A DNA stretch of 64,000 bases, taken from positions 3,366,001-3,430,000 of the forward strand of contig NZ_CP011270.1 of the NCBI RefSeq assembly GCF_001610835.1. Direction: 5' to 3'. The first letter of the stretch is position 1. The number at the start of each line of letters is the position of its first letter. The DNA comes from Planctomyces sp. SH-PL14 (GTDB taxonomy: Bacteria > Planctomycetota > Planctomycetia > Planctomycetales > Planctomycetaceae). Made by a program: the position numbers and the translations under genes. Positions 1 to 64,000 of this stretch are shown piece by piece. A model generated the notes under the pieces. That model made no database searches and was not told the DNA's origin. It saw only the letters and a list, made by a program, of their open reading frames with translations.

Positions 1-102
1 TTGCTGGGGCCGGCGATTGTGGAGTTGTCGAACTTCTTCAATCGCGGTGGTTCGGACATCTTGAATACGGGTGGCCGCGCAGTTCAGCAGTCGCGCCGCT
101 AA
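1..102 (+). CDS. C-terminal end of an unidentified protein (partial)
   Basis: The first 33 codons of the window are open in frame 1 and end at a TAA at 100-102. The visible tail reads LLGPAIVELSNFF and ends in QQSRR. It has no recognisable domain. It is a partial gene whose start lies left of the window. A dispersed repeat begins only 16 bases after the stop, and I see no T-run terminator between them. Function cannot be assigned. Confidence 0.5.
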   Translation: MLGPAIVELSNFFNRGGSDILNTGGRAVQQSRR

Positions 103-118
103 ACCTCGTCGACCAAAC

Positions 119-402
119 CGGGTCCAGGGGCACCCTGGTGGGGGGATGCAAGGGGGGCAACGCCCCTCTTGCCCGCCGGAGGCCCTCTCGTCGAGAGATG
201 CCTGAAGGAGATCGTGTCCAAGCGCGGGGGACGTGTCGGATGCTCCCTCACCAACCCGCGGGGACTTCTTAGCGAGCAGTCAGGTCGAAACGCCGGTCCC
301 ACAAAGGGGATGTCCGTTGCTTTCCACGGTTCCTCATGGAAGCGCCTCCGGCGGCAAGGGGTGACCCCCTTGACCCCGGCTGCCGTCGCACGTTGGGTTT
401 GA
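119..402 (+). repeat. Dispersed intergenic repeat, copy 1
   Basis: This block matches, in opposite orientation, two other intergenic blocks at 13241-13560 and 16821-17127. The shared boundaries are CGGGTCCAGGGG at one end and GGGTTTGA at the other. Inside, CTTGCCCGCCGGAGG (168-182) and CCTCCGGCGGCAAG (345-358) form subterminal inverted repeats, and CTCTCGTCGAGAG forms a short hairpin. Copy 1 is the shortest because it lacks the short CAGAAAACAACACAGG-like inserts seen in the other copies. No convincing gene is inside it. It lies between an unknown gene and the small secreted protein gene at 531. Confidence 0.8.
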
Positions 403-530
403 CGTCGCAACGTCGTGCCGGCAAGGACACGCATCGAGCCAGCAGAACGGCCGCCCGACTTGCATCACCACGGCCTCCCCGGAAGACTCGCCCAAAGAGA
501 CGAGCTCCAATTCTTCGGGAGGAACAGGCA

Positions 531-1058
531 ATGGCGGGCACAACGTGGCGGACAGGACTCGGCTGGGGACTCGGACTCCTGATCCTCTCCATCGCCTGGG
601 GGGCCGAGCCGGACAAGCCAGCCGGCGCGACCTACACCGACAACGACTACGGCTTCTCACTCGCCCTTCCCAAGTTCGAAGGACGCGGCCAGCAGACCGA
701 ACTGCTCATGTCCTACCACGCGGCCGCAGTCGACGGATTCTCCTCCAACCTCAACATCCAGGCCCAGAAGGGGAAGTTCACCCGCGACCAGTACCGGGCC
801 CTCTCCGAAGGCCAGATGAAACAGGTCGGCTTCACCATCCATTCGACGGAAGAACTCCAGGTCTCTTCGGCCGACGCCCTGCTCCTGGACTACGAGGGCA
901 AACTCCAGGAGACCCCCTTGCACTGGCTGGCGCTCGCCGTCATCCGCGACGACCACGTGCTGCTCGTCAGCTGCACGGCAATGGAATCGCAATTCCCAAT
1001 GGTGAAGGAGCAGTTTCTGAACAGCCTCAAGACCTTCAAGCTGACACCCGCCCGCTGA
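531..1058 (+). CDS. Secreted PsbP/DcrB-like small protein
   Basis: A 175-residue protein with an N-terminal hydrophobic export signal (about residues 8-24, WGLGLLILSIAWG, cleavage probably after GAE). The mature part begins with TYTDNDYGFSLALPK and alternates strands and helices in the way PsbP/DcrB (DUF1795-like) proteins do; these are extracytoplasmic proteins of poorly known function. I chose ATG 531 because a GGGAGGA ribosome site lies 7 bases upstream. The longer reading frame upstream runs into the dispersed repeat and looks non-native. Neighbours give no functional clue. The fold assignment is from pattern recognition only. Confidence 0.6.
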   Translation: MAGTTWRTGLGWGLGLLILSIAWGAEPDKPAGATYTDNDYGFSLALPKFEGRGQQTELLMSYHAAAVDGFSSNLNIQAQKGKFTRDQYRALSEGQMKQVGFTIHSTEELQVSSADALLLDYEGKLQETPLHWLALAVIRDDHVLLVSCTAMESQFPMVKEQFLNSLKTFKLTPAR

Positions 1059-1236
1059 CGTCCGATCCGCCCGGGCCGGCGAACGACTCCGACTGTTCCG
1101 TCCGGGCCACCCGGAGGACGGCCGAGGAGCACCGCGAAGCTCGGCCCCGAGCGAATGACGAGAGATTGCATCGCATCAACGTCGATTGATACAGTGATCC
1201 GATTGGGTTTCTCCATCGAGCGCTCGGCGGAGTTTC

Positions 1237-3681
1237 ATGGGCGGCATCACATCGGTCCGGCTGCGGTCACAGGGTCTCGTTGCGCTGGCAACCGGGGCCT
1301 GGCTTCTCCTTTTGGCGGCGCCCGGCCTGTCCGCCGACCCGCTGCGGGTCTCTCCTGACTCAATCACGTTCCAGGACGCCTACGCCCGCCGGCAACTGCT
1401 CATCGAGCAGGGGAACCAGGACGTCACGCGCCGCGCGGAGTACCGCAGCGCCGATCCGGCGATCGCGGAAGTCGATGCGGCCGGCTACGTGCTGCCGCGA
1501 CGCGTCGGTGAAACGACCATCACGGCGTCGAGCGACGGAGTCTCGGCGACAGTTCCGGTCAAAGTCACGGCTCTCAACGCCGATCGGCGGATCGACTTCG
1601 CCACCGAGATCGAACCGCTGCTGACCCGCTACAGCTGCAACTCCGGCGGCTGCCACGGCAAGGCGAGCGGCCAGAACGGGTTCCGGCTCTCGCTCTTCGG
1701 GTTCGACCCGGAATTTGACTACCGGGCCCTCGCCTCCGAGGCCCGCGGACGACGGATCTCCGCCACCGCCCCCGAGCGAAGCCTGCTCCTCTCCAAGGCG
1801 ACGGCCCAGGTCCCCCACGGCGGAGGGCGGCGGATCGAGCCCGGGAGCGAGCCGCACCAGGTTCTGCTGGCCTGGATCCGGTCCGGAGCTCCGCAGTCCG
1901 CCCCGGACGTTCCGCGTGTCGTCCGCGTCGTGATCGAACCGGCCGAGCGGATCTTCGCTCCCGGCGGCACGCAGCAGCTCCGGGTCACGGCCCGCTACAG
2001 CGACGGCGTCGAGCGGGACGTGACCCGCCAGACCGACTACGCCAGCAACCTCGACATCGTGGCCTCGGTCTCGAAGGAAGGGCATGTCACGACCTCCGAC
2101 GGGACCGGCGAAGCGACCATCATGGCCCGCTACATGGGGCAGGTCGCGGTCTTCCGCGCCATCCGGCCTCACGGTGCCCCGCTGAACGAGATCCCCGAGT
2201 TCCAGCCTCTCAACGAGATCGACCGCCTGGCTCTCGCGAAGTGGAAGAAGCTTGGTCTGCGGCCATCTCCCGTCTGCGACGACGCAACGTTCCTCCGCCG
2301 GGCCACGATCGACCTCGCCGGACGGCTGCCGACCGTCGACGAGTCGCGGGCGTTCCTCGACGACGCCGCGGCGGACAAGCGGGAACGGCTCGTCGCGCGG
2401 CTCCTCGACGCGCCGGACTACGCCGCCTACTTCGCCCTCAAGTGGAGCGCGATCCTCCGCAACTCGCGGCTCGCCGGCGCCGACCAGGCGGCCTACGCCT
2501 TCCACAACTGGATCAAGGACAGCATCGCCCAGAACCGCCCCTACGATGAATTCGTCCGGGGGATCGTGGCCGCTTCGGGAGAATGGCAGGACGCCCCCGC
2601 GATCAACTGGTACTGGCAGTCGCGGGACGACCAGCTCCACACCGTGACGGCCGACACCGCTCAGCTCTTCCTGGGAATCCGGCTGCAGTGCGCCCGCTGC
2701 CACCACCATCCGTACGAGCGGTGGGGCCAGGGGGACTACTTCGGGCTGGCGGGCTTCTACGCCCGGCTCGGACGGAAGAGCTTCGGCCAGCCGCCGCCGT
2801 ACTTCAGCTCCAGCCAGCGGACGACCGGCGAGCGGAATCCGGTCACCGGGAAGGAACTCGAACCGAAGTTCCTCGACGGCGATGTCGTCGACCTCCCGCC
2901 CGAGCAGGACCCGCGGCACGCCCTCGTCGACTGGATGGCGAAGCCCGAGAACCCGTTCTTTGCCAAGGCCTATGTGAACCGGATCTGGGGACACTTCTTC
3001 TCGATCGGCCTCGTCAACGAGGTCGACGACATGCGGGAGACCAATCCCCCCTCGAACCCCGAGATTCTCGACTGGCTGGCGGGGGAGTTCACCCGGACCG
3101 GGTTCGACCGCAAGCACATCGCCCGCCTGATCGCCGGGAGCCGGCTCTATCAGCTCAGCGCCGACCCGCGGCCGGAGAACGAACGGGACCGCCAGAACTT
3201 TGCCCGGTTCTACGCCCGGCGGATGATCGCGGAAGTCCTCCTCGATGCGGTCGACCAGACCTGCGGCACGCGGACGAACTTCGGCAACATGAGCGCCACC
3301 GCAAGGGCGATCGACCTGCCGCACGAGGGGTTCGGCTCCTACTTCATGGACACCTTCGACCGCCCCGGCCGCGTCACCGTCTGCGAGTGCGAGCGATCGC
3401 CGGGGGCGACACTCGCCCAGGTTCTCCTGCTGGGGAACTCGGACGAGATCGAGAACAAGCTCGCCGATGGCAACGGCCGGATCGCCAAGGCCCAGCAGGC
3501 GAATGTCCCCCCGGAAACGATGGTTGAAGACCTGTACCTGGCCGCCTTCAGCCGCCGCCCGACCCCGGATGAGCGGACGACCGCCCTCGGTTTCCTCCAG
3601 CCGGCCACCGACAAACGGAAGGCCGCCGAAGACCTGTTGTGGACGCTGCTGAATTCGCGTGAGTTCAGCTTCAATCACTAA
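1237..3681 (+). CDS. DUF1549/DUF1553 protein with two Ig-like (BIG2) domains and a c-haem motif
   Basis: An 814-residue secreted protein typical of planctomycetes. A signal peptide ends near LSADP (residue 33). A first bacterial Ig-like domain (about 35-110) is followed by a cytochrome-like segment containing CNSGGCHG at residue 134, a C-x4-CH variant of the haem attachment motif. A second Ig-like domain spans about 225-310, then DUF1549 (about 325-510, with LQCARCHHHPYERW) and DUF1553 (about 560-790). The family is of unknown biochemical role, but it is almost always paired with DUF1501, as it is here 114 bases downstream. The start ATG follows a GGAG. Likely exported to the periplasm. Confidence 0.85.
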   Translation: MGGITSVRLRSQGLVALATGAWLLLLAAPGLSADPLRVSPDSITFQDAYARRQLLIEQGNQDVTRRAEYRSADPAIAEVDAAGYVLPRRVGETTITASSDGVSATVPVKVTALNADRRIDFATEIEPLLTRYSCNSGGCHGKASGQNGFRLSLFGFDPEFDYRALASEARGRRISATAPERSLLLSKATAQVPHGGGRRIEPGSEPHQVLLAWIRSGAPQSAPDVPRVVRVVIEPAERIFAPGGTQQLRVTARYSDGVERDVTRQTDYASNLDIVASVSKEGHVTTSDGTGEATIMARYMGQVAVFRAIRPHGAPLNEIPEFQPLNEIDRLALAKWKKLGLRPSPVCDDATFLRRATIDLAGRLPTVDESRAFLDDAAADKRERLVARLLDAPDYAAYFALKWSAILRNSRLAGADQAAYAFHNWIKDSIAQNRPYDEFVRGIVAASGEWQDAPAINWYWQSRDDQLHTVTADTAQLFLGIRLQCARCHHHPYERWGQGDYFGLAGFYARLGRKSFGQPPPYFSSSQRTTGERNPVTGKELEPKFLDGDVVDLPPEQDPRHALVDWMAKPENPFFAKAYVNRIWGHFFSIGLVNEVDDMRETNPPSNPEILDWLAGEFTRTGFDRKHIARLIAGSRLYQLSADPRPENERDRQNFARFYARRMIAEVLLDAVDQTCGTRTNFGNMSATARAIDLPHEGFGSYFMDTFDRPGRVTVCECERSPGATLAQVLLLGNSDEIENKLADGNGRIAKAQQANVPPETMVEDLYLAAFSRRPTPDERTTALGFLQPATDKRKAAEDLLWTLLNSREFSFNH

Positions 3682-3795
3682 TCGCAATGTTTTGAGACGT
3701 GAGTTCGATGGTTCCCCAGCATCGCCATTCGTGTTCGAGAAGAGCGTAGACCCTCGCCCGTCTTTTCCCTCCTCGCCCTCCAACGCCTCGCCGCC

Positions 3796-5124
3796 ATGAT
3801 CGACATCCCCCTGAGTGCGACGTCTTCCCGGACCTGCGATGGCGTGAGCCGGCGGAGCATGCTCCGCGTCGGTTCGCTGGCCCTCGGCGGGCTGTCGATG
3901 GCCAGTTGGGCCCGAAGCGCAGCGGCCGATGGCACCGGCGACCGGCCGAAGAAGGCGGTCATCCAGATCTGGCAGGCCGGGGGGCCGAGCCACATCGACA
4001 TGTACGACCTGAAGCCCGCCGCGCCGGCCGAGTACCGCGGCGAGTTCCGGCCGATCACAACCAACGTCGGCGGAATCGTGATCGGCGAGCATCTCCCCTA
4101 CCAGTCGCAGGTGATGGACAAGCTGGCGATCGTCCGCTCCGCGTTCCACACGAACGCCGGGCACGGCATGGGCTCGCAGTGGATGCTCACCGGCTGGCAG
4201 CCGACGATCGAAGTCGACAACAACGTCTACCCCTCCTGCGGCTCGATCGTGGCTCGGCTGCGGGGGGCTAACTCCCCCGAGCTCCCCGCCTACGTGAACC
4301 TGCCGCGGATGCTGAACCTCGGAAAGTCCGCCTACCTGGGGGCGTCGTTCAACCCCTTCGCCCCTGACAACGACCCGAACAACGACGGCTTCCAGGTCCG
4401 GAACCTCAAGCTCCCCGGCCGCGTCGACCTCTCCCGGCTCGAGAACCGCCGGAGCCTCATCGGCAAGCTCGACACTGTCCGCCGCGACCTCGACGCCCAG
4501 GGCGATATGAAGGAAGTCGACAAGTTCTACGCCCAGGGGCTCGACATGGTGACGAACGACCGGGCCCTGAAGGCGTTCGACATCAAGGCCGAAGCCCCCG
4601 CGCTCCGCGACCGCTACGGGCGGAACGACCTCGGCCAGAGCTGCCTGCTCGCCCGGCGGCTCGTCGAAGCGGGGGTAACCTACATCACGATTCAGGCCGG
4701 CGGCGGTTGGGACACCCACGGGGACAACTTCAAGCAGCTCAAGGACAACCTGCTCCCCAAGTACGACCGGGCCCTCGCGGCCCTCGTCACCGACCTGTCG
4801 GACCGGGGGCTGACCAAAGACGTCCTCGTGATGGCCTTCGGCGAGTTCGGGCGGACCCCGCGGATCAATCCGGGAGCGGGACGCGACCACTGGCCAGGGG
4901 CGATGTCGGTCGTCATGGCCGGCGGCGGACTCAAGATGGGGCAGGCGATCGGCGAGACCGACTCGAAGGCCGAGTACCCGATCAGCAAACCGTACTCACC
5001 GGGCTGCGTCCTCTCGACGATGTATCACGTCCTGGGGGTCGACTACCGCCATAACTTCTTCGATCAGGCCCAGCGGCCGCTGGCGGTGCTGCCCGAAGGA
5101 ACGCCGATCCCCGAGTTGATCTGA
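3796..5124 (+). CDS. DUF1501 family protein with Tat signal
   Basis: A 442-residue protein. The N-terminus carries a twin-arginine signal (SRRSMLRVGSLALGG, then AAA-type cleavage near residue 43), so it should be exported folded. The body is a DUF1501 domain, related to the alkaline phosphatase/sulfatase fold, with the conserved stretches IWQAGGPSHIDMYDLKP and AFGEFGRTPRI followed by GRDHWP. It forms the usual pair with the DUF1549/DUF1553 protein upstream and is followed 32 bases later by a PPC-domain protein, so the three are probably one transcript. The substrate is unknown. A continuous minus-strand frame across this gene and its neighbour is a GC-skew shadow. Confidence 0.9.
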   Translation: MIDIPLSATSSRTCDGVSRRSMLRVGSLALGGLSMASWARSAAADGTGDRPKKAVIQIWQAGGPSHIDMYDLKPAAPAEYRGEFRPITTNVGGIVIGEHLPYQSQVMDKLAIVRSAFHTNAGHGMGSQWMLTGWQPTIEVDNNVYPSCGSIVARLRGANSPELPAYVNLPRMLNLGKSAYLGASFNPFAPDNDPNNDGFQVRNLKLPGRVDLSRLENRRSLIGKLDTVRRDLDAQGDMKEVDKFYAQGLDMVTNDRALKAFDIKAEAPALRDRYGRNDLGQSCLLARRLVEAGVTYITIQAGGGWDTHGDNFKQLKDNLLPKYDRALAALVTDLSDRGLTKDVLVMAFGEFGRTPRINPGAGRDHWPGAMSVVMAGGGLKMGQAIGETDSKAEYPISKPYSPGCVLSTMYHVLGVDYRHNFFDQAQRPLAVLPEGTPIPELI

Positions 5125-5156
5125 AGCCGACTGATTTAAGGCGGAGCTGTCGATTC

Positions 5157-7283
5157 ATGCTGCGTTCCGTTCTGATCGCGACCGCGGTGCTGCTGCCGTG
5201 CCTGTCGCTCCATGCCGATCTCCCTTCGCTCCGGTTCGACCAGATGAGCCCGCTCGGCGTCTCGGCCGGCGGGAGCGTCGAAGTCGAGGTTAAGGGGAAC
5301 CACCTCGAAGGGGTCGACCGGCTCGTCTTCGACCAGCCCGGCATCACCGCCGAACCGGTGATGGGCAAAGAACGGTTCTTCCGGATCACGATCAGCGACA
5401 ACGTTCCGGTCGGGACGTACGACGTCTATCTCTCGGGACGGTTCGGCGTCAGCAACCCGCGGCTCCTGGCGGTGACGAAGGGGCTCGCCGAGGTGGCCGA
5501 CAACGGCAAGAATCGCACTCCCACAGAGGCCCAGCCGATCGAGCTCAACACGGCGGTGAACGGGACCGCGGACGGCAACGCCGACGACTTCTACCGGCTC
5601 GTCCTGCGGCAGGGGCAGCGGATCACGGTCGACTGCCAGGCGGGACGCCTCGGCTCGCAGCTCGACGCCGTGATGTCGCTCACGACGCCGGATGGCCGCG
5701 CCCTCGCGACGAGCAGCGACTGGTTCGGCCCCGATCCGTTTCTCGACGTCGTCGTCCCGGCGGACGGCGAGTATCTCGTCGCGCTGCACGATCTCTCCTA
5801 CCGCGGCGGTCAGCCGTACCGGCTCGTCGTCTCCGACCGGCCGCGGGTCGACCACGTCTTTCCCGCGGCCGTGCAGGCGGGCCCTCCGGCGAACCTGACC
5901 GCGTTCGGCCAGAACTTTTCCCCTCTCGGGGGCAGTCCCTCAAGCTGGAACGAAGGGGGAGGGCCGCTCGACCAGCGTCCATTCGCCTGGACCGCCGATC
6001 CCGCGGTCCTCGAAAACGGAAATTACCTCTTCCGCGATCACCCCTCGCACCATTCCACTTCGCCGACCGCGGCGACCTGCACGCTGACCGGCCAGCAGGT
6101 CGTGATGGACGGGATCGACGCCCTGTGGAGCTTTCCTCCGGTCGTCGTGACGCCGCATCCGGTCGTCCTCGACCAGGAGCCGAACGACGCGGCCGACGCC
6201 GCACAGAAAGTCGCCCTTCCGCTCGTCGTCGCCGGACGGTTCGACCGGCCGCAGGACGCCGACTGGTTCGAGTTCCAGGTCCCGGAGAACGGGGCCTACA
6301 ACATCAACGTTTACTGCGAGCGGATCGCCGGCCGGGCCGATCCCTATCTCGTCCTCACCGACGCCAAGGGGAACCGGCTCAACGAGCTCGACGACTTCGG
6401 ACACCGGATCAGCGGCTTCGACGGCCACCTTCGTGACCCGTCGCAGGAGGTGAACCTCAACAAGGAGACGACCTACCGGGCCCTCGTTCAGGACCGCTAC
6501 CGCCGCGGCGGAGCCCGGTATCTCTACGTCCTCGAGATCGCCAGGGCCGAGGCGGACTTCTACCCCGCGGTGATCCATCGCTCGAACCAGGACCCGGCCG
6601 GGACGACCGTCTTCAAGGGGACCGCGACCTATCTCGACGTCGTCCTCCATCACCGCGGCAACGCGCGGAGCGACGTGACGATCACCGGCGAGGACCTTCC
6701 GCCGGGGCTCCATGTCGCTCCGACGACGATCACCAGCAACACCCGCGGACACGTCGTGTTGTGGGCCGACGACAACGCCCCGGACTGGACCGGCCCGATC
6801 CGGCTGGTGGCGACGTCGACGACGGACGGCAAGACGATCCGCCGGGTCGTCCGTCCTTACAGCCGCGTGTGGAACAACAGCGGGACGAGCCTCGTCCACC
6901 GCTCGCAGATGGTCGCGATCCGCGAACCGGGTCCCTTCGACCTGGCGATCGAGCCGGCGGAGATCGAAGTCAAAGCGGGGGACAAGGTGGAGCTGACGCT
7001 GAAGCTCACCCGCCGCTGGCCGGAGTTCCGGAGCAAGGTCGCGATCCAGCCGCTCGAATGGCCGGGTCAGTTTCGCCTGGGGAACTTTGACATCGCCTCC
7101 GACGCGACCTCAGCGCCGCTCAAGGTCGAGGTGCAGCAGGGCACCCGTCCCGGCCGCTACACGCTGACGGTCCTCGGTCAGGCGCAGGTCCCGTTCGACA
7201 AGGATCCGAACAAGATGCCGAAGCCCGAAACTCTCGTGGCGACGCCGAGCCGCCCGGTGACGTTCATCGTCCGCGAGAAGTAA
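5157..7283 (+). CDS. Secreted PPC-domain protein
   Basis: A 708-residue exported protein with a signal peptide (residues 1-20, ending LSLHA). The first 100 residues resemble an IPT/Ig-like strand domain. Two bacterial pre-peptidase C-terminal (PPC) beta-sandwiches follow, around residues 115-230 and 340-460; the second contains DADWFEFQVPENG and YLVLTDAKGN. The C-terminal part is further beta-rich sequence without a catalytic motif. Planctomycetes commonly place such PPC proteins directly downstream of DUF1549 and DUF1501 genes, as here, so it is probably an accessory surface or carbohydrate-binding partner of that pair. A start-proximal AAGGCGGAG supports ATG 5157. Confidence 0.75.
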   Translation: MLRSVLIATAVLLPCLSLHADLPSLRFDQMSPLGVSAGGSVEVEVKGNHLEGVDRLVFDQPGITAEPVMGKERFFRITISDNVPVGTYDVYLSGRFGVSNPRLLAVTKGLAEVADNGKNRTPTEAQPIELNTAVNGTADGNADDFYRLVLRQGQRITVDCQAGRLGSQLDAVMSLTTPDGRALATSSDWFGPDPFLDVVVPADGEYLVALHDLSYRGGQPYRLVVSDRPRVDHVFPAAVQAGPPANLTAFGQNFSPLGGSPSSWNEGGGPLDQRPFAWTADPAVLENGNYLFRDHPSHHSTSPTAATCTLTGQQVVMDGIDALWSFPPVVVTPHPVVLDQEPNDAADAAQKVALPLVVAGRFDRPQDADWFEFQVPENGAYNINVYCERIAGRADPYLVLTDAKGNRLNELDDFGHRISGFDGHLRDPSQEVNLNKETTYRALVQDRYRRGGARYLYVLEIARAEADFYPAVIHRSNQDPAGTTVFKGTATYLDVVLHHRGNARSDVTITGEDLPPGLHVAPTTITSNTRGHVVLWADDNAPDWTGPIRLVATSTTDGKTIRRVVRPYSRVWNNSGTSLVHRSQMVAIREPGPFDLAIEPAEIEVKAGDKVELTLKLTRRWPEFRSKVAIQPLEWPGQFRLGNFDIASDATSAPLKVEVQQGTRPGRYTLTVLGQAQVPFDKDPNKMPKPETLVATPSRPVTFIVREK

Positions 7284-7356
7284 CCATCACGCGATGTGGT
7301 GAACCCCGACTGGGACGATCCGTTCGGGCGGGAAGCGGGCTTCGATGCTCTCTCTG

Positions 7357-7426
7357 ATCTGTGTTTATCCGTGTTTATCTGTGGCCCAGAATTCTTAGCC
7401 ACAGATAAACACAGATGCACACAGAT
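7357..7426. terminator. Palindromic repeat, family A copy 1, between convergent genes
   Basis: An imperfect inverted repeat. The left arm contains ATCTGTGTTTATC and TGTTTATCTGTGGC; the right arm contains GCCACAGATAAACACAG and ends in CACACAGAT. The loop is about 12 bases. It lies in the 175-base gap between the plus-strand PPC gene and the minus-strand accC, so it can fold in transcripts from either side and probably acts as a bidirectional terminator. A second copy sits in the same kind of position at 26658-26731. Confidence 0.6.
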
Positions 7427-7458
7427 AGGAAAGCAGGCTGCGGACGAAGCCGTCTTCG

Positions 7459-8802
7459 CTACTTGAGCAGCTCGCGCTCGACGTACTTCGTGTCGCCGGT
7501 CCCTTCGTTGAAGACCGTCGTGTCGAGGATCCGGCGGGCCATCGGGATCGAGGTCTTGATCCCTTCCACGACGAACTCGTCGAGAGCCCGCTTCGTCGTC
7601 TTGATCGCCTCGGCCCGGTCCTGCTTGTGAACGATCAGCTTGCCGATCATCGAGTCGTAGTACGGCGTGATCTTGTAGCCTTCGTGGACATGCGAATCGA
7701 ACCGCACGCCAAAGCCGCCGGGGACGCGGAGCTTCGTGATCGTTCCCGGACAGCCGCGGAAGCCGTTGTCCGGGTCCTCGGCGTTGATCCGGACCTCAAT
7801 CGCGTGGCCGTACTGCCCGATCTCCCTCTGCTTCATCGGCAGCTTCTCGCCCGCCGCGACGAGGATCTGCGACTTGATCAGGTCGATCCCGGTCACCTGC
7901 TCCGTCACCGGGTGCTCGACCTGGATCCGGGCGTTGACCTCGATGAAGTAGAAGTTGTTCTCCTGATCGACGATGAACTCGCACGTTCCGGCGTTGTAGT
8001 AGCCGGCGGTCTTCGCCAGCCGGACGGCCGCTTCGCAGAGCTGCTCGCGAATCTTCTGCGGCAGGTTCGGCGCCGGGCTCTCTTCAATCAGCTTCTGGTG
8101 CTTCCGCTGCATCGTGCAGTCGCGTTCCCACAGGTGCAGCACATTGCCGTGCTGGTCGCCGATGAGCTGGACTTCGACGTGCCGCGGCTTCTGGACGAAC
8201 TTCTCGATGTAGACCCCGCCGTTCTTGAACGCCTTCTCGGCCTCGTTGGCCGCGGCCTTCAGCTCGACGCGGAGCATCTTCTCGTCCATGGCGGGGCGGA
8301 TGCCTTTGCCCCCGCCGCCGGCTGTCGCCTTGATCAGGACCGGGTAGCCGATTTCCTTCGCGACCCGGACCGCTTCCTCTTCGCTCTCGACGAGCCCTTC
8401 GCTGCCGGGAACGGTCGGGACCTTCGCCTTCCGGGCGATGCGGCGGGCCGCGACCTTGTCACCGAGGGCGTGCATCGCGTCGTGCGGCGGGCCGATGAAC
8501 TCGATGTTGGCCGCCCGGCACTGCTCGGCGAAGAGGTAGTTCTCCGAGAGGAAGCCATATCCGGGGTGGATCGCGTCGACGTTGCCGACTTCGGCGGCGC
8601 TGATGATCCGGTCGACCCGCAGGTAGCTCTCGCTCGCCTGCGCGGGGCCGATGCAGAACGCCTCGTCCGCCATGCTCAGGTAGTGGGCCCCGCGGTCCGC
8701 CTCGCTGAAGACGGCGACGGTCTGGATGCCGAGTTCCTTGCAGGCCCGCATGACCCGCAGAGCGATTTCCCCGCGGTTGGCGATCAGGATGCGATTGAAC
8801 AT
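7459..8802 (-). CDS. accC: Biotin carboxylase subunit of acetyl-CoA carboxylase
   Basis: A 447-residue protein, the normal AccC length. It catalyses ATP- and bicarbonate-dependent carboxylation of biotin on BCCP, the first step of malonyl-CoA synthesis for fatty acids. The sequence starts [16 protein letters not shown]. It shows the biotin carboxylase N-domain, the glycine-rich ATP-grasp loop [10 protein letters not shown], the lid and active-site segment [16 protein letters not shown], and the C-domain RINAEDP. The usual threonine in NTRIQVEHP is alanine here, which is unlikely to matter. accB lies 241 bases upstream on the same strand, so the two are probably co-transcribed. A GGAGA lies just before the ATG. 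Confidence 0.97.
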
Positions 8803-9043
8803 GAAGGAGAGGCCGAAGGCTGGAGACTGAAGGGGAAGGCCGGAAGCGGGAGGAGCCGCGTCGATCGACGTCCAGCGGCTCCGCGAAGCGATGTCCGGCC
8901 TGCCTCCTCCCTGAAACTCGAAGTGCTGCGTGTCGGTGGGCTGCGTGAAAGGCCGCCGGGGTCGCGCAGCGGACGTTCGGGCCGCGCAAGTCCTCTCTCC
9001 GCGAGGGAGAGAGGGGACGGGCCCGGGACCGGACGGCGGCGGG

Positions 9044-9559
9044 TCAGTCCGCCTTCACCAGGAACAGGGTCTGGCCGAATTCCACGGCGTCCCCGTCCTT
9101 GGCCAGGATCTTGGTGATCGTTCCGGCAACGTCCGCCTTGATCGGGTTGAAGAACTTCATCGCCTCGACGAGGCAGACGGTCGTATCCGCCTTGACCTTG
9201 TCCCCCACCTTGACGAAGGCGGGCTCGCCCGGCTGCGGCGACGCGTAGAACGACCCGACCATCGGGCTCTTGACCGGCGTTCCGACGTCAGCCGCCGGGG
9301 CGGCGGGAGCGGCGGCCGCGGGAGCCGCAGCGACCGGAGCCGGCGCGGCGTGAGCCATGGGAGCGGCCGGAAGCGGGATCGACGGGTAGCCGGCCATCGG
9401 GTGCATCGGCACGGCGGGCACGAGTTCCTTGGTGCCGCGGCGGAGGAGCCACTGCTGGTCGCCCCGGCGAAGGCGGACTTCGCGAAGGTCGTGCTTCTCC
9501 ATCAGCTCGATCAGCTGCTGCAGTTTGTCGAGATCGAACGTCTCACTGGACTGGGCCAT
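9044..9559 (-). CDS. accB: Biotin carboxyl carrier protein of acetyl-CoA carboxylase
   Basis: A 171-residue BCCP. The N-terminal helical region ([18 protein letters not shown]) is followed by an alanine/proline-rich hinge (about residues 55-92) and a C-terminal biotinyl domain. The biotin acceptor is Lys135 in [11 protein letters not shown]; the usual residues after the lysine (LM, VM or MM) are FF here. AccB accepts the biotin-bound carboxyl group from AccC, encoded downstream on the same strand, and hands it to the carboxyltransferase, whose genes are not in this window. The upstream 560 bases contain no other gene, so the promoter for accBC should lie there. Confidence 0.95.
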
Positions 9560-10122
9560 CGTGGTCTCTAGTGGGAACTTCGCTCAGGTCGCGGAGCGAG
9601 ATCGGGTCATCGGCTGACGGGGTCGCGGAGGAGCGGTTTGCGGGAGACTCTGGGAGTCTCGTCTCAAACATCTCGGCCGCTTCGCGAGCCGACCCCTGGT
9701 CGGAGCGGAGCGCGAAGCTGGAAAAATATAGTGGCGGAGAAGTTCCAGCAACCGACGTCCTGGCCGGCGGGGGCTGGAACGTCTCACGTCCGCCACGCCG
9801 CAGCGAAAGAGCCCCGTCATAAGGAGAGAAGCAATTTCCGCAGTCGGTCGTCATTGCCCAGGGAGAGAAGAGTCGACGAGACGGGCCGCAAAGAGGCGAC
9901 TTCCTTGAGAAAATGTCATCCCTTGCTGATCTCAACTTCCGACATCGATCGGCGCGAGTCAGCTCCGCCTCCTGACCTTGGACACACGCCCGGAGAAACC
10001 CTGGGTGGGCGTTTTCCAAGCAGAAACCATGCTCGGGGACCGTTCATCGTGATAGATGGAAGCTCGAACTTTCCCCTTGACGGAGGGGCGCCTCGCAACC
10101 GATATTCCAGATGCGATTTGAA
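9560..10122. other. Gene-free region upstream of accB
   Basis: About 560 bases between the accB start (leftward) and the promoter at 10123 (rightward). Several frames are open, but their translations are arginine/serine-rich with no family resemblance, so I read them as GC artefacts. An imperfect hairpin, GAGACTCTGGGAGTCTC, lies near 9653-9669. The accBC promoter should be here, but I could not pick a convincing -35/-10 pair. Confidence 0.4.
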
Positions 10123-10150
10123 TTGACAGTTTCCCCGAGGGGAGTACGAT
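10123..10150 (+). promoter_or_regulatory. Sigma-70-type promoter ahead of a non-coding stretch
   Basis: TTGACA (10123-10128) and TACGAT (10145-10150) are separated by 16 bases. The -35 is a perfect consensus match and the -10 matches TATAAT at four of six positions. Transcription would start around 10157. No reading frame of family resemblance follows for 850 bases; instead there are several strong hairpins and a T-run terminator. Confidence 0.5.
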
Positions 10151-10156
10151 TTGAGT

Positions 10157-10507
10157 CGCACGAGGTTCGTGAAGACCTTCTTTCTGGTGGCACGGAAAGC
10201 TGCGGGATTACGACTCTGGTCTCCTGCACACGGGTTTGGCGAACCGGCTTACGAATTCGCTCGTAGTTTCCCAACGCGATTCAAAGCTCTACGGTCCTTG
10301 CGGACCCAAAAACCACACGGATCCCTCCTGGATCATTTTCGGGATCAGTCCCGTGTGTTTTGAAGAGTCTTGAGTTCCTGGGAGGCGTCGAGTCTCCTCA
10401 CGCCTCGGTCCCCGAGGTCGGGGCTTATGGCCCGGTCGTGAGGAGGAGACGAGGAGGCTTGCGTGCCTGGATCCGGTCAGCGTTGGCCGGCTCCGAGTCG
10501 TTTTTTT
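10157..10507 (+). ncRNA. Candidate structured non-coding RNA upstream of rho
   Basis: The stretch from the inferred start near 10157 to the T7 run at 10501-10507 contains stacked hairpins: GGTCC-TTGC-GGACC (about 10293-10306), CACACGG to CCGTGTG (10314-10357), GTCTCCTCACG to CGTGAGGAGGAGAC enclosing CCTCGG/CCGAGG (10392-10450), and the terminator stem at 10469-10494. CGACTC near 10208 can also pair with GAGTCG just before the T-run. I looked for RNase P, tmRNA, SRP and T-box signatures and did not recognise them. It could be a housekeeping RNA diverged beyond recognition, a new sRNA, or an attenuated leader. Confidence 0.4.
10469..10507 (+). terminator. Intrinsic terminator with T7 run
   Basis: The stem GGATCCGGTC / GGCCGGCTCC (10469-10494, one mismatch and one G-T pair) is followed 6 bases later by seven T residues. 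The CGAGTCG between stem and T-run can pair further upstream. It would end the transcript started at 10123 well before rho. Confidence 0.55.
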
Positions 10508-11004
10508 GATGTGCGGCCCGTTGGTTGCACAAGTGTCAAGCTTCGCAGCAGGCGATGAGGTTGCTGCGGTTCGAGTGGGACTTCTGTCAGAACGGCGATT
10601 CGACATCCTTCTCAGTCGATTCCAGTTGAGCAGAACGTCTCCTGAGCGAGTGTGTTTGCGGTTTCGCGAACCCTCAATGGTTTCTCCCCGGCAGGTTCCC
10701 ATGGCAGGAGTGGTTCTCCTGCAGAATCGCCGGACCTCCCTGTGGCGTCGAGTTGCGAGATTTCGGTCATTGTGCTGCGAGTCTGTCCGGAGATGTGGCT
10801 GTCGCCTGCGGGTCGAATGCGGATGGCATCGATCCGCTTCCCAGGGTTGGGCGACTTCCAATGCTCCGGACCGTCTGTCCATGTCGGCCAATCTGGACTC
10901 CGCTTCGATGCGGTCTTATGTCTTTGTCCATCACTCAAGGAATGGCATTGCCCGAACAGTCCGCTCGCTGATGACTGTTTGAAGTGATCTCTCTGGAACT
11001 TTCC
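10508..11004 (+). other. Gene-free leader region upstream of rho
   Basis: Roughly 500 bases between the T-run and the rho start. Frames are open on both strands, but the translations are compositionally odd, rich in Arg, Ser and Cys, and match no family I know. I therefore treat it as the rho promoter and 5' leader. Rho genes are often autoregulated through a long leader, which would fit, but no specific element is visible. Confidence 0.35.
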
Positions 11005-13098
11005 ATGCCCACCAATCGCTCACGTTCTACGTCCGGCAGCAGCCGGTCGACCACTCCCCGCCGCACCACCCGCAAGAAGGCGGAGCCGGTGGAGTCGATC
11101 CCGGAGCAGGACGATGTCGCTCTCGGCTTCGACTACGAAGAATCGGCCGACGCCGACTTCGGCGATGAAGAGCCGGCCGAAGAAGAAGCGGTCGCCGAAG
11201 AAGCCCCCAAGAAACGCCGCGCTCCCGCCAAGGCCAAGGCCGCCGCTCCCAAGAAGCGCCGCTCCACCAAGGCCGCCGAAGCCGAGGCCGAAGAAGCTCC
11301 GGCTCCCCGCGGCAAGGCCGCCCCGGTCGAAGCGGACGATGACTTCGGCGCCGGGGTCGATGTCCCCGAGCCGACTCCCGCTCCGTCCCCCATGCGGGCC
11401 GCGGCCTCCAAGCCGGCTCCGCCGGTGGTCGTGAAAGAGAACACCTACGCCTCGTACGGTCGCGATGACGACGATGAGGCGGACGAATTCGAAGACGGAG
11501 ATTTCGAAGACGAAGGAGAAACCGCTCAAGGCTCCGGCGAAGGGGGCGAAGAAGGCGATCCCGGCCGCAAGAAGAAGCGCCGTCGCCGTCGTCGCAAAAA
11601 GAAGGGCGCCGCTGGTGAAGGGGCTCCCGAAGGGGGAGCCGCTCCGGCCGCTCCTGCGCCTCGTTCCGAAGGTCCGATGGATCGCGGTCCGGGCGGCGGA
11701 GGGGGCGGAGGCGGAATGCCGCAGCGGAATTTCCGCGATCGCGGCAACTTCCAGCAGGGTGGCGGAGGCGGTGGCTACCAGGGACGCTACGACCGCGGAC
11801 CTCAAGGGGGCGGCGGTGGACGCTACCAGCAGGACCGTGGACCGGGCGGCCCCGGCGGGAACCGTTACAACGACCGTCCGCAGCAGCAGCAATACGGCGC
11901 CCGTCGTCCTCCCAACCGCGGTGGCATGCCGACCGCCAAGTACCAGCGGAACGCGCCTCCAGTCGATATGGGTGCGGTGCAGACCGGGACTCTGGAAGGG
12001 GTCCTCGAACTCCATCCCAAGGGATACGGCTTCCTCCGCGACGCGTCGAACGATTTCGGCGCCCGTGAGACCGACGCCTTCGTCTCCAGCTCGTTCGTCG
12101 AGCGGCATCATCTCCGCGAGGGGATTCTGCTGAAGGGTGAAGTCGGACCGGGAAGCCGTGGCCAGGGACCGCGTCTGCTTTCGATCGAGTCGATCGACGG
12201 CAAGCCGGTCGAGGACTACGAGGCCCTCAAGCACTTCGACACCTTGACCGCCATCAATCCGTTCGAGCTGATCAAGCTCGAGAGCGGGTCGACGCCGATC
12301 AGCATGCGGGTCATGGACCTGCTCTGTCCGATCGGCAAGGGGCAGCGGGCGCTGATCGTCGCTCCGCCCCGCAGCGGTAAGACGATGCTCCTTCAGGACA
12401 TCGCCAACTCGGTCTCGAAGAACCATCCCGAGATTCACCTCATCGTGCTGCTCATCGACGAGCGGCCCGAGGAAGTGACCGAGATGAAGAAGACGGTTCG
12501 GGGCGAGATCATCGCGTCCTCGATGGACCGCGACATCGAGAGCCACGTCCGGATCAGTCAGCTCATCGTCGAACGCGGCAAGCGGATCGCGGAGTCGGGC
12601 AAGGACTGCTTCATCCTGCTGGACAGCATCACCCGGACCGCCCGCGCCTTCAACAAGTGGGTCGGCGGCGGCCGCGATGCGAAGATCCAGACCGGTGGTC
12701 TCGACGTCCGGGCGATGGAAATCCCCCGCAAGATGTTCGGTACCGCCCGGCGGTTCGAAGAAGGCGGCTCGCTGACCGTCTGTGGAACGTGTCTTGTCGA
12801 CACGGGAAGCAAGATGGACGACGCGATCTTCCAGGAGTTCAAGGGGACCGGCAACATGGAAATGGTGCTGAGCCGCGACCTGGCCGACCGCCGCATCTGG
12901 CCCGCGATCGACATCACGAAGTCCGGCACCCGCCGTGAGGAGAAGCTCCTCTCGCCCGAGGTGTATGACGGGGTGACGATGCTCCGTCGGAGCCTGATCA
13001 ATATGAACCCGGTCGAGGCGATGGAGCAGCTCAGCCGCACGCTGGCGAAGTTCCCGTCGAACAAGGAGTTCCTCGAGCGGCTGAAGAACATTCTCTAG
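11005..13098 (+). CDS. rho: Transcription termination factor Rho with a long disordered N-terminal region
   Basis: A 697-residue Rho, far longer than the roughly 420 residues of the classical protein. From about residue 325 it is canonical: the OB-fold RNA-binding segment (GVLELHPKGYGFLRD), then the RecA-type ATPase with Walker A APPRSGKTMLLQD near residue 453, the LIDERPEEVTEM stretch and the C-terminal arginine-finger region. The first 310 residues are low complexity: acidic/Ala-Lys-rich (GFDYEESADADFGDEE), then a KKRRRRRRKKK patch, then a Gly/Arg/Gln-rich section with many RG and GGGG repeats. I prefer ATG 11005 over GTG 10984. A strong terminator follows at 13158. Confidence 0.97.
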   Translation: MPTNRSRSTSGSSRSTTPRRTTRKKAEPVESIPEQDDVALGFDYEESADADFGDEEPAEEEAVAEEAPKKRRAPAKAKAAAPKKRRSTKAAEAEAEEAPAPRGKAAPVEADDDFGAGVDVPEPTPAPSPMRAAASKPAPPVVVKENTYASYGRDDDDEADEFEDGDFEDEGETAQGSGEGGEEGDPGRKKKRRRRRRKKKGAAGEGAPEGGAAPAAPAPRSEGPMDRGPGGGGGGGGMPQRNFRDRGNFQQGGGGGGYQGRYDRGPQGGGGGRYQQDRGPGGPGGNRYNDRPQQQQYGARRPPNRGGMPTAKYQRNAPPVDMGAVQTGTLEGVLELHPKGYGFLRDASNDFGARETDAFVSSSFVERHHLREGILLKGEVGPGSRGQGPRLLSIESIDGKPVEDYEALKHFDTLTAINPFELIKLESGSTPISMRVMDLLCPIGKGQRALIVAPPRSGKTMLLQDIANSVSKNHPEIHLIVLLIDERPEEVTEMKKTVRGEIIASSMDRDIESHVRISQLIVERGKRIAESGKDCFILLDSITRTARAFNKWVGGGRDAKIQTGGLDVRAMEIPRKMFGTARRFEEGGSLTVCGTCLVDTGSKMDDAIFQEFKGTGNMEMVLSRDLADRRIWPAIDITKSGTRREEKLLSPEVYDGVTMLRRSLINMNPVEAMEQLSRTLAKFPSNKEFLERLKNIL

Positions 13099-13157
13099 GA
13101 GTCAGTTCACGGCCTAAAGTCGTGATGGACGACTGGGTTCGGCGAAGTGAGATTTGA

Positions 13158-13193
13158 GTCCTCCGGATGTTTTCATCCGGGGGACTTTTTTTT
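13158..13193 (+). terminator. Intrinsic terminator of rho
   Basis: A GTCCTCCGGATG / CATCCGGGGGAC stem with a TTTT loop is followed directly by eight T residues, 59 bases after the rho stop. This is a textbook factor-independent terminator. Confidence 0.9.
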
Positions 13194-13240
13194 GCGATGC
13201 CCGCTACCGACCGCGTCCTTGCCGACACGGCTCCCATAGC

Positions 13241-13560
13241 TCAAACCCGACGTGCCACGGCAGCCGGGGTCAAGGGGCCAGAAAACAACACAGGCCCCCT
13301 TGCCGCCGGAGGCACTCCTGCGAGGAACCGTGGTACACAACGGACGGCCGCTTTGTGGTACCAGCGTTGAGGACCCCTTCACACCAGACCGCTCGCTTCG
13401 CGCTCCCCGCGGCTTAGGTGAGGGGGCATCCGGCACGTTGTCCGCGCTTGGACACGGGCTCCTTCAGGCATCTCTCGACGAGAGGGCCTCCGGCGGGCAA
13501 AGGGCCAAAAAACATCACAGGCCCCCCTGCACCCCCTGACCAGGGTGCCCCTGGACCCCG
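13241..13560 (-). repeat. Dispersed intergenic repeat, copy 2
   Basis: This is the reverse orientation of copy 1. It starts with TCAAACCC and ends with CCCCTGGACCCCG. It shares the CCTTGCCGCCGGAGGC and GCCTCCGGCGGGCAAAG subterminal inverted repeats and the CTCTCGACGAGAG hairpin. It adds two similar short inserts, CAGAAAACAACACAGG and CAAAAAACATCACAGG, near each end. It lies between the rho terminator and the first sulfatase gene and contains no credible gene. Confidence 0.8.
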
Positions 13561-13712
13561 TGCAGTTCCGCGCCATCGAACAGATGGACGTCGAGTCATT
13601 CGCCGCGCTGGCATTTTACTTCAACCAGAGATAGCTTCGCTTAAGACCGTCAGGGCAGGGCCCTCTTAAGAAAAGGACATGACCGTCCTTCGATGGTCCG
13701 CCGGAGAATCCT

Positions 13713-15311
13713 ATGAAGCCGCTCACTGTCCTCCTGGCCCTGATCGCGTCGCTTCCATTCACCGCTCAGGCCGCGGACCCGCCCGCCCGGCCGAACTTCC
13801 TCTTCCTCTTCTCCGACGACCACGCGCAGCACGCCATCTCGGCCTACGGCTCCAAGGTCAACAGCACACCACACCTCGACCGGCTGGCCAACGAAGGAGC
13901 CCGCTTCACCAACTCCTTCGTCACCAACTCCATCTGCACCCCCAGCCGCGCCACCCTCCTCACCGGGCAATACTCACACAAAAACGGCGTCCCGGTCTTC
14001 AACCGCTTCGACGGCTCCCGCGACCACGTCGCCAAACACCTCCAGGCCGCCGGCTATCACACCGGCGTCGTCGGCAAGTGGCACCTCGGCTCCGACCCCA
14101 CCGGCTTCGACCGCTGGATCGTCCTCCCCGGCCAGGGGGCCTACTGGAACCCGCAGTTCCTCGTCCCCGGCCACCGGCTCACCATCGAAGGACACTGCAC
14201 CGAAATCACCGGCGAGCTGGGCATTGAGTTCCTCGAGACCCGCCCCAAGGACAAGCCGTTCTTCCTGATGCTCCACCAGAAGGCCCCCCACCGCGCCTGG
14301 GAGCCCGATGAACGGAACAAGGCGATCTTCAAGGACAAGGTCATCCCCGAGCCGGAAACCCTCTGGGACGACTACGCGACCCGTCCCGCCGCGCTCCCGG
14401 AGAACGAGCAGACCGTGGCCCGCGACCTCACCCGGCGGGACCTCAAGCTCGAGCCCCCCGCCGATCTCCAGACGCCCCAGCAGCGGAACATGTGGCTCAA
14501 CGTGAAGCCGATGGAGGTCGTCGTCGACGGCAAGACCCTCAAGGGCCAGGAACTCGTCCGCTGGAAGTACCAGCGGTACATGCAGGACTACCTCGCCTGC
14601 GTCCAGGGGCTCGACGACAGCATCGGCAAGGTCCTCGACTATCTCGACCGGACCGGGCTTGCCGCCAACACCTACGTCTTCTATTCGGCAGACAACGGCT
14701 GGTACCTCGGCGATCTGGGCCTCTATGACAAGCGGTTCATGTACGAGCCGGGACTGCGGGTACCGCTCCTGATCCGCGGCCCGGGGATCCGCGCCGGGAT
14801 CACGCCGGAGCAGTTCACGGCCAACATCGACCTCGCACCGACGTTCCTCGACCTCGCCGGCCTCCCGGTCCCGGACTTCATGCAGGGACGCAGCCTCGCC
14901 CCCCTCCTCAAGGGGGATGCGCCGGCCGACTGGCGGACCACGGTCTATTACCGCTACTACCACGACCCCGGCCACCACAACACCCGGGCGCACTATGGCG
15001 TCCGGACGGCGACGCACAAGCTGATCCACTACTGGAAGAAGGACGCCTACGAGCTGTTCGATCTCGCGGCCGATCCGACCGAACAGAAGAACCTGCTGTT
15101 CGGCGAGGGAGCCAGGTCTCCCGCGGTCGCGGCGAAGTTCGACGAGCTCAAGAAGGAGCTGGTCCGGCTGCAGCAGGAGTATCAGGACGACGGCCGCTAT
15201 GCCGATCCCGAGACCTGGCCGAAGGGTGGCTCCGACGGCCCGTTCGAGGGGAAGCAGCCGATGGGCCTGCGAAGCGTCTCCCAGGCGATCGCCGCCTCGC
15301 GGGCCAAGTGA
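13713..15311 (+). CDS. Secreted type I sulfatase
   Basis: A 532-residue exported enzyme of the alkaline-phosphatase superfamily that should cleave sulfate esters. The signal peptide is residues 1-20 (ending TAQA). Metal-binding Asp residues lie in LFSDDHAQH. The formylglycine signature is ICTPSRATLLTGQ with the Cys to be converted at residue 75, followed by VVGKWHLGS and the C-terminal metal site SADNGWYLGD. It needs a formylglycine-generating enzyme, which is not in this window. A second sulfatase follows 75 bases downstream, so they may be co-transcribed. The natural substrate, probably a sulfated polysaccharide, cannot be read from sequence. Confidence 0.92.
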   Translation: MKPLTVLLALIASLPFTAQAADPPARPNFLFLFSDDHAQHAISAYGSKVNSTPHLDRLANEGARFTNSFVTNSICTPSRATLLTGQYSHKNGVPVFNRFDGSRDHVAKHLQAAGYHTGVVGKWHLGSDPTGFDRWIVLPGQGAYWNPQFLVPGHRLTIEGHCTEITGELGIEFLETRPKDKPFFLMLHQKAPHRAWEPDERNKAIFKDKVIPEPETLWDDYATRPAALPENEQTVARDLTRRDLKLEPPADLQTPQQRNMWLNVKPMEVVVDGKTLKGQELVRWKYQRYMQDYLACVQGLDDSIGKVLDYLDRTGLAANTYVFYSADNGWYLGDLGLYDKRFMYEPGLRVPLLIRGPGIRAGITPEQFTANIDLAPTFLDLAGLPVPDFMQGRSLAPLLKGDAPADWRTTVYYRYYHDPGHHNTRAHYGVRTATHKLIHYWKKDAYELFDLAADPTEQKNLLFGEGARSPAVAAKFDELKKELVRLQQEYQDDGRYADPETWPKGGSDGPFEGKQPMGLRSVSQAIAASRAK

Positions 15312-15386
15312 CTCTCCGCCACTGACAGAGGGGCGGGCAGGCGAGCGGCCGCGGTCATCAAAGGTCACGGAAACCGGAGGAGCGAG

Positions 15387-16766
15387 ATGCGATCCTGTCT
15401 GGCGTGGTCCGCGGCGCTGTTCCTGATGAGTCTGGCCGGCTGCCTGTCGGCTGCGGATCCGGCGGCTCCCGCGCGGCCGAACATCCTGCTCATCGTGGCG
15501 GACGATCTCGGCTGGAGCGACGTCGGCTGGCACGGCGGGTTCTCGAAGACGCCGCGGATGGACGCCCTCGTCCGGGAGGGGATCGAGCTGGACCAGCACT
15601 ACGTCCAGCCGGTCTGCACGCCGACCCGGACCGCGCTCCTCAGCGGGCGTTACCCGGGGCGGTTCGGTCCGCAGGCGTTGGCTCCCAGCAACCTGCGGGC
15701 GATGCCGCTCGGAACCGTGACCCTGGCCGCGGCTCTCAAGTCGCTCGGATACGCCACCTTTCAGGCGGGGAAGTGGCACCTCGGAGGACGGCCGGAGTGG
15801 GGGCCGAACGCCTACGGCTTCGACCACGGCTACGGCACCCTGACCGGGGCGGCGGATCCCTGGACGCACAAGTACCGGGCCGGACATCCGTACGAAGACA
15901 CGTGGCATCGCGACGGCCGCCTGTTCCGCGAGGAGGGGAACGCGACGGAGCTGATTGCCGCGGAGGCGGTGCGGCGGATCGAGGAGAGGCGCGGCCCCTG
16001 GTTCCTCTACGTTCCGTTCCACGCAGTCCATACTCCGGTCGACGCGCCCGACGAGTTCAAGCGGCTCTATGACGGCGTGCGGTTCGATCCGGACCCGGCG
16101 AAGCACGATTCACGGCTGCGGATGGCGGCGATGGTCTCGCAGCTCGACGCGAAGATCGGGTCCCTGGTCGACGCCCTGGAGCGGACCGGGCAGCGGGACA
16201 ACACGCTCATCGTCTTCACGAGTGACAACGGCGGGATCGAGTCGCTCAAGAACGCCTACGCCGGCAAAGTCGGGGACTCGCCGCTCAACAGCGAGAACGA
16301 CCCTCTCCGGGGGCAGAAGAACACGCTCTTCGAGGGAGGGATCCGGGTCTGCGCGTTTGCCAACTGGCCGGGACGTCTCAAGCCGGGCCGCGCGACCGCG
16401 CCGATGCATGCGGTCGACTGGTTCCCGACGCTCGCCGGGCTCGTCGGCTATGTCCCGCCGAATGACCTTCGCTGGGACGGGATCGACCAGTGGCCGATGC
16501 TGACGGGACAGACGATGAAGGCGGAGCCCCGGACGCTCTACATCGCCATGCAGAACGGCAACGCCGCGCTGCGGTATGGCGACTGGAAGCTGATTGCCCA
16601 GGGGCGGAAGTCACTGCTGTTTGATCTCGGGAAGGATCCGTACGAGACGCGGGACGTGGCGGCGGAGCATTCCGAGGTTGTGGAGGATCTGACGGAGCGG
16701 CTGAAGGGGCAAAGGGCCCTGGACAATCCGGTGTTGCCGGAGGATCTGAAAGGTCTTCCGCACTAG
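15387..16766 (+). CDS. Sulfatase (arylsulfatase B-like), probable lipoprotein
   Basis: A 459-residue sulfatase. The N-terminus MRSCLAWSAALFLMSLAGC has a lipobox (LAGC, Cys19), so the enzyme is probably membrane-anchored rather than free, unlike its neighbour. Metal site IVADDLGWSDVG; formylglycine signature QPVCTPTRTALLSGRYP with Cys77; second signature QAGKWHLGG; distal metal site FTSDNGGIES. This pattern is closest to the arylsulfatase B/I/J group. A GGAGG lies 6 bases before the ATG. The 75-base gap to the upstream sulfatase suggests one operon. A dispersed repeat follows the stop. Confidence 0.92.
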   Translation: MRSCLAWSAALFLMSLAGCLSAADPAAPARPNILLIVADDLGWSDVGWHGGFSKTPRMDALVREGIELDQHYVQPVCTPTRTALLSGRYPGRFGPQALAPSNLRAMPLGTVTLAAALKSLGYATFQAGKWHLGGRPEWGPNAYGFDHGYGTLTGAADPWTHKYRAGHPYEDTWHRDGRLFREEGNATELIAAEAVRRIEERRGPWFLYVPFHAVHTPVDAPDEFKRLYDGVRFDPDPAKHDSRLRMAAMVSQLDAKIGSLVDALERTGQRDNTLIVFTSDNGGIESLKNAYAGKVGDSPLNSENDPLRGQKNTLFEGGIRVCAFANWPGRLKPGRATAPMHAVDWFPTLAGLVGYVPPNDLRWDGIDQWPMLTGQTMKAEPRTLYIAMQNGNAALRYGDWKLIAQGRKSLLFDLGKDPYETRDVAAEHSEVVEDLTERLKGQRALDNPVLPEDLKGLPH

Positions 16767-16820
16767 ATCGGATCGCCGGCTGGCTCGAACCCGCGTCCTG
16801 GCCGGACGGACGTCCATAGC

Positions 16821-17127
16821 TCAAACCCAACATGCCACGGCCGCTGGGGTCAAGGGGCCAGAAAACGACACAGGCCCCCTTGCCGCCGGAGGCACTCCTG
16901 TGAGGAACCGTGGTGAGCAACGGATGTCCGCTTTGTGGAACCACCGTTGAGGACTCCCTCACATCAGATCGCTCGCATTGGAATCCCCGCGGGTTGATGT
17001 GGGGGCATCCGGCACGGTGCCCGCGTTTGGACACTCACTCCTTCAGACATCTCCCGACGAGAGGGCCTCCGGCGGGCAAGGGGCATTCTGCCCCCTGCAC
17101 CCCCTGACCAGGGTTCCCCTGGACCCG
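16821..17127 (-). repeat. Dispersed intergenic repeat, copy 3
   Basis: Same orientation as copy 2, and very similar over the full length. It runs from TCAAACCC to CCCCTGGACCC. It retains the subterminal inverted repeats and the left CAGAAAACGACACAGG insert; the right insert is shortened (GGCATTCTGCCCC). It lies downstream of the second sulfatase gene. The pair of sulfatase genes is therefore bracketed by two direct copies of the repeat. Confidence 0.8.
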
Positions 17128-17247
17128 GTCCGGAACGTCAAATCCGAGTCGGTTACGGGCTTCTCAGCTTGCCCGCGCCGTGGGCAGATGTGCCTCAATG
17201 TCCGGCGATCAGGACCTCGAACCGCCGTTCCGGACACACCCGACTGA

Positions 17248-17263
17248 TCGGTTAGCCGAACAA
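17248..17263 (+). promoter_or_regulatory. Operator-like dyad 1 upstream of the nitrate operon
   Basis: TCGGTTAGCCGAACAA: the arms TCGG and CCGA surround a four-base centre. A second copy with one difference lies at 17434. Both are in the 460-base control region before the nitrate transporter gene. Confidence 0.4.
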
Positions 17264-17382
17264 ATCACCCCCTCCCCGGACAGGCGGCACCCACGCTGCT
17301 TTTTCCCCTTCCGCCCGACGCGGATGGGATCCCCCACGGACCTGTTCACGGTCGAGCAGCCTGTGGCGAAGGGCGTCCGCCC

Positions 17383-17394
17383 CGAACCGGTTCG
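17383..17394. promoter_or_regulatory. Perfect 12-bp palindrome upstream of the nitrate operon
   Basis: CGAACCGGTTCG is perfectly self-complementary and shares the GAAC/GTTC arms with the two flanking dyads. It may be a further site for the same or another regulator. No bound protein can be named. Confidence 0.3.
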
Positions 17395-17433
17395 AGCAGA
17401 ACTTCGGCCCCCGGCCGGCAGGGACGAACGATT

Positions 17434-17449
17434 TCGGTTCGCCGAACAA
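17434..17449 (+). promoter_or_regulatory. Operator-like dyad 2 upstream of the nitrate operon
   Basis: TCGGTTCGCCGAACAA matches dyad 1 at 15 of 16 positions and, with its preceding T, has arms TTCGG and CCGAA. The distance between the two copies is 186 bases, so DNA looping by a nitrogen regulator is conceivable. It ends 140 bases before the narK start. Confidence 0.4.
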
Positions 17450-17589
17450 CTGACGGCCGCACCGGAAAAGACTGTGGAATCGACGATGTCGTCCGCGTAA
17501 CGTTCGCCCCCGCTCGCCCGCCCGCTGGTCGCTCGCCAGCGTTTTGCTCGCTTCAGGCACCCGTTCTCTTTGCTCTCGGTGGAGCTGCC

Positions 17590-18960
17590 ATGCAGGTCTC
17601 GGGGAAAGCTACGCGCATCCGTCTTCTGGATTTCCACACCCCGCAGATGCGGGCGTTCCACATGACGTGGTTCGCGTTCTTCCTCTGCTTCTTCGCCTGG
17701 TTCGGGATCGCCCCCCTCATGCCGATCGTCCGGCAGGAGCTGTCGCTCACCAAGGACCAGATCGGCTGGTGCATCATCGCCTCCGTGGCGATCACCGTCT
17801 TCGCCCGCCTGTTCATCGGCTGGCTCTGCGACCGGATCGGACCCCGCCTCTGCTACACGGGGCTCCTGCTCGTGGCATCGCTCCCCGTCATGGGAATCGG
17901 CTTCGCCCACGACTACACGACGTTCCTCCTGTTCCGCGTCGCCATCGGGGCGATCGGAGCCTCGTTCGTCATCACGCAGTACCACACCTCGCTGATGTTC
18001 GCCCCCAACTGCGTCGGGACCGCTAACGCCACAACCGCCGGGTGGGGGAACGTCGGCGGCGGAGTGACGCAGGTCGTCACGCCGGCGCTCTACGCCCTCT
18101 TTCTCACGACGCTCGGCCTCAGCACCGCCGCCAGCTGGCGGGCCAGCATGTTCGTGGCCGGCCTCGTCTGTGCCCTGACCGGCATCCTCTACTACTTCTT
18201 CACGCAGGACACGCCGGAAGGAAACTTCAGCGACCTGCGGAAAGCAGGCGTGATCCCCGCCAGCAAGAACTCCAAGGGGGGCTTCCTGGAAGCCTGTCGC
18301 GATCCGCGGGTCTGGGCCCTGTTTGTGCTCTACGGCGCCTGCTTCGGCGTCGAGCTGACGATCAACAACGTCGCCGCCCTCTACTTCGTCGACTACTTCG
18401 ACTACTTCCGGTCAATGGACAGCACGAAGGCGATGGGAACCGCGGGACTCATCGCCGGCTCGTTCGGGATGATGTGCCTCTTCGCCCGGACCCTCGGCGG
18501 CTACTACGGAGACAAGTTCGGCCTGCGGTATGGCCTCGGCGGCCGGACCAGGTGGCTGTTCGCCGTCGTCTTCTGCGAAGGACTCTCGCTGATTCTCTTC
18601 TCCCGCGTCACCTCGCTGGCCCTCGCCGTCCCGATGCTGATGTTCTTCAGCTTCTTCGTCCAGATGTCGACGGGCGCGACCTTTGCAGTCGTCCCGTTCA
18701 TCAACCGACGGGCGCTCGGGTCGGTGTCGGGGATCGTCGGAGCCGGCGGAAACGTCGGGGCGGTCGCCGCAGGGTTCCTGTTCAAGACGTCGGCCATCAC
18801 CTGGCCGACCGCGCTCCTGATCCTGGGGATCGTCGTGACGGTGTCCGCCTTCTCGGCCCTCGCGATCCGGTTCTCCGCGGAAACCGAAGACACCCTCCAG
18901 CCGGCGGCCGAGCCCGCCGCGAGCGACCGGCCGGCGACGGTCGTCCCGGTCGGCGCCTGA
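17590..18960 (+). CDS. narK: Nitrate/nitrite transporter of the NNP family (MFS)
   Basis: A 456-residue, 12-helix major facilitator protein of the inner membrane. Two nitrate signatures are clear: AGWGNVGGGVTQ in the fifth helix region and GIVGAGGNVGAVAAGF in the second half, as in NarK/NasA-type porters. It should import nitrate for the downstream reductases. GGTGGAG lies 6 bases upstream of the ATG. It is the first gene of the nitrate operon, behind a 460-base control region with two matching dyads. The next gene starts about 100 bases downstream. Confidence 0.93.
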   Translation: MQVSGKATRIRLLDFHTPQMRAFHMTWFAFFLCFFAWFGIAPLMPIVRQELSLTKDQIGWCIIASVAITVFARLFIGWLCDRIGPRLCYTGLLLVASLPVMGIGFAHDYTTFLLFRVAIGAIGASFVITQYHTSLMFAPNCVGTANATTAGWGNVGGGVTQVVTPALYALFLTTLGLSTAASWRASMFVAGLVCALTGILYYFFTQDTPEGNFSDLRKAGVIPASKNSKGGFLEACRDPRVWALFVLYGACFGVELTINNVAALYFVDYFDYFRSMDSTKAMGTAGLIAGSFGMMCLFARTLGGYYGDKFGLRYGLGGRTRWLFAVVFCEGLSLILFSRVTSLALAVPMLMFFSFFVQMSTGATFAVVPFINRRALGSVSGIVGAGGNVGAVAAGFLFKTSAITWPTALLILGIVVTVSAFSALAIRFSAETEDTLQPAAEPAASDRPATVVPVGA

Positions 18961-19058
18961 TCCGGTCCTGAGTTCCACCGGCCCGCCTGGGGGCACGCTC
19001 CCCTCCCACCGGACCGGCCCCTTCCCTCCCTGAGTTCGCAAACCGACGGTTCCCATCT

Positions 19059-20819
19059 GTGAGCGAGATTGCCCTTCCCCACCGACCTCTGACGCTGCAG
19101 GACTGCTGCGACGGTCTGCCCTCCGCAGCGGTGGGGAACGACGGGGCGTCGCTGGTGAGCCTGCTCCTGCGGCAGCAGCAGCAGCTCAGCGCAGTCGAAG
19201 AGTTCTCGCGGGTCCACGAAGAGCACGCTCTCCCGGCCCAGGCGAAGTACTACTCCCGCCTCCTCCCCGCCGCGCCTCCGGGACCGGGCCAGCAGTACGC
19301 CTTCGAGGTCGATCTCGACCGCTGCTCTGGCTGCAAGGCGTGCGTCACCGCCTGCCACGCCCTCAACGGCCTCGATGACAAGGAGACCTGGCGCGACGTC
19401 GGGCTCATGATCGGCGGGACCGAGACGCATCCGGTGATGCAGCACGTCACCGCCGCCTGCCACCACTGCGTCGAGCCGGGCTGCATGAGCGCCTGCCCGG
19501 TCGACGCCTACGAGAAGGACCCGGTCACCGGAATCGTCCGCCACCTCGACGACCAGTGCTTCGGCTGCCAGTACTGCACGCTCGCCTGCCCGTACGACGT
19601 CCCCAAGTACCACTCGGGAAAAGGGATCGTCCGGAAGTGCGACATGTGTTCCAGCCGGCTCAGTAACGGGGAAGCCCCGGCCTGCGTCCAGTCCTGCCCG
19701 CACGAGGCGATCGCGATCCGCATCGTCGACGTCGCGACGGTCATCGAGAACGCCGAGGTGGACGACTTCCTCCCCGGCGCTCCCGAGCCGCACCTCACCT
19801 ACCCGACCACGACCTACAAGTCCCGCCGCGTCTTCCCCCGCAATCTGCTCCCGGCGGACTACTACTCGATCTCCCCGCAGCACCCGCACTGGCCGCTGGT
19901 CCTGATGCTGGTCCTGACGCAGCTCTCGGTCGGGGCCTTCGCGACCGGCTGCCTCATCGAACAGAACGTCGCGCCGCACCTCGTGCCGCTCTTCCGCCCG
20001 TTCCACGCCACGATCGCCCTGGCGATGGGCCTCCTGGCCCTCGGGGCGAGCACGCTGCACCTCGGCCGTCCGCAGTACGCCTTCCGCGGGATCATCGGCC
20101 TGCGGCACTCCTGGCTCAGCCGCGAGATCCTCGCCTTCGGACTCTTCGCCGGCGTCGCCGTCCCCTACGCCGCCCTCTGCTGGGCCGGCTCCTGGCCGGA
20201 CCTCGCCGCGCACCCCTGGATCCAGCCGTTCCTGCCGTACGTGTCGCATCTCGGCTGGGGGGTCGCGGCTCTCGGAGCGGTGGGGGTCTTCTGCTCCGCG
20301 ATGATCTACGTCTTCACGAAGCGTGAGTTCTGGAACCTGGAACGGACGCTGACCCGCTTCGGCCTCACGTCGGCGGTCCTGGGGATCGCCACCCTCTGGA
20401 CGACGATCGCCCTGATGGACGCCCTCCTCGGCAACACGACGAGCCGGGCCCTCGCCGACGCCCTCACGATCCCGCTCGCCCGGGCCCTCGTCCTGGCCTC
20501 GTCGGTGAAGGTCGCCTTCGACCTGCTGCTCCTCCGGCATCTGATGAGCTTCCGCAACTCGCCGATGAAGCGGTCGGCACTCCTCGTGATCCGCCCCCTG
20601 GCTTCGATCTCCGCGGTCCGGCTGGTCGCCGGGTTCGCGGCCGGCATCCTGCTGCCGCTGTGGATCCTCGGCCGCCTGGGCAATCCGCAGTCCGCTCCGT
20701 CCCACCTCATCCCGGTCCTGTTCGTCTGGGCCGGGTGCGTCGTCGCGGAACTGGCCGAGCGGTACCTGTTCTTCGCCGCCGTCTCCGCCCCCCGCATGCC
20801 GGGAGGGGTCCGATCATGA
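19059..20819 (+). CDS. Fusion of four-cluster ferredoxin and DmsC-like membrane anchor, nitrate reductase electron-transfer subunit
   Basis: A 586-residue fusion. Residues about 85-260 form a DmsB/NrfC-type ferredoxin with four cysteine groups ([42 protein letters not shown]...CVQSCP), enough for four 4Fe-4S clusters. Residues about 285-580 form a DmsC-like anchor with about eight transmembrane helices that would oxidise quinol. Its stop overlaps the start of the molybdopterin subunit gene by four bases (ATGA), so the two are translationally coupled and surely partners. This implies quinol-derived electrons for nitrate reduction. The start is a GTG without a clear ribosome site. Confidence 0.88.
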
Positions 20820-23047
20820 ACCAGCTCGTCGAGCGGATCGCCGATCTCCCGATTCTCTCCCTCCTGCACCAGCGGGACGGACGGCTGACCCGCGAACTCC
20901 TCCAGCACCCGACCGGCTACGGCCTCGGCCAGCTTCCCGACGCCGTCCGCCCGAACGCGACGACCAACATGGTCTGCGGGTTCTGCTCCACCGGCTGCGG
21001 ACTGCGGATTCACCTGCAGGATGGCGAGGCGGTCAGCCTCTCGCCGCTCACGAGCTATCCCGTGAACCTCGGGATGGCCTGCCCGAAGGGGTGGGAAGCC
21101 CTCTCGGTTCTCGACGCTCCGGACCGCGCCACAACGCCGCTTCTCAAGAACACCCGCGACCAGCTCGAGCCGGTGAGCTGGGACACCGCCCTCCAGACCT
21201 TCACCGGACGGATGAAGGCGATCCAGGCCAAGCACGGTCCGCACTCGGTCGCCTTCCTCAGCACCGGCCAGATCCCCACCGAGGAGATGGCCTACCTGGG
21301 AGCCCTGGCCAAGTTCGGCATGGGGATGCTCCACGGCGACGGTAACACGCGGCAGTGCATGGCGACCTCCGTCGTCGCCTACAAGCAGGCGTTCGGCTTC
21401 GACGCCCCTCCCTACACGTATGCGGACTTCGAGGAGTCCGACGCCCTCGTCTTCGCCGGCAGCAACCCCTGCATCGCCCACCCGATCATGTGGGAGCGGG
21501 TCATGCGGAACCGCCGCTCGCCGGAGATCGTCGTCATCGATCCCCGGATGACCGAGACGGCGATGTACGCCACGCAGCACCTCGCCATCAAACCGAAGTC
21601 CGACCAGGCGCTGTTCTACGGCGCGGCCCGGATCCTGTTCGAAAAGGGCTGGGTCGACCGGAAGTTCATCGAAGTCTCGACCGAAGGGATCGAGGCCTTC
21701 GAAGCGTTCGTCGCGCCCTTCGACCTCCCGCGGGTCGTCGCCGAGACCGGCCTCAAGGCGGAGCAGATCGAGCGGTTCGCCGAGACGATCCACGACCGCG
21801 AGCGGGTCTCGTTCTGGTGGACCATGGGGGTCAACCAGAGCTACCAGGGAGTCCGGACCGCCCAGGCGATCATCAACCTGGCGCTGATGACCGGGAACAT
21901 CGGCCGGCCGGGGACCGGGGCGAACTCGATCACCGGCCAGTGCAACGCGATGGGCTCGCGGCTGTTCAGCAACACCACGAACCTCCTCGGCGGCCACGAC
22001 TTCGCCAACGCCGCCCACCGCGAGAAGGTCGCCGGAATCCTGGGGATCGACGCCGCCCGCATCCCCAGCGAAGGGAGCTGGTCCTACAACGAGATCATGG
22101 AAGGGATCCTGCGGGACCGGATCAAGGGGCTGTGGGTCGTCTGCACCAACACGGCCCACTCCTGGATCAACCAGGGCTTTGCCCGCGAGATGCTCGAGCG
22201 GCTCGACTTCCTGGTCGTGCAGGACATGTACCACACGACCGAGACCGCCCGGATGGCGGACCTCGTCCTCCCCGCCGCGGGCTGGGGGGAGAAGGAAGGG
22301 ACCTTCATCAACTCCGAGCGGCGGTTCGGCGTCCTCAAGAAGGTCCGCCGCGCCCCGGGAGAAGCCCTCGCCGACTTCCATATCTTCCAACTCATCGCCC
22401 ACTACTGGGGCTGCGCGGACCTGTTCACCCGCTGGACCTCGCCCGCCGCGGTCTTCGAGATCATGAAGGCCTGCTCCCGCGGGCAGCCGTGCGACTTCAG
22501 CGGGATGCAGGACTACCGCTGGATCGACGAGCGGGGGGGCGTCCAGTGGCCCTGTCCCGCCGCTGACTCCGGCGCAGCTCCCGATCCGACCCAGGAGCGG
22601 CGGCTGTTCGAAGACGGCCGGTTCTATACGCCGTCGGGCCGCGCGAAGTTGCTATTCGAAGAGCCCCGGCCGATGCCGGAGCCGCCGACCGCCGCCTATC
22701 CCTACATCCTCCTGACCGGCCGAGGCACCGCCTCCCAGTGGCACACCCAGACCCGGACTGCCAAGTCGGCCGTGCTGCGGAAGCTCTACCCGGAGCAGGC
22801 GTTCGTCGAGATCAATCCGGCCGACGCCCGTGGGCTCAATGTCCGTCCCAACGAGTGGGTCACGGTCGAGTCGCAGCGGGGACGGATGCAGGCGATGGCG
22901 GTCCTGACACCGGCGGTCCAGCGGGGACAGGTCTTCATCCCGATGCACTACGAAGAGACGAACCAGCTCACGGACGCGGTGTTCGATCCCTACTCCAAGC
23001 AGCCCTCCTACAAGGCGTGCGCGGTACGGATCGTCCGCCGCCCCTGA
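20816..23047 (+). CDS. nasA: Assimilatory nitrate reductase catalytic subunit (molybdopterin, 4Fe-4S)
   Basis: A 743-residue molybdopterin oxidoreductase of the Nas/Nap group. An N-terminal 4Fe-4S site is formed by Cys54, Cys57, Cys61 and Cys89 ([14 protein letters not shown]). The likely Mo ligand is the Cys in [12 protein letters not shown], and the cofactor segments GIRRPGTG-like [10 protein letters not shown] and NTAHSWINQ are present. The C-terminal molydop-binding domain contains [15 protein letters not shown]. No Tat signal is seen, consistent with a cytoplasmic assimilatory enzyme. It reduces nitrate to nitrite. Placement between the quinol-oxidising fusion and nirA supports the role. 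Naming follows the Klebsiella nas nomenclature. Confidence 0.93.
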
Positions 23048-23094
23048 CCTGAGTCCCGCGCCTCCTTCCCACACACGTTTTCCTGTTTCCAGCG

Positions 23095-24936
23095 GTGACC
23101 GACATGTCGACCAGCAACGGATTCACCGAAGCCCAGAAGACCTACCTCCAGGGCTTCGCCATGGGGGCGGACGTCGCCCGCAAGGTCCGCGGCCTGCCGA
23201 TCCTTTCCAACGGCGGCGGTGCCCCGGCCGGCGCCGCGATCCAGCTCGGCCCCCAGGGAGCCCAGGTCCTCGACGGCCCCGCGGCCCCCGCCAACCTCGA
23301 GCGGCAGGCCCAGGACCGGTTCCTTGCCCAGGGGAAGAAACTCAGCAAAGAGGAGCAGGCCAAGCGGGACAAGAACGCCCTCGGCATCTGGAACGAGATG
23401 AAGCAGTCGGCCCGCGAAGGGGTGTTCCCGAAGGGGACCGACGTCTTCCTGTGGAAGTTCCACGGCCTGTTCTACGTTGCCCCCGCGCAGGACTCGTTCA
23501 TGTGCCGGCTCCGGATCCCCGGCGGCGAGCTCAAGGGGTGGCAGCTCCGCGGGATCGCCGACTTGGCGGAAGAGCACGCCGGCGGGTTCATCGACGTCAC
23601 GACCCGCGCCAACCTCCAGATCCGCGAGATCCCGGCCGACCGGGGCTGCGCGGTCCACGAGGGGCTGTGCGACCTGGGGATCATCAACAAGGGTTCCGGG
23701 GCGGACAACATCCGGAACGTCACCTCCTCGGCGACCGCGGGCTTCGATCCCGACGAGCTGATCGACACGCTGCCGCTGGCCAAGGAGATGCACCACCACA
23801 TCCTGAACCACCGCGAACTGTTCGGCCTGCCGCGGAAGTTCAACATCAGCTTCGAAGGGGGCGGGGCGATCGCGACCCTCGAAGACACGAACGACATCGG
23901 TTTCCAGGCGGTCCGCGTCCCCGCCGACCGGGCGTCGGTCGACCTGCCCGAAGGGATCTACTTCCGTCTTACGCTCGGGGGGATCACGGGGCACAAGGAC
24001 TTCGCCCGCGACACCGGCGTCCTGCTCAGTCCGGAGGAGTGCGTCGGCGTGGCCCACGCCATCCTCCGGGTCTTCATCGACCACGGCGACCGGACCGACC
24101 GTCACAAGGCCCGCCTCAAGTACGTCCTCGACGCCTGGGGTTTCCCGAAGTTCATCGAAGCGGTCGAACAGCAGCTCGGCCGCCCGCTCCGGAAGGTCGA
24201 GGCGAACCGCTACGAACTGCCCGCGGTTCCCGACCGCTGGGCCCATGTCGGCGTCCATCGCCAGAAGCAGGAGGGGCGGTCGTACGTCGGCCTCGTGCTT
24301 CCGGTCGGCCGCCTGACCTGCGAGCAGGCGCGGGCCGTCGCCTCGATCGCCGACCGCTACGGCTCGGGCCGCCTCCGCCTCACCGTCTGGCAGAATCTTC
24401 TGATCCCGGACGTCCGGGACGCGGACGTCGAGACGGTCAAGCGGGAGATCGAAACGCTCGGATTGGAGTGGAGCGGGTCTTCGTTCCGCGCGGGGCTCGT
24501 CGCCTGCACCGGCAACGCCGGCTGCAAGTTCGCCGCTTCGAACACCAAGAGCCAGGCGATGCAGCTCGCCAGCTATCTCGAAGAGCGGTTCGACCTCGAC
24601 GTCCCGATCAACATCCACCTCACCGGCTGCCCCAACAGCTGCGCCCAGCACTTCATCGGCGACATCGGCTTCCGCGGGACGAAGGTCGAAGTCGGCGAAG
24701 AGATGGTCGAGGGATACGAGATCGTGGTCGGCGGGGGATACGCGGACAAACAGAGCGTCGCCCGGCAGCTCTTCCCGCAGGTCCCCTTCGAAGAGATCCC
24801 GCCGATCGTCGAGCGGCTGATCGCCTCCTACCTCGACGGCCGGGAAGGGAAGGAGTCGTTCTCCGACTTCGCCAATCGCCAGCCGATCGAGCGCCTCCGC
24901 AGCGTGGCCACCAGTTCCATCGCCGTCGCCGGCTGA
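23095..24936 (+). CDS. nirA: Siroheme nitrite reductase, NirA type
   Basis: A 613-residue member of the nitrite/sulfite reductase family. It has two ferredoxin-like half domains (around residues 125-200 and 370-440) and two siroheme/4Fe-4S domains. The cluster ligands are Cys471 and Cys477 ([10 protein letters not shown]) with Cys512 and Cys516 ([10 protein letters not shown]). It reduces nitrite to ammonium with six electrons. Residues 1-120 are an N-terminal extension ([18 protein letters not shown]) also echoed at the start of the next protein (FNEEQRAWLNGFLAGW), perhaps a shared docking segment. GTG 23095 and ATG 23104 are both possible starts. Context with nasA favours nitrite over sulfite as substrate. 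Confidence 0.92.
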
Positions 24937-25016
24937 ATCGTCCCGTTGCTGTTCCGACTTCTGTTCACGCCGTCCGTCCTCCCCGATTCCGCGACCGTCC
25001 TCCATCAGGTGTCGTC

Positions 25017-26633
25017 ATGGCTCCTCAATACTCCCTGATTCCTGAATCGGCCCCCTTCAACGAAGAGCAGCGGGCGTGGCTCAACGGGTTCCTCGCCGGC
25101 TGGATGGGGCTGCAGGAGAGCGGAGGGGCGGGCGCCGCGGTGTCGGCGGCCTCGGTCGCGACGGCGCTCCTCGATGGCCCGGCCGCCGGAGAAGCGAAGG
25201 CCGCGGAAGCGGAGGAAGATTTCCCCTGGCACGATTCGTCGATCGTGCTCGACGAACGGCTCCGTCTCGCCGACGGCCGGCCGCTCCAGCGGCGGCTGAT
25301 GGCCGCGATGGCCCAGCTCAACTGCGGCTCCTGCGGCTACGACTGCCGCCGCTACGCCGAAGCGATCGTCTCGGGCGAAGAGAAGAGCCTCAAGCTCTGC
25401 TCCCCCGGCGGGAAAGAGACCGCCAAGGCCCTCAAGGAACTCGTGGCCCTCGACCTGGGGGGCGGAGCCGACGCCGCGGCGAAGGGGGCTGCCAAGCCCG
25501 CCGCTCCGGCCGAGAAGACCTGGTCGCGGACGAATCCGTTCCCGGCCCGCATCCTCGCGATCCACAATCTCAACGGTGAAGCCTCGGCCAAGTACACGTC
25601 CCACGTCGAGATCGACCTCTCGGCGGGGGACCTCACCTACGAAGTCGGCGACGCCCTCGGGGTCTACCCGACGAACTGCGACGCGCTGGTCCAGGAGCTA
25701 ATCGCCCGCATCGGCGGCGCGGCGGACGAGCCGCTGACCGTCGACGGCCGCGTGGTCCCGCTGGCTGAGGCGCTGCGGAACCACTTCTGTCTCGCCGATA
25801 TCAGCGACGACCTTCTCGCACTCCTGACGGAACGGGCCACTGACCCCGCGGAGGTGGCGCTCCTCCGCGGCTGTCAGGAGGATGCCGAGCCGATCGACGG
25901 CTGGGACGTCCTGGAGCTTCTCAAGCATTTTCCCTCGGCCTCGATCACGCCGGCCGAACTGGCGAACGCACTCGCGCCGATGCGGCCTCGCCTCTACTCG
26001 ATCAGCAGTTCGCTCAAGGCTCATCCGGGGCAGGTCCACCTGACGGTTGGACGGGTCTCGTGGACGTTCCGCGAGCGGGGCCGCAAAGGGGTGGCGTCGA
26101 CGATGTTCGCGGACCGCCTGAAGCCGGGGGACAGCGTCCGGGTCTTTGTCCACAAGGCGCACGGCTTCTCGGTCCCGGCGGACGCTGACCGCCCGATGAT
26201 CATGATCGGCCCCGGCACCGGGATCGCTCCGTTCCGGGCGTTCCTGCAGGAGCGGAAGGCCGCGGGCGCGACGGGGAAGAACTGGCTCTTCTTCGGCGAC
26301 CAGCAGGCGGCGACCGACTTCCTCTACCGCGAGGAGCTTCACGGTCTCCAGCAGGCGGGGGTCCTGACGCGGCTCGATGTCGCCTTCAGCCGCGACCAGG
26401 CGGAGAAGATTTACGTCCAGACCCGGATGCTGGAGCAGGGGGAGGCGTTCTGGCAGTGGCTCGACGAAGGGGGCCACGTCTACGTCTGTGGAGATGCGAA
26501 GCGGATGGCGGTCGATGTCGACAAGGCCTTGAGGCAGATCGTGCAGAAGTTTGGCAATCTCTCTGCCGCGGATGCCGATGCCTATGTCGCCCGGATGGCG
26601 AGTGAGAAGCGGTATTGCCGGGACGTCTACTGA
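25017..26633 (+). CDS. CysJ-like FAD/NADPH reductase with an Fe-S domain in place of flavodoxin
   Basis: A 538-residue protein. The C-terminal 370 residues match the CysJ/P450-reductase FAD and NADPH modules: FAD-binding RPRLYSISSS, GVASTMFAD, NADPH-binding IGPGTGIAPFRAFLQ and CGDAKRMAVDV, ending in Tyr as usual. The flavodoxin (FMN) domain of CysJ is absent. Instead residues 103-128 give CGSCGYDC and a fourth Cys 17 residues later, a putative 4Fe-4S site of the PF04060 kind. It probably passes NADPH electrons to the nitrite reductase encoded just upstream. Its first 20 residues resemble the N-terminus of NirA, which supports partnership. Confidence 0.85.
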   Translation: MAPQYSLIPESAPFNEEQRAWLNGFLAGWMGLQESGGAGAAVSAASVATALLDGPAAGEAKAAEAEEDFPWHDSSIVLDERLRLADGRPLQRRLMAAMAQLNCGSCGYDCRRYAEAIVSGEEKSLKLCSPGGKETAKALKELVALDLGGGADAAAKGAAKPAAPAEKTWSRTNPFPARILAIHNLNGEASAKYTSHVEIDLSAGDLTYEVGDALGVYPTNCDALVQELIARIGGAADEPLTVDGRVVPLAEALRNHFCLADISDDLLALLTERATDPAEVALLRGCQEDAEPIDGWDVLELLKHFPSASITPAELANALAPMRPRLYSISSSLKAHPGQVHLTVGRVSWTFRERGRKGVASTMFADRLKPGDSVRVFVHKAHGFSVPADADRPMIMIGPGTGIAPFRAFLQERKAAGATGKNWLFFGDQQAATDFLYREELHGLQQAGVLTRLDVAFSRDQAEKIYVQTRMLEQGEAFWQWLDEGGHVYVCGDAKRMAVDVDKALRQIVQKFGNLSAADADAYVARMASEKRYCRDVY

Positions 26634-26657
26634 GCCAGCCGACCCTCTCCTCTCTTC

Positions 26658-26731
26658 ATCTGTGTTTATCTGTGTTCATCTGTGGCTGAATAGTTCTTTT
26701 TTGCCACAGATAAACACAGATGGACACAGAT
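26658..26731. terminator. Palindromic repeat, family A copy 2, between convergent genes
   Basis: Arms ATCTGTGTTTATCTG / CAGATAAACACAGAT and CATCTGTGGC / GCCACAGAT flank a loop that contains eight T residues. Copy 1 is at 7357. As there, the repeat lies in a short gap between convergent genes, here the reductase (plus) and DUF1501 (minus), which fits a bidirectional terminator. Confidence 0.6.
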
Positions 26732-26752
26732 AAAGGCAAAGGCCTGCCAAGG

Positions 26753-28153
26753 TCAGGCCACGATGTCGTGAACGACACGGCCGTCGACATCCGTCAGCCG
26801 ATAGTCTCGGCCCGCATGCCGATACGTCAGCCGCTCATGATCAAGCCCCAAGAGGTGCAGGATCGTGGCATGGAAGTCATGAACATGCACCTTCTTCTCA
26901 CCGACCGCCACACCATAGTCGTCCGACGAACCGTAGGTCATTCCCCCCTTGACCCCACCTCCCGCCATCCAGGACGAAAACACCTGATGGTGATGCTCGC
27001 GCCCCTTGGCCTCGGCGCTGACGTTGTAAGGGGTCCGGCCGAACTCCGTCGTCCAGACGACCAGAGTCCGCTCCAGAAGACCTGACCGCTTGAGGTCGGT
27101 CAGCAATCCCGCGATCGGCTGATCGATCGCCTGAGCCAGCGGGCCGTGCGCCGCCATGTCGCCGTGCGAGTCCCAGTTGGCCGCCGACCCCGAGCCGGTA
27201 TCGATCAGCTCAATGAACCGCACCCCCCGCTCGACCAGCCGCCGGGCGACGAGACACTGCCAGCCGAACCCGGACGTCGCCCCGCGCTGGAGCCCGTAGA
27301 GCGCGAGCGTCGCCTCGGTCTCCTGCGAGATGTTGAAAGCGTCTGGCGCCTCGCGCTGCATCCCGAAGGCGGTCTCGAACGAGCGGATCCGGGCTTCGAG
27401 TGCCTGATCGGCGGCGCGAGCCTCCTGATGCCCGCGGTTGAGCTCCGCCAGCAGGTCGAGCTCCATCCGCTGCAGCGACTCCGAAGGGGCGAGCGGCGCA
27501 AGGTTCGGCAGCGGCTCATTGCCCGGCAGGACGTGCGTCCCCTGGTGGCAGCCGGGGAGGAAATCGCTCCCCCAGGTCTGAGCCCCGGCGTAGGGGGCGG
27601 CGGGGGCGAGCACCATGAATGAGGGGAGGTTCCGGTTCTCGGTCCCCAGGCCGTAACTGACCCAGGCCCCGATGCTCGGCCGGGCGAAGTTGAACGAGCC
27701 GGTGTGCATCCCCATCGTGGCTTTGTCGTGCCCGGTGTGGTCGCCGGAAACGGAGTTCAGGATGCAGACGTCATCGATCACGCCGCCGATCTGTGGAAAC
27801 AGATCGCTGACCGGCACGCCGCTCTCGCCGCGAAGGCGGAACTCCCAGTTCGGCCGCTTCAGGAACCGCGGGAACTCCCCTTTCTTCCCCTGCCAGTTGT
27901 CGACCGTGATCGTCTTCCCGTGATCGGCAAAGAGCTTCGGCTTGTAGTCGAAGCTGTCGACGTGCGAGGCCCCGCCGGTCGAGAACAGGAAGATCACGTT
28001 CTCGGCCCGGGCCGGAAAGTGCGCCGGCCGCGGCGCGAGCGGATCGGAAGCCGCCGCATGGGCCTCTCCTGTCTCGGTGAGGAGCCCAGCCAAGGCAATG
28101 GAACCGAAGCCGCCGGCGGCGCGAGTCAAAAGTTCTCGGCGGGACAGGGACAT
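26753..28153 (-). CDS. DUF1501 family protein with Tat signal
   Basis: A 466-residue protein. The start ATG 28153 gives the Tat signal MSLSRRELLTRAAGGFGS. The upstream extension in this frame overlaps the neighbouring gene and is not native. DUF1501 hallmarks are FLFSTGGASHVDSFDYKP and TTEFGRTPYN followed by GREHHHQVFSSW. It lies 8 bases downstream of the DUF1549/DUF1553 gene on the same strand, so the two form one transcript. Catalytic function is unknown for the family. Confidence 0.9.
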   Translation of the reverse strand: MSLSRRELLTRAAGGFGSIALAGLLTETGEAHAAASDPLAPRPAHFPARAENVIFLFSTGGASHVDSFDYKPKLFADHGKTITVDNWQGKKGEFPRFLKRPNWEFRLRGESGVPVSDLFPQIGGVIDDVCILNSVSGDHTGHDKATMGMHTGSFNFARPSIGAWVSYGLGTENRNLPSFMVLAPAAPYAGAQTWGSDFLPGCHQGTHVLPGNEPLPNLAPLAPSESLQRMELDLLAELNRGHQEARAADQALEARIRSFETAFGMQREAPDAFNISQETEATLALYGLQRGATSGFGWQCLVARRLVERGVRFIELIDTGSGSAANWDSHGDMAAHGPLAQAIDQPIAGLLTDLKRSGLLERTLVVWTTEFGRTPYNVSAEAKGREHHHQVFSSWMAGGGVKGGMTYGSSDDYGVAVGEKKVHVHDFHATILHLLGLDHERLTYRHAGRDYRLTDVDGRVVHDIVA

Positions 28154-28161
28154 GGCGGCCT

Positions 28162-31100
28162 CTACTCGACGAACAGGAAGGCGTTGCTGGTCAGGATCAC
28201 ACGGGCGAGAGCAGCCCAAGCGAGTTCCTCCCGCTGCTCCGGGGGAACGGGCAAGCTCGCGGTCCCGGTCCGGTACCGCTCCAGGAACTGCTGCTGCGCC
28301 GCGATCGCTTCGGCGGGCGGCAACCGACCGGTCGCCCCTTCGACGATCTCGGTGATCCGCTCCCCGTCGGTGGCCGGTTTCGCCAGCAGCCGGCGGGCCA
28401 GGGCCCGGGACTGCTCGTGGACGAAGGGCGAGTTCATGAGGTACAGCGCCTGCGTCGGCGTCGTCGTAACGAACCGCTCGGCGGTGCTGACGTTCGGATC
28501 GGCGGCATCGAAGAGCGAGAGGTACGGATGCTTCTGCGACCGCTGGACCATCTGGTAGACGCTGCGGTGCTTCGAGTCGTAGGCCGCCTTGAACGGATAG
28601 TGGATCGTGAAGCTCCACGAGTCGACGGGCGGGAAGGGATGGCCCGCCGGCATGGTGCGGTCGAGTTCGCCGCTGAGGGCCAGGATCGAATCGCGGAGCG
28701 ACTCGGCGTCGAGTCCGTGCCGGGGAAAACGTCCCAGCCAGACGTTCTGCGGGTCGTGATCGAGGACCGCCGGGTCATCACTGGCGGCGAGGCGGTAGGC
28801 CCGCGTGGCGAGGATCATCCGGTGCAGCGATTTGATCGACCAACCGTTGTGGACGAAGGCGTTCGTCAGGTGATCGAGGAGCTCCGGGTGCGAGGGCTTC
28901 TCGCCCCGGGAGCCGAAGTCGCTCGCGGTCCGGACGAGCCCCGCGCCGAAGTGCGCCTGCCAGACCCGGTTGACGAGGACCCGCGCGGTGAGCGGGTTCG
29001 ACGGCTGGGTCAGCCACTCGGCGAGCCGCAGCCGCCCGCTGCCGTCCGCCGGCTCGACCGGCTGGCCGCCGAGAATCTCGAGGTTCCGCCGCGGGACTTC
29101 GTCTCCCAGCCGGTCGGGCTCGCCTCGCTTCTGGACCCGGGCGTTCATCGGCTGCCCTTCGGCCACCGCGTAGGCGACCTCGTAGAGCGAGCGGGCCGCG
29201 GCCTGCTCGCGCTGCGTCTTGAGCCCCGCCATCCGGTCCTGGATCGTCTTGACGCGGGCGAGCTCTTCGGGAGTTGGCTGGTTGTCGGTCGACGGAACCG
29301 CGAAGGGGGCGTTCTGGATGCCGAGGTTGTCGAGGTCGCGGGTCGGCGGTGTCCCGGCCGCTTTGCCGATTCCGTCCGAGACGAAGGTGTTGATGATTCC
29401 GTCCCAGTTCGGGGCGAGCCGCTTCCCTTCGAAGGCGACCGGCTCCGGGGCTCCGTGGCGGGTCAGCGTTCCCGAATAGGTCTTCGCCGCGAGGTCGAAC
29501 GTGATCGCGAGGTTGTACCACGCCCCGGTTTCGAGATCGGCGAGCTTCTCCCACTCGCCGCCATTGCGGAGATGGAACTCGCGGGAACTGACGCTCGCCT
29601 CGAAGGCGAGCGACACGATCGCGCCGTGGCCGGCATAGAAGCGATAGGCAGCGTCCCCATCGACGGCGTTGACGTTCCGGAAGTCGATGTTGAACGAGAG
29701 CTTCGGCGAGGTCACGGAAGTGTGGTTCGAAAACTCGCGGCGGACCCCTTCGTGGGGCGTCGTGTTCCGGACGCGGACGCCGCGGGTCCCCGCCGGATGG
29801 ACGTTCGTGAACGGGCTCTGGGCCTCGGCAAGCACTTGATTCGGGCCAGCCGTGATCCACGGCGTCGCCGGAGGCTTCTCGAGCGCCTGCTGCTCGGCCC
29901 CGTAGTCCGCGCCGCCGCCGATCTTCGTCCGGTCGAGCGTGGCATGCTCCTGCTCCAGCCGCAGGAGTTCCGCATCGATCGCCGCCAGCTCACCGGCCCG
30001 CTGCTCATCGAGCTTGGCCGCCGCGGCTTGCGGGATCAGCGGAACGAAGTGCCGCGGCCGCTTCAGCTCTTCGCCTCCGGGAAACGCGAACCGGCTGCTC
30101 GCGAAGATCCCGTACAGGGCGTAGTAGTCGGCCGCCGAGACCGGGTCGTACTTGTGATCATGACAGCGGGCACAGCCCAGCGAGAGCCCCAGGAGCGAGC
30201 GGCCGACCGTGTCGATCGTGTCCGAGATGTCGAGGTGGACGAACTCGGTGTTGTCGTTGTAGCCAAACCGCTTTCCGACCGCCAAATAGCCGGTGGCGAT
30301 GACCCGCTCGGCATACTGCTCGGGCGTCTGGGTGCCGGCCCCGGCCGACTCGGCCTGACGGGCCAGAATGTCCCCCGCGAGCTGCTCGCGGACGAAGAGG
30401 TCGAACGGCTTGTCGGCGTTGAACGCGCGGACCACGTAGTTGCGATAGAGGTACGCTTCGCGGACCGGGTAGTCCGCCCCGTCTCCCGCCGTGTCGGCGT
30501 AGCGGACGACATCGAGCCAGTGCCGCCCCCAGCGTTCGCCGTAGTGGGGCGAAGCGAGAAGCCGTTCGACAACCCGCGAGAACGCCTCCGGAGACTCATC
30601 CGCCAGGAAGGCCGCGATCTCCTCCCGTGTCGGCGGCAGGCCGGTCAGGTCGTAGGTGACCCGCCGCAGGAGCGTGCGCTTATCCGCCAGCGCCGTGGGA
30701 CGGATCCCGTGGGCCTCCTGGGCAACCCCGAGGAAGCGGTCGATGTCGGTCCCGTTCCAGTCCGGATCGGCAGCGGTCGGCGGAGTCGCGGCCTGGACCG
30801 GCCGGAGCGACCACAGATCGGCAGCGGCTGCGGGTCCGCCGGTCGACGCCGGCGCCGCGGGCCACGGCAATCCCATGTCGACCCACTTGGCGAGGGCCGC
30901 GATCTCGTGCTCTTTGAGTTTCCCCTCGGGGGGCATCGACGACGCATCGCCCGTCTGCCGGACCGCCGCGATCAGGAGACTGGCATCGGCCTTCCCGGGA
31001 ACGACGGCGGCGCCGCTGTCGCCTCCCTTGAGAGCCGCTTCGCGCGAAGTCAGCGCCAGCCCCGCGTGCTGCTTCTTGTCGCCGTGGCACTCCAGACAGT

Positions 31101-31236
31101 TCTGCACGAGGACCGGGCGGACCTCCCGCTCGAAGAACGCCGCATCCTCCGGCGACAACTCCGTCGGCGCCGCAGGCACGACCGCGGGGAACGCCAGCAG
31201 CAAGGCGGCCCCGATCCGCGATAGGAGAACACGCAT
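28162..31236 (-). CDS. DUF1549/DUF1553 protein with cytochrome c domain and LamG-like insert
   Basis: A 1024-residue exported protein. The signal peptide ends near PAAPT (residue 24). The planctomycete cytochrome C (PSCyt1) domain has the haem motif CLECHG near residue 47. DUF1549 spans about 160-370, with GCARCHDHKYDPVS. A concanavalin/LamG-like beta region (about 480-620) sits between it and DUF1553 (about 720-980). The insert suggests carbohydrate or surface binding. This differs from the Ig-domain version at 1237. It heads a minus-strand pair with DUF1501. Confidence 0.88.
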   Translation of the reverse strand: MRVLLSRIGAALLLAFPAVVPAAPTELSPEDAAFFEREVRPVLVQNCLECHGDKKQHAGLALTSREAALKGGDSGAAVVPGKADASLLIAAVRQTGDASSMPPEGKLKEHEIAALAKWVDMGLPWPAAPASTGGPAAAADLWSLRPVQAATPPTAADPDWNGTDIDRFLGVAQEAHGIRPTALADKRTLLRRVTYDLTGLPPTREEIAAFLADESPEAFSRVVERLLASPHYGERWGRHWLDVVRYADTAGDGADYPVREAYLYRNYVVRAFNADKPFDLFVREQLAGDILARQAESAGAGTQTPEQYAERVIATGYLAVGKRFGYNDNTEFVHLDISDTIDTVGRSLLGLSLGCARCHDHKYDPVSAADYYALYGIFASSRFAFPGGEELKRPRHFVPLIPQAAAAKLDEQRAGELAAIDAELLRLEQEHATLDRTKIGGGADYGAEQQALEKPPATPWITAGPNQVLAEAQSPFTNVHPAGTRGVRVRNTTPHEGVRREFSNHTSVTSPKLSFNIDFRNVNAVDGDAAYRFYAGHGAIVSLAFEASVSSREFHLRNGGEWEKLADLETGAWYNLAITFDLAAKTYSGTLTRHGAPEPVAFEGKRLAPNWDGIINTFVSDGIGKAAGTPPTRDLDNLGIQNAPFAVPSTDNQPTPEELARVKTIQDRMAGLKTQREQAAARSLYEVAYAVAEGQPMNARVQKRGEPDRLGDEVPRRNLEILGGQPVEPADGSGRLRLAEWLTQPSNPLTARVLVNRVWQAHFGAGLVRTASDFGSRGEKPSHPELLDHLTNAFVHNGWSIKSLHRMILATRAYRLAASDDPAVLDHDPQNVWLGRFPRHGLDAESLRDSILALSGELDRTMPAGHPFPPVDSWSFTIHYPFKAAYDSKHRSVYQMVQRSQKHPYLSLFDAADPNVSTAERFVTTTPTQALYLMNSPFVHEQSRALARRLLAKPATDGERITEIVEGATGRLPPAEAIAAQQQFLERYRTGTASLPVPPEQREELAWAALARVILTSNAFLFVE

Positions 31237-31271
31237 GACTTCGCTCTCGATGGAACGCGATCCCGTCCGGG

Positions 31272-31757
31272 TCAGGGCTTCGACTTCAGCGGAAACGTCA
31301 GCTCATTCTGGCCGGGAGCAACCTTCGCGGTCAGCTCCGACTTCGTGTTGTACCGGTCCGGGATGAACATCACGATCTTCGGCTCGGTGCTCCCCGCCGA
31401 AGGACCGGTCGTCGCCCCCGCAACCCCCGCCACCGTCACGGTCCCCTCCTGCTTCGTGGCCCGGATCTCGACGCGGTAATCCCCAGGCACCGGCCCGGAC
31501 TCGGCCGGGAGCAGGAACTCCCCCTTCTGGATCGGACCGCCGCTCGAAGGACCTTTCGAGTTCGCGGGAAGCAGGACGATCGTCCCCTGCTCGATGGGCG
31601 CGCCGTCGAACGTCACCTGGCCGCGGACCATCGCCCGTTCCGGCCCCGAGTTCCGCCCGCAACCGGCCAGCAGGCCCACCCCCGCCAGGAGGATCACCGC
31701 AGGGGAGGCCGCACGATGCGGCCGCGTCACGACACCGAAGGAGCGAAGATTCGTCAT
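31272..31757 (-). CDS. Lipoprotein with carboxypeptidase-regulatory-like domain
   Basis: A 161-residue protein with a lipobox (LLAGC, Cys about 33) after a hydrophobic stretch. The mature part (VRGQVTFDGAPIEQGTIVLLP) is the small beta-sandwich found in many planctomycete lipoproteins, often called transthyretin-like or carboxypeptidase-regulatory-like. Such genes commonly sit directly downstream of DUF1559 genes, as here with a 74-base gap. Outer surface or periplasmic location is expected. No enzymatic motif. Confidence 0.75.
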   Translation of the reverse strand: MTNLRSFGVVTRPHRAASPAVILLAGVGLLAGCGRNSGPERAMVRGQVTFDGAPIEQGTIVLLPANSKGPSSGGPIQKGEFLLPAESGPVPGDYRVEIRATKQEGTVTVAGVAGATTGPSAGSTEPKIVMFIPDRYNTKSELTAKVAPGQNELTFPLKSKP

Positions 31758-31831
31758 CGCAAAGTTGCTCGAAGCGGAGAAGACGGGACAGGAACGGGAC
31801 CAGCCTGGAACGGCCGAGAGAGACGAAGAGG

Positions 31832-32761
31832 TCAGAACTCACCGAGCGCCCGGCGGTCGTTCATCGTGCTCAGGTCCTGCCACGTCTGGAGGTCGACATG
31901 GTCGGCAATGAACCGGACCGAGCCGTCGGCGAGGGCCGAGTTGACCCCCCCGATGTGCTGGCTGCGGGCCGAGTTCATCGTCCGCTTGTTCGAGTGGGCC
32001 GTGTAGGTCCCGATGCACGGCGGGAAGACCGTCGGGGAACACCACGCCGAGCGCATCTCGTCCGGGACGAGCGTGTTCGGGTTGTAGTTGTGATGGGAGA
32101 ACGGCCCCTCGGGGTAGAACATGACGCCACGGAAGTCGTTCGCGCTCTCGTGGACCACGACCAGCTCGTCAAGGATCACGGTGTTGCTCATCCCGTCGAT
32201 GAAGTCGGCGGCGGTCGTGCGCGTGTTGCAGTCGAAGGGGCCGACTTTGCCGCGGGCGATCGTCACGCTGGCGATCCCCGGAGGAGCGACGAGCGGACCG
32301 ATGCCGTTGTTCGCGGCGTAGTTACCGCGGGCATACGTCGCGAGGGCCGGCGGCCCCGGCGGGTTCGTCGGGCACCGCATTACGGTGAGCGGCGCGGAGT
32401 GAATCGGAAAGTTCGTGCTCCCCGGACCGGTGCAGCCCCAGCAGGCGTTGAAGTCGAGCTTGTTATACGTGTTCGTCAGGTCGAGATACGGGAGCAGGAA
32501 GCCGACCCAGGTCGCTTCATTGCGGGCGGCGAGCGAGGTCTGCACATACCCCGGGGGGAAGACGCTCAGCGCCTCGTTGTAACTGTGCATCGCCAGGGCG
32601 AGCTGCTTGAGATTGTTCTTGCACTGCGACTGCCGCGCCGCCTCCCGCGCCTGCTGGACCGCGGGGAGCAGGATCGCCACCAGGACGGCGATGATGGCAA
32701 TGACGACGAGGAGCTCAATCAGGGTGAAGCCGCGCCGGGACCCGAACAACGAACGAGACAT
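31832..32761 (-). CDS. DUF1559 prepilin-like protein
   Basis: A 309-residue protein. The N-terminus has the type IV prepilin cleavage/methylation motif [19 protein letters not shown], cut after the Gly, then the DUF1559 hallmark [18 protein letters not shown]. The C-terminal part is the large planctomycete-specific DUF1559 domain, ending with the DGSVRF stretch. It is likely processed by a prepilin peptidase and assembled into a pseudopilus or held at the inner membrane. It is one of many paralogues expected in such a genome. Confidence 0.92.
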
Positions 32762-33144
32762 GACAGACCTCCGAACTGGAGAAGAAAGACCTCGAACAGC
32801 AGACAGGACGAGGAAGCGCGCAGTCCTACCACGAGGACCACGCGGCGCGCGACCTGAGCGTCTCTCCCGAACGGGAATGCGAATGACGCCAAGCGCAGCA
32901 TCACCAGCGGGCCGCGCGCCTCATGGCGATGAGGACGCGCCCGCAACACAGCCGACCCCCGCCGAGCATTCACTCAACGGAAGCCCCTTCTCGACAGCCG
33001 CTCTCCCCCAAAAGGAGAGAGGAACCGCCTACCACAACACAGAGGCCGCAGCCCCTTCCACCCGCGGACCGTCGACCGGAACGCGGGAATCTCCATCCTG
33101 AACCGGCTTCCACACCAGGCCACTTCCGGCCCGCCGCACCGCCG
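32762..33144. other. Intergenic region between the DUF1559 and gntR genes
   Basis: About 380 bases upstream of the DUF1559 start and downstream of the gntR stop, both minus strand. The only structure I see is a weak hairpin, CTCTCC / GGAGAG near 33001-33019. No gene or clear promoter is visible. Confidence 0.35.
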
Positions 33145-33786
33145 TCAGTCGATTTTCTCTTTCAGAACCCGCACCGCCTCTTCGACGGTCCCTTCACGGA
33201 AGGTTTTCACGAGACTGGCATGCTCCTCGTAGATGTCCATCGGATTCGTGCAGCGCCGCTGGGCCCGGCGGAAGTGGGAGCGGATCCGCCCCACCAGCGT
33301 GTCCCAGATCGAAATCAGGTCCGGCTGCCCCGCGCGATCGAGCAGGAACCGGTGAAAGGCAATATCGAGTTCCGCGAGGGCGTGATAATCCGCCTTCTCG
33401 CAGGCCGGGCGCATCTGCGCGACGATCTCTTCCCACTGCGAAAAGTCGTCTTCCGTCAGCTCGTCGAAAATGAGCTGGAGAGCATGTGCCTCGATCGTTC
33501 TTCGAATCGGGACGATCAGGCGGCGAATGGTTTTGGGAGCCTCGGGAGCCACGACCGCTCCGCAGTTGGGACGGGTCTGCAACAGCCCGAGCTGGGACAA
33601 CCTCTGGACCGCCTCGCGGACCAGCCCGCGACCGACGTTAAACCGCTTGGCGAGCTCCGCCTCGGTGACCCGCAGACCTTCCGGCATGCGGCCGGACAGG
33701 ATCTCGCGGCGAATCTCCGCGACGATCTCATTGGCGCCGATGGGCGAGGAGACCTCTGCAGCCGAAGGACGCGGACGGCCAGGCAT
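33145..33786 (-). CDS. GntR family regulator, FCD (FadR-like) subfamily
   Basis: A 213-residue repressor-type protein. Residues about 15-80 are a GntR winged helix (EIRREILSGRMPEGLRVTE, LAKRFNVGRGLVREAVQRL). Residues about 90-205 are an all-helical FCD effector domain with the metal-ligand pattern DIAFHRFL and YEEHASLV. Such proteins usually sense organic acids or sugar acids. It is divergent from the cluster at 34013-42999, and four TTGT-N2-ACAA-like dyads lie in the shared upstream region, so it probably represses itself and that cluster. Confidence 0.9.
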   Translation of the reverse strand: MPGRPRPSAAEVSSPIGANEIVAEIRREILSGRMPEGLRVTEAELAKRFNVGRGLVREAVQRLSQLGLLQTRPNCGAVVAPEAPKTIRRLIVPIRRTIEAHALQLIFDELTEDDFSQWEEIVAQMRPACEKADYHALAELDIAFHRFLLDRAGQPDLISIWDTLVGRIRSHFRRAQRRCTNPMDIYEEHASLVKTFREGTVEEAVRVLKEKID

Positions 33787-33863
33787 AGCGACTCACCGGA
33801 GTGATGGATCCGACCGCCCATTAGACCATCGTGGCACTCGGCCACTTTCAGGCGGCGGACATG

Positions 33864-33875
33864 TTTGTACACAAC
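33864..33875. promoter_or_regulatory. GntR operator-like site O1
   Basis: TTTGTACACAAC holds the dyad TTGT-AC-ACAA (centre 33869.5). It lies about 80 bases upstream of the gntR start. Its centre is 21 bases from O2. Confidence 0.55.
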
Positions 33876-33884
33876 CCACATCCG

Positions 33885-33896
33885 ATTGTCTACAAT
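33885..33896. promoter_or_regulatory. GntR operator-like site O2
   Basis: ATTGTCTACAAT has perfect five-base arms around CT. The same 16-base string GATTGTCTACAATCCG recurs exactly at O4. Centre 33890.5. Confidence 0.65.
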
Positions 33897-33920
33897 CCGG
33901 ATTTCATTTTTTCTTCGCGA

Positions 33921-33930
33921 TCGTGGACAA
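33921..33930. promoter_or_regulatory. GntR operator-like site O3 (weaker)
   Basis: TCGTGGACAA matches the TTGT-N2-ACAA dyad except for one base. Its centre is 35 bases from O2 and 21 from O4, so the two site pairs have identical internal spacing. Confidence 0.45.
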
Positions 33931-33940
33931 CGCGGCGCCG

Positions 33941-33952
33941 ATTGTCTACAAT
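33941..33952. promoter_or_regulatory. GntR operator-like site O4
   Basis: ATTGTCTACAAT is identical to O2. It lies 60 bases upstream of the ATG of the cluster's first gene, a position suited to promoter occlusion. Confidence 0.65.
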
Positions 33953-34012
33953 CCGCCCTCGTGGCCCTGGCCGTTTCCGATTCAACCCTGTCCCCCGACA
34001 GTGAGTGGTGGA

Positions 34013-37000
34013 ATGCCGTTGGCGTCCCGATCTCCCGGTGTTTTCCGAAGCCATTCGGGAGCGGTGTTGAGATCGGACGATGCGAGGCGGGCCACTTCTG
34101 TGCAGCGGTTTGCTCAAGTTCTCGTGGCCTGCACGCTCTTATTGGCCGGAAGCTCTACCTGGGGAGCGGAAGCGGCGTCCGATCGCGAAGGGATCGCCTA
34201 CTTCGAAAAAGAAGTCCGGCCGCTGCTCCTGGAGCACTGCGGCAAATGCCACGGCGCGGCGAAGCAGTGGGCCGACCTGCGGCTCGACACGCGAGCGGGC
34301 TTTCTCAAAGGGGGCGAGAACGGCCCTGTCGTCGTTCCGGGAAAGCCCGACGAGAGCCGACTCATTGAGGCGGTCCGCTACCAGGGGGAGACGCAGATGC
34401 CCCCGGACGCGCCGCTCAAGCCCGAGCAGGTCGCGGTCCTCGAACGCTGGGTCCGGATCGGCGCCCCGTGGCCCGAAGTTGATCCCGCGGTTGCGACTTC
34501 CAAAGAGCAGGTGTGGCGCGAGCACTGGGCGTTCCAGCCGGTCGCCCGCGTCACCCCTCCGGACAATCCCGACCTGGCCTCCGTCGCGTCTCCCGTCGAC
34601 CGGTTCGTTCAGCAGCGACTCAAGGAGGCGGGGCTCGCGTCGTCGCCCGCCGCAGACCGCCGGACGCTGATCCGCCGCGTCACGTACGATCTCACGGGGC
34701 TCCCGCCGTCGCCCGCCGAAGTTGAAGCGTTTGTTGGCGACTCCCGGCCGGAGGCGTACGAGGAACTCGTCGAGCGGCTCCTCGCCTCCCCGCACTACGG
34801 CGAACAGTGGGCCCGGCACTGGCTCGATGTCGCCCGCTACTCGGACACCAAAGGCTACGTCTACGCCCGCGAGGAGCGGTTCTGGGTCCACGCCCCCGCC
34901 TACCGCGACTGGGTCGTCTCCGCCTTCAACCGCGACCTCCCCTACGACCGGTTCCTCCTCCTCCAGATCGCCGCCGATCAGGTCGCTCCCGAAGACCCCG
35001 CCTCCACGGCCGCGATGGGATTCCTGACGCTCGGCCGCCGCTTCCTGGGGGTGACGCACGACATCATCGATGACCGGATCGACGTCGTGACCCGCGGCAC
35101 GATGGGGCTCACCGTCGCCTGCGCCCGCTGCCACGATCACAAGTACGATCCGATCCCGACCGCCGATTACTACTCGCTCTACGGGGTCTTCCTGAACTCG
35201 ACCGAAGAGCTCGTCCGGATCGGCGACGGCGCGTCGAGCGCGGCCGGATACGCCGAGTTCGACAAGGAGTTCCAGACCCGCCTCGGAAAGCTCCAGGAGA
35301 CGACCGCCTCCCGCCACAAGGAGGCGGCGGACCGGGTCCGCAGCCGCGTCACCGATTATCTCGTGGCCCAGACCGAACTCTCGAAGTACCCCGAAGAGGG
35401 CTTTGATCAGATCCTCGCGACGACCGACCTGATCCCGACGTTCGTCCGCCGCTGGGAGGCGTTCCTCAACCAGTCGACCCGCGCCGCGGATCCGGTCTTC
35501 GCCCCGTGGTCCCGCCTCTCGGCCCTCTCCGCCGAGGAGTTCGCCGCGAAGTCCCCGGACGTCCTACGCGAACTCGCCGCCTCCGGCGGAACGCCCGTCA
35601 ACCCGCGGATCCTCGCCGCCCTGCAGCCGGCTCCAGCGACAATGCGGGAGGTCGCCGAGCGGTACGGAAAAGTCTTCAGCGACACGGACGCCGAATGGAA
35701 AGCGCTGTCCGAGGCAGCCGCCAAGGAGAAGCAGTCGGAGCCAACCGGCCTCGCCGATCCCGCCGCCGAAGAACTCCGACAAGTCCTGTACTCTCCCGCC
35801 TCCCCCTGTCTGGTCCCGCCCGAAGCGGTCGTCTCGACGGAAGGCTACTTCGACTCCAACGTCTGCACGGAGCTGTGGAAGCTCCAGGGGGACGTCGACC
35901 GCTGGCTGATCCAGTCGCCCCTCGCGCCGCCGCACGCGGTCCGGCTCGTCGACCGGCAGCTGATCCGCCCCTCCCGCGTCTTCCGCCGCGGCAACCCCAA
36001 GACCCGCGGCGATGAAATCAGCCGCCACTTCCTGAGCGTCGTCGCCGGACCGACTCCGAAGCCGTTCGAAAAGGGCAGCGGACGGCTGGAGCTGGCGCGG
36101 GCCATCGTCGATCCGGCGAATCCGTTCACCGCGCGGGTCTGGGTCAACCGGATCTGGCAGCATCACTTCGGGACCGGCTTCGTCGACACGCCGAGCGACT
36201 TCGGGATCCGGGCCGAGCGTCCGAGCCATCCGGAACTCCTCGACTGGCTGGCGACGCAGCTCGTCGAGAACGGCTGGAGCACGAAGCACATCCACCGCCT
36301 GATCCTCCTCTCGGATGCCTATCGTCAGCAGTCCGCCGCTCCAGCCGACGTCGCGCTCGCAGCGCGGGCGACGCAGATCGATCCCGAGAACCGGCTCCTG
36401 TGGCGGATGAACGCCCGGCGGCTGACCTTCGAAGAGTTCCGCGACACCCTGCTGACGGTCTCGGGCCGCCTCGATCCCCAGGCGGGGGGGCGGGCCGCGG
36501 ATCTCCTGGCGGGGAACGGCCTCGCCCATCGCCGCCGCACGCTCTACGGCCTCGTCGACCGCCAGTTCCTCCCCTCGGTCCTGCGGGTCTTCGACTTCGC
36601 CAACCCCGACCTCCACATCCCCCAGCGGAGCGAAACGACGGTTCCGCAGCAGGCCCTCTTCGCCCTGAACCATCCGTTCGTCGCCGACGAAGCCAAGGCG
36701 GTCGTGGCCCAGGCCGCCACGCAGAGTCTCGCCAGCTCGGCCGACACCGTCCGCAGCCTGTACCGGTCGATCTACCAGCGCGAGCCGACCCCGACGCAGC
36801 TCGCCCAGGCGCAGGCCTTCCTCGATTCGCCGGTCACCGAGCCCGAGTCCCGCCCGCGTCCCGAGTCGCTCGCCTGGCAGTACGGCTACGGCGAGCTCGA
36901 CGATGCCACCAAGACCCTCAAAGGCTTCGCCCGGCTTCCGCACTTCACCGGTGCCGCCTGGCAGGGAGCCGACCAGTGGCCCGGAGGCGGCCTCGGCTGG

Positions 37001-37486
37001 CTGCAGCTCACCGCCGACGGCGGGCACACCGGAGACAACCTCCAGCACTCCGTCGTCCGTCGCTGGACCGCCCCGCGCGACGGCATGTTCTCCGTGGCCT
37101 CGACCGCCATCCACGAGGTGGCGGCGGGCGACGGCGTCCGCTGCTACATCGTCGCCAGCCGTGGCGGCCTGCTGAAATCGGTCGACCTGCACAACCGCAA
37201 AGAGGAGATGAACGTCGAGTCGATCGCTCTCCAGAAGGGGGACACGCTCGACTTCGTGGTCGACCTCCACGCCAACCTCAACAGCGAACAGCACCTCTGG
37301 GCGCCGGTCGTCCGGGAGCTGCCGACAGCGGTGTCGTCCGGAGCGTCCTCCGCCGGGAACCCCGACGAGCCGCGGCTGTGGGACGCCCATCGCGACTTCG
37401 CCGGCCCCCCGCCGATCCGCCTGACCCGGATGGAACAACTCGCGCAGGTGCTGCTCGTTTCCAATGAGCTGATGTTTGTGGACTAG
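34013..37486 (+). CDS. DUF1549/DUF1553 protein with cytochrome c domain, first gene of the GntR-linked cluster
   Basis: A 1157-residue protein. I use ATG 34013, 4 bases after GTGGTGGA; the frame is open further upstream but runs through the operator region. The export signal is around residues 30-52 (LVACTLLLAGSSTWGAEA). The haem motif CGKCHG lies near residue 75, then DUF1549 (with ACARCHDHKYDPIP) and DUF1553. An inserted beta-rich segment (about residues 945-1090, with GWLQLTADGGHTGDN) resembles a carbohydrate-binding fold. It is followed 47 bases later by its DUF1501 partner. Confidence 0.87.
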   Translation: MPLASRSPGVFRSHSGAVLRSDDARRATSVQRFAQVLVACTLLLAGSSTWGAEAASDREGIAYFEKEVRPLLLEHCGKCHGAAKQWADLRLDTRAGFLKGGENGPVVVPGKPDESRLIEAVRYQGETQMPPDAPLKPEQVAVLERWVRIGAPWPEVDPAVATSKEQVWREHWAFQPVARVTPPDNPDLASVASPVDRFVQQRLKEAGLASSPAADRRTLIRRVTYDLTGLPPSPAEVEAFVGDSRPEAYEELVERLLASPHYGEQWARHWLDVARYSDTKGYVYAREERFWVHAPAYRDWVVSAFNRDLPYDRFLLLQIAADQVAPEDPASTAAMGFLTLGRRFLGVTHDIIDDRIDVVTRGTMGLTVACARCHDHKYDPIPTADYYSLYGVFLNSTEELVRIGDGASSAAGYAEFDKEFQTRLGKLQETTASRHKEAADRVRSRVTDYLVAQTELSKYPEEGFDQILATTDLIPTFVRRWEAFLNQSTRAADPVFAPWSRLSALSAEEFAAKSPDVLRELAASGGTPVNPRILAALQPAPATMREVAERYGKVFSDTDAEWKALSEAAAKEKQSEPTGLADPAAEELRQVLYSPASPCLVPPEAVVSTEGYFDSNVCTELWKLQGDVDRWLIQSPLAPPHAVRLVDRQLIRPSRVFRRGNPKTRGDEISRHFLSVVAGPTPKPFEKGSGRLELARAIVDPANPFTARVWVNRIWQHHFGTGFVDTPSDFGIRAERPSHPELLDWLATQLVENGWSTKHIHRLILLSDAYRQQSAAPADVALAARATQIDPENRLLWRMNARRLTFEEFRDTLLTVSGRLDPQAGGRAADLLAGNGLAHRRRTLYGLVDRQFLPSVLRVFDFANPDLHIPQRSETTVPQQALFALNHPFVADEAKAVVAQAATQSLASSADTVRSLYRSIYQREPTPTQLAQAQAFLDSPVTEPESRPRPESLAWQYGYGELDDATKTLKGFARLPHFTGAAWQGADQWPGGGLGWLQLTADGGHTGDNLQHSVVRRWTAPRDGMFSVASTAIHEVAAGDGVRCYIVASRGGLLKSVDLHNRKEEMNVESIALQKGDTLDFVVDLHANLNSEQHLWAPVVRELPTAVSSGASSAGNPDEPRLWDAHRDFAGPPPIRLTRMEQLAQVLLVSNELMFVD

Positions 37487-37533
37487 GTCTAGGTCTAGAG
37501 GACTAGGGACTGGGGAAAGGAACTCCGAGAGAG

Positions 37534-38937
37534 GTGATCGTGAACCCTGAACCGACATCTTCGTTGCTGAGCCGCCGGTCGCTATTGTGGCGATCCGGGA
37601 TGGGGCTCGGCGCGCTCGGACTGGCGGGAGTGCTCGCCGACGAGGGCCGGGCGTCGGCCTCCACCGAAGGGGGCGTCGGTCTGCGGCAGCCGCAGTACGG
37701 CGCGCGGGTCAAACGGGTCATCCACTTCTTCTGCAACGGCGGTCCCTCGCACGTCGACACCTTCGATCCCAAGCCGGCCCTCCAGAAGCACGCCGGCCAG
37801 CCGGTCCCCAACACCCTGACGACCGAGCGGAAGACGGGCGGCGCTCTCCCCTCCGCGTTCGCCTTCAAGAAGTACGGCGAGAGCGGCCTCGAGATCAGCG
37901 ACCTGTTCCAGCGGACGGCTCAGCACGCGGACGACATCGCGGTAGTCCGCTCGATGTACGCCCACGTCCCGAACCACGAGCCGTCGCTGATGCTCATGAA
38001 CTGCGGCGACTCCGCCCAGCCGCGGCCGAGCGTCGGTGCGTGGGTCCTGTACGGCCTCGGCGCGGAGAACCGCAACCTCCCCGGGTTCATCGCCATGTGC
38101 CCCGGCGGGATGCCGATCAAGGACTCCGAGAACTGGCAGTCCGGGTTCCTCCCCGGCGTCTACCAGGGGACCTTCATCGACCCGCAGCACCGCCAGGTCG
38201 AGAAGCTCATCGAGAACATCCGCAGCCCGCACGCGTCGCCCGGCGTCCAGCGGAGCCAGCTCGACCTGCTGCAGTCACTCAATACCGAACACCGCCAGGG
38301 CCGGCTCGACCCGCGGCTCGACGCCCGGATCCAGTCGTTCGAGCTCGCCTTCCGGATGCAGTCCGAGGCGGCCGACGCCTTCGACATCTCCCGCGAGCCG
38401 CAGCACATCCAGGAGCTGTACGGCACTCACGTCCACGGCCGGCAGACCCTCATGGCCCGCCGGCTCCTCGAGCGGGGCGTGCGGTACGTCCAGCTCTGGC
38501 ACGGGGCGGGGCAACCGTGGGACAACCACAGCGATATCGCCAACGCCCACCGCAAGCTCGCCGGCGAGATCGACGGGCCGATCGCGGCCCTGATGGCGGA
38601 CCTCAAGCAGCGGGGGATGTTCGAAGACACCCTCATCGTCTGGGGGGGCGAGTTCGGCCGGACCCCGACCTCCGAAGGGGGAAGCGGCCGCGACCACAAC
38701 CACTACGGCTTCAGCGTCTGGCTGGCGGGGGGCGGGATCCGCGGCGGCACGGCCTACGGCGCGACGGACGACTTCGGCTTCCAGGCGGTCGAGAAGCCGA
38801 CGAGCGTCCACGATCTGCACGCCACGATCCTGCACCTCCTCGGCTTCGACCACGAGAAACTGACGTACCGCTACGCCGGCCGCGACTTCCGCCTGACCGA
38901 CGTCCACGGCCACGTCCTGCGAGACATCCTTGTTTGA
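37534..38937 (+). CDS. DUF1501 family protein with Tat signal
   Basis: A 467-residue protein with the twin-arginine signal LLSRRSLLWRSGMGLGALG. DUF1501 landmarks are FFCNGGPSHVDTFDPKP and GGEFGRTPTS followed by GRDHNHYGFS. The start is GTG: 37534 or the in-frame GTG 37540, which sits better after GAGAGAGG. It is co-directional with the preceding DUF1549 protein. Its stop runs almost directly into a palindromic repeat. Role in the cluster is unknown, but control by the nearby GntR regulator is likely. Confidence 0.9.
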   Translation: MIVNPEPTSSLLSRRSLLWRSGMGLGALGLAGVLADEGRASASTEGGVGLRQPQYGARVKRVIHFFCNGGPSHVDTFDPKPALQKHAGQPVPNTLTTERKTGGALPSAFAFKKYGESGLEISDLFQRTAQHADDIAVVRSMYAHVPNHEPSLMLMNCGDSAQPRPSVGAWVLYGLGAENRNLPGFIAMCPGGMPIKDSENWQSGFLPGVYQGTFIDPQHRQVEKLIENIRSPHASPGVQRSQLDLLQSLNTEHRQGRLDPRLDARIQSFELAFRMQSEAADAFDISREPQHIQELYGTHVHGRQTLMARRLLERGVRYVQLWHGAGQPWDNHSDIANAHRKLAGEIDGPIAALMADLKQRGMFEDTLIVWGGEFGRTPTSEGGSGRDHNHYGFSVWLAGGGIRGGTAYGATDDFGFQAVEKPTSVHDLHATILHLLGFDHEKLTYRYAGRDFRLTDVHGHVLRDILV

Positions 38938-38940
38938 AGG

Positions 38941-39053
38941 TTAAACACCAAGACACCAAGGAGGCACAAAGGTCACCAAGGATGGAGAAGGAAGGCGCGG
39001 GAAGTCGGTTCTTCTTTGTGTCCTTGGTGCGATCTTGGTGCCTTGGTGTTTAA
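38941..39053. repeat. Palindromic repeat, family B copy 1
   Basis: Left arm TTAAACACCAAGACACCAAG and right arm CTTGGTGCCTTGGTGTTTAA enclose a spacer that contains further complementary parts (GGCACAAAGGTCACCAAGGA against TTCTTTGTGTCCTTGG). It fills the gap between the DUF1501 gene and the AstE-like gene. Copy 3 at 41464 matches it including the spacer; copy 2 at 40130 matches only in the arms. Confidence 0.7.
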
Positions 39054-39089
39054 CTCTCCCCCTCCCCTCTTTCCTCCTGCCGGCTCCGA

Positions 39090-40118
39090 ATGAACCGCGT
39101 TGTCGCCCGTCCGAATCAGCTCGACCTCGATTCCCCCGGCCGCCGGGACTACTGGCTCGCCCTGGAGCATGACAGCATCTGGGGGGACCACCTGATCCCG
39201 CTCACCGTGTGGGTCGGACCGGAGGCGAAGCCCGGCGAGGGACTCGTCTCGTTCGGCTCGAATCACGGCAACGAGTACGAAGGGCCGGTCGTCCTCAAGC
39301 ACCTGCTGCGAGAGATCAAGACCGAGGATGTCCTGGGGCGGATCATCTTCATCCCGGTCCTCAATCCCTCGGCCTTCCGGGCCGGGACCCGCGAGAGCAC
39401 GCCGGACGACAAGGTGAACCTGAACCGGGCCTTCGTCGAAGGGGCCGGGGTGCAGCCCGCCCTGTCGGGGATCACGCACCGGATCGCGGCCTTCGTCCGG
39501 CAACACATCTGGCCGCGAGTGCACGTCGTGATCGACCTGCATTCCGGGGGGAACGTGGCGCGATTCTCGATCTGCGCAAACTACCACCCCGTCGACGATC
39601 CGGTCCTGGCGAAGAAGATCGAGGAGACCGCCCGCTGGTTCGGAACGCCGTCGCTGATGGTCTACCAGAACGTCACGCCGGGGCTCCTGCCGAGCGAGGC
39701 GGAGCGGCTGGGGAAGATCACGGTCGGGACGGAGCTCGGCTGGGGCTCCGCGGTGAACGCCGAAGGGGTCCGTTACGGCCGCCACGGCGTCCGGGCCGCG
39801 CTGATCAATAACGGACTCATGAAGGGCTCGATCGAGCCGATCGCCTACCACGCCGAGGGGAATCAGCGAAAACTCGAAATGGTCGACCGGGACTGCTTCA
39901 CCGTGGCCCCCTTCGACGGCCACTATGAGTGCGTCCTCGAATGCGGCACGCGGGTCAAGAAGGGAGACATCGTCGGCTACCTTCACGACTTCGACCACAT
40001 CGACATGGATCCCTGGCCCGCCCGCGCCGGCGTCGACGGCGTCGTCCTGGCCCAGGCCTGGGTTGCCCCCATCCCTCGCGGCCAGCACTGCGTCGTTGTT
40101 GGACGCGAGATTCCGTAG
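39090..40118 (+). CDS. AstE/AspA-like zinc carboxypeptidase-family hydrolase
   Basis: A 342-residue member of the succinylglutamate desuccinylase/aspartoacylase family (M14-like fold). Zinc ligands are visible as His and Glu in SNHGNEYEG and the His in VIDLHSGGN. The catalytic Glu region is probably TELGWGSAVN. The C-terminal 80 residues form the lipoyl-like beta barrel typical of this family (CGTRVKKGDIVGYLHDFD). Family enzymes remove N-acyl groups from amino acids, but the substrate here is unknown. It sits between palindromic repeats in the GntR-linked cluster, ahead of an enolase-superfamily gene and a transporter. Confidence 0.82.
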   Translation: MNRVVARPNQLDLDSPGRRDYWLALEHDSIWGDHLIPLTVWVGPEAKPGEGLVSFGSNHGNEYEGPVVLKHLLREIKTEDVLGRIIFIPVLNPSAFRAGTRESTPDDKVNLNRAFVEGAGVQPALSGITHRIAAFVRQHIWPRVHVVIDLHSGGNVARFSICANYHPVDDPVLAKKIEETARWFGTPSLMVYQNVTPGLLPSEAERLGKITVGTELGWGSAVNAEGVRYGRHGVRAALINNGLMKGSIEPIAYHAEGNQRKLEMVDRDCFTVAPFDGHYECVLECGTRVKKGDIVGYLHDFDHIDMDPWPARAGVDGVVLAQAWVAPIPRGQHCVVVGREIP

Positions 40119-40129
40119 AGGGCGGATTG

Positions 40130-40284
40130 TTAAACACCAAGACACAAAGGAGGCACTAAGGACACGAAGAAATTCCAAGACGGACCATGAATCCGCACAA
40201 CGCATTGTGGACGCTTCTGCTCACCGACTGAGAATCGCTCCCGACCTTTGTGCTCTTGGTGCCTCCTTTGTGCCTTGGTGTTGA
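40130..40284. repeat. Palindromic repeat, family B copy 2
   Basis: Left arm TTAAACACCAAGACACAAAG with GAGGCACTAAGGACACGAAG; right arm CTTTGTGCTCTTGGTGCC and TGTGCCTTGGTGTTGAA. The 70-base interior differs from copies 1 and 3. It lies between the AstE-like gene and the enolase-superfamily gene. Confidence 0.65.
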
Positions 40285-40330
40285 ATCCTCTTCCCCATCC
40301 CTGCTCCCATCACCACTTCTTTCTTTCATC

Positions 40331-41452
40331 GTGAAAATCACCCAAATCACCTGTCAGATCCTTCGCATCAAGAACGTCGAGGCGAAGACCGCCAGCAGTC
40401 AGGACTCGGTCCTGATCCGCGTCAAAACCGATACCGGCCTCGAAGGGATCGGCGAAGCGGACTCGTCGCCCGAGATGGTCAAGGCGGTCATCGACGCTCC
40501 GTTCAGCCACAACGTGGCGACGGGCCTCCGGCAGCTCCTGATCGGCGAAAACCCGCTCGATACGGAGCGGCTGTGGCAGAAGATGTACCGCCGGACGATG
40601 TACGCCGGCCGCCGCTCGGTGACGATCACGGCGATGGCCGCGATCGACATGGCGCTGTGGGACATCAAGGGAAAGCACTTCGGCGAGCCGATCCACCGGC
40701 TGCTCGGCGGCAAGCAGCACGACCGGATCCTGGCCTACGCCTCGATCCTGTTCGGGAAGAACGGCGACGAGACGGCGAAGATCGGCTCCCGCTGGCGGGA
40801 GGCGGGCTACCGCGCGGTCAAGTTCGGCTGGGAACCGATGGGCCAGAGCGAGGCGGTCGACCGGGACCTCGTGGTCGGCGCCCGCAAGGGGGTCGGGGAC
40901 GACGGGATCGTCCTCGTCGACGCCGGCTGCGTGTGGGACGCCCGGACGGCCCTCGAGCGAGCCAAGGCGTTTGAGCAGCAGAAGATCGGCTGGCTCGAGG
41001 AAGCGCTCCATCCGGACGACTACGAAGGCTACCGCTGGCTCCGCGATCGCTCCCCGGTCCCGATCGCGGCGGGCGAAGAGGAATGCGGCCGGCAGTCGTT
41101 CCGGCCGCTGATCGACGGCCGGTGTCTCGACGTCTATCAGGTCGACCTCTCCCGCAACGGCTTCACCGACTCGGCCTACATCCGGGCCCGCGTCGAGGAG
41201 ATCGGGGCGCGGCTGTGCAATCACTGCTACACGAGCCCCGTGACGGTCGCCGCGAGCCTGCACTGGCTCAGCACCTGCCGCGACGCCTTCCTGTTCGAAG
41301 ACTGCGTCGAGGACTCGCCGCTCCGGCATGAGCTGACGCACGAGAAGGTCCAGGCGGAAGACGGCTGGATCACGATTCCCGACCGTCCGGGCCTGGGGGT
41401 CACGCTCAACGAGGACTTCATCAAGTCGACACTCATCAGCGAATCGACGTAA
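40331..41452 (+). CDS. Mandelate racemase/muconate lactonizing enzyme family protein (acid-sugar dehydratase candidate)
   Basis: A 373-residue enolase-superfamily enzyme. The start is GTG 40331 (VKITQITCQ); the longer frame upstream translates the palindromic repeat. The capping domain (1-120) is followed by a TIM barrel with probable Mg ligands Asp (VLVDAGCVW), Glu (WLEEALHPDD) and Glu (AAGEEECGR), a Lys in RAVKFGWEP, and the general-base His in LCNHCYTSP. The second Lys of the usual KxK is Gly here, so racemase chemistry is less likely. It most likely dehydrates a sugar acid or similar carboxylate, in line with the FCD regulator and ACS-type transporter nearby. The substrate cannot be named. 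Confidence 0.85.
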   Translation: MKITQITCQILRIKNVEAKTASSQDSVLIRVKTDTGLEGIGEADSSPEMVKAVIDAPFSHNVATGLRQLLIGENPLDTERLWQKMYRRTMYAGRRSVTITAMAAIDMALWDIKGKHFGEPIHRLLGGKQHDRILAYASILFGKNGDETAKIGSRWREAGYRAVKFGWEPMGQSEAVDRDLVVGARKGVGDDGIVLVDAGCVWDARTALERAKAFEQQKIGWLEEALHPDDYEGYRWLRDRSPVPIAAGEEECGRQSFRPLIDGRCLDVYQVDLSRNGFTDSAYIRARVEEIGARLCNHCYTSPVTVAASLHWLSTCRDAFLFEDCVEDSPLRHELTHEKVQAEDGWITIPDRPGLGVTLNEDFIKSTLISEST

Positions 41453-41463
41453 GGCCTGAGGAG

Positions 41464-41576
41464 TGAAACACCAAGGCACCAGGGAGGCACAAAGGTCACC
41501 AAGGAGGGAGAAGGCAGGCGCGGGAAGTTCGTTCTTCTTTGTGTCCTTGGTGCGATCTTGGAGCCTTGGTGTTTAA
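41464..41576. repeat. Palindromic repeat, family B copy 3
   Basis: Left arm TGAAACACCAAGGCACCAGG, right arm TTGGAGCCTTGGTGTTTAAC. The interior (GGAGAAGGCAGGCGCGGGAA and TTCTTCTTTGTGTCCTTGG) is nearly the same as copy 1, pointing to recent copying. It lies between the enolase-superfamily gene and the transporter gene. Confidence 0.7.
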
Positions 41577-41598
41577 CCCTCCCCGGACATCTCTCCCG

Positions 41599-42999
41599 AT
41601 GGAAGACCGAGAGCCAGCTCCCACGCGAGTTCGCTACGGCGTGCTGGCGCTCGTCTGCGGCCTGTCGATGATCACGTATCTCGACCGGGTCTGCTTCGGC
41701 GCGGCGGCTCCGTCGATGGCCGCCGATCTGGGACTCACGGGGGTCGCGGAACTCAAGTGGGCCTTTGTCGCCTTCTCGCTCTCCTACGGCCTCTTCGAAA
41801 TCCCCGCCGGCTGGCTCGGCGACCGCTGGGGGCCGCGGGGGACGCTGATCCGGATCGTGAGCTGGTGGTCGGTCTTCACCGCGCTGACGGGGCTCGTCGG
41901 CATGAAGCTGGGGTCGTGGACGCTGGGAGGACTGACGTCGCTCATCGCGCTGCGGTTCCTCTTTGGCGCGGGCGAGGCAGGGGCCTACCCCAACATTACG
42001 CGGGCCATCCACAACTGGTTTCCGGTCGAGCGGTGGGAAACGGCGCAGGGGATGGTCTGGATGTCAGGCCGCCTGGCGGGGGGGATCACTCCGTTCCTGT
42101 GGGCGATCCTCGTCGCGGGGACTCCCACGGCCCAGCCGCTCATGCACTGGCGGGGGGCGTTCTTCGTCTTCGGGGCGGTGGGGCTTGTCTGGTGCGCGGC
42201 GTTCGCGGTCCTGTTCCGCAATCGGCCCGAGGAGCACCCGTCCGTCAACGACGAGGAGGCCCGGCTCATCGGCCGCCGCGAAGAGAACAGCGAGGAAGGG
42301 CACGCCGTCCCCTGGCGGGCGCTGGCGACCAACCGCAGCCTGATCGCGCTGTGCCTCATGTACTCGCTGATCAACTATGGCTGGGGCTTCAACATCACCT
42401 ACCTCGCGGGGTACCTCCAGGAGCGGTACGCCGTCCCCGACAACGACCTCTGGGGAGCGATCTACAAGGGAGCCCCGCTATGGGTCGGGGCGGTCGGCTG
42501 CGTCACCGGAGGCATCGTGGTCAGCGCCGTCTCGCGGCGACTCGGCGATCGGAGGCTCGGCCGACGGGTCGTCTGCATGGGGGCGCTCCTGATGTGCGCC
42601 GCCTGCTGGTGGTTCGCTCCCAGCGCCCCGGACATGCACTGGTTCTGCCTGCTGATTTCCCTCGGGGCCTTCGGGATCGACATGACCCTCGGCGCCGCCT
42701 GGGCCTCCTGCCAGGACATCGGCCGCCGCCACGCCGCCGTCGCCGCCGCCTGCATGAACATGATCGGAACGTTCGGGGCCGCAGTGGCCGGGTGGGTCAC
42801 GGGGACGATCGTGCAGTGGGCCGTCTCGGAGAAAGCGGCGTCGCTCGGAGTCGCGGTGAGCGAACTCGGCACAGCCGACCGCCACGCCGCCCAGATGCAG
42901 GGGTTTTCGACCGTCTTCTCGACCTATGCGGCCGTCTATGTCGTCGCCGCCCTCTGCTGGCTGGCGATCCATCCCCGGGACTCGGCCGAACAGCCTTGA
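41599..42999 (+). CDS. MFS transporter, anion:cation symporter (hexuronate/ExuT-like) type
   Basis: A 466-residue, 12-helix inner-membrane carrier. The N-terminus (CGLSMITYLDRVCFGAAAPSM) and FGAGEAGAYPNITRAIHNWF are typical of the anion:cation symporter family that takes up hexuronates, galactonate and related acids by proton symport. The upstream frame lies in the palindromic repeat, so I start at ATG 41599. As the last gene of the cluster it probably imports the acid handled by the dehydratase upstream. Substrate is inferred only from context. Confidence 0.88.
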   Translation: MEDREPAPTRVRYGVLALVCGLSMITYLDRVCFGAAAPSMAADLGLTGVAELKWAFVAFSLSYGLFEIPAGWLGDRWGPRGTLIRIVSWWSVFTALTGLVGMKLGSWTLGGLTSLIALRFLFGAGEAGAYPNITRAIHNWFPVERWETAQGMVWMSGRLAGGITPFLWAILVAGTPTAQPLMHWRGAFFVFGAVGLVWCAAFAVLFRNRPEEHPSVNDEEARLIGRREENSEEGHAVPWRALATNRSLIALCLMYSLINYGWGFNITYLAGYLQERYAVPDNDLWGAIYKGAPLWVGAVGCVTGGIVVSAVSRRLGDRRLGRRVVCMGALLMCAACWWFAPSAPDMHWFCLLISLGAFGIDMTLGAAWASCQDIGRRHAAVAAACMNMIGTFGAAVAGWVTGTIVQWAVSEKAASLGVAVSELGTADRHAAQMQGFSTVFSTYAAVYVVAALCWLAIHPRDSAEQP

Positions 43000-43037
43000 A
43001 CCCGCCGGAGATTCGAGCCCATCGCCGACGTGCCCCG

Positions 43038-43430
43038 CTACTGGTCGATCCAGGTCGGCGCAGTCGGGCCGGTTTGCCGAGTCGAAGGAGCGTCGTCGGC
43101 CTGGTCATCGGCGCGCAGATAAACGCTGCGAACGATCAGAGCCACGCCGATCGATCCCAGCGCGAGCCCGATCGACCAGGTCCCGCTGGCCAGGAGCATC
43201 CCGCCGAGCAGCGGCAGCACCAGTCCGAACTGCTCGTCGAGGGAACCTCGAGCCGTACTGCGGAGGAGCAGCATGATCGCCGCGATCGCCGCCACGAGTC
43301 CGCCGACGGCCCGCATCGCCCAGCCGAGGGCGGCCTCGAACACGATCATATTCTGCGGGCGGTCGCCATTGATCGCGATCAGGAAGAACAAAAAGACGAC
43401 GAGCCCGGCCAGCGGAATGACGAGACGCAT
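43038..43430 (-). CDS. Small integral membrane protein
   Basis: A 130-residue protein with four predicted hydrophobic segments (about 3-20, 37-60, 70-85 and 87-105, for instance VIPLAGLVVFLFFLIAIN). The C-terminus is polar and proline-rich. I do not recognise the family. It is convergent with the MFS gene and upstream of another small minus-strand gene. Coding is supported by the hydrophobic pattern and start; function unknown. Confidence 0.6.
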   Translation of the reverse strand: MRLVIPLAGLVVFLFFLIAINGDRPQNMIVFEAALGWAMRAVGGLVAAIAAIMLLLRSTARGSLDEQFGLVLPLLGGMLLASGTWSIGLALGSIGVALIVRSVYLRADDQADDAPSTRQTGPTAPTWIDQ

Positions 43431-43565
43431 GCGAGCACCACCAGGTTGTCAGAGCGAGCGGCCGCGCGAAGAGGCTCCGGCCCCACGGTCCAGTGTGGAG
43501 GCCGTCCTCCGTATCCGTCAATCCGACGTCAGACCGGCGGCACCACGGCGCTCGCCGGGAGACCG

Positions 43566-43895
43566 CTAGAGATACCCGATCCCGCCGCAGGTCTGGCAGT
43601 CCTCAACGGTGCTGAAGCCCGTATACCGCCCCGACCCGTGGCAGTCGCCGCAGCGGGCGGTCTTGATCCGGTACTCGTGCCGCTTCGGCCCGATTCCGTG
43701 GTAGAGCAGCGAGACGTTCGCCGGGTCGATGCCGTGGGCCTCCATCAGCTGATTCACGGCCGCCTTGGCGGAGGTCCCGCCGGTCCGGACTTCGGGGCGG
43801 GAGGTGAACCAGGCGGTCCACTGGCCGAAATTGTCCTCGGCGATGATCCGGGTCGGATCGGTGCCCCTGTTCGGCTGCGTAGTGGTCTGAGACAT
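43566..43895 (-). CDS. Small protein with DnaJ-type CxxCxGxG zinc motifs
   Basis: A 109-residue protein. I use the ATG at 43895 (MSQTTTQPNRG); the longer frame upstream crosses the tRNA fragment. The C-terminus contains CGDCHGSG and CQTCGGIG, a single four-cysteine DnaJ-like zinc site. The middle (NFGQWTAWFTSRPEVRTGG, AAVNQLMEAHGID) has no family I can name. It is the last host-like gene before the probable phage attachment site 184 bases upstream. Confidence 0.6.
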   Translation of the reverse strand: MSQTTTQPNRGTDPTRIIAEDNFGQWTAWFTSRPEVRTGGTSAKAAVNQLMEAHGIDPANVSLLYHGIGPKRHEYRIKTARCGDCHGSGRYTGFSTVEDCQTCGGIGYL

Positions 43896-44078
43896 AACGA
43901 TGATGGACTCACGTCTGGGGCTCCGCACTTCCCGACGGGAGACAGCGAAGCCATTTCCGCGGAGCGCGACCGCCCCGTCGCCGCAACGATATTTACGAAG
44001 GTCCCAAAAGCAAAATACCCGCGGGAAGCGACCGGAGGACAGAGTGTCCGGCCGGTCGAGTGACGGGATGCGAGAAAA

Positions 44079-44123
44079 TAGGGCCGCCGGGATTCGAACC
44101 CAGAACCAAGGGATTATGAGTCC
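44079..44123 (-). pseudogene. 3' fragment of tRNA-Ile2(CAT); probable attL
   Basis: Read on the minus strand, the sequence gives anticodon-arm GGACTCATAATCC, variable region, T-arm CTGGG-TTCGAAT-CCCGG, acceptor strand CGGCCCT and discriminator A. The loop CTCATAA and ACTCATAAT context fit tRNA-Ile2 (CAU, lysidine-modified). The D-arm and 5' acceptor strand AGGGCCG are missing: upstream sequence does not pair. An orphan 3' half is what tRNA-targeting integrases leave at one end, with the intact tRNA regenerated at the other end, here expected beyond 64000. Confidence 0.75.
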
Positions 44124-44488
44124 AACCGACCCGCTCACGCCGCGTCGGGACGGCGTCGGAAGCGTGGCGATCTCGTTGGCGCGTGTCCGTCAGATTCGGT
44201 GGACAGTCGGGTCCGACACGTGCGCGGATGCTGCCGTTGGGGACAAAAGTGGGGACAGCGTCAATCCGCCGCACTGTCGGTCACATCCGTTCAATTGGCG
44301 CCTGATCCACGAAACCATGTCAAGCTTCTCTTGTGACGTGAGCGGGTCAATTCTCGACGTCAAAGACGGCCACATCCGTTGAGAAGACGTCAAATCGGCC
44401 GAGTCCGAGCCAGCCCAGAATCAGGGGTTACAAACCCACCCGTCGCAGTGAACGCGATTGAGACAGAACTCGGACGGGAACCTGGGAG
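44124..44488. other. Non-coding start of the prophage
   Basis: Between the tRNA fragment and the Xis-like gene no convincing gene is present. On the plus strand a frame ending in TGA at 44303-44305 reads GTKVGTASIRRTVGH, which faintly recalls integrase tails, but the frame is short and not otherwise recognisable. Integration-site arm-type repeats would be expected here, but I could not pick any. Confidence 0.35.
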
Positions 44489-44722
44489 ATGGGAAGCAAA
44501 GCTGAGGGCGTGATCGCTGCTGGTCAGAGCTACACGCTGGAAGAGTTCCAGGCTCGAGTTGGCCTTGAGCGGTCCGCAATGAGGACCGCCCGGAGCAACG
44601 GCTTGCCAGTTCGTTACGTCGCCAATCGAGGATACGTCCTCGGTGAGGACTGGCTCGCGTTCCTCAAGACGGCTCCGCTGGAACATGCGGGCGGGCGAAC
44701 TTCGAAGCCACAGAAACCTTGA
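44489..44722 (+). CDS. Small DNA-binding protein, Xis/AlpA-like candidate
   Basis: A 77-residue protein. Residues about 15-65 (YTLEEFQARVGLERSAMRTA, GYVLGEDWLAFLKTA) have the layout of a short winged-helix/MerR-like domain as found in excisionases and AlpA-type regulators. GGGAG lies 5 bases before the ATG. Its place next to the attachment site suggests a role in excision or lysogeny control, but the fold call is by eye. Confidence 0.5.
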   Translation: MGSKAEGVIAAGQSYTLEEFQARVGLERSAMRTARSNGLPVRYVANRGYVLGEDWLAFLKTAPLEHAGGRTSKPQKP

Positions 44723-44834
44723 GATCCGGGCGGCGGTCGAGAGGGTGATGAGTGCTGGCCCGCCTCTCCCACCTGACTCCCGCCGCCCGGCTTTGAAACG
44801 GCGCCAGTCCATCGGCCCTTGGACGAACGCCATC

Positions 44835-44906
44835 AGTGGGGTGGAGCAGAGGTAGCTCGCCGGGCTCATAACCCGGAGGTCGTGGGTTCGAATCCCACCC
44901 CCACAA
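44835..44906 (+). tRNA. tRNA-fMet(CAT), phage-encoded initiator
   Basis: A complete cloverleaf: acceptor AGTGGGG / CCCCACA with an unpaired A1-A72, the absence of a 1-72 pair being the mark of bacterial initiators; D-arm GAGC-AGAGGTA-GCTC; anticodon arm CCGGG-CTCATAA-CCCGG with three consecutive G-C pairs next to the loop, again an initiator trait; T-arm GTGGG-TTCGAAT-CCCAC; discriminator A. CCA is not encoded (ACTGG follows). The D-loop is two bases shorter than in E. coli tRNA-fMet. It lies inside the prophage. Confidence 0.88.
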
Positions 44907-44930
44907 CTGGATAGACGGATCAATTCGTTT

Positions 44931-44978
44931 GGCTGCGGGGGCGTCCGGAGGACGCCATCCCAGGAAGGACCCGCAGCC
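44931..44978 (+). promoter_or_regulatory. Nested hairpin RNA element with three GGA motifs, downstream of the tRNA
   Basis: An outer stem GGCTGCGGG / CCCGCAGCC (9 perfect pairs) encloses an inner hairpin GGCGTCC-GGA-GGACGCC (7 perfect pairs, loop GGA) and a single-stranded ATCCCAGGAAGGA. It may be the terminator or processing signal of the tRNA transcript. The exposed GGA triplets are also the kind of site CsrA binds, and csrA is in this element; that link is inference. Confidence 0.4.
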
Positions 44979-45055
44979 TTCTCTCACATCCGCGACGGGA
45001 CGCCCCGCTCGCGATCCATACTCAGCCTGCGTGGGGACTCCCTGCGCGTACCGCC

Positions 45056-45526
45056 ATGTCCGCAACCCTCGCCGAGATCCAGATCGACCGCCATGACGGC
45101 GTTCTCGATCGACTGACGCAGAAGTCGATGGCGGCGGAAGGGGGCTGCCGGCTGTGGCTCGGGGCCCAGAGGGGGACCGGCTACGGGGCGATGAAGATCT
45201 CCGGCCGCGTCATGGCGGTCCACCAGGTCGCATACGTCCTGGCTCACGGCGCCATCCCCCGCGGCCGTGTCGTGCGGCACCTCTGCGGCTGCTCGCTCTG
45301 CATCAACCCCGATCACCTGGCCCTCGGCACCGACCGCGACAACGCGCTCGACGCCGTCGCCCACGGCACCGCGCCGGGCCTCCGCCGCGGCGGGCGGATC
45401 GACGTCCGCGTCCGCCAGGCCGTCCTCGTCCTGTCCGACGCCGAGTTCTCGACGCACGAGATCCACCGGCTGCTCGACGTCCGCCTCTCCACCGTCAAGG
45501 ACATCGTCCGCGGGAGAAAGTCATGA
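45056..45526 (+). CDS. HNH endonuclease with C-terminal helix-turn-helix
   Basis: A 156-residue protein of the HNH_3/phage homing type: CRLWLGAQRGTGYGAMK, then VAYVLAHGAIPRGRVVRHLCG, CSLCINPDHLALGTDRDN, which contains the catalytic His-Asn-His core and a Cys pair for zinc. The C-terminal 50 residues (STHEIHRLLDVRLSTVKDIV) form a helix-turn-helix likely to give DNA specificity. It is either a selfish homing endonuclease or a packaging-associated nuclease. Its stop overlaps the next start by ATGA. Confidence 0.8.
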   Translation: MSATLAEIQIDRHDGVLDRLTQKSMAAEGGCRLWLGAQRGTGYGAMKISGRVMAVHQVAYVLAHGAIPRGRVVRHLCGCSLCINPDHLALGTDRDNALDAVAHGTAPGLRRGGRIDVRVRQAVLVLSDAEFSTHEIHRLLDVRLSTVKDIVRGRKS

Positions 45527-45972
45527 CCCCTGAATCCCACCTGCAGTTCCGCGGCGGTCACGTCGACCTGATCCGCGTCCCGGTCCGGGCCTCTTCCCTC
45601 ATCACGCCGGGGGACCTGGTCTGGAGCCATGCGGGATCCATCCGCAGCGCCCGTGAATTCCGGGCCCACAACGACGCCTACTGGCTGGTCGGCTTCCGCA
45701 AGGCGTTCCTTGGCATCGCCCAGGAGTTCTCGGCCGACGGACAGACCACGCCGATCCTCGTCGATGTCAGTCCCACCAGCATCTACGAGCGGGAGGTCGC
45801 CTACGACGCATACGACGTCGGCGAAGGCCTCACCCCGGACGTCTTCTCACACCGGAAGCATTGCCTCTGCTCGGTGCCAATGGAGCTGGCGATCGCCCGC
45901 TCCCGCGACTTCGTCGACCGCCCGGCGTCGTCGCTCCGCGTCTCCTTCCTCTCCGCGTTCCATCGTTCCTGA
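45523..45972 (+). CDS. Phage hypothetical protein
   Basis: A 149-residue soluble protein starting MTPESHLQFRGGHVD, with a GGGAGAAAG ribosome site and a four-base overlap with the HNH gene. The sequence (WLVGFRKAFLGIAQEFSADG, HRKHCLCSVPMELAIARSRD) has no motif I recognise. The tight coupling shows it belongs to the same early operon as the HNH and Gam-like genes. Confidence 0.55.
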   Translation: MTPESHLQFRGGHVDLIRVPVRASSLITPGDLVWSHAGSIRSAREFRAHNDAYWLVGFRKAFLGIAQEFSADGQTTPILVDVSPTSIYEREVAYDAYDVGEGLTPDVFSHRKHCLCSVPMELAIARSRDFVDRPASSLRVSFLSAFHRS

Positions 45973-45982
45973 AAGGTTTGCC

Positions 45983-46570
45983 ATGCCCATCCGTACGCCC
46001 ATCGACCTCGGGGCCAAGATCAAGATCCGCAGCCGCGAGGACCTCGAGTCGGCAATGATCGTCCTCCGGTCCGTGTCGTCTCAGTCCCAGCAGCTCCACG
46101 CCCGCCGGAACGCCAAGGTCGCAGACCTGGACGCCGAGCTGGCGGAGAAGGACTGCGTCACCATCGGCGAGGCATCGCTCCCCTGCAGCGTCTACACCGA
46201 GTCGCTCGAGGCCGCGATCGTCGAGTTCCTGGAGTCCGGGCCCGCCGAACTGGCCGGCCAGCGGACGATCACGATGCCCGCGGGCTCGATCGAGATCCGG
46301 AAGAATCCGGACAAGATCGACGCCGTCAAGGGGAAGACGAAGGACGCCCTGACCAAGGCCGCCCTCGAGAAGATCAACGCCGACGACGCGGCGACGACGT
46401 TCCTGGAAGGCTTCGGCCTGTCCGAGTTCTACCGCATCGAGCTCAAGCCGGATCTCTCCGGCATGAAGGCCCTCCTCGAGAAGAAGAAGCTCACGCGGGA
46501 GCAGCTCCGAGGCGCCGGCTACCGCACGCTCGCTGGCGAGGACCGCATCGAGATCAAGGTCGGGGACTGA
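45983..46570 (+). CDS. gam: Mu Gam-like host-nuclease inhibitor
   Basis: A 195-residue protein that resembles phage Mu Gam and its Ku-like relatives: helical N-terminus (SREDLESAMIVLRSVSSQSQ), a central strand (TITMPAGSIEIRKNP), and a C-terminal part with FLEGFGLSEFYRIELKPDLS and KLTREQLRGAGYRTL. Gam binds double-stranded DNA ends and blocks host exonucleases such as RecBCD. The protein would protect phage DNA ends during replication or packaging. The AAAGG before ATG 45983 supports this start. It is part of the early plus-strand operon. Confidence 0.75.
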   Translation: MPIRTPIDLGAKIKIRSREDLESAMIVLRSVSSQSQQLHARRNAKVADLDAELAEKDCVTIGEASLPCSVYTESLEAAIVEFLESGPAELAGQRTITMPAGSIEIRKNPDKIDAVKGKTKDALTKAALEKINADDAATTFLEGFGLSEFYRIELKPDLSGMKALLEKKKLTREQLRGAGYRTLAGEDRIEIKVGD

Positions 46571-46573
46571 TCC

Positions 46574-46795
46574 ATGTCCTCAGTCGCCCCCATGCCCGAT
46601 TGGCTCCTGCGAAAGCAGCAGGAGCTGCGGGCCCGCTGCTCGGAGAACCGCGTCGCGAAGTCGATCGACGCTCTCTGCACCGACTGCGGCAAACCGGGGG
46701 CGTGCTTCCAGCAGTTCGACGACCGCCGCGAACGCGTCGCCTTCCGATGCGTCGATTGCGAACAGAAGAGGCCGGAATGCGCCCCGACCACCTGA
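46574..46795 (+). CDS. Small zinc-ribbon protein
   Basis: A 73-residue protein starting 3 bases after the gam-like stop. CTDCGKPGAC and CVDCEQKRPEC provide a four-cysteine zinc site; the first 30 residues are basic and helical. Probably a nucleic-acid-binding accessory protein of the phage. Exact function unknown. Confidence 0.55.
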   Translation: MSSVAPMPDWLLRKQQELRARCSENRVAKSIDALCTDCGKPGACFQQFDDRRERVAFRCVDCEQKRPECAPTT

Positions 46796-47145
46796 GCTCT
46801 CCACCAACAGCTCTCAGCCCTGCGATCCGCTCGGCCGCGGCGGAGCTGCTCGCCGAGCTCGAGGCGCACCGGCTGGTGGTCATCAAGTTCCGCACGACGC
46901 ACGAGGGTGATGAGACCTGGCGGCGGGCGGCGATCAGCAGCAACCCCCGTTGGTACTCCCGGCTGTGCCGCCGTGAGGAGAAGTCCCGCCGGCGATACCC
47001 GAAGCCCCGAACCGTGATCCGCCGCGTCGAAACCCTCCGGGTCCTGCGGCGAATCGTCGCCGGCACTGCCGACCCGGCCAGTCTCTACGTCCGTCGGCTG
47101 ATGCCTTTCATCCGTGAACGAATCGAACAGGAGGTTCCGTGCTAG
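46777..47145 (+). CDS. Basic phage hypothetical protein
   Basis: A 122-residue protein from ATG 46777, overlapping the zinc-ribbon gene by 19 bases and the csrA start by 7. It is rich in Arg (RREEKSRRRYPKPRTVIRR) and helical at both ends. No family recognised. Tight overlaps on both sides support translation in this operon. Confidence 0.5.
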   Translation: MRPDHLSSPPTALSPAIRSAAAELLAELEAHRLVVIKFRTTHEGDETWRRAAISSNPRWYSRLCRREEKSRRRYPKPRTVIRRVETLRVLRRIVAGTADPASLYVRRLMPFIRERIEQEVPC

Positions 47146-47372
47146 TCCTTTCCCGCCACCGAGACGAACGAGTCGTCATCACCGACACCGCCACCGGCGA
47201 GCGGCTCGAGGTCCTCTGCGTCGAGATTCGAGGGGACAAGGTCCGTCTCGGCTTCGAGGCGTCCAAGCGGTTCGCGATCCACCGCGGCGAGATCCAGGAG
47301 CTCGTCGACCAGGGCGTCCCGCCTCGAGCGACGCCCTCCCCGGCGGCACGTCCTGCGGGGGGGATGCCATGA
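47139..47372 (+). CDS. csrA: CsrA-like translational regulator encoded by the prophage
   Basis: A 77-residue protein: the first 60 residues are a CsrA/RsmA fold (MLVLSRHRDERVVITD, VEIRGDKVRLGFEASKRFAIHRGEIQE), followed by a short proline/alanine tail. The RNA-contacting elements LxLSR near the N-terminus and the FAIHRGEI strand (normally VxVHREEI) are kept. A perfect AGGAGGT lies 4 bases before the GTG start. CsrA dimers bind GGA motifs in mRNA leaders and block translation. Being in a phage operon, it may control phage genes or rewire host carbon, motility or biofilm genes. Confidence 0.88.
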   Translation: MLVLSRHRDERVVITDTATGERLEVLCVEIRGDKVRLGFEASKRFAIHRGEIQELVDQGVPPRATPSPAARPAGGMP

Positions 47373-48262
47373 CGGGGTTCAACCGCGAGCACTTCGCAGA
47401 GCTCGGCCTCGAGCTCGCCAATCGTCCTTATCCCACGCCGGAGGGCCCGGAGTACTACGCGCGGCTCCTGTGGCCGGACGGCTCCTGGAAGCCAAAGCTC
47501 ACCGAACACGTCGGGCGGGAGTTCGCGATCTCCCTCGAGCGGGAGACCTTCTCCCACTGCGGCACCATGACGCGGCGCCGGCCGCTGGCGGAGTTGCCGG
47601 CCTACCTGCAGACCTGCGGGATCCCGAACCGAACCAGCGAGGCGCCGGAGCGAGGGATCAGCCCGCTCGTCGGCGCGGTCGCTCAGATTCAGGCCGCCGA
47701 CGCGGTGATGGAGAAGTTCCGAAAGGAACAGATTCACGTTCTGGAGATGTGCCGCACCTCCCAGGCCTCTCCGCCGGCTGCCGGTGAGCCCTCGTTCCTG
47801 GACGAATGCCGGTCGAAAGGGATCGAGGTCAACCCGTTCCCGCTGACGGCGGAGCGGCTCACCTTCGCTGCGACCTACCGCGGCAAGCGGTTCCACGTCT
47901 ATCCGAAGTCCCGCTCCGCGATGTTCGGGTACCGGATCCCGTTGGGCCGCCGCTGGGAGTCTCAGACTGTTGACGAGGCCCTCCAGGCGATCGACGCCGA
48001 ACTCGATGGCCCGGTAACACCGCCCGCGATGTTCATCCCCGAGCCCGCTCCTCCCGCCGTGGATCCGCCGCCGCGGTCGATCGACTGTCTCTACGAAACG
48101 CGTCACTCGATCGAGCGGATCGGCGGCAGGATCGCGGCGGGCGTCCACCTGCAGCTCCTCGCGCTCACCCGTCCAGGACACGGCAACTTTGCCCGCCTGG
48201 ACGGCCAACCCGTCCTGTCCGACGTCGCCCTCGAACGCTTCCGTGAGGTGAGCTGTGTCTGA
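47369..48262 (+). CDS. Phage hypothetical protein
   Basis: A 297-residue protein from ATG 47369, four-base overlap with csrA. The N-terminal 90 residues (YYARLLWPDGSWKPKLTEHV, SHCGTMTRRRPLAELPAYLQ) and the central part (YRGKRFHVYPKSRSAMFGYR) seem to be two small domains joined by a helix. The C-terminal 80 residues are proline-rich then basic. I do not recognise the family. Position between csrA and the replication gene suggests an early function. Confidence 0.55.
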   Translation: MTGFNREHFAELGLELANRPYPTPEGPEYYARLLWPDGSWKPKLTEHVGREFAISLERETFSHCGTMTRRRPLAELPAYLQTCGIPNRTSEAPERGISPLVGAVAQIQAADAVMEKFRKEQIHVLEMCRTSQASPPAAGEPSFLDECRSKGIEVNPFPLTAERLTFAATYRGKRFHVYPKSRSAMFGYRIPLGRRWESQTVDEALQAIDAELDGPVTPPAMFIPEPAPPAVDPPPRSIDCLYETRHSIERIGGRIAAGVHLQLLALTRPGHGNFARLDGQPVLSDVALERFREVSCV

Positions 48263-48518
48263 GACCCGCCACACCCACGCCTCGCTTCTCCGCCGAAAGC
48301 GGAGGGTCATCGCCGACCTCGAGCAGATGATCCGGGACGTCCAGTACTGGAACCGTCAGCCGCAAGCGGAGGGACGGGAGCTTGACCTCTCTCCGGAGCG
48401 GGCCGCGCTTGATCACGCCCGCCGCTCCGAACAGCTCTGGCTCGAGCACCGCACCGCCGAATCGGCCGCGGAATGGGATCTCGTCATCGCCACCCTCGAG
48501 GGACCGGCCCATGTGTGA
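48255..48518 (+). CDS. Small helical phage protein
   Basis: An 87-residue protein with GTG start overlapping the previous gene by 8 bases, preceded by GTGAGGTG. It is almost wholly charged and helical (LLRRKRRVIADLEQMIRDV), possibly coiled coil. No family known. Confidence 0.45.
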   Translation: MSETRHTHASLLRRKRRVIADLEQMIRDVQYWNRQPQAEGRELDLSPERAALDHARRSEQLWLEHRTAESAAEWDLVIATLEGPAHV

Positions 48519-48528
48519 AGGACCAATC

Positions 48529-48678
48529 ATGTCGGACGAAATGTCGAAGCTCGTCGAAGCGGTCACCGACCAGGCTCCGCCACCATCTCCCGCGTCGCCT
48601 CCAGGAGACGACTCCGCGCCGGACCTCGGCCGCTGGGAGTCGGACGGCGGCGCCACGCCGGAGGCCGATGGCGAATGA
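48529..48678 (+). CDS. 49-residue acidic phage peptide
   Basis: ATG 48529 follows GAAGGA by 6 bases; an alternative start is ATG 48511. The product is acidic and proline-rich (TDQAPPPSPASPPGDDSAPD), and its TGA overlaps the start of the next gene by ATGA. Its small size and composition prevent any assignment, but the ribosome site and coupling support it. Confidence 0.4.
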   Translation: MSDEMSKLVEAVTDQAPPPSPASPPGDDSAPDLGRWESDGGATPEADGE

Positions 48679-49886
48679 GTGGGCAGATCCCTTTCGGCAA
48701 AGACTATCCCCGGCGATCCGGGTTCTTCGGCTGCAAGTTCCTCCGGCACCTGCTGCGGAGCGGCGTGGTCTATGACTGCGGCGCGGATGGGCTCCATCTG
48801 CTCACGCTCGTCGCCATGACCGAGGACTCGACGAAGTATCGGTACGCCCCAAAGTTCTGGCGGAACCAACTCCTGGACCTCCTCGGATGGAGCAAGAACA
48901 AGCTCCAGCGCGTCCGTGGCCGGCTCGTCCAGATCGGCTGGCTGCATTACGAGCCGGGCGCCAAGGAGCGGGCGTGCATCATGTGGGTCCTCGTCCCGGG
49001 AGGCGACGCGACGATCGATGACACGCCGCTCGGGGTCACGGAGGGGGACGACCTGATCCTCGCCGGCGACCCGGGAGCGCCGGGATTGATACCCACGGAT
49101 GGGCCCGAATCCGGGACCAGTGCGGGTCCGAATGCGGGACACAAGCGGGCCCGAATCCGGGACACCTTCTCCCCTTCTCCTAGACCTATACCTTCTCCTC
49201 CTCCCTCTCCGCACGGGGAGGAGGAGGATTTGCGGAAAGGTCGGAAGAGGCAGAGCCGACGGAGGCGAGTCTTCGCCCAGGATGGCTCCGCGTCGCCCGA
49301 TCCCGTCCGAGAGCGTCTGTTCTCGGATCTCGTCGCCCGGGCGTCTGCCTTGGGTGTCTCACTGGCGGAAGAGGCGATCCAGTCGGCGGTCTGCCGCGGA
49401 GCCTCGCTCGAGCACATTGCCGCAGTCTTGCAGCATGCCGCCGAGCCGCCGGTCTACCAGCATCCGGAGCGCGGGGCAGTCCGCCCCTGGGGAGGCGGTG
49501 CCGTCTGGACCCGTCTCGACAACCCATCGCACCTGATGAAGCCACCCTCGGAGGGCTGGGCTAGGCCCGACGAGGACTGGCAGAAACTCCACGCCAAGGC
49601 GCTCGACGCCGCACGGCGGGAGAAGGCCGCGGTCGATCGACAGACGCGGCAAACGGAGGCGGAGGCCTCGACCGAAGCCGAGCAGACGCGTCTGCGTCAG
49701 CTCGAGCTCCAGTTCGGCGATCAGGTCAATCGGCTGACGAATCGGGACGCGATCGAGCTCCTGCTCGCTCACGGCCCCAAGGTCAGCTCCTACCTGGTCG
49801 GGCACGTCCGCAAGTCCGGGACGAAGGGGCGCGTCGTTCGCGCCGCCCTGCTCAAGGCCTTTGCTGAGAAAGCGGGGTCGAACTGA
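48675..49886 (+). CDS. Phage replication protein, lambda O-like organisation
   Basis: A 403-residue protein in three parts. Residues 1-115 look like a winged helix of the phage replication initiator kind (HLLTLVAMTEDSTKYRYAPK, LLDLLGWSKNKLQRVRGRLV). Residues 135-195 are a low-complexity linker (PSPRPIPSPPPSPHG) whose DNA holds three iterons and a pyrimidine tract. The C-terminal 200 residues are helical with a coiled-coil-like stretch (QTRLRQLELQFGDQVNRL). An origin inside the initiator gene is the lambda O arrangement. I infer it starts replication of the element. Sequence similarity to O itself is not obvious. Confidence 0.6.
   Translation: MSGQIPFGKDYPRRSGFFGCKFLRHLLRSGVVYDCGADGLHLLTLVAMTEDSTKYRYAPKFWRNQLLDLLGWSKNKLQRVRGRLVQIGWLHYEPGAKERACIMWVLVPGGDATIDDTPLGVTEGDDLILAGDPGAPGLIPTDGPESGTSAGPNAGHKRARIRDTFSPSPRPIPSPPPSPHGEEEDLRKGRKRQSRRRRVFAQDGSASPDPVRERLFSDLVARASALGVSLAEEAIQSAVCRGASLEHIAAVLQHAAEPPVYQHPERGAVRPWGGGAVWTRLDNPSHLMKPPSEGWARPDEDWQKLHAKALDAARREKAAVDRQTRQTEAEASTEAEQTRLRQLELQFGDQVNRLTNRDAIELLLAHGPKVSSYLVGHVRKSGTKGRVVRAALLKAFAEKAGSN
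49101..49210 (+). promoter_or_regulatory. Candidate replication origin: three iterons and pyrimidine tract inside the initiator gene
   Basis: Three 17-bp direct repeats, consensus GGGYCCGAATSCGGGAC, start at 49101, 49124 and 49147, an exact 23-bp period. Each contains the dyad CCCG-AATC-CGGG or a close variant. Immediately after, 49164-49210 is almost entirely C and T on the plus strand. Iterons followed by a strand-asymmetric, easily melted stretch within the initiator gene match the layout of lambda ori in gene O. Confidence 0.6.
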
Positions 49887-49900
49887 TGACCTACCTGCCT

Positions 49901-50491
49901 TCAGTTCAGATTAATCGTTTGAGAAGGCGGAGCCGGCTTGTCTGGATTCTCTTTCTGACTCGGCTCAATCCGAAACTCTTGTGCAGGGCGCTGAAGGTCA
50001 ACCGGATCGCGACCAGCCGGCCCAATTGCGCCGGAGACCGGAATGAAGTCAGGATGCGTGGCCAAGGCCTGCGCGGCCCACGCTGCTCGCCTTCCACTCG
50101 TCATCCCAGCACGCCTTCGAGCAATCGCCTCCAGCTCGCGAGAAATCGCATCGAGGCGTTCCATGACCCTCTTCTCAGTCGTTGCGTTCACGAACTCTCG
50201 GACGCGCTTCTCAAGCTCGGGGCGGTCCAGCCGATCAATGGATTCGTCGCTCTGCTTTTTCAGCAAATGCCTCATCTCGCTCTCGCTCATCTCGAGAGGC
50301 GTGTCGCCCAAGCCGAACTCGTCGCGCGCGGGAACAGTCAGATCGCCGGCGATGTGCGGCTTGTCCGGGGGCCCGAGATCAAAGCCTGGTGCCGGGACCG
50401 ATGCCGAACCGAAGTCCTGCGCCGTGAGTTGTTGGTGTCCTATGGCCAAGGCCACGCCGAGAAACGTCAGTACCCACAGACCCTTTTTCAT
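49901..50491 (-). CDS. Secreted cargo protein of unknown function
   Basis: A 196-residue protein read against the phage operon. ATG 50491 follows GAGGGG by 5 bases and gives a clear signal peptide (MKKGLWVLTFLGVALAIGHQ, cleavage near TAQ). The mature part is charged and helical (MRHLLKKQSDESIDRLDRPE), with a proline-rich tail. It looks like a host-expressed moron or lysogenic conversion gene. No family recognised. Confidence 0.6.
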   Translation of the reverse strand: MKKGLWVLTFLGVALAIGHQQLTAQDFGSASVPAPGFDLGPPDKPHIAGDLTVPARDEFGLGDTPLEMSESEMRHLLKKQSDESIDRLDRPELEKRVREFVNATTEKRVMERLDAISRELEAIARRRAGMTSGRRAAWAAQALATHPDFIPVSGAIGPAGRDPVDLQRPAQEFRIEPSQKENPDKPAPPSQTINLN

Positions 50492-50577
50492 AACCGGCCC
50501 CTCCGTGTGGTTGGAGAACAGCGAATCCAAGACAGCTTACCTGTTCCCACTCCAGCTTGCGAAGGCGAGGTGCGGTG

Positions 50578-50889
50578 ATGGCAGCCGATCAAGCGACCGT
50601 GGACGTCTGGTTTCGGGGCGAGGAGATGGTCGTTGCGTGGGTGACGACCGAAAGCGTCACCGTCTATTGCGGCGACCACGTCCGGGGCACAATTGCGGCA
50701 GAGCTCTGCCGGCGCGTCTTCCGCGAAAAGCTGGTTCCCGAATCGGCCATCGATCAGGTCCTGCAGGTCCACCTGACCACGCCGGTCTGCGTCCGCGTGG
50801 CGGTTAATCTGTGGTGCCAGAGCTTGACGCTCAGCAACTCGCAAGTCTTCGTAGAAGAGGTTCAAACTCGAGCAGTCTTTCCGCTTTAA
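50578..50889 (+). CDS. Phage hypothetical protein
   Basis: A 103-residue protein from ATG 50578. The first 60 residues are strand-rich (VDVWFRGEEMVVAWVTTES). Its last 20 codons overlap the end of the minus-strand protease gene, and the C-terminal sequence changes character there, so the natural end may have been lost when the protease gene was inserted. Function unknown. Confidence 0.45.
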   Translation: MAADQATVDVWFRGEEMVVAWVTTESVTVYCGDHVRGTIAAELCRRVFREKLVPESAIDQVLQVHLTTPVCVRVAVNLWCQSLTLSNSQVFVEEVQTRAVFPL

Positions 50890-51652
50890 TCACAAACGCC
50901 AAGTTCATGGGAATCTCTGTCTGGATTGCCGATGAAACGCTTGTGGGGACGGCCTCCACGACAATCGTTCCATCCGCCTTGTACATGGGCGCCGCGTACA
51001 GGACTCCTATTAGCCTAAGTCGGTCCCCAAACGCGATCCCGTTCTTTGAGCGATATGAACCCTCGTTCATGATGACAACTGGAGATCCACTCGATCCTGG
51101 AAAACATGCGATGTCAATCGCAAATTCCTTCCGCCCTTGATAGTCGAACAGGATGTTGGAAGCGGTCACTCCGCGACGAATGATCGGGAAGTTATTCACC
51201 TCATCTGCCAAGCCTAGTGGATACCCAGCCATCAAGACTTCTTCGACACCGAAGAGAGAGTTTCTCTCCTCGTCGGTCAAAAGGAAACCAGCTCCTAGAG
51301 GCGGTTGAACCATCGCCAAGCCTCGCGCCTGCAAATTGCTCATCAGCCCTGCCAAGCAGAATACGCACAGATCGACGGTAGGATCAGGGTGATCGATCCA
51401 TTGGCTGCGGAACGGGTTAATTTCAACGGTCCCATGCTCCACTGCGCCTAGCCCCGAAATGTTAGCGCAGTGAAAGCGGAACGTTCCCGTCGTTGCTCCA
51501 TCTACCACGTGCTTGTTCGTGACAATCGTTGGGATCGCCTGATCGCCTTCCTGGGCAAAGTCGAAGCGAAAGCCCGTGCCGACACCGTTGTCGCATTCGA
51601 TTCGGACCGTCGAATAGAACAAACCCTCTGACATGGAACGCATGCTGACCAT
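50831..51652 (-). CDS. Trypsin-like serine protease, prophage cargo
   Basis: A 273-residue cytoplasmic-looking protein with the chymotrypsin-fold triad: His in IVTNKHVVDG, Asp in DHPDPTVDLCVF, Ser in ACFPGSSGSPVVIM. The sequence ILFDYQGRKEFAIDI before the Ser fits the second barrel. I use ATG 51652; ATG 51643 and 51634 or an upstream TTG at 51730 are also possible, none with a strong ribosome site. There is no signal peptide. The gene opposes the phage operon and has a less GC-rich, less codon-biased sequence, suggesting recent acquisition. Protease effectors are known in some phage-defence systems, but that role here is only a hypothesis. Confidence 0.78.
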   Translation of the reverse strand: MVSMRSMSEGLFYSTVRIECDNGVGTGFRFDFAQEGDQAIPTIVTNKHVVDGATTGTFRFHCANISGLGAVEHGTVEINPFRSQWIDHPDPTVDLCVFCLAGLMSNLQARGLAMVQPPLGAGFLLTDEERNSLFGVEEVLMAGYPLGLADEVNNFPIIRRGVTASNILFDYQGRKEFAIDIACFPGSSGSPVVIMNEGSYRSKNGIAFGDRLRLIGVLYAAPMYKADGTIVVEAVPTSVSSAIQTEIPMNLAFVIKAERLLEFEPLLRRLASC

Positions 51653-51845
51653 GTGGCACTCATCAGAATTGGCAGACTTGAGTCGAGCACTCGTGCCTGA
51701 CAGCGGCGACGATAACAAAAGTTGACGCAACGGGAGTAGTGGGACTCGACGGTGCCGACCGTGAACTGGCGGAGAGAGCTTTCGAGTCTATCCGCCGTCG
51801 AACGTCAGGCAATCATGACTGAGATCATAGGAGGGGATGACCGCG

Positions 51846-52520
51846 ATGGGTGAGACGAAAGAGCGACCGATCCTGTTCAGCCGTCCGATGGTCACCGCCA
51901 TCCTGGAGGACCGTAAAACAGAGACGCGGAGGATCGCCCGGCTGAATCTCTCCGTGATGGACCCGCGGGGCCCGGACGGACCGGCCAAGGAGGGCCTCCG
52001 CGCCGAGGCCCGTCGAGCCGCCCTCAAGATCGCCGACTTCCAGGTCGGAAGGCGGCTGTGGGTCCGGGAGGAGCACTACCGCTACGGGCATTGGGAGCTG
52101 ATCCCCGGCAAGACGACCAGGACGGGCCGCCCGAAGTGGAGGTTCGTCGCCGATCTCCCTGGAGTCACCTTCGATCCGCCGGCTCACTTTCGGAGGGCGA
52201 TGAGCCGCTCCGATCCGGCCACGCCCGCCTGGCACAAGCGGCTGGCCCGCTTCATGCCGCGCCGGATGTCGCGGCTCTCCCTCGAGATCACGGCGGTCGG
52301 TCCGGAACGGTTGCAGGAGATCGAGGCGTGGGACGTCGTGGCAGAAGGCGTGGACGATCCGAGTTGGCATGATTCCTTCGACTATACGGGGCGCGACTTC
52401 ATCGACTTCGGCGCCGCGATCAAAGCATTCGCCGGTCTCTGGGAGACCATCAACGGTCCCGAATCGTGGGACGCGAATCCCTACGTCTATGTGGTCCAGT
52501 TCCGAAGATTGGAGTCCTGA
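51846..52520 (+). CDS. ASCH-domain-like phage protein
   Basis: A 224-residue protein. The N-terminal RPILFSRPMVTAILEDRKTE followed by TRRIAR, the central GRRLWVREEH and the C-terminal RRMSRLSLEITAVGPERLQE with EIEAWDVVAEGV match the ASCH-like proteins common in phages, thought to bind RNA or nucleotides. I prefer ATG 51846 to ATG 51837 because the strong TAGGAGGGG leaves 9 bases to 51846 but almost none to 51837. It restarts the plus-strand phage operon after the inverted protease gene. Confidence 0.68.
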   Translation: MGETKERPILFSRPMVTAILEDRKTETRRIARLNLSVMDPRGPDGPAKEGLRAEARRAALKIADFQVGRRLWVREEHYRYGHWELIPGKTTRTGRPKWRFVADLPGVTFDPPAHFRRAMSRSDPATPAWHKRLARFMPRRMSRLSLEITAVGPERLQEIEAWDVVAEGVDDPSWHDSFDYTGRDFIDFGAAIKAFAGLWETINGPESWDANPYVYVVQFRRLES

Positions 52521-52522
52521 TC

Positions 52523-52837
52523 GTGTCGAAGAGATTGAGCGTTGATGTCGTTAGGAAGGAACTGGAGCTGCTGGCGGCCGGCGCAAACGGTGGCGCCGTC
52601 GAGCTCGATCCCCATGGGGAGTGGCCAACCCTACTGCAGTATCTCCCTCCCGATCGCACCGAGGTGTTCGCATGGGCGGTTCGGGATCGGTTCTTTCCGA
52701 ACGACGTCGATGGGACGTTTCTGTTCTCTATGACGTCAGCGTCAAAGTGGGAGACGTTCGAGTCTCTGGCGAACGAGATCTGCAAGGAGCGGAAGCGTCT
52801 GGATCAGATGGCCTCAGTCAGAGCCGGAGGGACGTGA
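52523..52837 (+). CDS. Phage hypothetical protein
   Basis: A 104-residue protein with GTG start 52523, 2 bases after the preceding stop and about 8 bases after TTGGAG. It contains ELDPHGEWPTLLQYLPPDRT and a basic helical C-terminus. Its TGA overlaps the next ATG by one base. No family recognised. Confidence 0.5.
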   Translation: MSKRLSVDVVRKELELLAAGANGGAVELDPHGEWPTLLQYLPPDRTEVFAWAVRDRFFPNDVDGTFLFSMTSASKWETFESLANEICKERKRLDQMASVRAGGT

Positions 52838-53105
52838 TGGAGCGTCAGACACCCGCAATTGAGACACGTCGCCGGACCTGCCCGATTGTGGGTTCCGGGA
52901 CGAGTACTCCGTCGCCGAGGACCGCTGCGCCCGGTGCGAAGCCCCGTTTGAGACGCCCCTTGATCCGCTGACGTCCGGCGTGGCTCACTGCGGCGTCTGC
53001 GACACCTTCTGGCGACAGTCGTTCCTGATCGATGTCGTCTGCCCCGAGTGTGGACAGAGAGTGTGCATTGCTCGACGTCTGGAAACCCTCTTGGCCATGA
53101 AGTGA
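52837..53105 (+). pseudogene. Zinc-ribbon protein gene split by a one-base deletion
   Basis: ATG 52837, with GGAGGGA upstream, opens MERQTPAIETRRRTCP, then the frame fails. Another frame continues without a start as DCGFRDEYSVAEDRCARCEA and ends in CPECGQRVCIARRLETLLAMK at 53105. Joining them at about 52883 restores RTCPDCG, giving CPDC, CARC, CGVC and CPEC pairs, a double zinc ribbon of about 89 residues. One missing G in CCCGATT explains the break. It is either a real decayed gene or a base-calling error. Confidence 0.6.
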
Positions 53106-53120
53106 AGGACGGGCCCCGTC

Positions 53121-53250
53121 ATGAAGACCATCGAAATCGGATCCGCCGGCGGGAAGGCGTTTGCCCTCCCCCTCGATGCCGTGACGCAGACGATCGCGAT
53201 TCTCGCCAAGCGGGGTGCGGGCAAGGCGGACGACAACTCAGAGAGAGAGA
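53121..53250 (+). pseudogene. N-terminal remnant of a P-loop ATPase gene
   Basis: From ATG 53121 the product starts MKTIEIGSAGGKAFALPLDA and continues VTQTIAILAKRGAGK, where a Walker A RGxGKT motif should be completed. Instead the reading frame runs into unrelated sequence (ADDNSEREMGG) that belongs to the foreign insert. This N-terminus resembles the HerA/DUF87-like ATP-binding proteins of many planctomycete elements. The C-terminal end of the same gene appears at 54258-54570; about 400 codons between them are missing. The exact break is near 53226. Confidence 0.5.
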
Positions 53251-53271
53251 TGGGGGGATTCAAGCCCTATT

Positions 53272-54090
53272 TCAGCCCTCACCTTCAAGGCGTGCTCGTT
53301 CCTCTTCCAAGGCGCGTATCCATTCGGGCATCGACTCGGCATGCGTCGTCGCAATTCGCTGAGCCTCTGCCTTTGTCTGTTCCTCGATCGAGCTAACGGC
53401 CGACTCATATTCCTTCCAAGTGTTACGACAGGCCTTCACCAGAGGTCCGGCAACGGGAAGAGTTTCGCTAAGATTCATTATCAAGAAGTAGATGAACGAT
53501 GAAGCGTACTTCTTGGTAGAGACGACCGCGAAGAGCGATCCAGTCTTGGACCGCTTGAGCATGTTCATGACCCGCCGCAATGCCGCTTGAAGCCTGGCAC
53601 CGTCCAGCTCGGGGATTATTGCTACCTGTTCTAGAATCGCGATGAGTTTGTCGATCAACGCGTTCAGCCCGTGCTGGGCACGAAACTTGTTGAACAAATC
53701 ATCGACGTCGATCGACTCGCCGAACCGCGGATCGTCCCAAAGATGCAGTTCGACTACCGGCCTGACGGCGACGCATGTCAAAAGTGCATTCTCAACCGTT
53801 GCTTCATCCGACACGATGCCATCGCTGATCACGAAGAAGCCTCGGGCCCTCATATCGATTTTCACCAAATCCAGCGCGGCCGACAGTTTCTGAAGCCAGT
53901 GGGGTTCCCCCCTTACGGTCAAAAGTTTCTTTAAGCCTGCGATCGCCTGCTTCAAATGCTTGAAGTACTCAGTGAGTTCGGATCTTCCGGCGGCCGCATG
54001 TTCCACGTCTTTCAGTGAGGCAACCAACGCCTGAGTTGCCCGGTTCAGCTCATCGATGTTGGGGGTTGAGACCCGGTTCGAAAGTGCCAT
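53272..54090 (-). CDS. Unknown helical protein that has replaced the middle of an ATPase gene
   Basis: A 272-residue protein on the opposite strand to the phage operon. The first 80 residues are helical (NRATQALVASLKDVEHAAAG); a hydrophobic stretch near residue 200 (SSFIYFLIMNLSETLPVAG) may be one membrane helix; the C-terminus is a charged helix (EEQTKAEAQRIATTHAESMP). Codon use is less GC-rich than the neighbours. It sits exactly between the two halves of the broken ATPase gene. I do not recognise the family; defence or immunity cargo is possible but not shown. Confidence 0.6.
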   Translation of the reverse strand: MALSNRVSTPNIDELNRATQALVASLKDVEHAAAGRSELTEYFKHLKQAIAGLKKLLTVRGEPHWLQKLSAALDLVKIDMRARGFFVISDGIVSDEATVENALLTCVAVRPVVELHLWDDPRFGESIDVDDLFNKFRAQHGLNALIDKLIAILEQVAIIPELDGARLQAALRRVMNMLKRSKTGSLFAVVSTKKYASSFIYFLIMNLSETLPVAGPLVKACRNTWKEYESAVSSIEEQTKAEAQRIATTHAESMPEWIRALEEERARLEGEG

Positions 54091-54257
54091 GCCTGCCCTG
54101 AGTTCTTGTCTGAGTCAGTGACTTCGATCCGCAGTGGAGAGTGTATCGAAATAGCCAACGAGATCGCTGTCGCCACGGATCACCGCATTCCCATCAGCCC
54201 GTGGGAGGTCGCAAACATTAAAAACCCAGAGAGCACCGCAGAAGTACATCCCCTAAG

Positions 54258-54570
54258 GTGTTCTGCACCTTAATGATAAGGCACAGGGCGGCGGCCCAGG
54301 AGGCGAATCCGGCACCGAGCAGTCTCGAGCTGCGGGAGTGGCTCCGGAAGAAGCTCAGCAAGGCCGAGAACGAGATTCTCGACGTCCTGGTCGCTGCGGC
54401 GGGCGATCGCCCGAGCGCAACTCAGATCGCAGAAAAAAACGTCAAGCGGGTATTCGGCCGATGCTGGCGGTTTCAACAACGCTTTGGCCCGGCTGCGGTC
54501 TCTCGAGGCGGCGGTGGGGTATGAGCGGGACGGCGGGGCGCGGGCTCACCCGGCATTCTTTGAGGGGTGA
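54258..54570 (+). pseudogene. C-terminal remnant of the P-loop ATPase gene, with an extra base in an A7 run
   Basis: The frame from 54258 gives LELREWLRKKLSKAENEILD and SATQIAEK, then goes out of register at AAAAAAA (54433-54439). Removing one A restores TSSGYSADAGGFNNALARLR and ends at TGA 54570 with AHPAFFEG. This is the winged-helix tail (GGGFNNAL-type) normally found at the end of planctomycete HerA/DUF87-like ATPases whose start is at 53121. The wanted shift is +1, so A-AAA-AAC slippage, which gives -1, would not repair it. Confidence 0.55.
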
Positions 54571-55030
54571 ACTCAAGTTCTGGTGAGCTGACCTTTGCAT
54601 CGGGGGCATCTGTAGCGCGTGATACCCTCCGTGGGATTCACGGAGGGACGACAGAATTGTTGTGAATCGGGCCTTGCGGTGGGGGGCTGCTATCGCGCTG
54701 AATGCGTGGCGTTGGGCCGTACCAGAGGAGTTTGTGAGATTTGGGCTTGCAGTGAGGGGGCTGATAGCTCGTTTGATGGGCTCGTGACGTCGTGGGCGTG
54801 ACGGCAAGGCAACTTGGCCTTGCAGGGGGAAAACCCTAGGGCGCTGAATACTCGGCGACGGGGGTTGTGGCGGAGAAGTGGTAGCGCGCGAAATGTCGGG
54901 CAGGGGGGAGGAACGCCCGCACGGCGCAATCAACTCACCGTGGGGTAAGGAGAGGATTCTCCGAATTGTCAGTGATTTCTAGGGCGTCGGGGTTGTAGCG
55001 GAAGGATCGCTAGCGATCAGCATCGCGCCC
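54571..55030. other. Non-coding gap with a perfect hairpin and a 14-bp palindrome
   Basis: A 460-base gap in the prophage without a credible gene. It contains CCCTCCGTG-GGATT-CACGGAGGG (54625-54647, nine perfect pairs, no T-run), probably ending the upstream transcript, and the perfect palindrome GATCGCTAGCGATC (55005-55018), 13 bases before the next gene, in operator position. A promoter for the following two membrane-protein genes is expected here. Confidence 0.4.
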
Positions 55031-55321
55031 ATGACGAACCAAACCCGAATGGAGTTCGAGATGAGTAACCGGATGGAGTCGAGCATGAAGTCGGGAACGA
55101 AGCAGGGTCGCCGCCGGCGTGTTGCACCGCGCCCCACACCTACCCCTCCCTGGTGGAGCCGATGGAAACCCACGGTTCAGGGGCTCCGGGAGGGATTGGG
55201 GCGTTTCCGGGCGATCATCACGCGTGTTGATCCCAAGGTCTGTCTGGCGATGATCGAGCTCTTGGTGGCGCTGATCGGGCTCGCAACTTTGTTGCTCAAG
55301 GTTTACTACCAGGTCAACTGA
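55031..55321 (+). CDS. Small single-pass membrane protein
   Basis: A 96-residue protein. The N-terminal half is basic and proline-rich (KQGRRRRVAPRPTPTPPWWS) and the C-terminus is one hydrophobic helix (CLAMIELLVALIGLATLLLK). ATG 55031 follows a perfect palindrome; in-frame ATGs at 55061 and 55073 are alternatives. It precedes a larger membrane protein on the same strand. Function unknown. Confidence 0.45.
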   Translation: MTNQTRMEFEMSNRMESSMKSGTKQGRRRRVAPRPTPTPPWWSRWKPTVQGLREGLGRFRAIITRVDPKVCLAMIELLVALIGLATLLLKVYYQVN

Positions 55322-55468
55322 TCGTGATGCCGGAGATGGCAGGAGCGGAACGCCGCTCGTTCGGGTGATGAAATTGGTCGGAAGTATCGGCCACTGTCAT
55401 TTCGTGGAACCTCGGATCGGACGTGAGTATGCTCCGTGCCTTCTTTTGACGCTCAGCGGGAGGGCCCA

Positions 55469-56461
55469 ATGGCAGATACGACGTTCCCCACGAAGAAAAC
55501 CGTCAAGGGGGTGTGGTTACTTGATGAGCAGCAGTTGCGGGAGTTGGATGGGATTCTGGACGAGGCCTTTGAAGTCATGATGGACATTCACAAGGCCACC
55601 ATTCTGAAGAATCAGAAGGAACAGGTCGCGTGGACGGAGAAGAGATACTTCCGCAATCCCGAGGAGAAGGAGAAGGCGATCGAGGATGCGAAAGAGCAAG
55701 AGAAGAAGCGGGCCGTCGAGAAGAAGCGCCGTGAGATCCGGTTCATCGGTGTATCGGACAAGAAGTGCTTCGAGTCATTCAAGGAGGCCTTTTCCAGCCA
55801 TGAGATGACCGAGGAAGAGCCAACAGGTTTCAAAGTCACCATGACAACATGGGGCGCCCGTCTCGATGTGACACTGGGAACGTTCTGGTTCGAGAACCTC
55901 AGCGGGCAGATCGAACCAGACAACAACAAGTCCTTATCCGAGTGTTTGGTATCTCTGGGAAACTGGGCTGATCGAACCAGACAGCCCAAGTGGATTCACC
56001 GTTGGAGGCATGGATACGTAGGTCTCGTTCTGGGAACGATCTTCCTGACAACTATGGCCCTCCTGTGGGTTGTGCAGAGCGGCACGACGACGCGCCTAAC
56101 AGCCTTGGGCAAGAAGCTCGAAGGAATCATGAGGTCCGGGGTGACGGACGAGAATCGCAATGAGGCAATCCACCTGCTCATTCAAAGGGCCGTGAACGCC
56201 CCCGTTGTGGAATATGTCGCAGAACCTCACACCGTGTATCGCATGGGGCTTGTCGTTGCGATTGGGGCGATCGTTGTTTGGTTCCTGTTCAGGCCCCCAC
56301 GAAATGCAATTGCGCTAGGGCAGGGACGCAAAATCTATCGGCGACACATTCGAAAAATATCCCTGGTGGACCGGTTCTTCGTCGGGGTCGTTGTGTTGGG
56401 GTTGGTTCCAACTCTGGTTTGGGATTGGGTACTGCGCCTACTTCAGGGCGCTGGGGGGTAG
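55469..56461 (+). CDS. Three-helix membrane protein of unknown function
   Basis: A 330-residue protein from ATG 55469 (CGGGAGGG 4 bases upstream). The N-terminal 190 residues are soluble with a charged helix (EEKEKAIEDAKEQEKKRAVE). Three hydrophobic segments follow, about 193-213 (VGLVLGTIFLTTMALLWVV), 262-282 (MGLVVAIGAIVVWFLF) and 306-325. The end overlaps the converging minus-strand gene by 24 bases. The codon use is less biased than in host genes. No family recognised; probably cargo. Confidence 0.6.
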   Translation: MADTTFPTKKTVKGVWLLDEQQLRELDGILDEAFEVMMDIHKATILKNQKEQVAWTEKRYFRNPEEKEKAIEDAKEQEKKRAVEKKRREIRFIGVSDKKCFESFKEAFSSHEMTEEEPTGFKVTMTTWGARLDVTLGTFWFENLSGQIEPDNNKSLSECLVSLGNWADRTRQPKWIHRWRHGYVGLVLGTIFLTTMALLWVVQSGTTTRLTALGKKLEGIMRSGVTDENRNEAIHLLIQRAVNAPVVEYVAEPHTVYRMGLVVAIGAIVVWFLFRPPRNAIALGQGRKIYRRHIRKISLVDRFFVGVVVLGLVPTLVWDWVLRLLQGAGG

Positions 56462-56728
56462 AATCGAGGAGGGGTAACCCTCATCCAAGACCGTCTTCAC
56501 ACGTCCCCATCGTAAGAGGTAGTGGTCAGGGCGACCGGCCACCGCCATCTCCCTGACGCATCGCTGGATGCAGCGACGGTAGTCGGGGTCGATGCGGAAG
56601 GCACAGCGGTGCTCGGCGAACTCCGTCGTCAGCGTGGAGCTGAGGGCCAGGATGACGATGTCGCACTGGCCGGGAGGGTATTTCCCCAGATCCTCGCCGA
56701 AGGACTTCTCCAGCGTGCGGATCGGCAC
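56438..56728 (-). CDS. Hypothetical cargo protein
   Basis: A 96-residue protein with GTG start 56728 immediately after the stop of the upstream gene (TGAGTG), so the two are coupled. The sequence (GQCDIVILALSSTLTTEFAE, PDYRRCIQRCVREMAV) is small alpha/beta. No family known. It converges with the membrane-protein gene. Confidence 0.45.
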   Translation of the reverse strand: MPIRTLEKSFGEDLGKYPPGQCDIVILALSSTLTTEFAEHRCAFRIDPDYRRCIQRCVREMAVAGRPDHYLLRWGRVKTVLDEGYPSSILPPSALK

Positions 56729-56998
56729 TCATTCATCGGGCCAGCTCCAGTGGTCCATGCGGTCCGGCCAGTCTCCCTGCAGGATGCAGCTTGAGACCAT
56801 GGAGTACTCGGGGCCGATCATCCCATCGCGCTCGGCCGGGCCGAAGGCGTACTGACGGACAACGGTCCGCTTGCGATCGGCGTACCACGCCTTCCACTCG
56901 GCATGACTTGACGGAGGGCCGCTGTGCAGCGAGCCGAGGAAGAGCCGACGCACAGCGCGAGCCATGAAGGCGCGGTTGTCTGGCGTGAGAAGCGACAT
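56729..56998 (-). CDS. Hypothetical cargo protein
   Basis: An 89-residue protein from ATG 56998, starting MSLLTPDNRAFMARAVRRLF and ending WPDRMDHWSWPDE. A GGAGGTTGT lies upstream of the ATG on the minus strand, a good ribosome site. It is rich in Trp at the C-terminus. It forms a pair with the next gene downstream. No family recognised. Confidence 0.5.
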   Translation of the reverse strand: MSLLTPDNRAFMARAVRRLFLGSLHSGPPSSHAEWKAWYADRKRTVVRQYAFGPAERDGMIGPEYSMVSSCILQGDWPDRMDHWSWPDE

Positions 56999-57224
56999 GC
57001 GAACAACCTCCGTGATTCGCGGTCGGAGGCAGCGTAGCGGGCAGAAAATGGCATGTGAAATCCGCGTGGAATCCGGGCCGTACCGCACGCGTCTGGCATG
57101 CCATTGCGGCAGCCGCCCGACCGAGGGGGTCCTTCCCGCGGCCACCCCCCGGCCGACCCACAGCGGAGCGGCAACTTTGAGGGACACACTTTCTTTCCCT
57201 CAACGACCTCGAACGGAGATGGCG

Positions 57225-57785
57225 TCACAGATCGGGCCGTCGACGACGCCGGATCCGGAAGGCCTCAAATAGCTTCGGCTTCTCCTCGCGGTCGATGGGC
57301 TTGATCCGACAAGCCTGATATCGGAGCCAAGGCTCCTGGTACCCTGGGCTGGCCGGGTCGCTGAATCCTGGCGGCATGGAGCTCTGGAGCTTCTTTCGGA
57401 GCCGCGCGTCCTCCTTGCAGTGAATCACTGCGGCGATCACGAATCTCTCAAATATGTCACGGACGGCATCTTCCGTAGGAGGCTCAAGCGAGAGCAGCTT
57501 CTCCCTGATGACTTTTCGCGGGACGACATGCTCGTGGCGGAGCTGCTTCTTCCAAGCCCCTCGCGTCGTAGTCGTCCGCTTCAGATACACCCGGCGCGCT
57601 CTCGCCGTCCAGTACCTGCAGCCGCCGTGTTTCCCGTCGAACTCAGTCCAGTACCACATCGCCCGCTTCAGCACGGCACCCTTCGTTGGGTCCGCAACTG
57701 GTGCTGTGAGGATAAACGTGACATCCCTGATGATCTCGTCCTTCGAGTGGTACTGCCCGACCAAATCAGCTGGTGCCCGCGTCAT
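57225..57785 (-). CDS. Basic protein with HEHVVPR motif, possible nuclease or toxin
   Basis: A 186-residue protein from ATG 57785, whose start overlaps the upstream RHH gene's stop by four bases. The N-terminal half has GGCRYWTARARRVYLKRTTT followed by LRHEHVVPRKVIREKLLSLE; the H-x-H-V-V-P-R motif recalls HNH-type nuclease cores, though the usual Asn and second His are not obvious. The rest is basic and helical. With its ribbon-helix-helix partner it has the layout of a toxin-antitoxin module, but activity is inferred from layout only. Confidence 0.5.
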   Translation of the reverse strand: MTRAPADLVGQYHSKDEIIRDVTFILTAPVADPTKGAVLKRAMWYWTEFDGKHGGCRYWTARARRVYLKRTTTTRGAWKKQLRHEHVVPRKVIREKLLSLEPPTEDAVRDIFERFVIAAVIHCKEDARLRKKLQSSMPPGFSDPASPGYQEPWLRYQACRIKPIDREEKPKLFEAFRIRRRRRPDL

Positions 57786-57973
57786 TCTCGGGTTTCTCGC
57801 TCGTATGGCTTGTCGATGTTGATGAGGACCTCTTTGAGCCCGCCCCGCTCGGCGAACTCTCGCATCAGCTGCGCGACCGACGTCTTGTTCCGGGCCGCGT
57901 AGAGCTCGAGGGCCTTCTTCTCTTTCAGGGTGACTGTCGTTTGGAGCCTCTTGAATCCGAAGGGGAGTCCCAT
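57782..57973 (-). CDS. Ribbon-helix-helix DNA-binding protein
   Basis: A 63-residue protein from ATG 57973. LQTTVTLKEKKALELYAARN is a beta strand and helix in RHH register, followed by TSVAQLMREFAERGG, the second helix. RHH proteins are operator-binding antitoxins or phage repressors. It is translationally coupled (ATGA) to the HEHVVPR gene. The longer frame upstream overlaps the divergent gene and is not needed. Confidence 0.6.
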   Translation of the reverse strand: MGLPFGFKRLQTTVTLKEKKALELYAARNKTSVAQLMREFAERGGLKEVLINIDKPYERETRE

Positions 57974-58103
57974 TGCGCGCACTTTCTCCGTGGACCTGTC
58001 TTGCCTGGTTCGCAGTGCTGCACCGCGAATGTCTCTTGCCACAGAGATGAGCCAAGGAGGGCCGCTCCATTTTCCGTGCTTTTTCCCATCTGTCGAGACG
58101 AAC

Positions 58104-59329
58104 GTGCTGAAAACCCTGCTGGGACTCATACCGCTGCTGCAGTCCTGGTACGTCGGGGCTCCGCCGACGTCACCCGCTGGCACGACCAACGCCACCGACC
58201 GCGCCGGAGCCCTTCGAACTGCCCTCCTGATCTTCGTCTTGGCCGGCGGAGCTGCCTCCGCGACCTACCTGCAGGCGAACGTCACTGTCCTCGGCCTGGG
58301 CGTCGCCGGCGCGGCGACCGCGGGCTACGTGCTGGAGATCCTCCGCCGGAAGGCCAAGGACTATCTCGCCCTCTACCCCACGCTCGAGCAGACCGAGCCG
58401 GCAAGCCCCTTCCAAGTCTTCGAACAAGCCGTCCCGCTCCTGGGCCACGATCCCGATCCGAAGATCACACGAATCCGCCTCAATCTGGATCCGGACGCGC
58501 CCAGGCCGATGAGCCCGTTCCTGCTCCTCTTTGCGTTCCTCTGTCTCGCCGGCGTCGCGATGGCCTCTCCACCTGTCGCGGTGATCTCCGGGCCGTCCGG
58601 GGGGATCCCGGGGGACAAGATCGTCCTGGATTTCAGCCGCTCCACCGGAACGGTGTTCCGCGTTGACGTGCTGAAGCGGGGCGAGAGTGACGCCACCACG
58701 CATTTCGAGGTGGCGGTCGACGGGAAGTCGGTCGACATCCCGAGCTACCCGGGCATCTACGACGTGACGCTCACGGTCGCGAACGAGGAAGGGATCGCGA
58801 TCAAGAAGAAGACTGTCACGATCCTCAACCTCTCGCCGACGCCGAGCCCGCCCGATCCCGCGCCGCAGCCCGAACCGGCGCCGCCGGCACCACAGCCCAA
58901 GCCGGTTCCCCCGAGCCCGCCCGCTCCGACTCCTCCGGCCCCCACGCCGCCCCCGACTCCGCCTGCTCCGCCGGAACCGTTCTCCCGGACGGTCGATTCG
59001 GTGCCGCCCGGTTCGTGCGTGACGCCGTGCAGACGAACGTCCAGGGCCCGCAGCGAGCCGCGGAGGCCCTGAAGGTCGCTGGAGTCTGGGAAGGCGTCTC
59101 CGCGGCGATCGCCGCCGGCACCGTCCGCGGGATGAGCTCGATCCTCTCCGCCGTCATGACGGCGAATCAGACAGCCCTCGGCACCGACGGAATGCTTCGG
59201 TGGAAGGCCTTCGGCACCGTCCTCGGGGCGAAGCTCAAGGAGCTCTACGACACCGGGACACTCAAGACGTCCGAGGACTGGGCCACCCTCATTGACGAGG
59301 GAGCCCAAGGCCTGCGAGCCGTGAAATGA
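58104..59329 (+). pseudogene. Phage membrane protein with proline-rich linker, split by a one-base frameshift
   Basis: A GTG at 58104 opens MLKTLLGLIPLLQSW; two hydrophobic segments follow (LLIFVLAGGAASATYL, VLGLGVAGAATAGYVLEIL), a third at FLLLFAFLCLAGVAMA, a beta domain (VAVISGPSGGIPGDKIVLDF) and a run of PPAPTP repeats. The frame then ends at 59072 with an artefactual tail. In the -1 frame, from about 58980, the sequence goes on as VLPDGRFGAARFVRDAVQTN to a natural stop at 59329. One missing base after GAACCG explains it. ATG 58509 could instead start a second gene with its own signal peptide. It may be involved in envelope or lysis functions; unknown. Confidence 0.5.
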
Positions 59330-59472
59330 GGCACCTCGTCGAGTTCCTGCTCGATCTCGCTTTGCCGATCGCTTGGCTCGCCGTCCTCGTCCTGGTCGCT
59401 CTGAACATCGCCGCGCACGTCCGCATCGACGCGCGGCTCAACGATCCCCCCTCTCTCCCCTGCCATGACTGA
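59326..59472 (+). CDS. 48-residue single-pass membrane peptide
   Basis: ATG 59326 overlaps the preceding stop (ATGA), and the gene ends at TGA 59470-59472, overlapping the next start by 8 bases. The product MRHLVEFLLDLALPIAWLAV continues with LVLVALNIAAHVRI, one long hydrophobic helix with a short polar tail. Holin- or spanin-like size, but no specific evidence. Couplings on both sides support that it is real. Confidence 0.5.
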   Translation: MRHLVEFLLDLALPIAWLAVLVLVALNIAAHVRIDARLNDPPSLPCHD

Positions 59473-60676
59473 GCCCCGCCCCCGCTCGATTCGCGACCTG
59501 GTCGTCGCCGTCCTCCTGGCCTCGCTGGGGATCGGCTCGATCTCCGTCGGCACGATCAACGTCGAAGTGAACCGCGACGTCACGCCGGTCGAAGCCCGCA
59601 ACGGGTGGGATCCGAGCCTGGTCGACCCGAACACGCCGGCCACCGAGCTCCGGGCTGTCGGAACGCTCAATGACACGGGCAAAGGGGCCATCGTCAAGCT
59701 GTGGGACTTCAGCAAGGCGATCAACGGCGGCAGGCACTTCCCTATCTTCCGCCAGCTCATCGGCGACTGCGTCGCCAACGGCGCCGCGAACGCCATCAAT
59801 TACCGGCAGGCGGTCCAAATCGCCCGCGAAAACCCGGACCTCGAGTTCCGTCCCGCCAACCGGCCCTGGATCTACGGCGTCTCCCGGTGCGATCCGGAGA
59901 TCGGCAAGGGGCGGCTCGGCCGCAGCGACGGATCTGTCGGAGACTGGGCGCGCCGCGCCGTCGAAATGCGGGGCGTCCTGGCCGATGACCACCCGGACGT
60001 CCCCCCGTACTCCGCCGCTGTCGCGAAGGAATGGGGCTTTAAGGGGGCTCCGCAGAAGTTCTACGCGATCGCCAAGGACTTCCCCGTCCATGGAACGGCC
60101 AAGGTCACCACCTACGAGGAGGTCCGCGACGCCCTGGCCAACGGGTATCCGGTCACGATCGCCTCGAATGTCGGCTTCGACATGCAGCCGGTCGTGCGGG
60201 ACGGCAAGCACTGGGGCAAACGCTCCGGGAGCTGGAATCATCAGATGTGTCTCATCGGGATCGACGACACGGCCACCTCGCCGTTCGATCGCAAGACCGG
60301 TGCGGCGTACTGTCAGAACTCCTGGGGCGAGTCCGCCCACGGCCAGCCGGCTGACGACGCCCCTCCGGGCGGCTTCTGGATCGACCGAACGTCGATCGAG
60401 AAGATCGTCGGGCAGGGCGACTCCTGGGCCTTCTCCAGCTTTGAGGGGTTCAAGCCCCGCGATCTCAATTTCAACGTCTTCGGCGCCGGTCCGCCGGTCG
60501 CCGTCGCCCACTTCCCGACCGAGGCCGCTCCGCTGGCCCCGCTCTCCGAGGCTCTTTGCGGCCTGCAGGGGGGCTACGCCCAGATCCTGGGTGGCTCGGC
60601 CTCGCTCGCTTCCGCTCTGACGCTCCTGATGGCGGCTCGTCGCCGCCGGCGGAGTGCCACCACTCTCGCCGCTTGA
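59465..60676 (+). CDS. Membrane-anchored papain-like (C1) cysteine peptidase of the prophage
   Basis: A 403-residue protein. One N-terminal hydrophobic segment (LVVAVLLASLGIGSISVGTI) anchors or exports it. The peptidase domain has Cys in IGDCVANGAANAINYRQ, His in SWNHQMCLIGIDD and Asn in YCQNSWGE, the C1 triad. The C-terminus has NFNVFGAGPP, then a hydrophobic stretch (LASALTLLMAA) and RRRRR, resembling a sorting tail. It lies two to three genes before the terminase. Roles could be prohead processing, lysis or surface cleavage of competitors; none is established. The next gene's product shares the FNVF motif. Confidence 0.8.
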   Translation: MTEPRPRSIRDLVVAVLLASLGIGSISVGTINVEVNRDVTPVEARNGWDPSLVDPNTPATELRAVGTLNDTGKGAIVKLWDFSKAINGGRHFPIFRQLIGDCVANGAANAINYRQAVQIARENPDLEFRPANRPWIYGVSRCDPEIGKGRLGRSDGSVGDWARRAVEMRGVLADDHPDVPPYSAAVAKEWGFKGAPQKFYAIAKDFPVHGTAKVTTYEEVRDALANGYPVTIASNVGFDMQPVVRDGKHWGKRSGSWNHQMCLIGIDDTATSPFDRKTGAAYCQNSWGESAHGQPADDAPPGGFWIDRTSIEKIVGQGDSWAFSSFEGFKPRDLNFNVFGAGPPVAVAHFPTEAAPLAPLSEALCGLQGGYAQILGGSASLASALTLLMAARRRRRSATTLAA

Positions 60677-60685
60677 GGTCCTTCC

Positions 60686-60979
60686 GTGTCCCGAATGCTC
60701 CGTTCGCTCTCCGTCCTCGCCGTGATCGCCCTGGTCTCCACCGGGGCCCACGCCGCGGGCCCCGAGGCCTTCAACGTCTTCACTCCGCAGGTCGCTGCGT
60801 CCGCCGCGCCGGTCGATTTCAACGTCTTCCAGGCTCCGGCGATCGCCAAGGTCGCTCCGGCTCTGCCGAAAACGGTGACGGTGGCCACCGCGGCGCCCGC
60901 AGCCGGCCACTGGGAGTGGCGGAAGGTCTGTAACGGCCGCGGGAGCTGCTTCAACCAGCTCGTCTGGGTCACACATTAA
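60686..60979 (+). CDS. Small secreted protein with FNVF motifs
   Basis: A 97-residue protein (GTG 60686; ATG 60695 also possible) with signal peptide MLRSLSVLAVIALVSTGAHA. The mature part has AFNVFTPQVAAS and DFNVFQAPAIAK, repeated motifs also present in the C-terminal tail of the peptidase encoded just upstream. The C-terminus (WEWRKVCNGRGSCFNQLVW) has two Cys, possibly a disulfide. Function unknown; possibly a substrate or partner of the peptidase. Confidence 0.55.
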   Translation: MSRMLRSLSVLAVIALVSTGAHAAGPEAFNVFTPQVAASAAPVDFNVFQAPAIAKVAPALPKTVTVATAAPAAGHWEWRKVCNGRGSCFNQLVWVTH

Positions 60980-61050
60980 GGATCCCGCCGCCGCGGACGT
61001 CGTCGCCGGCCGGAGCGGATGACCTCTCCGGCCTCCTTTGAGGCCCTGTC

Positions 61051-61392
61051 ATGCCGCTCCTCTCCACGGAAGCCCCTGAATCCCCCGCCCGCACCGACGT
61101 CGACGCCTGGCTGTGCCAGGAGGACGCCCTCGTCTGCGGAATGGACCATCCCGCCTCGATCGAGGCCCGCGAAGGCTATCTCCGCGGGATCCGGGCGGCC
61201 GCCGACGCCACCTGGCACGACGGCATCACCCAGAAGGAGTGGCGCCGGCGGACCCGGGAGGAGTACTTCCGGACGAATCCGGTCGTCTGCCTCATCGTGA
61301 AATGGATGATCGGCCGGCTCATTGCCTGGGCGATCGACAAGCTCCTCGAGCTCTACACCCGCCAACCGAGATTCGCCCCCCACCATGGCTGA
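61051..61392 (+). CDS. Phage hypothetical protein with C-terminal hydrophobic helix
   Basis: A 113-residue protein. The soluble part (AWLCQEDALVCGMDHPASIE) is followed by CLIVKWMIGRLIAWAIDKLL, an amphipathic or membrane helix. The end overlaps the next gene by 8 bases. No family recognised; placed directly before the terminase genes. Confidence 0.5.
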   Translation: MPLLSTEAPESPARTDVDAWLCQEDALVCGMDHPASIEAREGYLRGIRAAADATWHDGITQKEWRRRTREEYFRTNPVVCLIVKWMIGRLIAWAIDKLLELYTRQPRFAPHHG

Positions 61393-61774
61393 TTGGACGA
61401 TTCCCGCCGACCTCCCCGCCGGCGTCCGATCGTGGTGGGCAGCCATCATCGAGCAGCTCCGCGAGACGGAGCGTCTCAGCGGGGCCCAGCCGATCCACGT
61501 CCGCCTCCTGGCCCAGTCGCTCTATCAGTACGACTGGATCACGGAGGAGATCAACACCCGCTCCACGCAGATCGACGAGCTCCACAGCGAGTCGACGGTC
61601 AAACGCCAGGTCTCGCCGGAAGTTCGCGCGCAAGCGGAGCTGCTGGAACAGATCCGGCGGCTCCTGAAGGACCTCCACCTTGACTCCCTCGCCGCAGACG
61701 CCGGTGACCCACTCGAATCGCTTCGCCGGCGAGTGGAACAGCGCGCTCACGAAGTTCGATGCAACAGCAATTAA
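61385..61774 (+). CDS. Putative terminase small subunit (P27-like)
   Basis: A 129-residue helical protein from ATG 61385. WWAAIIEQLRETERLSGAQP and LLAQSLYQYDWITEEIN, then a charged C-terminal helix ending in EQRAHEVRCNSN, have the pattern of P27-family small terminase subunits. Position immediately before, and overlapping, the large subunit gene is the main support. It would recognise phage DNA for packaging. Confidence 0.6.
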   Translation: MADWTIPADLPAGVRSWWAAIIEQLRETERLSGAQPIHVRLLAQSLYQYDWITEEINTRSTQIDELHSESTVKRQVSPEVRAQAELLEQIRRLLKDLHLDSLAADAGDPLESLRRRVEQRAHEVRCNSN

Positions 61775-63920
61775 GCAGCTCGAGGGGCTGCTGAGGCGGG
61801 CCACGAAGCCGCTCGACACGCTCGCGGACCTCGCCGACATCGCCAATGGTGAAGAGCTCGAGCTCCTCGTCACGGCCCTCAAGAAGCGGGATCCGCTGGA
61901 AGGCCTGAGCGGCTACGAACGCCGCAAGGCCCGTTCCGCCCAGCGGGAGAAACAGAACTCCCGCTCCGGTCGCGAAATCGGCCCGCTTCCCGAGGTGAAG
62001 GATCCGGAACGCCGCGCCCGGTGCGAGCATGATCTCCGTCTCTTCCTGCTGACCTACTTCCCGCAGGCCTTCCCGCTCCCGTTCGGCGATGATCACCTCG
62101 ACGTCATCCGCAACATTGAGGCGGCCGTCGCCGAGCAGAAGATCTTTACGCTGGCCATGCCCCGCGGATCGGGGAAAACGACCATTTGCGAAGGGGCGGG
62201 CGGGTGGATCGCCGCCTACGGCAAGATGCCATTCCTGATGATCGTCCACGCCACGGAGGACAAGGCCGTCGCCGGCCTCGAGAAGATCAAGGCGGAGTTC
62301 GAAAAGAACGAACTCCTCGCCGAGGACTTCCCCGAGGTCTGCTACCCGATCATCAAGCTCGAGGGGATCCGCAACCGGGCCAAGGGCCAGGTCCTGAACG
62401 GTCTCCCGACGGAGATCATGTGGAAGGACCAGGAGATTCGCTTTCCGACGGTCCCCGGCTCGAAGGCCTCCGGCCTGATCTTCACCTCTCACGGGATCGA
62501 TTCGGCGATGCGCGGAGCGAACCGCCGTGCTCCGGACGGGCGACGGATTCGCCCCAACTTCATTCTGATCGACGACCCCCAGACGGACTCGAGCGCGAAG
62601 TCCCGCGACGAATGCACGAAGCGGCTCGAGATCATCACGAAGGGGATCAAGGGGCTCGTCGGGCCCGGGGAGTCCCTCGGCGGCGTGATCCCCTGCACGG
62701 TGATCCAGCCCGGCGACGTCGCCCACACGCTGCTCAACTCGAAGCTCTATCCCGACTTCAACGGGAAGACGTACCAGCTCCTCTACGGAGAATCGAAGCG
62801 GATGGACCTGTGGCAGCAGTATGCCTCGCTCCTCCGCCTCGAGAAGGAAGAGAAGCGGCCCTGCATCGAGTCCCGGGATTTCTACATCGCGTACCGGGCC
62901 GAGATGGACGAGGGGCTGCGGGCCGGCTGGGAGTACCGGAAGCAGGCGCACCACGTCTCGGCGATCCAGTACGCGATGGAGCTGTTCCTGTTCGAGCCGG
63001 ACTACTTCTACGCGGAGGGGCAGAACGACCCGCAGGACCCGCGGGCGGCCGATGACAAGTTCCTCCGCGCCGACGACATCGCCAAGAAGGTCACGAACTA
63101 CATCCGTCGCCAGGTCCCGCTCGACGTCCGCTGGATCACGGCCCACATCGACGTGCAGAAGAACCTGCTCTTCTACAAGGTTATCGGCTGGACGCCGAAC
63201 TTCAGCGGGTACGTCCTCGAGTACGGGACTTTCCCCGAGCAGCTCCTCTCTCACTTCACCGCCCGCCAGGCGAGCCCCACGCTGGCCGACATTTTTCCGG
63301 GCTCCTCTGTCGAGACCGCCCTCTACAAGGGGCTCGAGGCGGCGTTCCGCCAGCTCTTCACGACGGAATACCTCCGGATCGACGGTCTCAAGTGCCGGCT
63401 GTCGATCCTGGGCGTCGACGCGAACTGGCAGACGAAAACGGTGAAGAAGGCCTGTGTCGAGTCCCCCTGGGCGGGCTCGATCATGCCCATGCACGGCAAC
63501 TTCATCGGCCCGAACGAGTGCCCGATCTCGGAATACAAGAAGCGGGAGGGGGAGTTCATCGGCGACGAATGGATCATCGCGGCCAAGAACGGCATCCGGT
63601 ACACGCGGTACGACTCGAACTACTGGAAGACGTTCGCCGGCCGCCGCCTCGCCTCGCCATACCCGAATCCCGGCTGCCTCGTCCTCTACGGTCCTGAGGG
63701 AACCCGCCACACGCTGCTCTCGCGCCACCTCGACTCGGAAATCCGAACGCCGACGACCGGAAAGCGGACTGTCGATCAGTGGGACCTCCGGCCGGGCGAG
63801 TCAGAGAACCACTGGTGGGACAACGCGGTCGCGAACTGCGTCCTGGCGTCGATTTCCGGGGCTCAGACGACGCAAACGGAACGGAAGCAGGTCCGGGAGG
63901 AGAGAGAAATACACTTCTAG
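61680..63920 (+). CDS. Phage terminase large subunit
   Basis: A 746-residue packaging motor. The ATPase has Walker A MPRGSGKTTICEGAG and Walker B FILIDDPQTDSS. The nuclease domain shows the acidic residues in TAHIDVQKNLLFYK, ILGVDANWQTK and HWWDNAVANC, the RNase H-like arrangement of large terminases. It cuts concatemers and drives DNA into the prohead. The gene overlaps the small subunit by 95 bases; the listed start is TTG 61680, with GTG 61704 as an alternative, neither with a good ribosome site. After the stop, 80 bases remain; ATG 63970 may open the next gene, too short to judge. Confidence 0.9.
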   Translation: MTPSPQTPVTHSNRFAGEWNSALTKFDATAIKQLEGLLRRATKPLDTLADLADIANGEELELLVTALKKRDPLEGLSGYERRKARSAQREKQNSRSGREIGPLPEVKDPERRARCEHDLRLFLLTYFPQAFPLPFGDDHLDVIRNIEAAVAEQKIFTLAMPRGSGKTTICEGAGGWIAAYGKMPFLMIVHATEDKAVAGLEKIKAEFEKNELLAEDFPEVCYPIIKLEGIRNRAKGQVLNGLPTEIMWKDQEIRFPTVPGSKASGLIFTSHGIDSAMRGANRRAPDGRRIRPNFILIDDPQTDSSAKSRDECTKRLEIITKGIKGLVGPGESLGGVIPCTVIQPGDVAHTLLNSKLYPDFNGKTYQLLYGESKRMDLWQQYASLLRLEKEEKRPCIESRDFYIAYRAEMDEGLRAGWEYRKQAHHVSAIQYAMELFLFEPDYFYAEGQNDPQDPRAADDKFLRADDIAKKVTNYIRRQVPLDVRWITAHIDVQKNLLFYKVIGWTPNFSGYVLEYGTFPEQLLSHFTARQASPTLADIFPGSSVETALYKGLEAAFRQLFTTEYLRIDGLKCRLSILGVDANWQTKTVKKACVESPWAGSIMPMHGNFIGPNECPISEYKKREGEFIGDEWIIAAKNGIRYTRYDSNYWKTFAGRRLASPYPNPGCLVLYGPEGTRHTLLSRHLDSEIRTPTTGKRTVDQWDLRPGESENHWWDNAVANCVLASISGAQTTQTERKQVREEREIHF

Positions 63921-64000
63921 GCTATTCTTCGCTCTGTCGTCACACTTCCCAAAGCGAGTCCGTCTTGTAATGGCTTCGGAAGAATGCCACCAAGGCATCA

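Follow-up and report, generated by a model that had tools for sequence, protein, structure and literature searches.

We consider it reasonably likely that positions 10123-10507 of the window (the whole 64,000-nt stretch of the Planctomyces sp. SH-PL14 genome analyzed here) comprise a promoter and the first 350 nt of a rho mRNA leader of ca. 850 nt, through which Rho would be limited by attenuation. From its sequence, the leader is predicted to be transcribed together with rho from that upstream promoter and, by analogy with other bacteria, it probably sets the amount of Rho in the cell. An earlier note on this DNA had suggested a possible structured RNA at this place, which would be a separate RNA or belong to the control of rho; comparative evidence favors the latter and not a free-standing RNA. 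The involvement in rho control is argued from the promoter being kept upstream of rho, with no other promoter-like site between them, from structure that in relatives starts at the promoter, and from the lack of a conserved terminator.

The rho gene is located at 11005-13098 on the plus strand and codes for 697 aa (ATG at 11005, with an in-frame GTG at 10984), with the Pfam domains PF07497 (Rho_RNA_bind) and PF00006 (ATP-synt_ab). The N-terminal extension of the protein, ca. 320 residues (window 11005-11973), is charged and Gly/Arg-rich. The inferred leader extends from 10154 to 11004, ca. 850 nt, with a structured 5' part (10154-10507, plus strand), i.e., the RNA of the earlier note, followed by a remainder (10508-11004, plus strand) that is less structured by folding and free of promoter-like sites by promoter scan. 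At 79 loci, a set that includes the window itself, some identical or near-identical genomes (e.g., L083/L136) and two TTGACT promoters added by hand (L128 and L129), the inferred start and the leftmost start codon of rho are 359 to 1413 nt apart (median, 758), and these lengths are lower bounds, the leftmost in-frame rho start having been taken. The element is single copy in the genome by nucleotide search. There is a second rho gene in the same genome (L141, G000:C1:8401898-8402989), 48% identical in the core, and no such promoter was found within 1.5 kb upstream of it; two rho matches were listed for 99 of the 120 genomes of the family that were searched. The divergent neighbor on the other side of the element is an ORF (9044-9559, minus strand) that we take to be accB-like, judging from the sequence itself and from its position ahead of an ORF that we likewise take to be accC-like. 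The minus strand upstream of this ORF, at 9560-9850, has a strong fold (z of -4.2 at 9660-9779) and a GAGACTC/GAGTCTC hairpin, and might be another leader RNA, for the divergent side.

The promoter described in the earlier note is an exact match at 10123-10150 (plus strand), with TTGACA at 10123-10128 as the -35 element, a 16-nt spacer, and TACGAT at 10145-10150 as the -10 element. It is the single TTGACA-15..17-TANNNT site in the 64 kb when both strands are scanned (0.05 expected), and TTGACA-N16-TANNNT occurs at 23 sites in the 8.44-Mb genome versus 6 for a reversed-pattern control. A weaker promoter-like sequence, TTGACG-18-GATATT, begins at 10077, upstream of the main promoter. Judging by the distance from the -10 element and by the purine preference in leaders, transcription probably starts at 10154-10158 (plus strand), and the structured transcript would begin there. 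This preference is found at the seventh and eighth bases past the -10 element (A in 34 and G in 30 of the 59 leaders kept after removing those >60% identical over the first 100 nt, ungapped).

On the rho strand, TTGACA-15..17-TANNNT was present within 1.5 kb upstream of rho at 77 of 94 loci, a set with at least 1 kb upstream that comes nearly all from the window's family (with a few from other families, e.g., L118 and L119), includes the window itself, and retains some identical or near-identical genomes, e.g., L045/L123, L070/L131 and L083/L136. In 20 shuffles, 0 to 4 of the 94 loci had the same pattern, and on the reverse strand a single locus had it; 17 of the 94 have no promoter by this pattern, and a slightly different scan was positive at 77 of 99 rho loci. 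The comparison was extended to 40 rho loci from other families of the same class, of which 15 have the exact TTGACA (spacer of 16 or 18) upstream of rho; with one -35 mismatch permitted, there is a promoter at 17 and none at 23. It was absent from all loci of f2 (5/5) and f11 (6/6) and from seven of the eight of f3. As defined by this sequence pattern, the promoter upstream of rho is conserved in the window's family and, beyond it, in several more of the families that make up the class. In f2, f3, and f4, which lack the exact promoter, the frame ahead of the rho core match is no longer than 28 nt at 9 of 14 loci. No second promoter was found between the 10123 site and rho when 10508-11004 was scanned, and neither was a strict or relaxed one in any of the 79 leaders, searched from 60 nt past the -10 element to the leftmost start codon.

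The segment is indeed structured, as the earlier note had claimed, with 10150-10510 folding better than its dinucleotide shuffles (z of -3.1; 0 of 100 shuffles as good). Most of this signal comes from 10260-10379 (z of -3.6) and 10380-10499 (z of -2.3), and six local pieces folded separately gave z values from +0.3 to -2.3. Within the first of these regions is a hairpin with CACACGG/CCGTGTG arms (10307-10362, plus strand; local z of -1.66), and a long imperfect G+C-rich hairpin occupies 10378-10470 (plus strand; -49.1 kcal/mol, z of -1.62), its final bases overlapping the foot of the stem that begins at 10468. The long-range CGACTC/GAGTCG pairing suggested before does exist (CGACTC at 10211 and GAGTCG at 10495, with a second copy at 10153) but is not above chance, since complementary 6-mers separated by 100 nt or more form 16 pairs in the segment versus 10.9 expected. 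A switch shared among leaders, with GAGTC copies competing for CGACTC, was also considered and dropped, as enrichment was not clear (80 copies versus 64 ± 9 in 55 leaders, i.e., the 59 above with 4 further leaders dropped for the k-mer test).

Indications of structure also come from the relatives. Alignment-fold (alifold) energies were compared with those of column-shuffled alignments for 11 sets (45 sequences), hand-picked from similarity results and visible leader likeness. Over the first 250 nt of the leader, z was negative in all 11 sets and below -2 in 8, whereas only 1 of 11 was below -2 in the 250 nt that directly precede the promoter, and likewise 1 of 11 in the final 250 nt ahead of rho (group P had z values of -2.0 and -3.7, respectively). 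In the first 120-nt window past the start, the sense strand gave negative z values in 11/11 sets, below -2 in 5, and the antisense strand fell below -2 in 3. The upstream sense windows below -2 were those of set H at -224 (-3.4) and set E at -134 (-3.3); set C had -3.8 at -224 on the antisense strand. Eight leaders of one f5 genus show covariation, with 22 cells in which both sides of a pair change versus 7.5 ± 2.1 in shuffled alignments and at most 5 when the partners are slid, for structures that were derived from the same alignments and in which helix 1 is an artefact that uses bases of the -10 hexamer. Further pair types in this genus showed no excess (30 versus a shuffled mean of 29.7). 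In five aligned sequences from the window's family, a nested domain of ca. 110 nt is seen at the 5' end, with 3 of 26 pairs compensated, again for a structure derived from the alignment in which the pairs were counted. When leaders were folded singly, 57 of 70 were under the shuffle mean and 22 of 70 under all eight shuffles.

The sequence of the leader, on the other hand, is beyond recognition between genera, and leaders of different genera cannot be aligned. A nucleotide search of 58 relatives besides the genome itself returned only short matches (19 to 32 nt, E of 0.02 to 0.09) in 7 of them, and no relative near enough for covariation of the window's own pairs was found among the 58, nor did the searched relatives include any genome from the window's own genus. 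Neither blastn nor nhmmer found a homologue of the element in the rho-upstream regions of relatives, the best blastn match (L046, E of 0.45) covering the promoter. Covariance models of two clades, run against 77 and 70 sources, recovered only leaders of their own clade and weak stray matches (R1 to L157, E of 0.19, and to window 27441-27519, E of 4.7; R2 to L089, E of 2.2), and neither matched the window's leader. As to the covariance analysis proposed as a check in the earlier note, 5' folding is conserved among close relatives, and the two clade models give no support to homology of the fold across genera. No shared motif was established either. The k-mers of a candidate CCGGCTT/AACCGG motif are enriched and have no coherent place in the leaders, and a conserved 80-nt block of Schlesneria-like loci, at first suspected to be a tRNA, gave no tRNA match with Rfam in L091 and L115. 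The leaders of genus g49 of f5 (L149-L151, L160, and L188-L195) contain three GGTAAC-like copies and one GGTTACC, several of whose pairings are mutually exclusive, and this set could be a switch.

A hairpin followed by T7 at 10468-10507 (plus strand) might be an intrinsic terminator or attenuator of the window's lineage; it is not conserved and is at chance level. The T7 run is at 10501-10507, the local minimum-energy stem (10468-10495) stops 5 nt short of it, and a longer stem with imperfect pairing (-17.3 kcal/mol) does reach it. There are 3 terminator-like patterns in the region versus 1.9 ± 1.5 expected. By a lenient test, 20 of the 79 leaders have a T-run hairpin, at scattered places; strong ones are found in 5 of the 79 versus 5, 9, and 3 in three shuffles, a chance level at which we rejected an intrinsic terminator as a conserved stop. 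The stem and the T7 of the earlier note are real, but neither conserved nor in excess over chance, and the proposed end of the RNA at 10507 finds no support beyond chance, T-run hairpins being scattered in relatives. These data also bear on a variant in which a terminated or processed leader is released as a short RNA acting elsewhere, with the rho mRNA produced by read-through. The T7 hairpin of the window and the concentration of conserved structure toward the 5' end of the leader would fit such a product, but with no conserved 3' end in the 79 leaders and no k-mer coherently placed in the leaders used for the k-mer test, we regard it as unlikely. An independent noncoding RNA of ca. 350 nt, with its start set by the 10123 promoter, its end at 10507 by the hairpin and T7, and only an incidental adjacency to rho, is quite improbable. 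It would have a consensus promoter, a stable fold, and a hairpin whose extended stem reaches the T run, but strong T-run hairpins are at chance and the promoter stays with rho in most loci, whereas the other neighbor of the window is not kept: accB/accC-like neighbors upstream of rho were found in none of 80 loci, and an accC match appeared downstream of rho at one (L113). Moreover, rho would be left without any recognizable promoter.

The element has no recognizable protein frame, in agreement with the earlier note, as three overlapping ORFs have no Pfam match and six ORFs searched by tblastn against 138 rho loci gave nothing better than an E of 0.07. A conserved leader peptide was discarded for the relatives too, being absent in six of seven groups; group F (three close sequences) has three short GTG frames. 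The Rfam search that had been proposed as a check was run (Rfam 15), and no family matches the element at gathering score or, within 9560-11010, at E values up to 5. The only weak match nearby lies outside the element (9801-9860, E of 2.4), and the sole gathering-score match in the window is a tRNA at 44835-44906. RNase P RNA (RF00010) and tmRNA (RF00023) have no match in the window and are encoded elsewhere in the genome (C1:357447-357833 and C1:6856644-6856999, respectively), and SRP RNA was not matched in the Rfam scan of the window. The earlier description of an unannotated structured RNA that is neither RNase P nor tmRNA is thus borne out.

When 20 other consensus-promoter sites of the genome were scanned, a known RNA was found downstream on the same strand in three: a cobalamin riboswitch (with the model match starting inside the -10 element), a fluoride riboswitch (abutting the -10 element), and a tRNA ca. 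110 nt downstream. The first region (L208, G000:C1:566035) has two divergent cobalamin riboswitches, of which one begins at the -10 element of a TTGACA-16-TATCTT promoter; in the second (L218, G000:C1:4418828), the fluoride riboswitch match follows directly after a TTGACA-16-TATCCT promoter, which makes it useful as a marker when start sites of this genome are predicted. There are, therefore, precedents in the same genome for a promoter of this type being followed by a structured cis-regulatory leader. The rho leader is like those of L208 and L218 in having a TTGACA-16-TANNNT promoter before a structured RNA and unlike them in having no Rfam aptamer match and a sequence that is not kept between genera. 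These two promoters running straight into riboswitches, together with the covariation within one genus, could suggest that what the rho leader senses is not Rho but an ion or a small molecule. Known aptamers retain their sequence over long distances, and a riboswitch is very unlikely because the rho leaders do not align between genera; neither is there an aptamer match. Finally, ordinary intergenic DNA with a promoter, folding as any G+C-rich sequence would, agrees with the local pieces of the window, which beat their shuffles by a modest margin at best, but it is scarcely credible when the segment as a whole folds better than its shuffles and, in the relatives, alignment-level structure sets in at the promoter, with values mostly close to zero before it.

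The preferred reading, a rho leader with attenuation, has counterparts in other bacteria. The leader region of rho in E. coli and Salmonella goes under the name rhoL. An autoregulation by attenuation, in which Rho halts transcription within its own leader, is described for E. coli and other bacteria (PMC6582626), and in Salmonella, the rho leader is described as protected by SraL (PMC12691595). For B. subtilis, rho is reported to be under attenuation, with candidate loading sites in the 5' untranslated region and the early coding part that came from a selection with E. coli Rho, not with the B. subtilis protein (PMC12350095). Attenuation in the planctomycete leader is proposed by analogy with these three. 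As described for E. coli and Salmonella, where a premature stop in it sets the Rho level (PMC6582626, PMC12691595), there is an untranslated leader before rho; with B. subtilis the planctomycete shares a proposed attenuation of rho, in a different phylum (PMC12350095). Unlike in E. coli and Salmonella, the planctomycete leader is long (ca. 850 nt here; median, 758 nt for the 79 loci), its folding is conserved near the 5' end, and it has neither a conserved peptide in most groups nor a clear C-rich loading site. A scan of C minus G brought out no clear Rho loading site, rich in C and poor in G, in the leaders, which average slightly more G than C, as does the rho coding region; in the window's leader, C exceeds G per 80 nt in just two parts, 10237-10316 (+9) and the end beginning at 10877 (+4 and +9). 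The lack of a conserved peptide in six of seven groups and of a clear C-rich site speaks against a plain copy of the known mechanism.

Since rho has one recognizable promoter, followed by a long structured leader, its mRNA can be made only by passing through the folded leader. In the mechanism that we propose, transcription from the 10123 promoter would traverse it before reaching rho, the nascent leader would fold, and RNA polymerase could be stopped inside it, short of the gene. If the stop depends on the amount of active Rho, Rho would limit its own synthesis. The hairpin and T7 may add an intrinsic stop that would have to be read through for rho mRNA. A more far-reaching proposal, which we put forward tentatively and regard as possible rather than probable, is that the planctomycete rho leaders all represent a single ancient regulatory RNA that has kept its place, its promoter, and its folding at the 5' end while its sequence was entirely replaced between genera, and which would sense Rho or termination capacity through structure, without a leader peptide or C-rich site. 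In the open-licence PMC literature, among the matches listed, we found no description of a structure-based rho autoregulatory switch and no paper on a planctomycete rho leader.

The conserved promoter and its structured leader of 0.4 to 1.4 kb provide a concrete start site, a leader boundary, and a structured region. A regulatory RNA kept only in place, promoter, and fold would escape sequence searches, which calls for caution in RNA annotation. Autoregulation of rho, known in E. coli, Salmonella, and B. subtilis, would extend to the planctomycetes, a phylum with unusual genomes.
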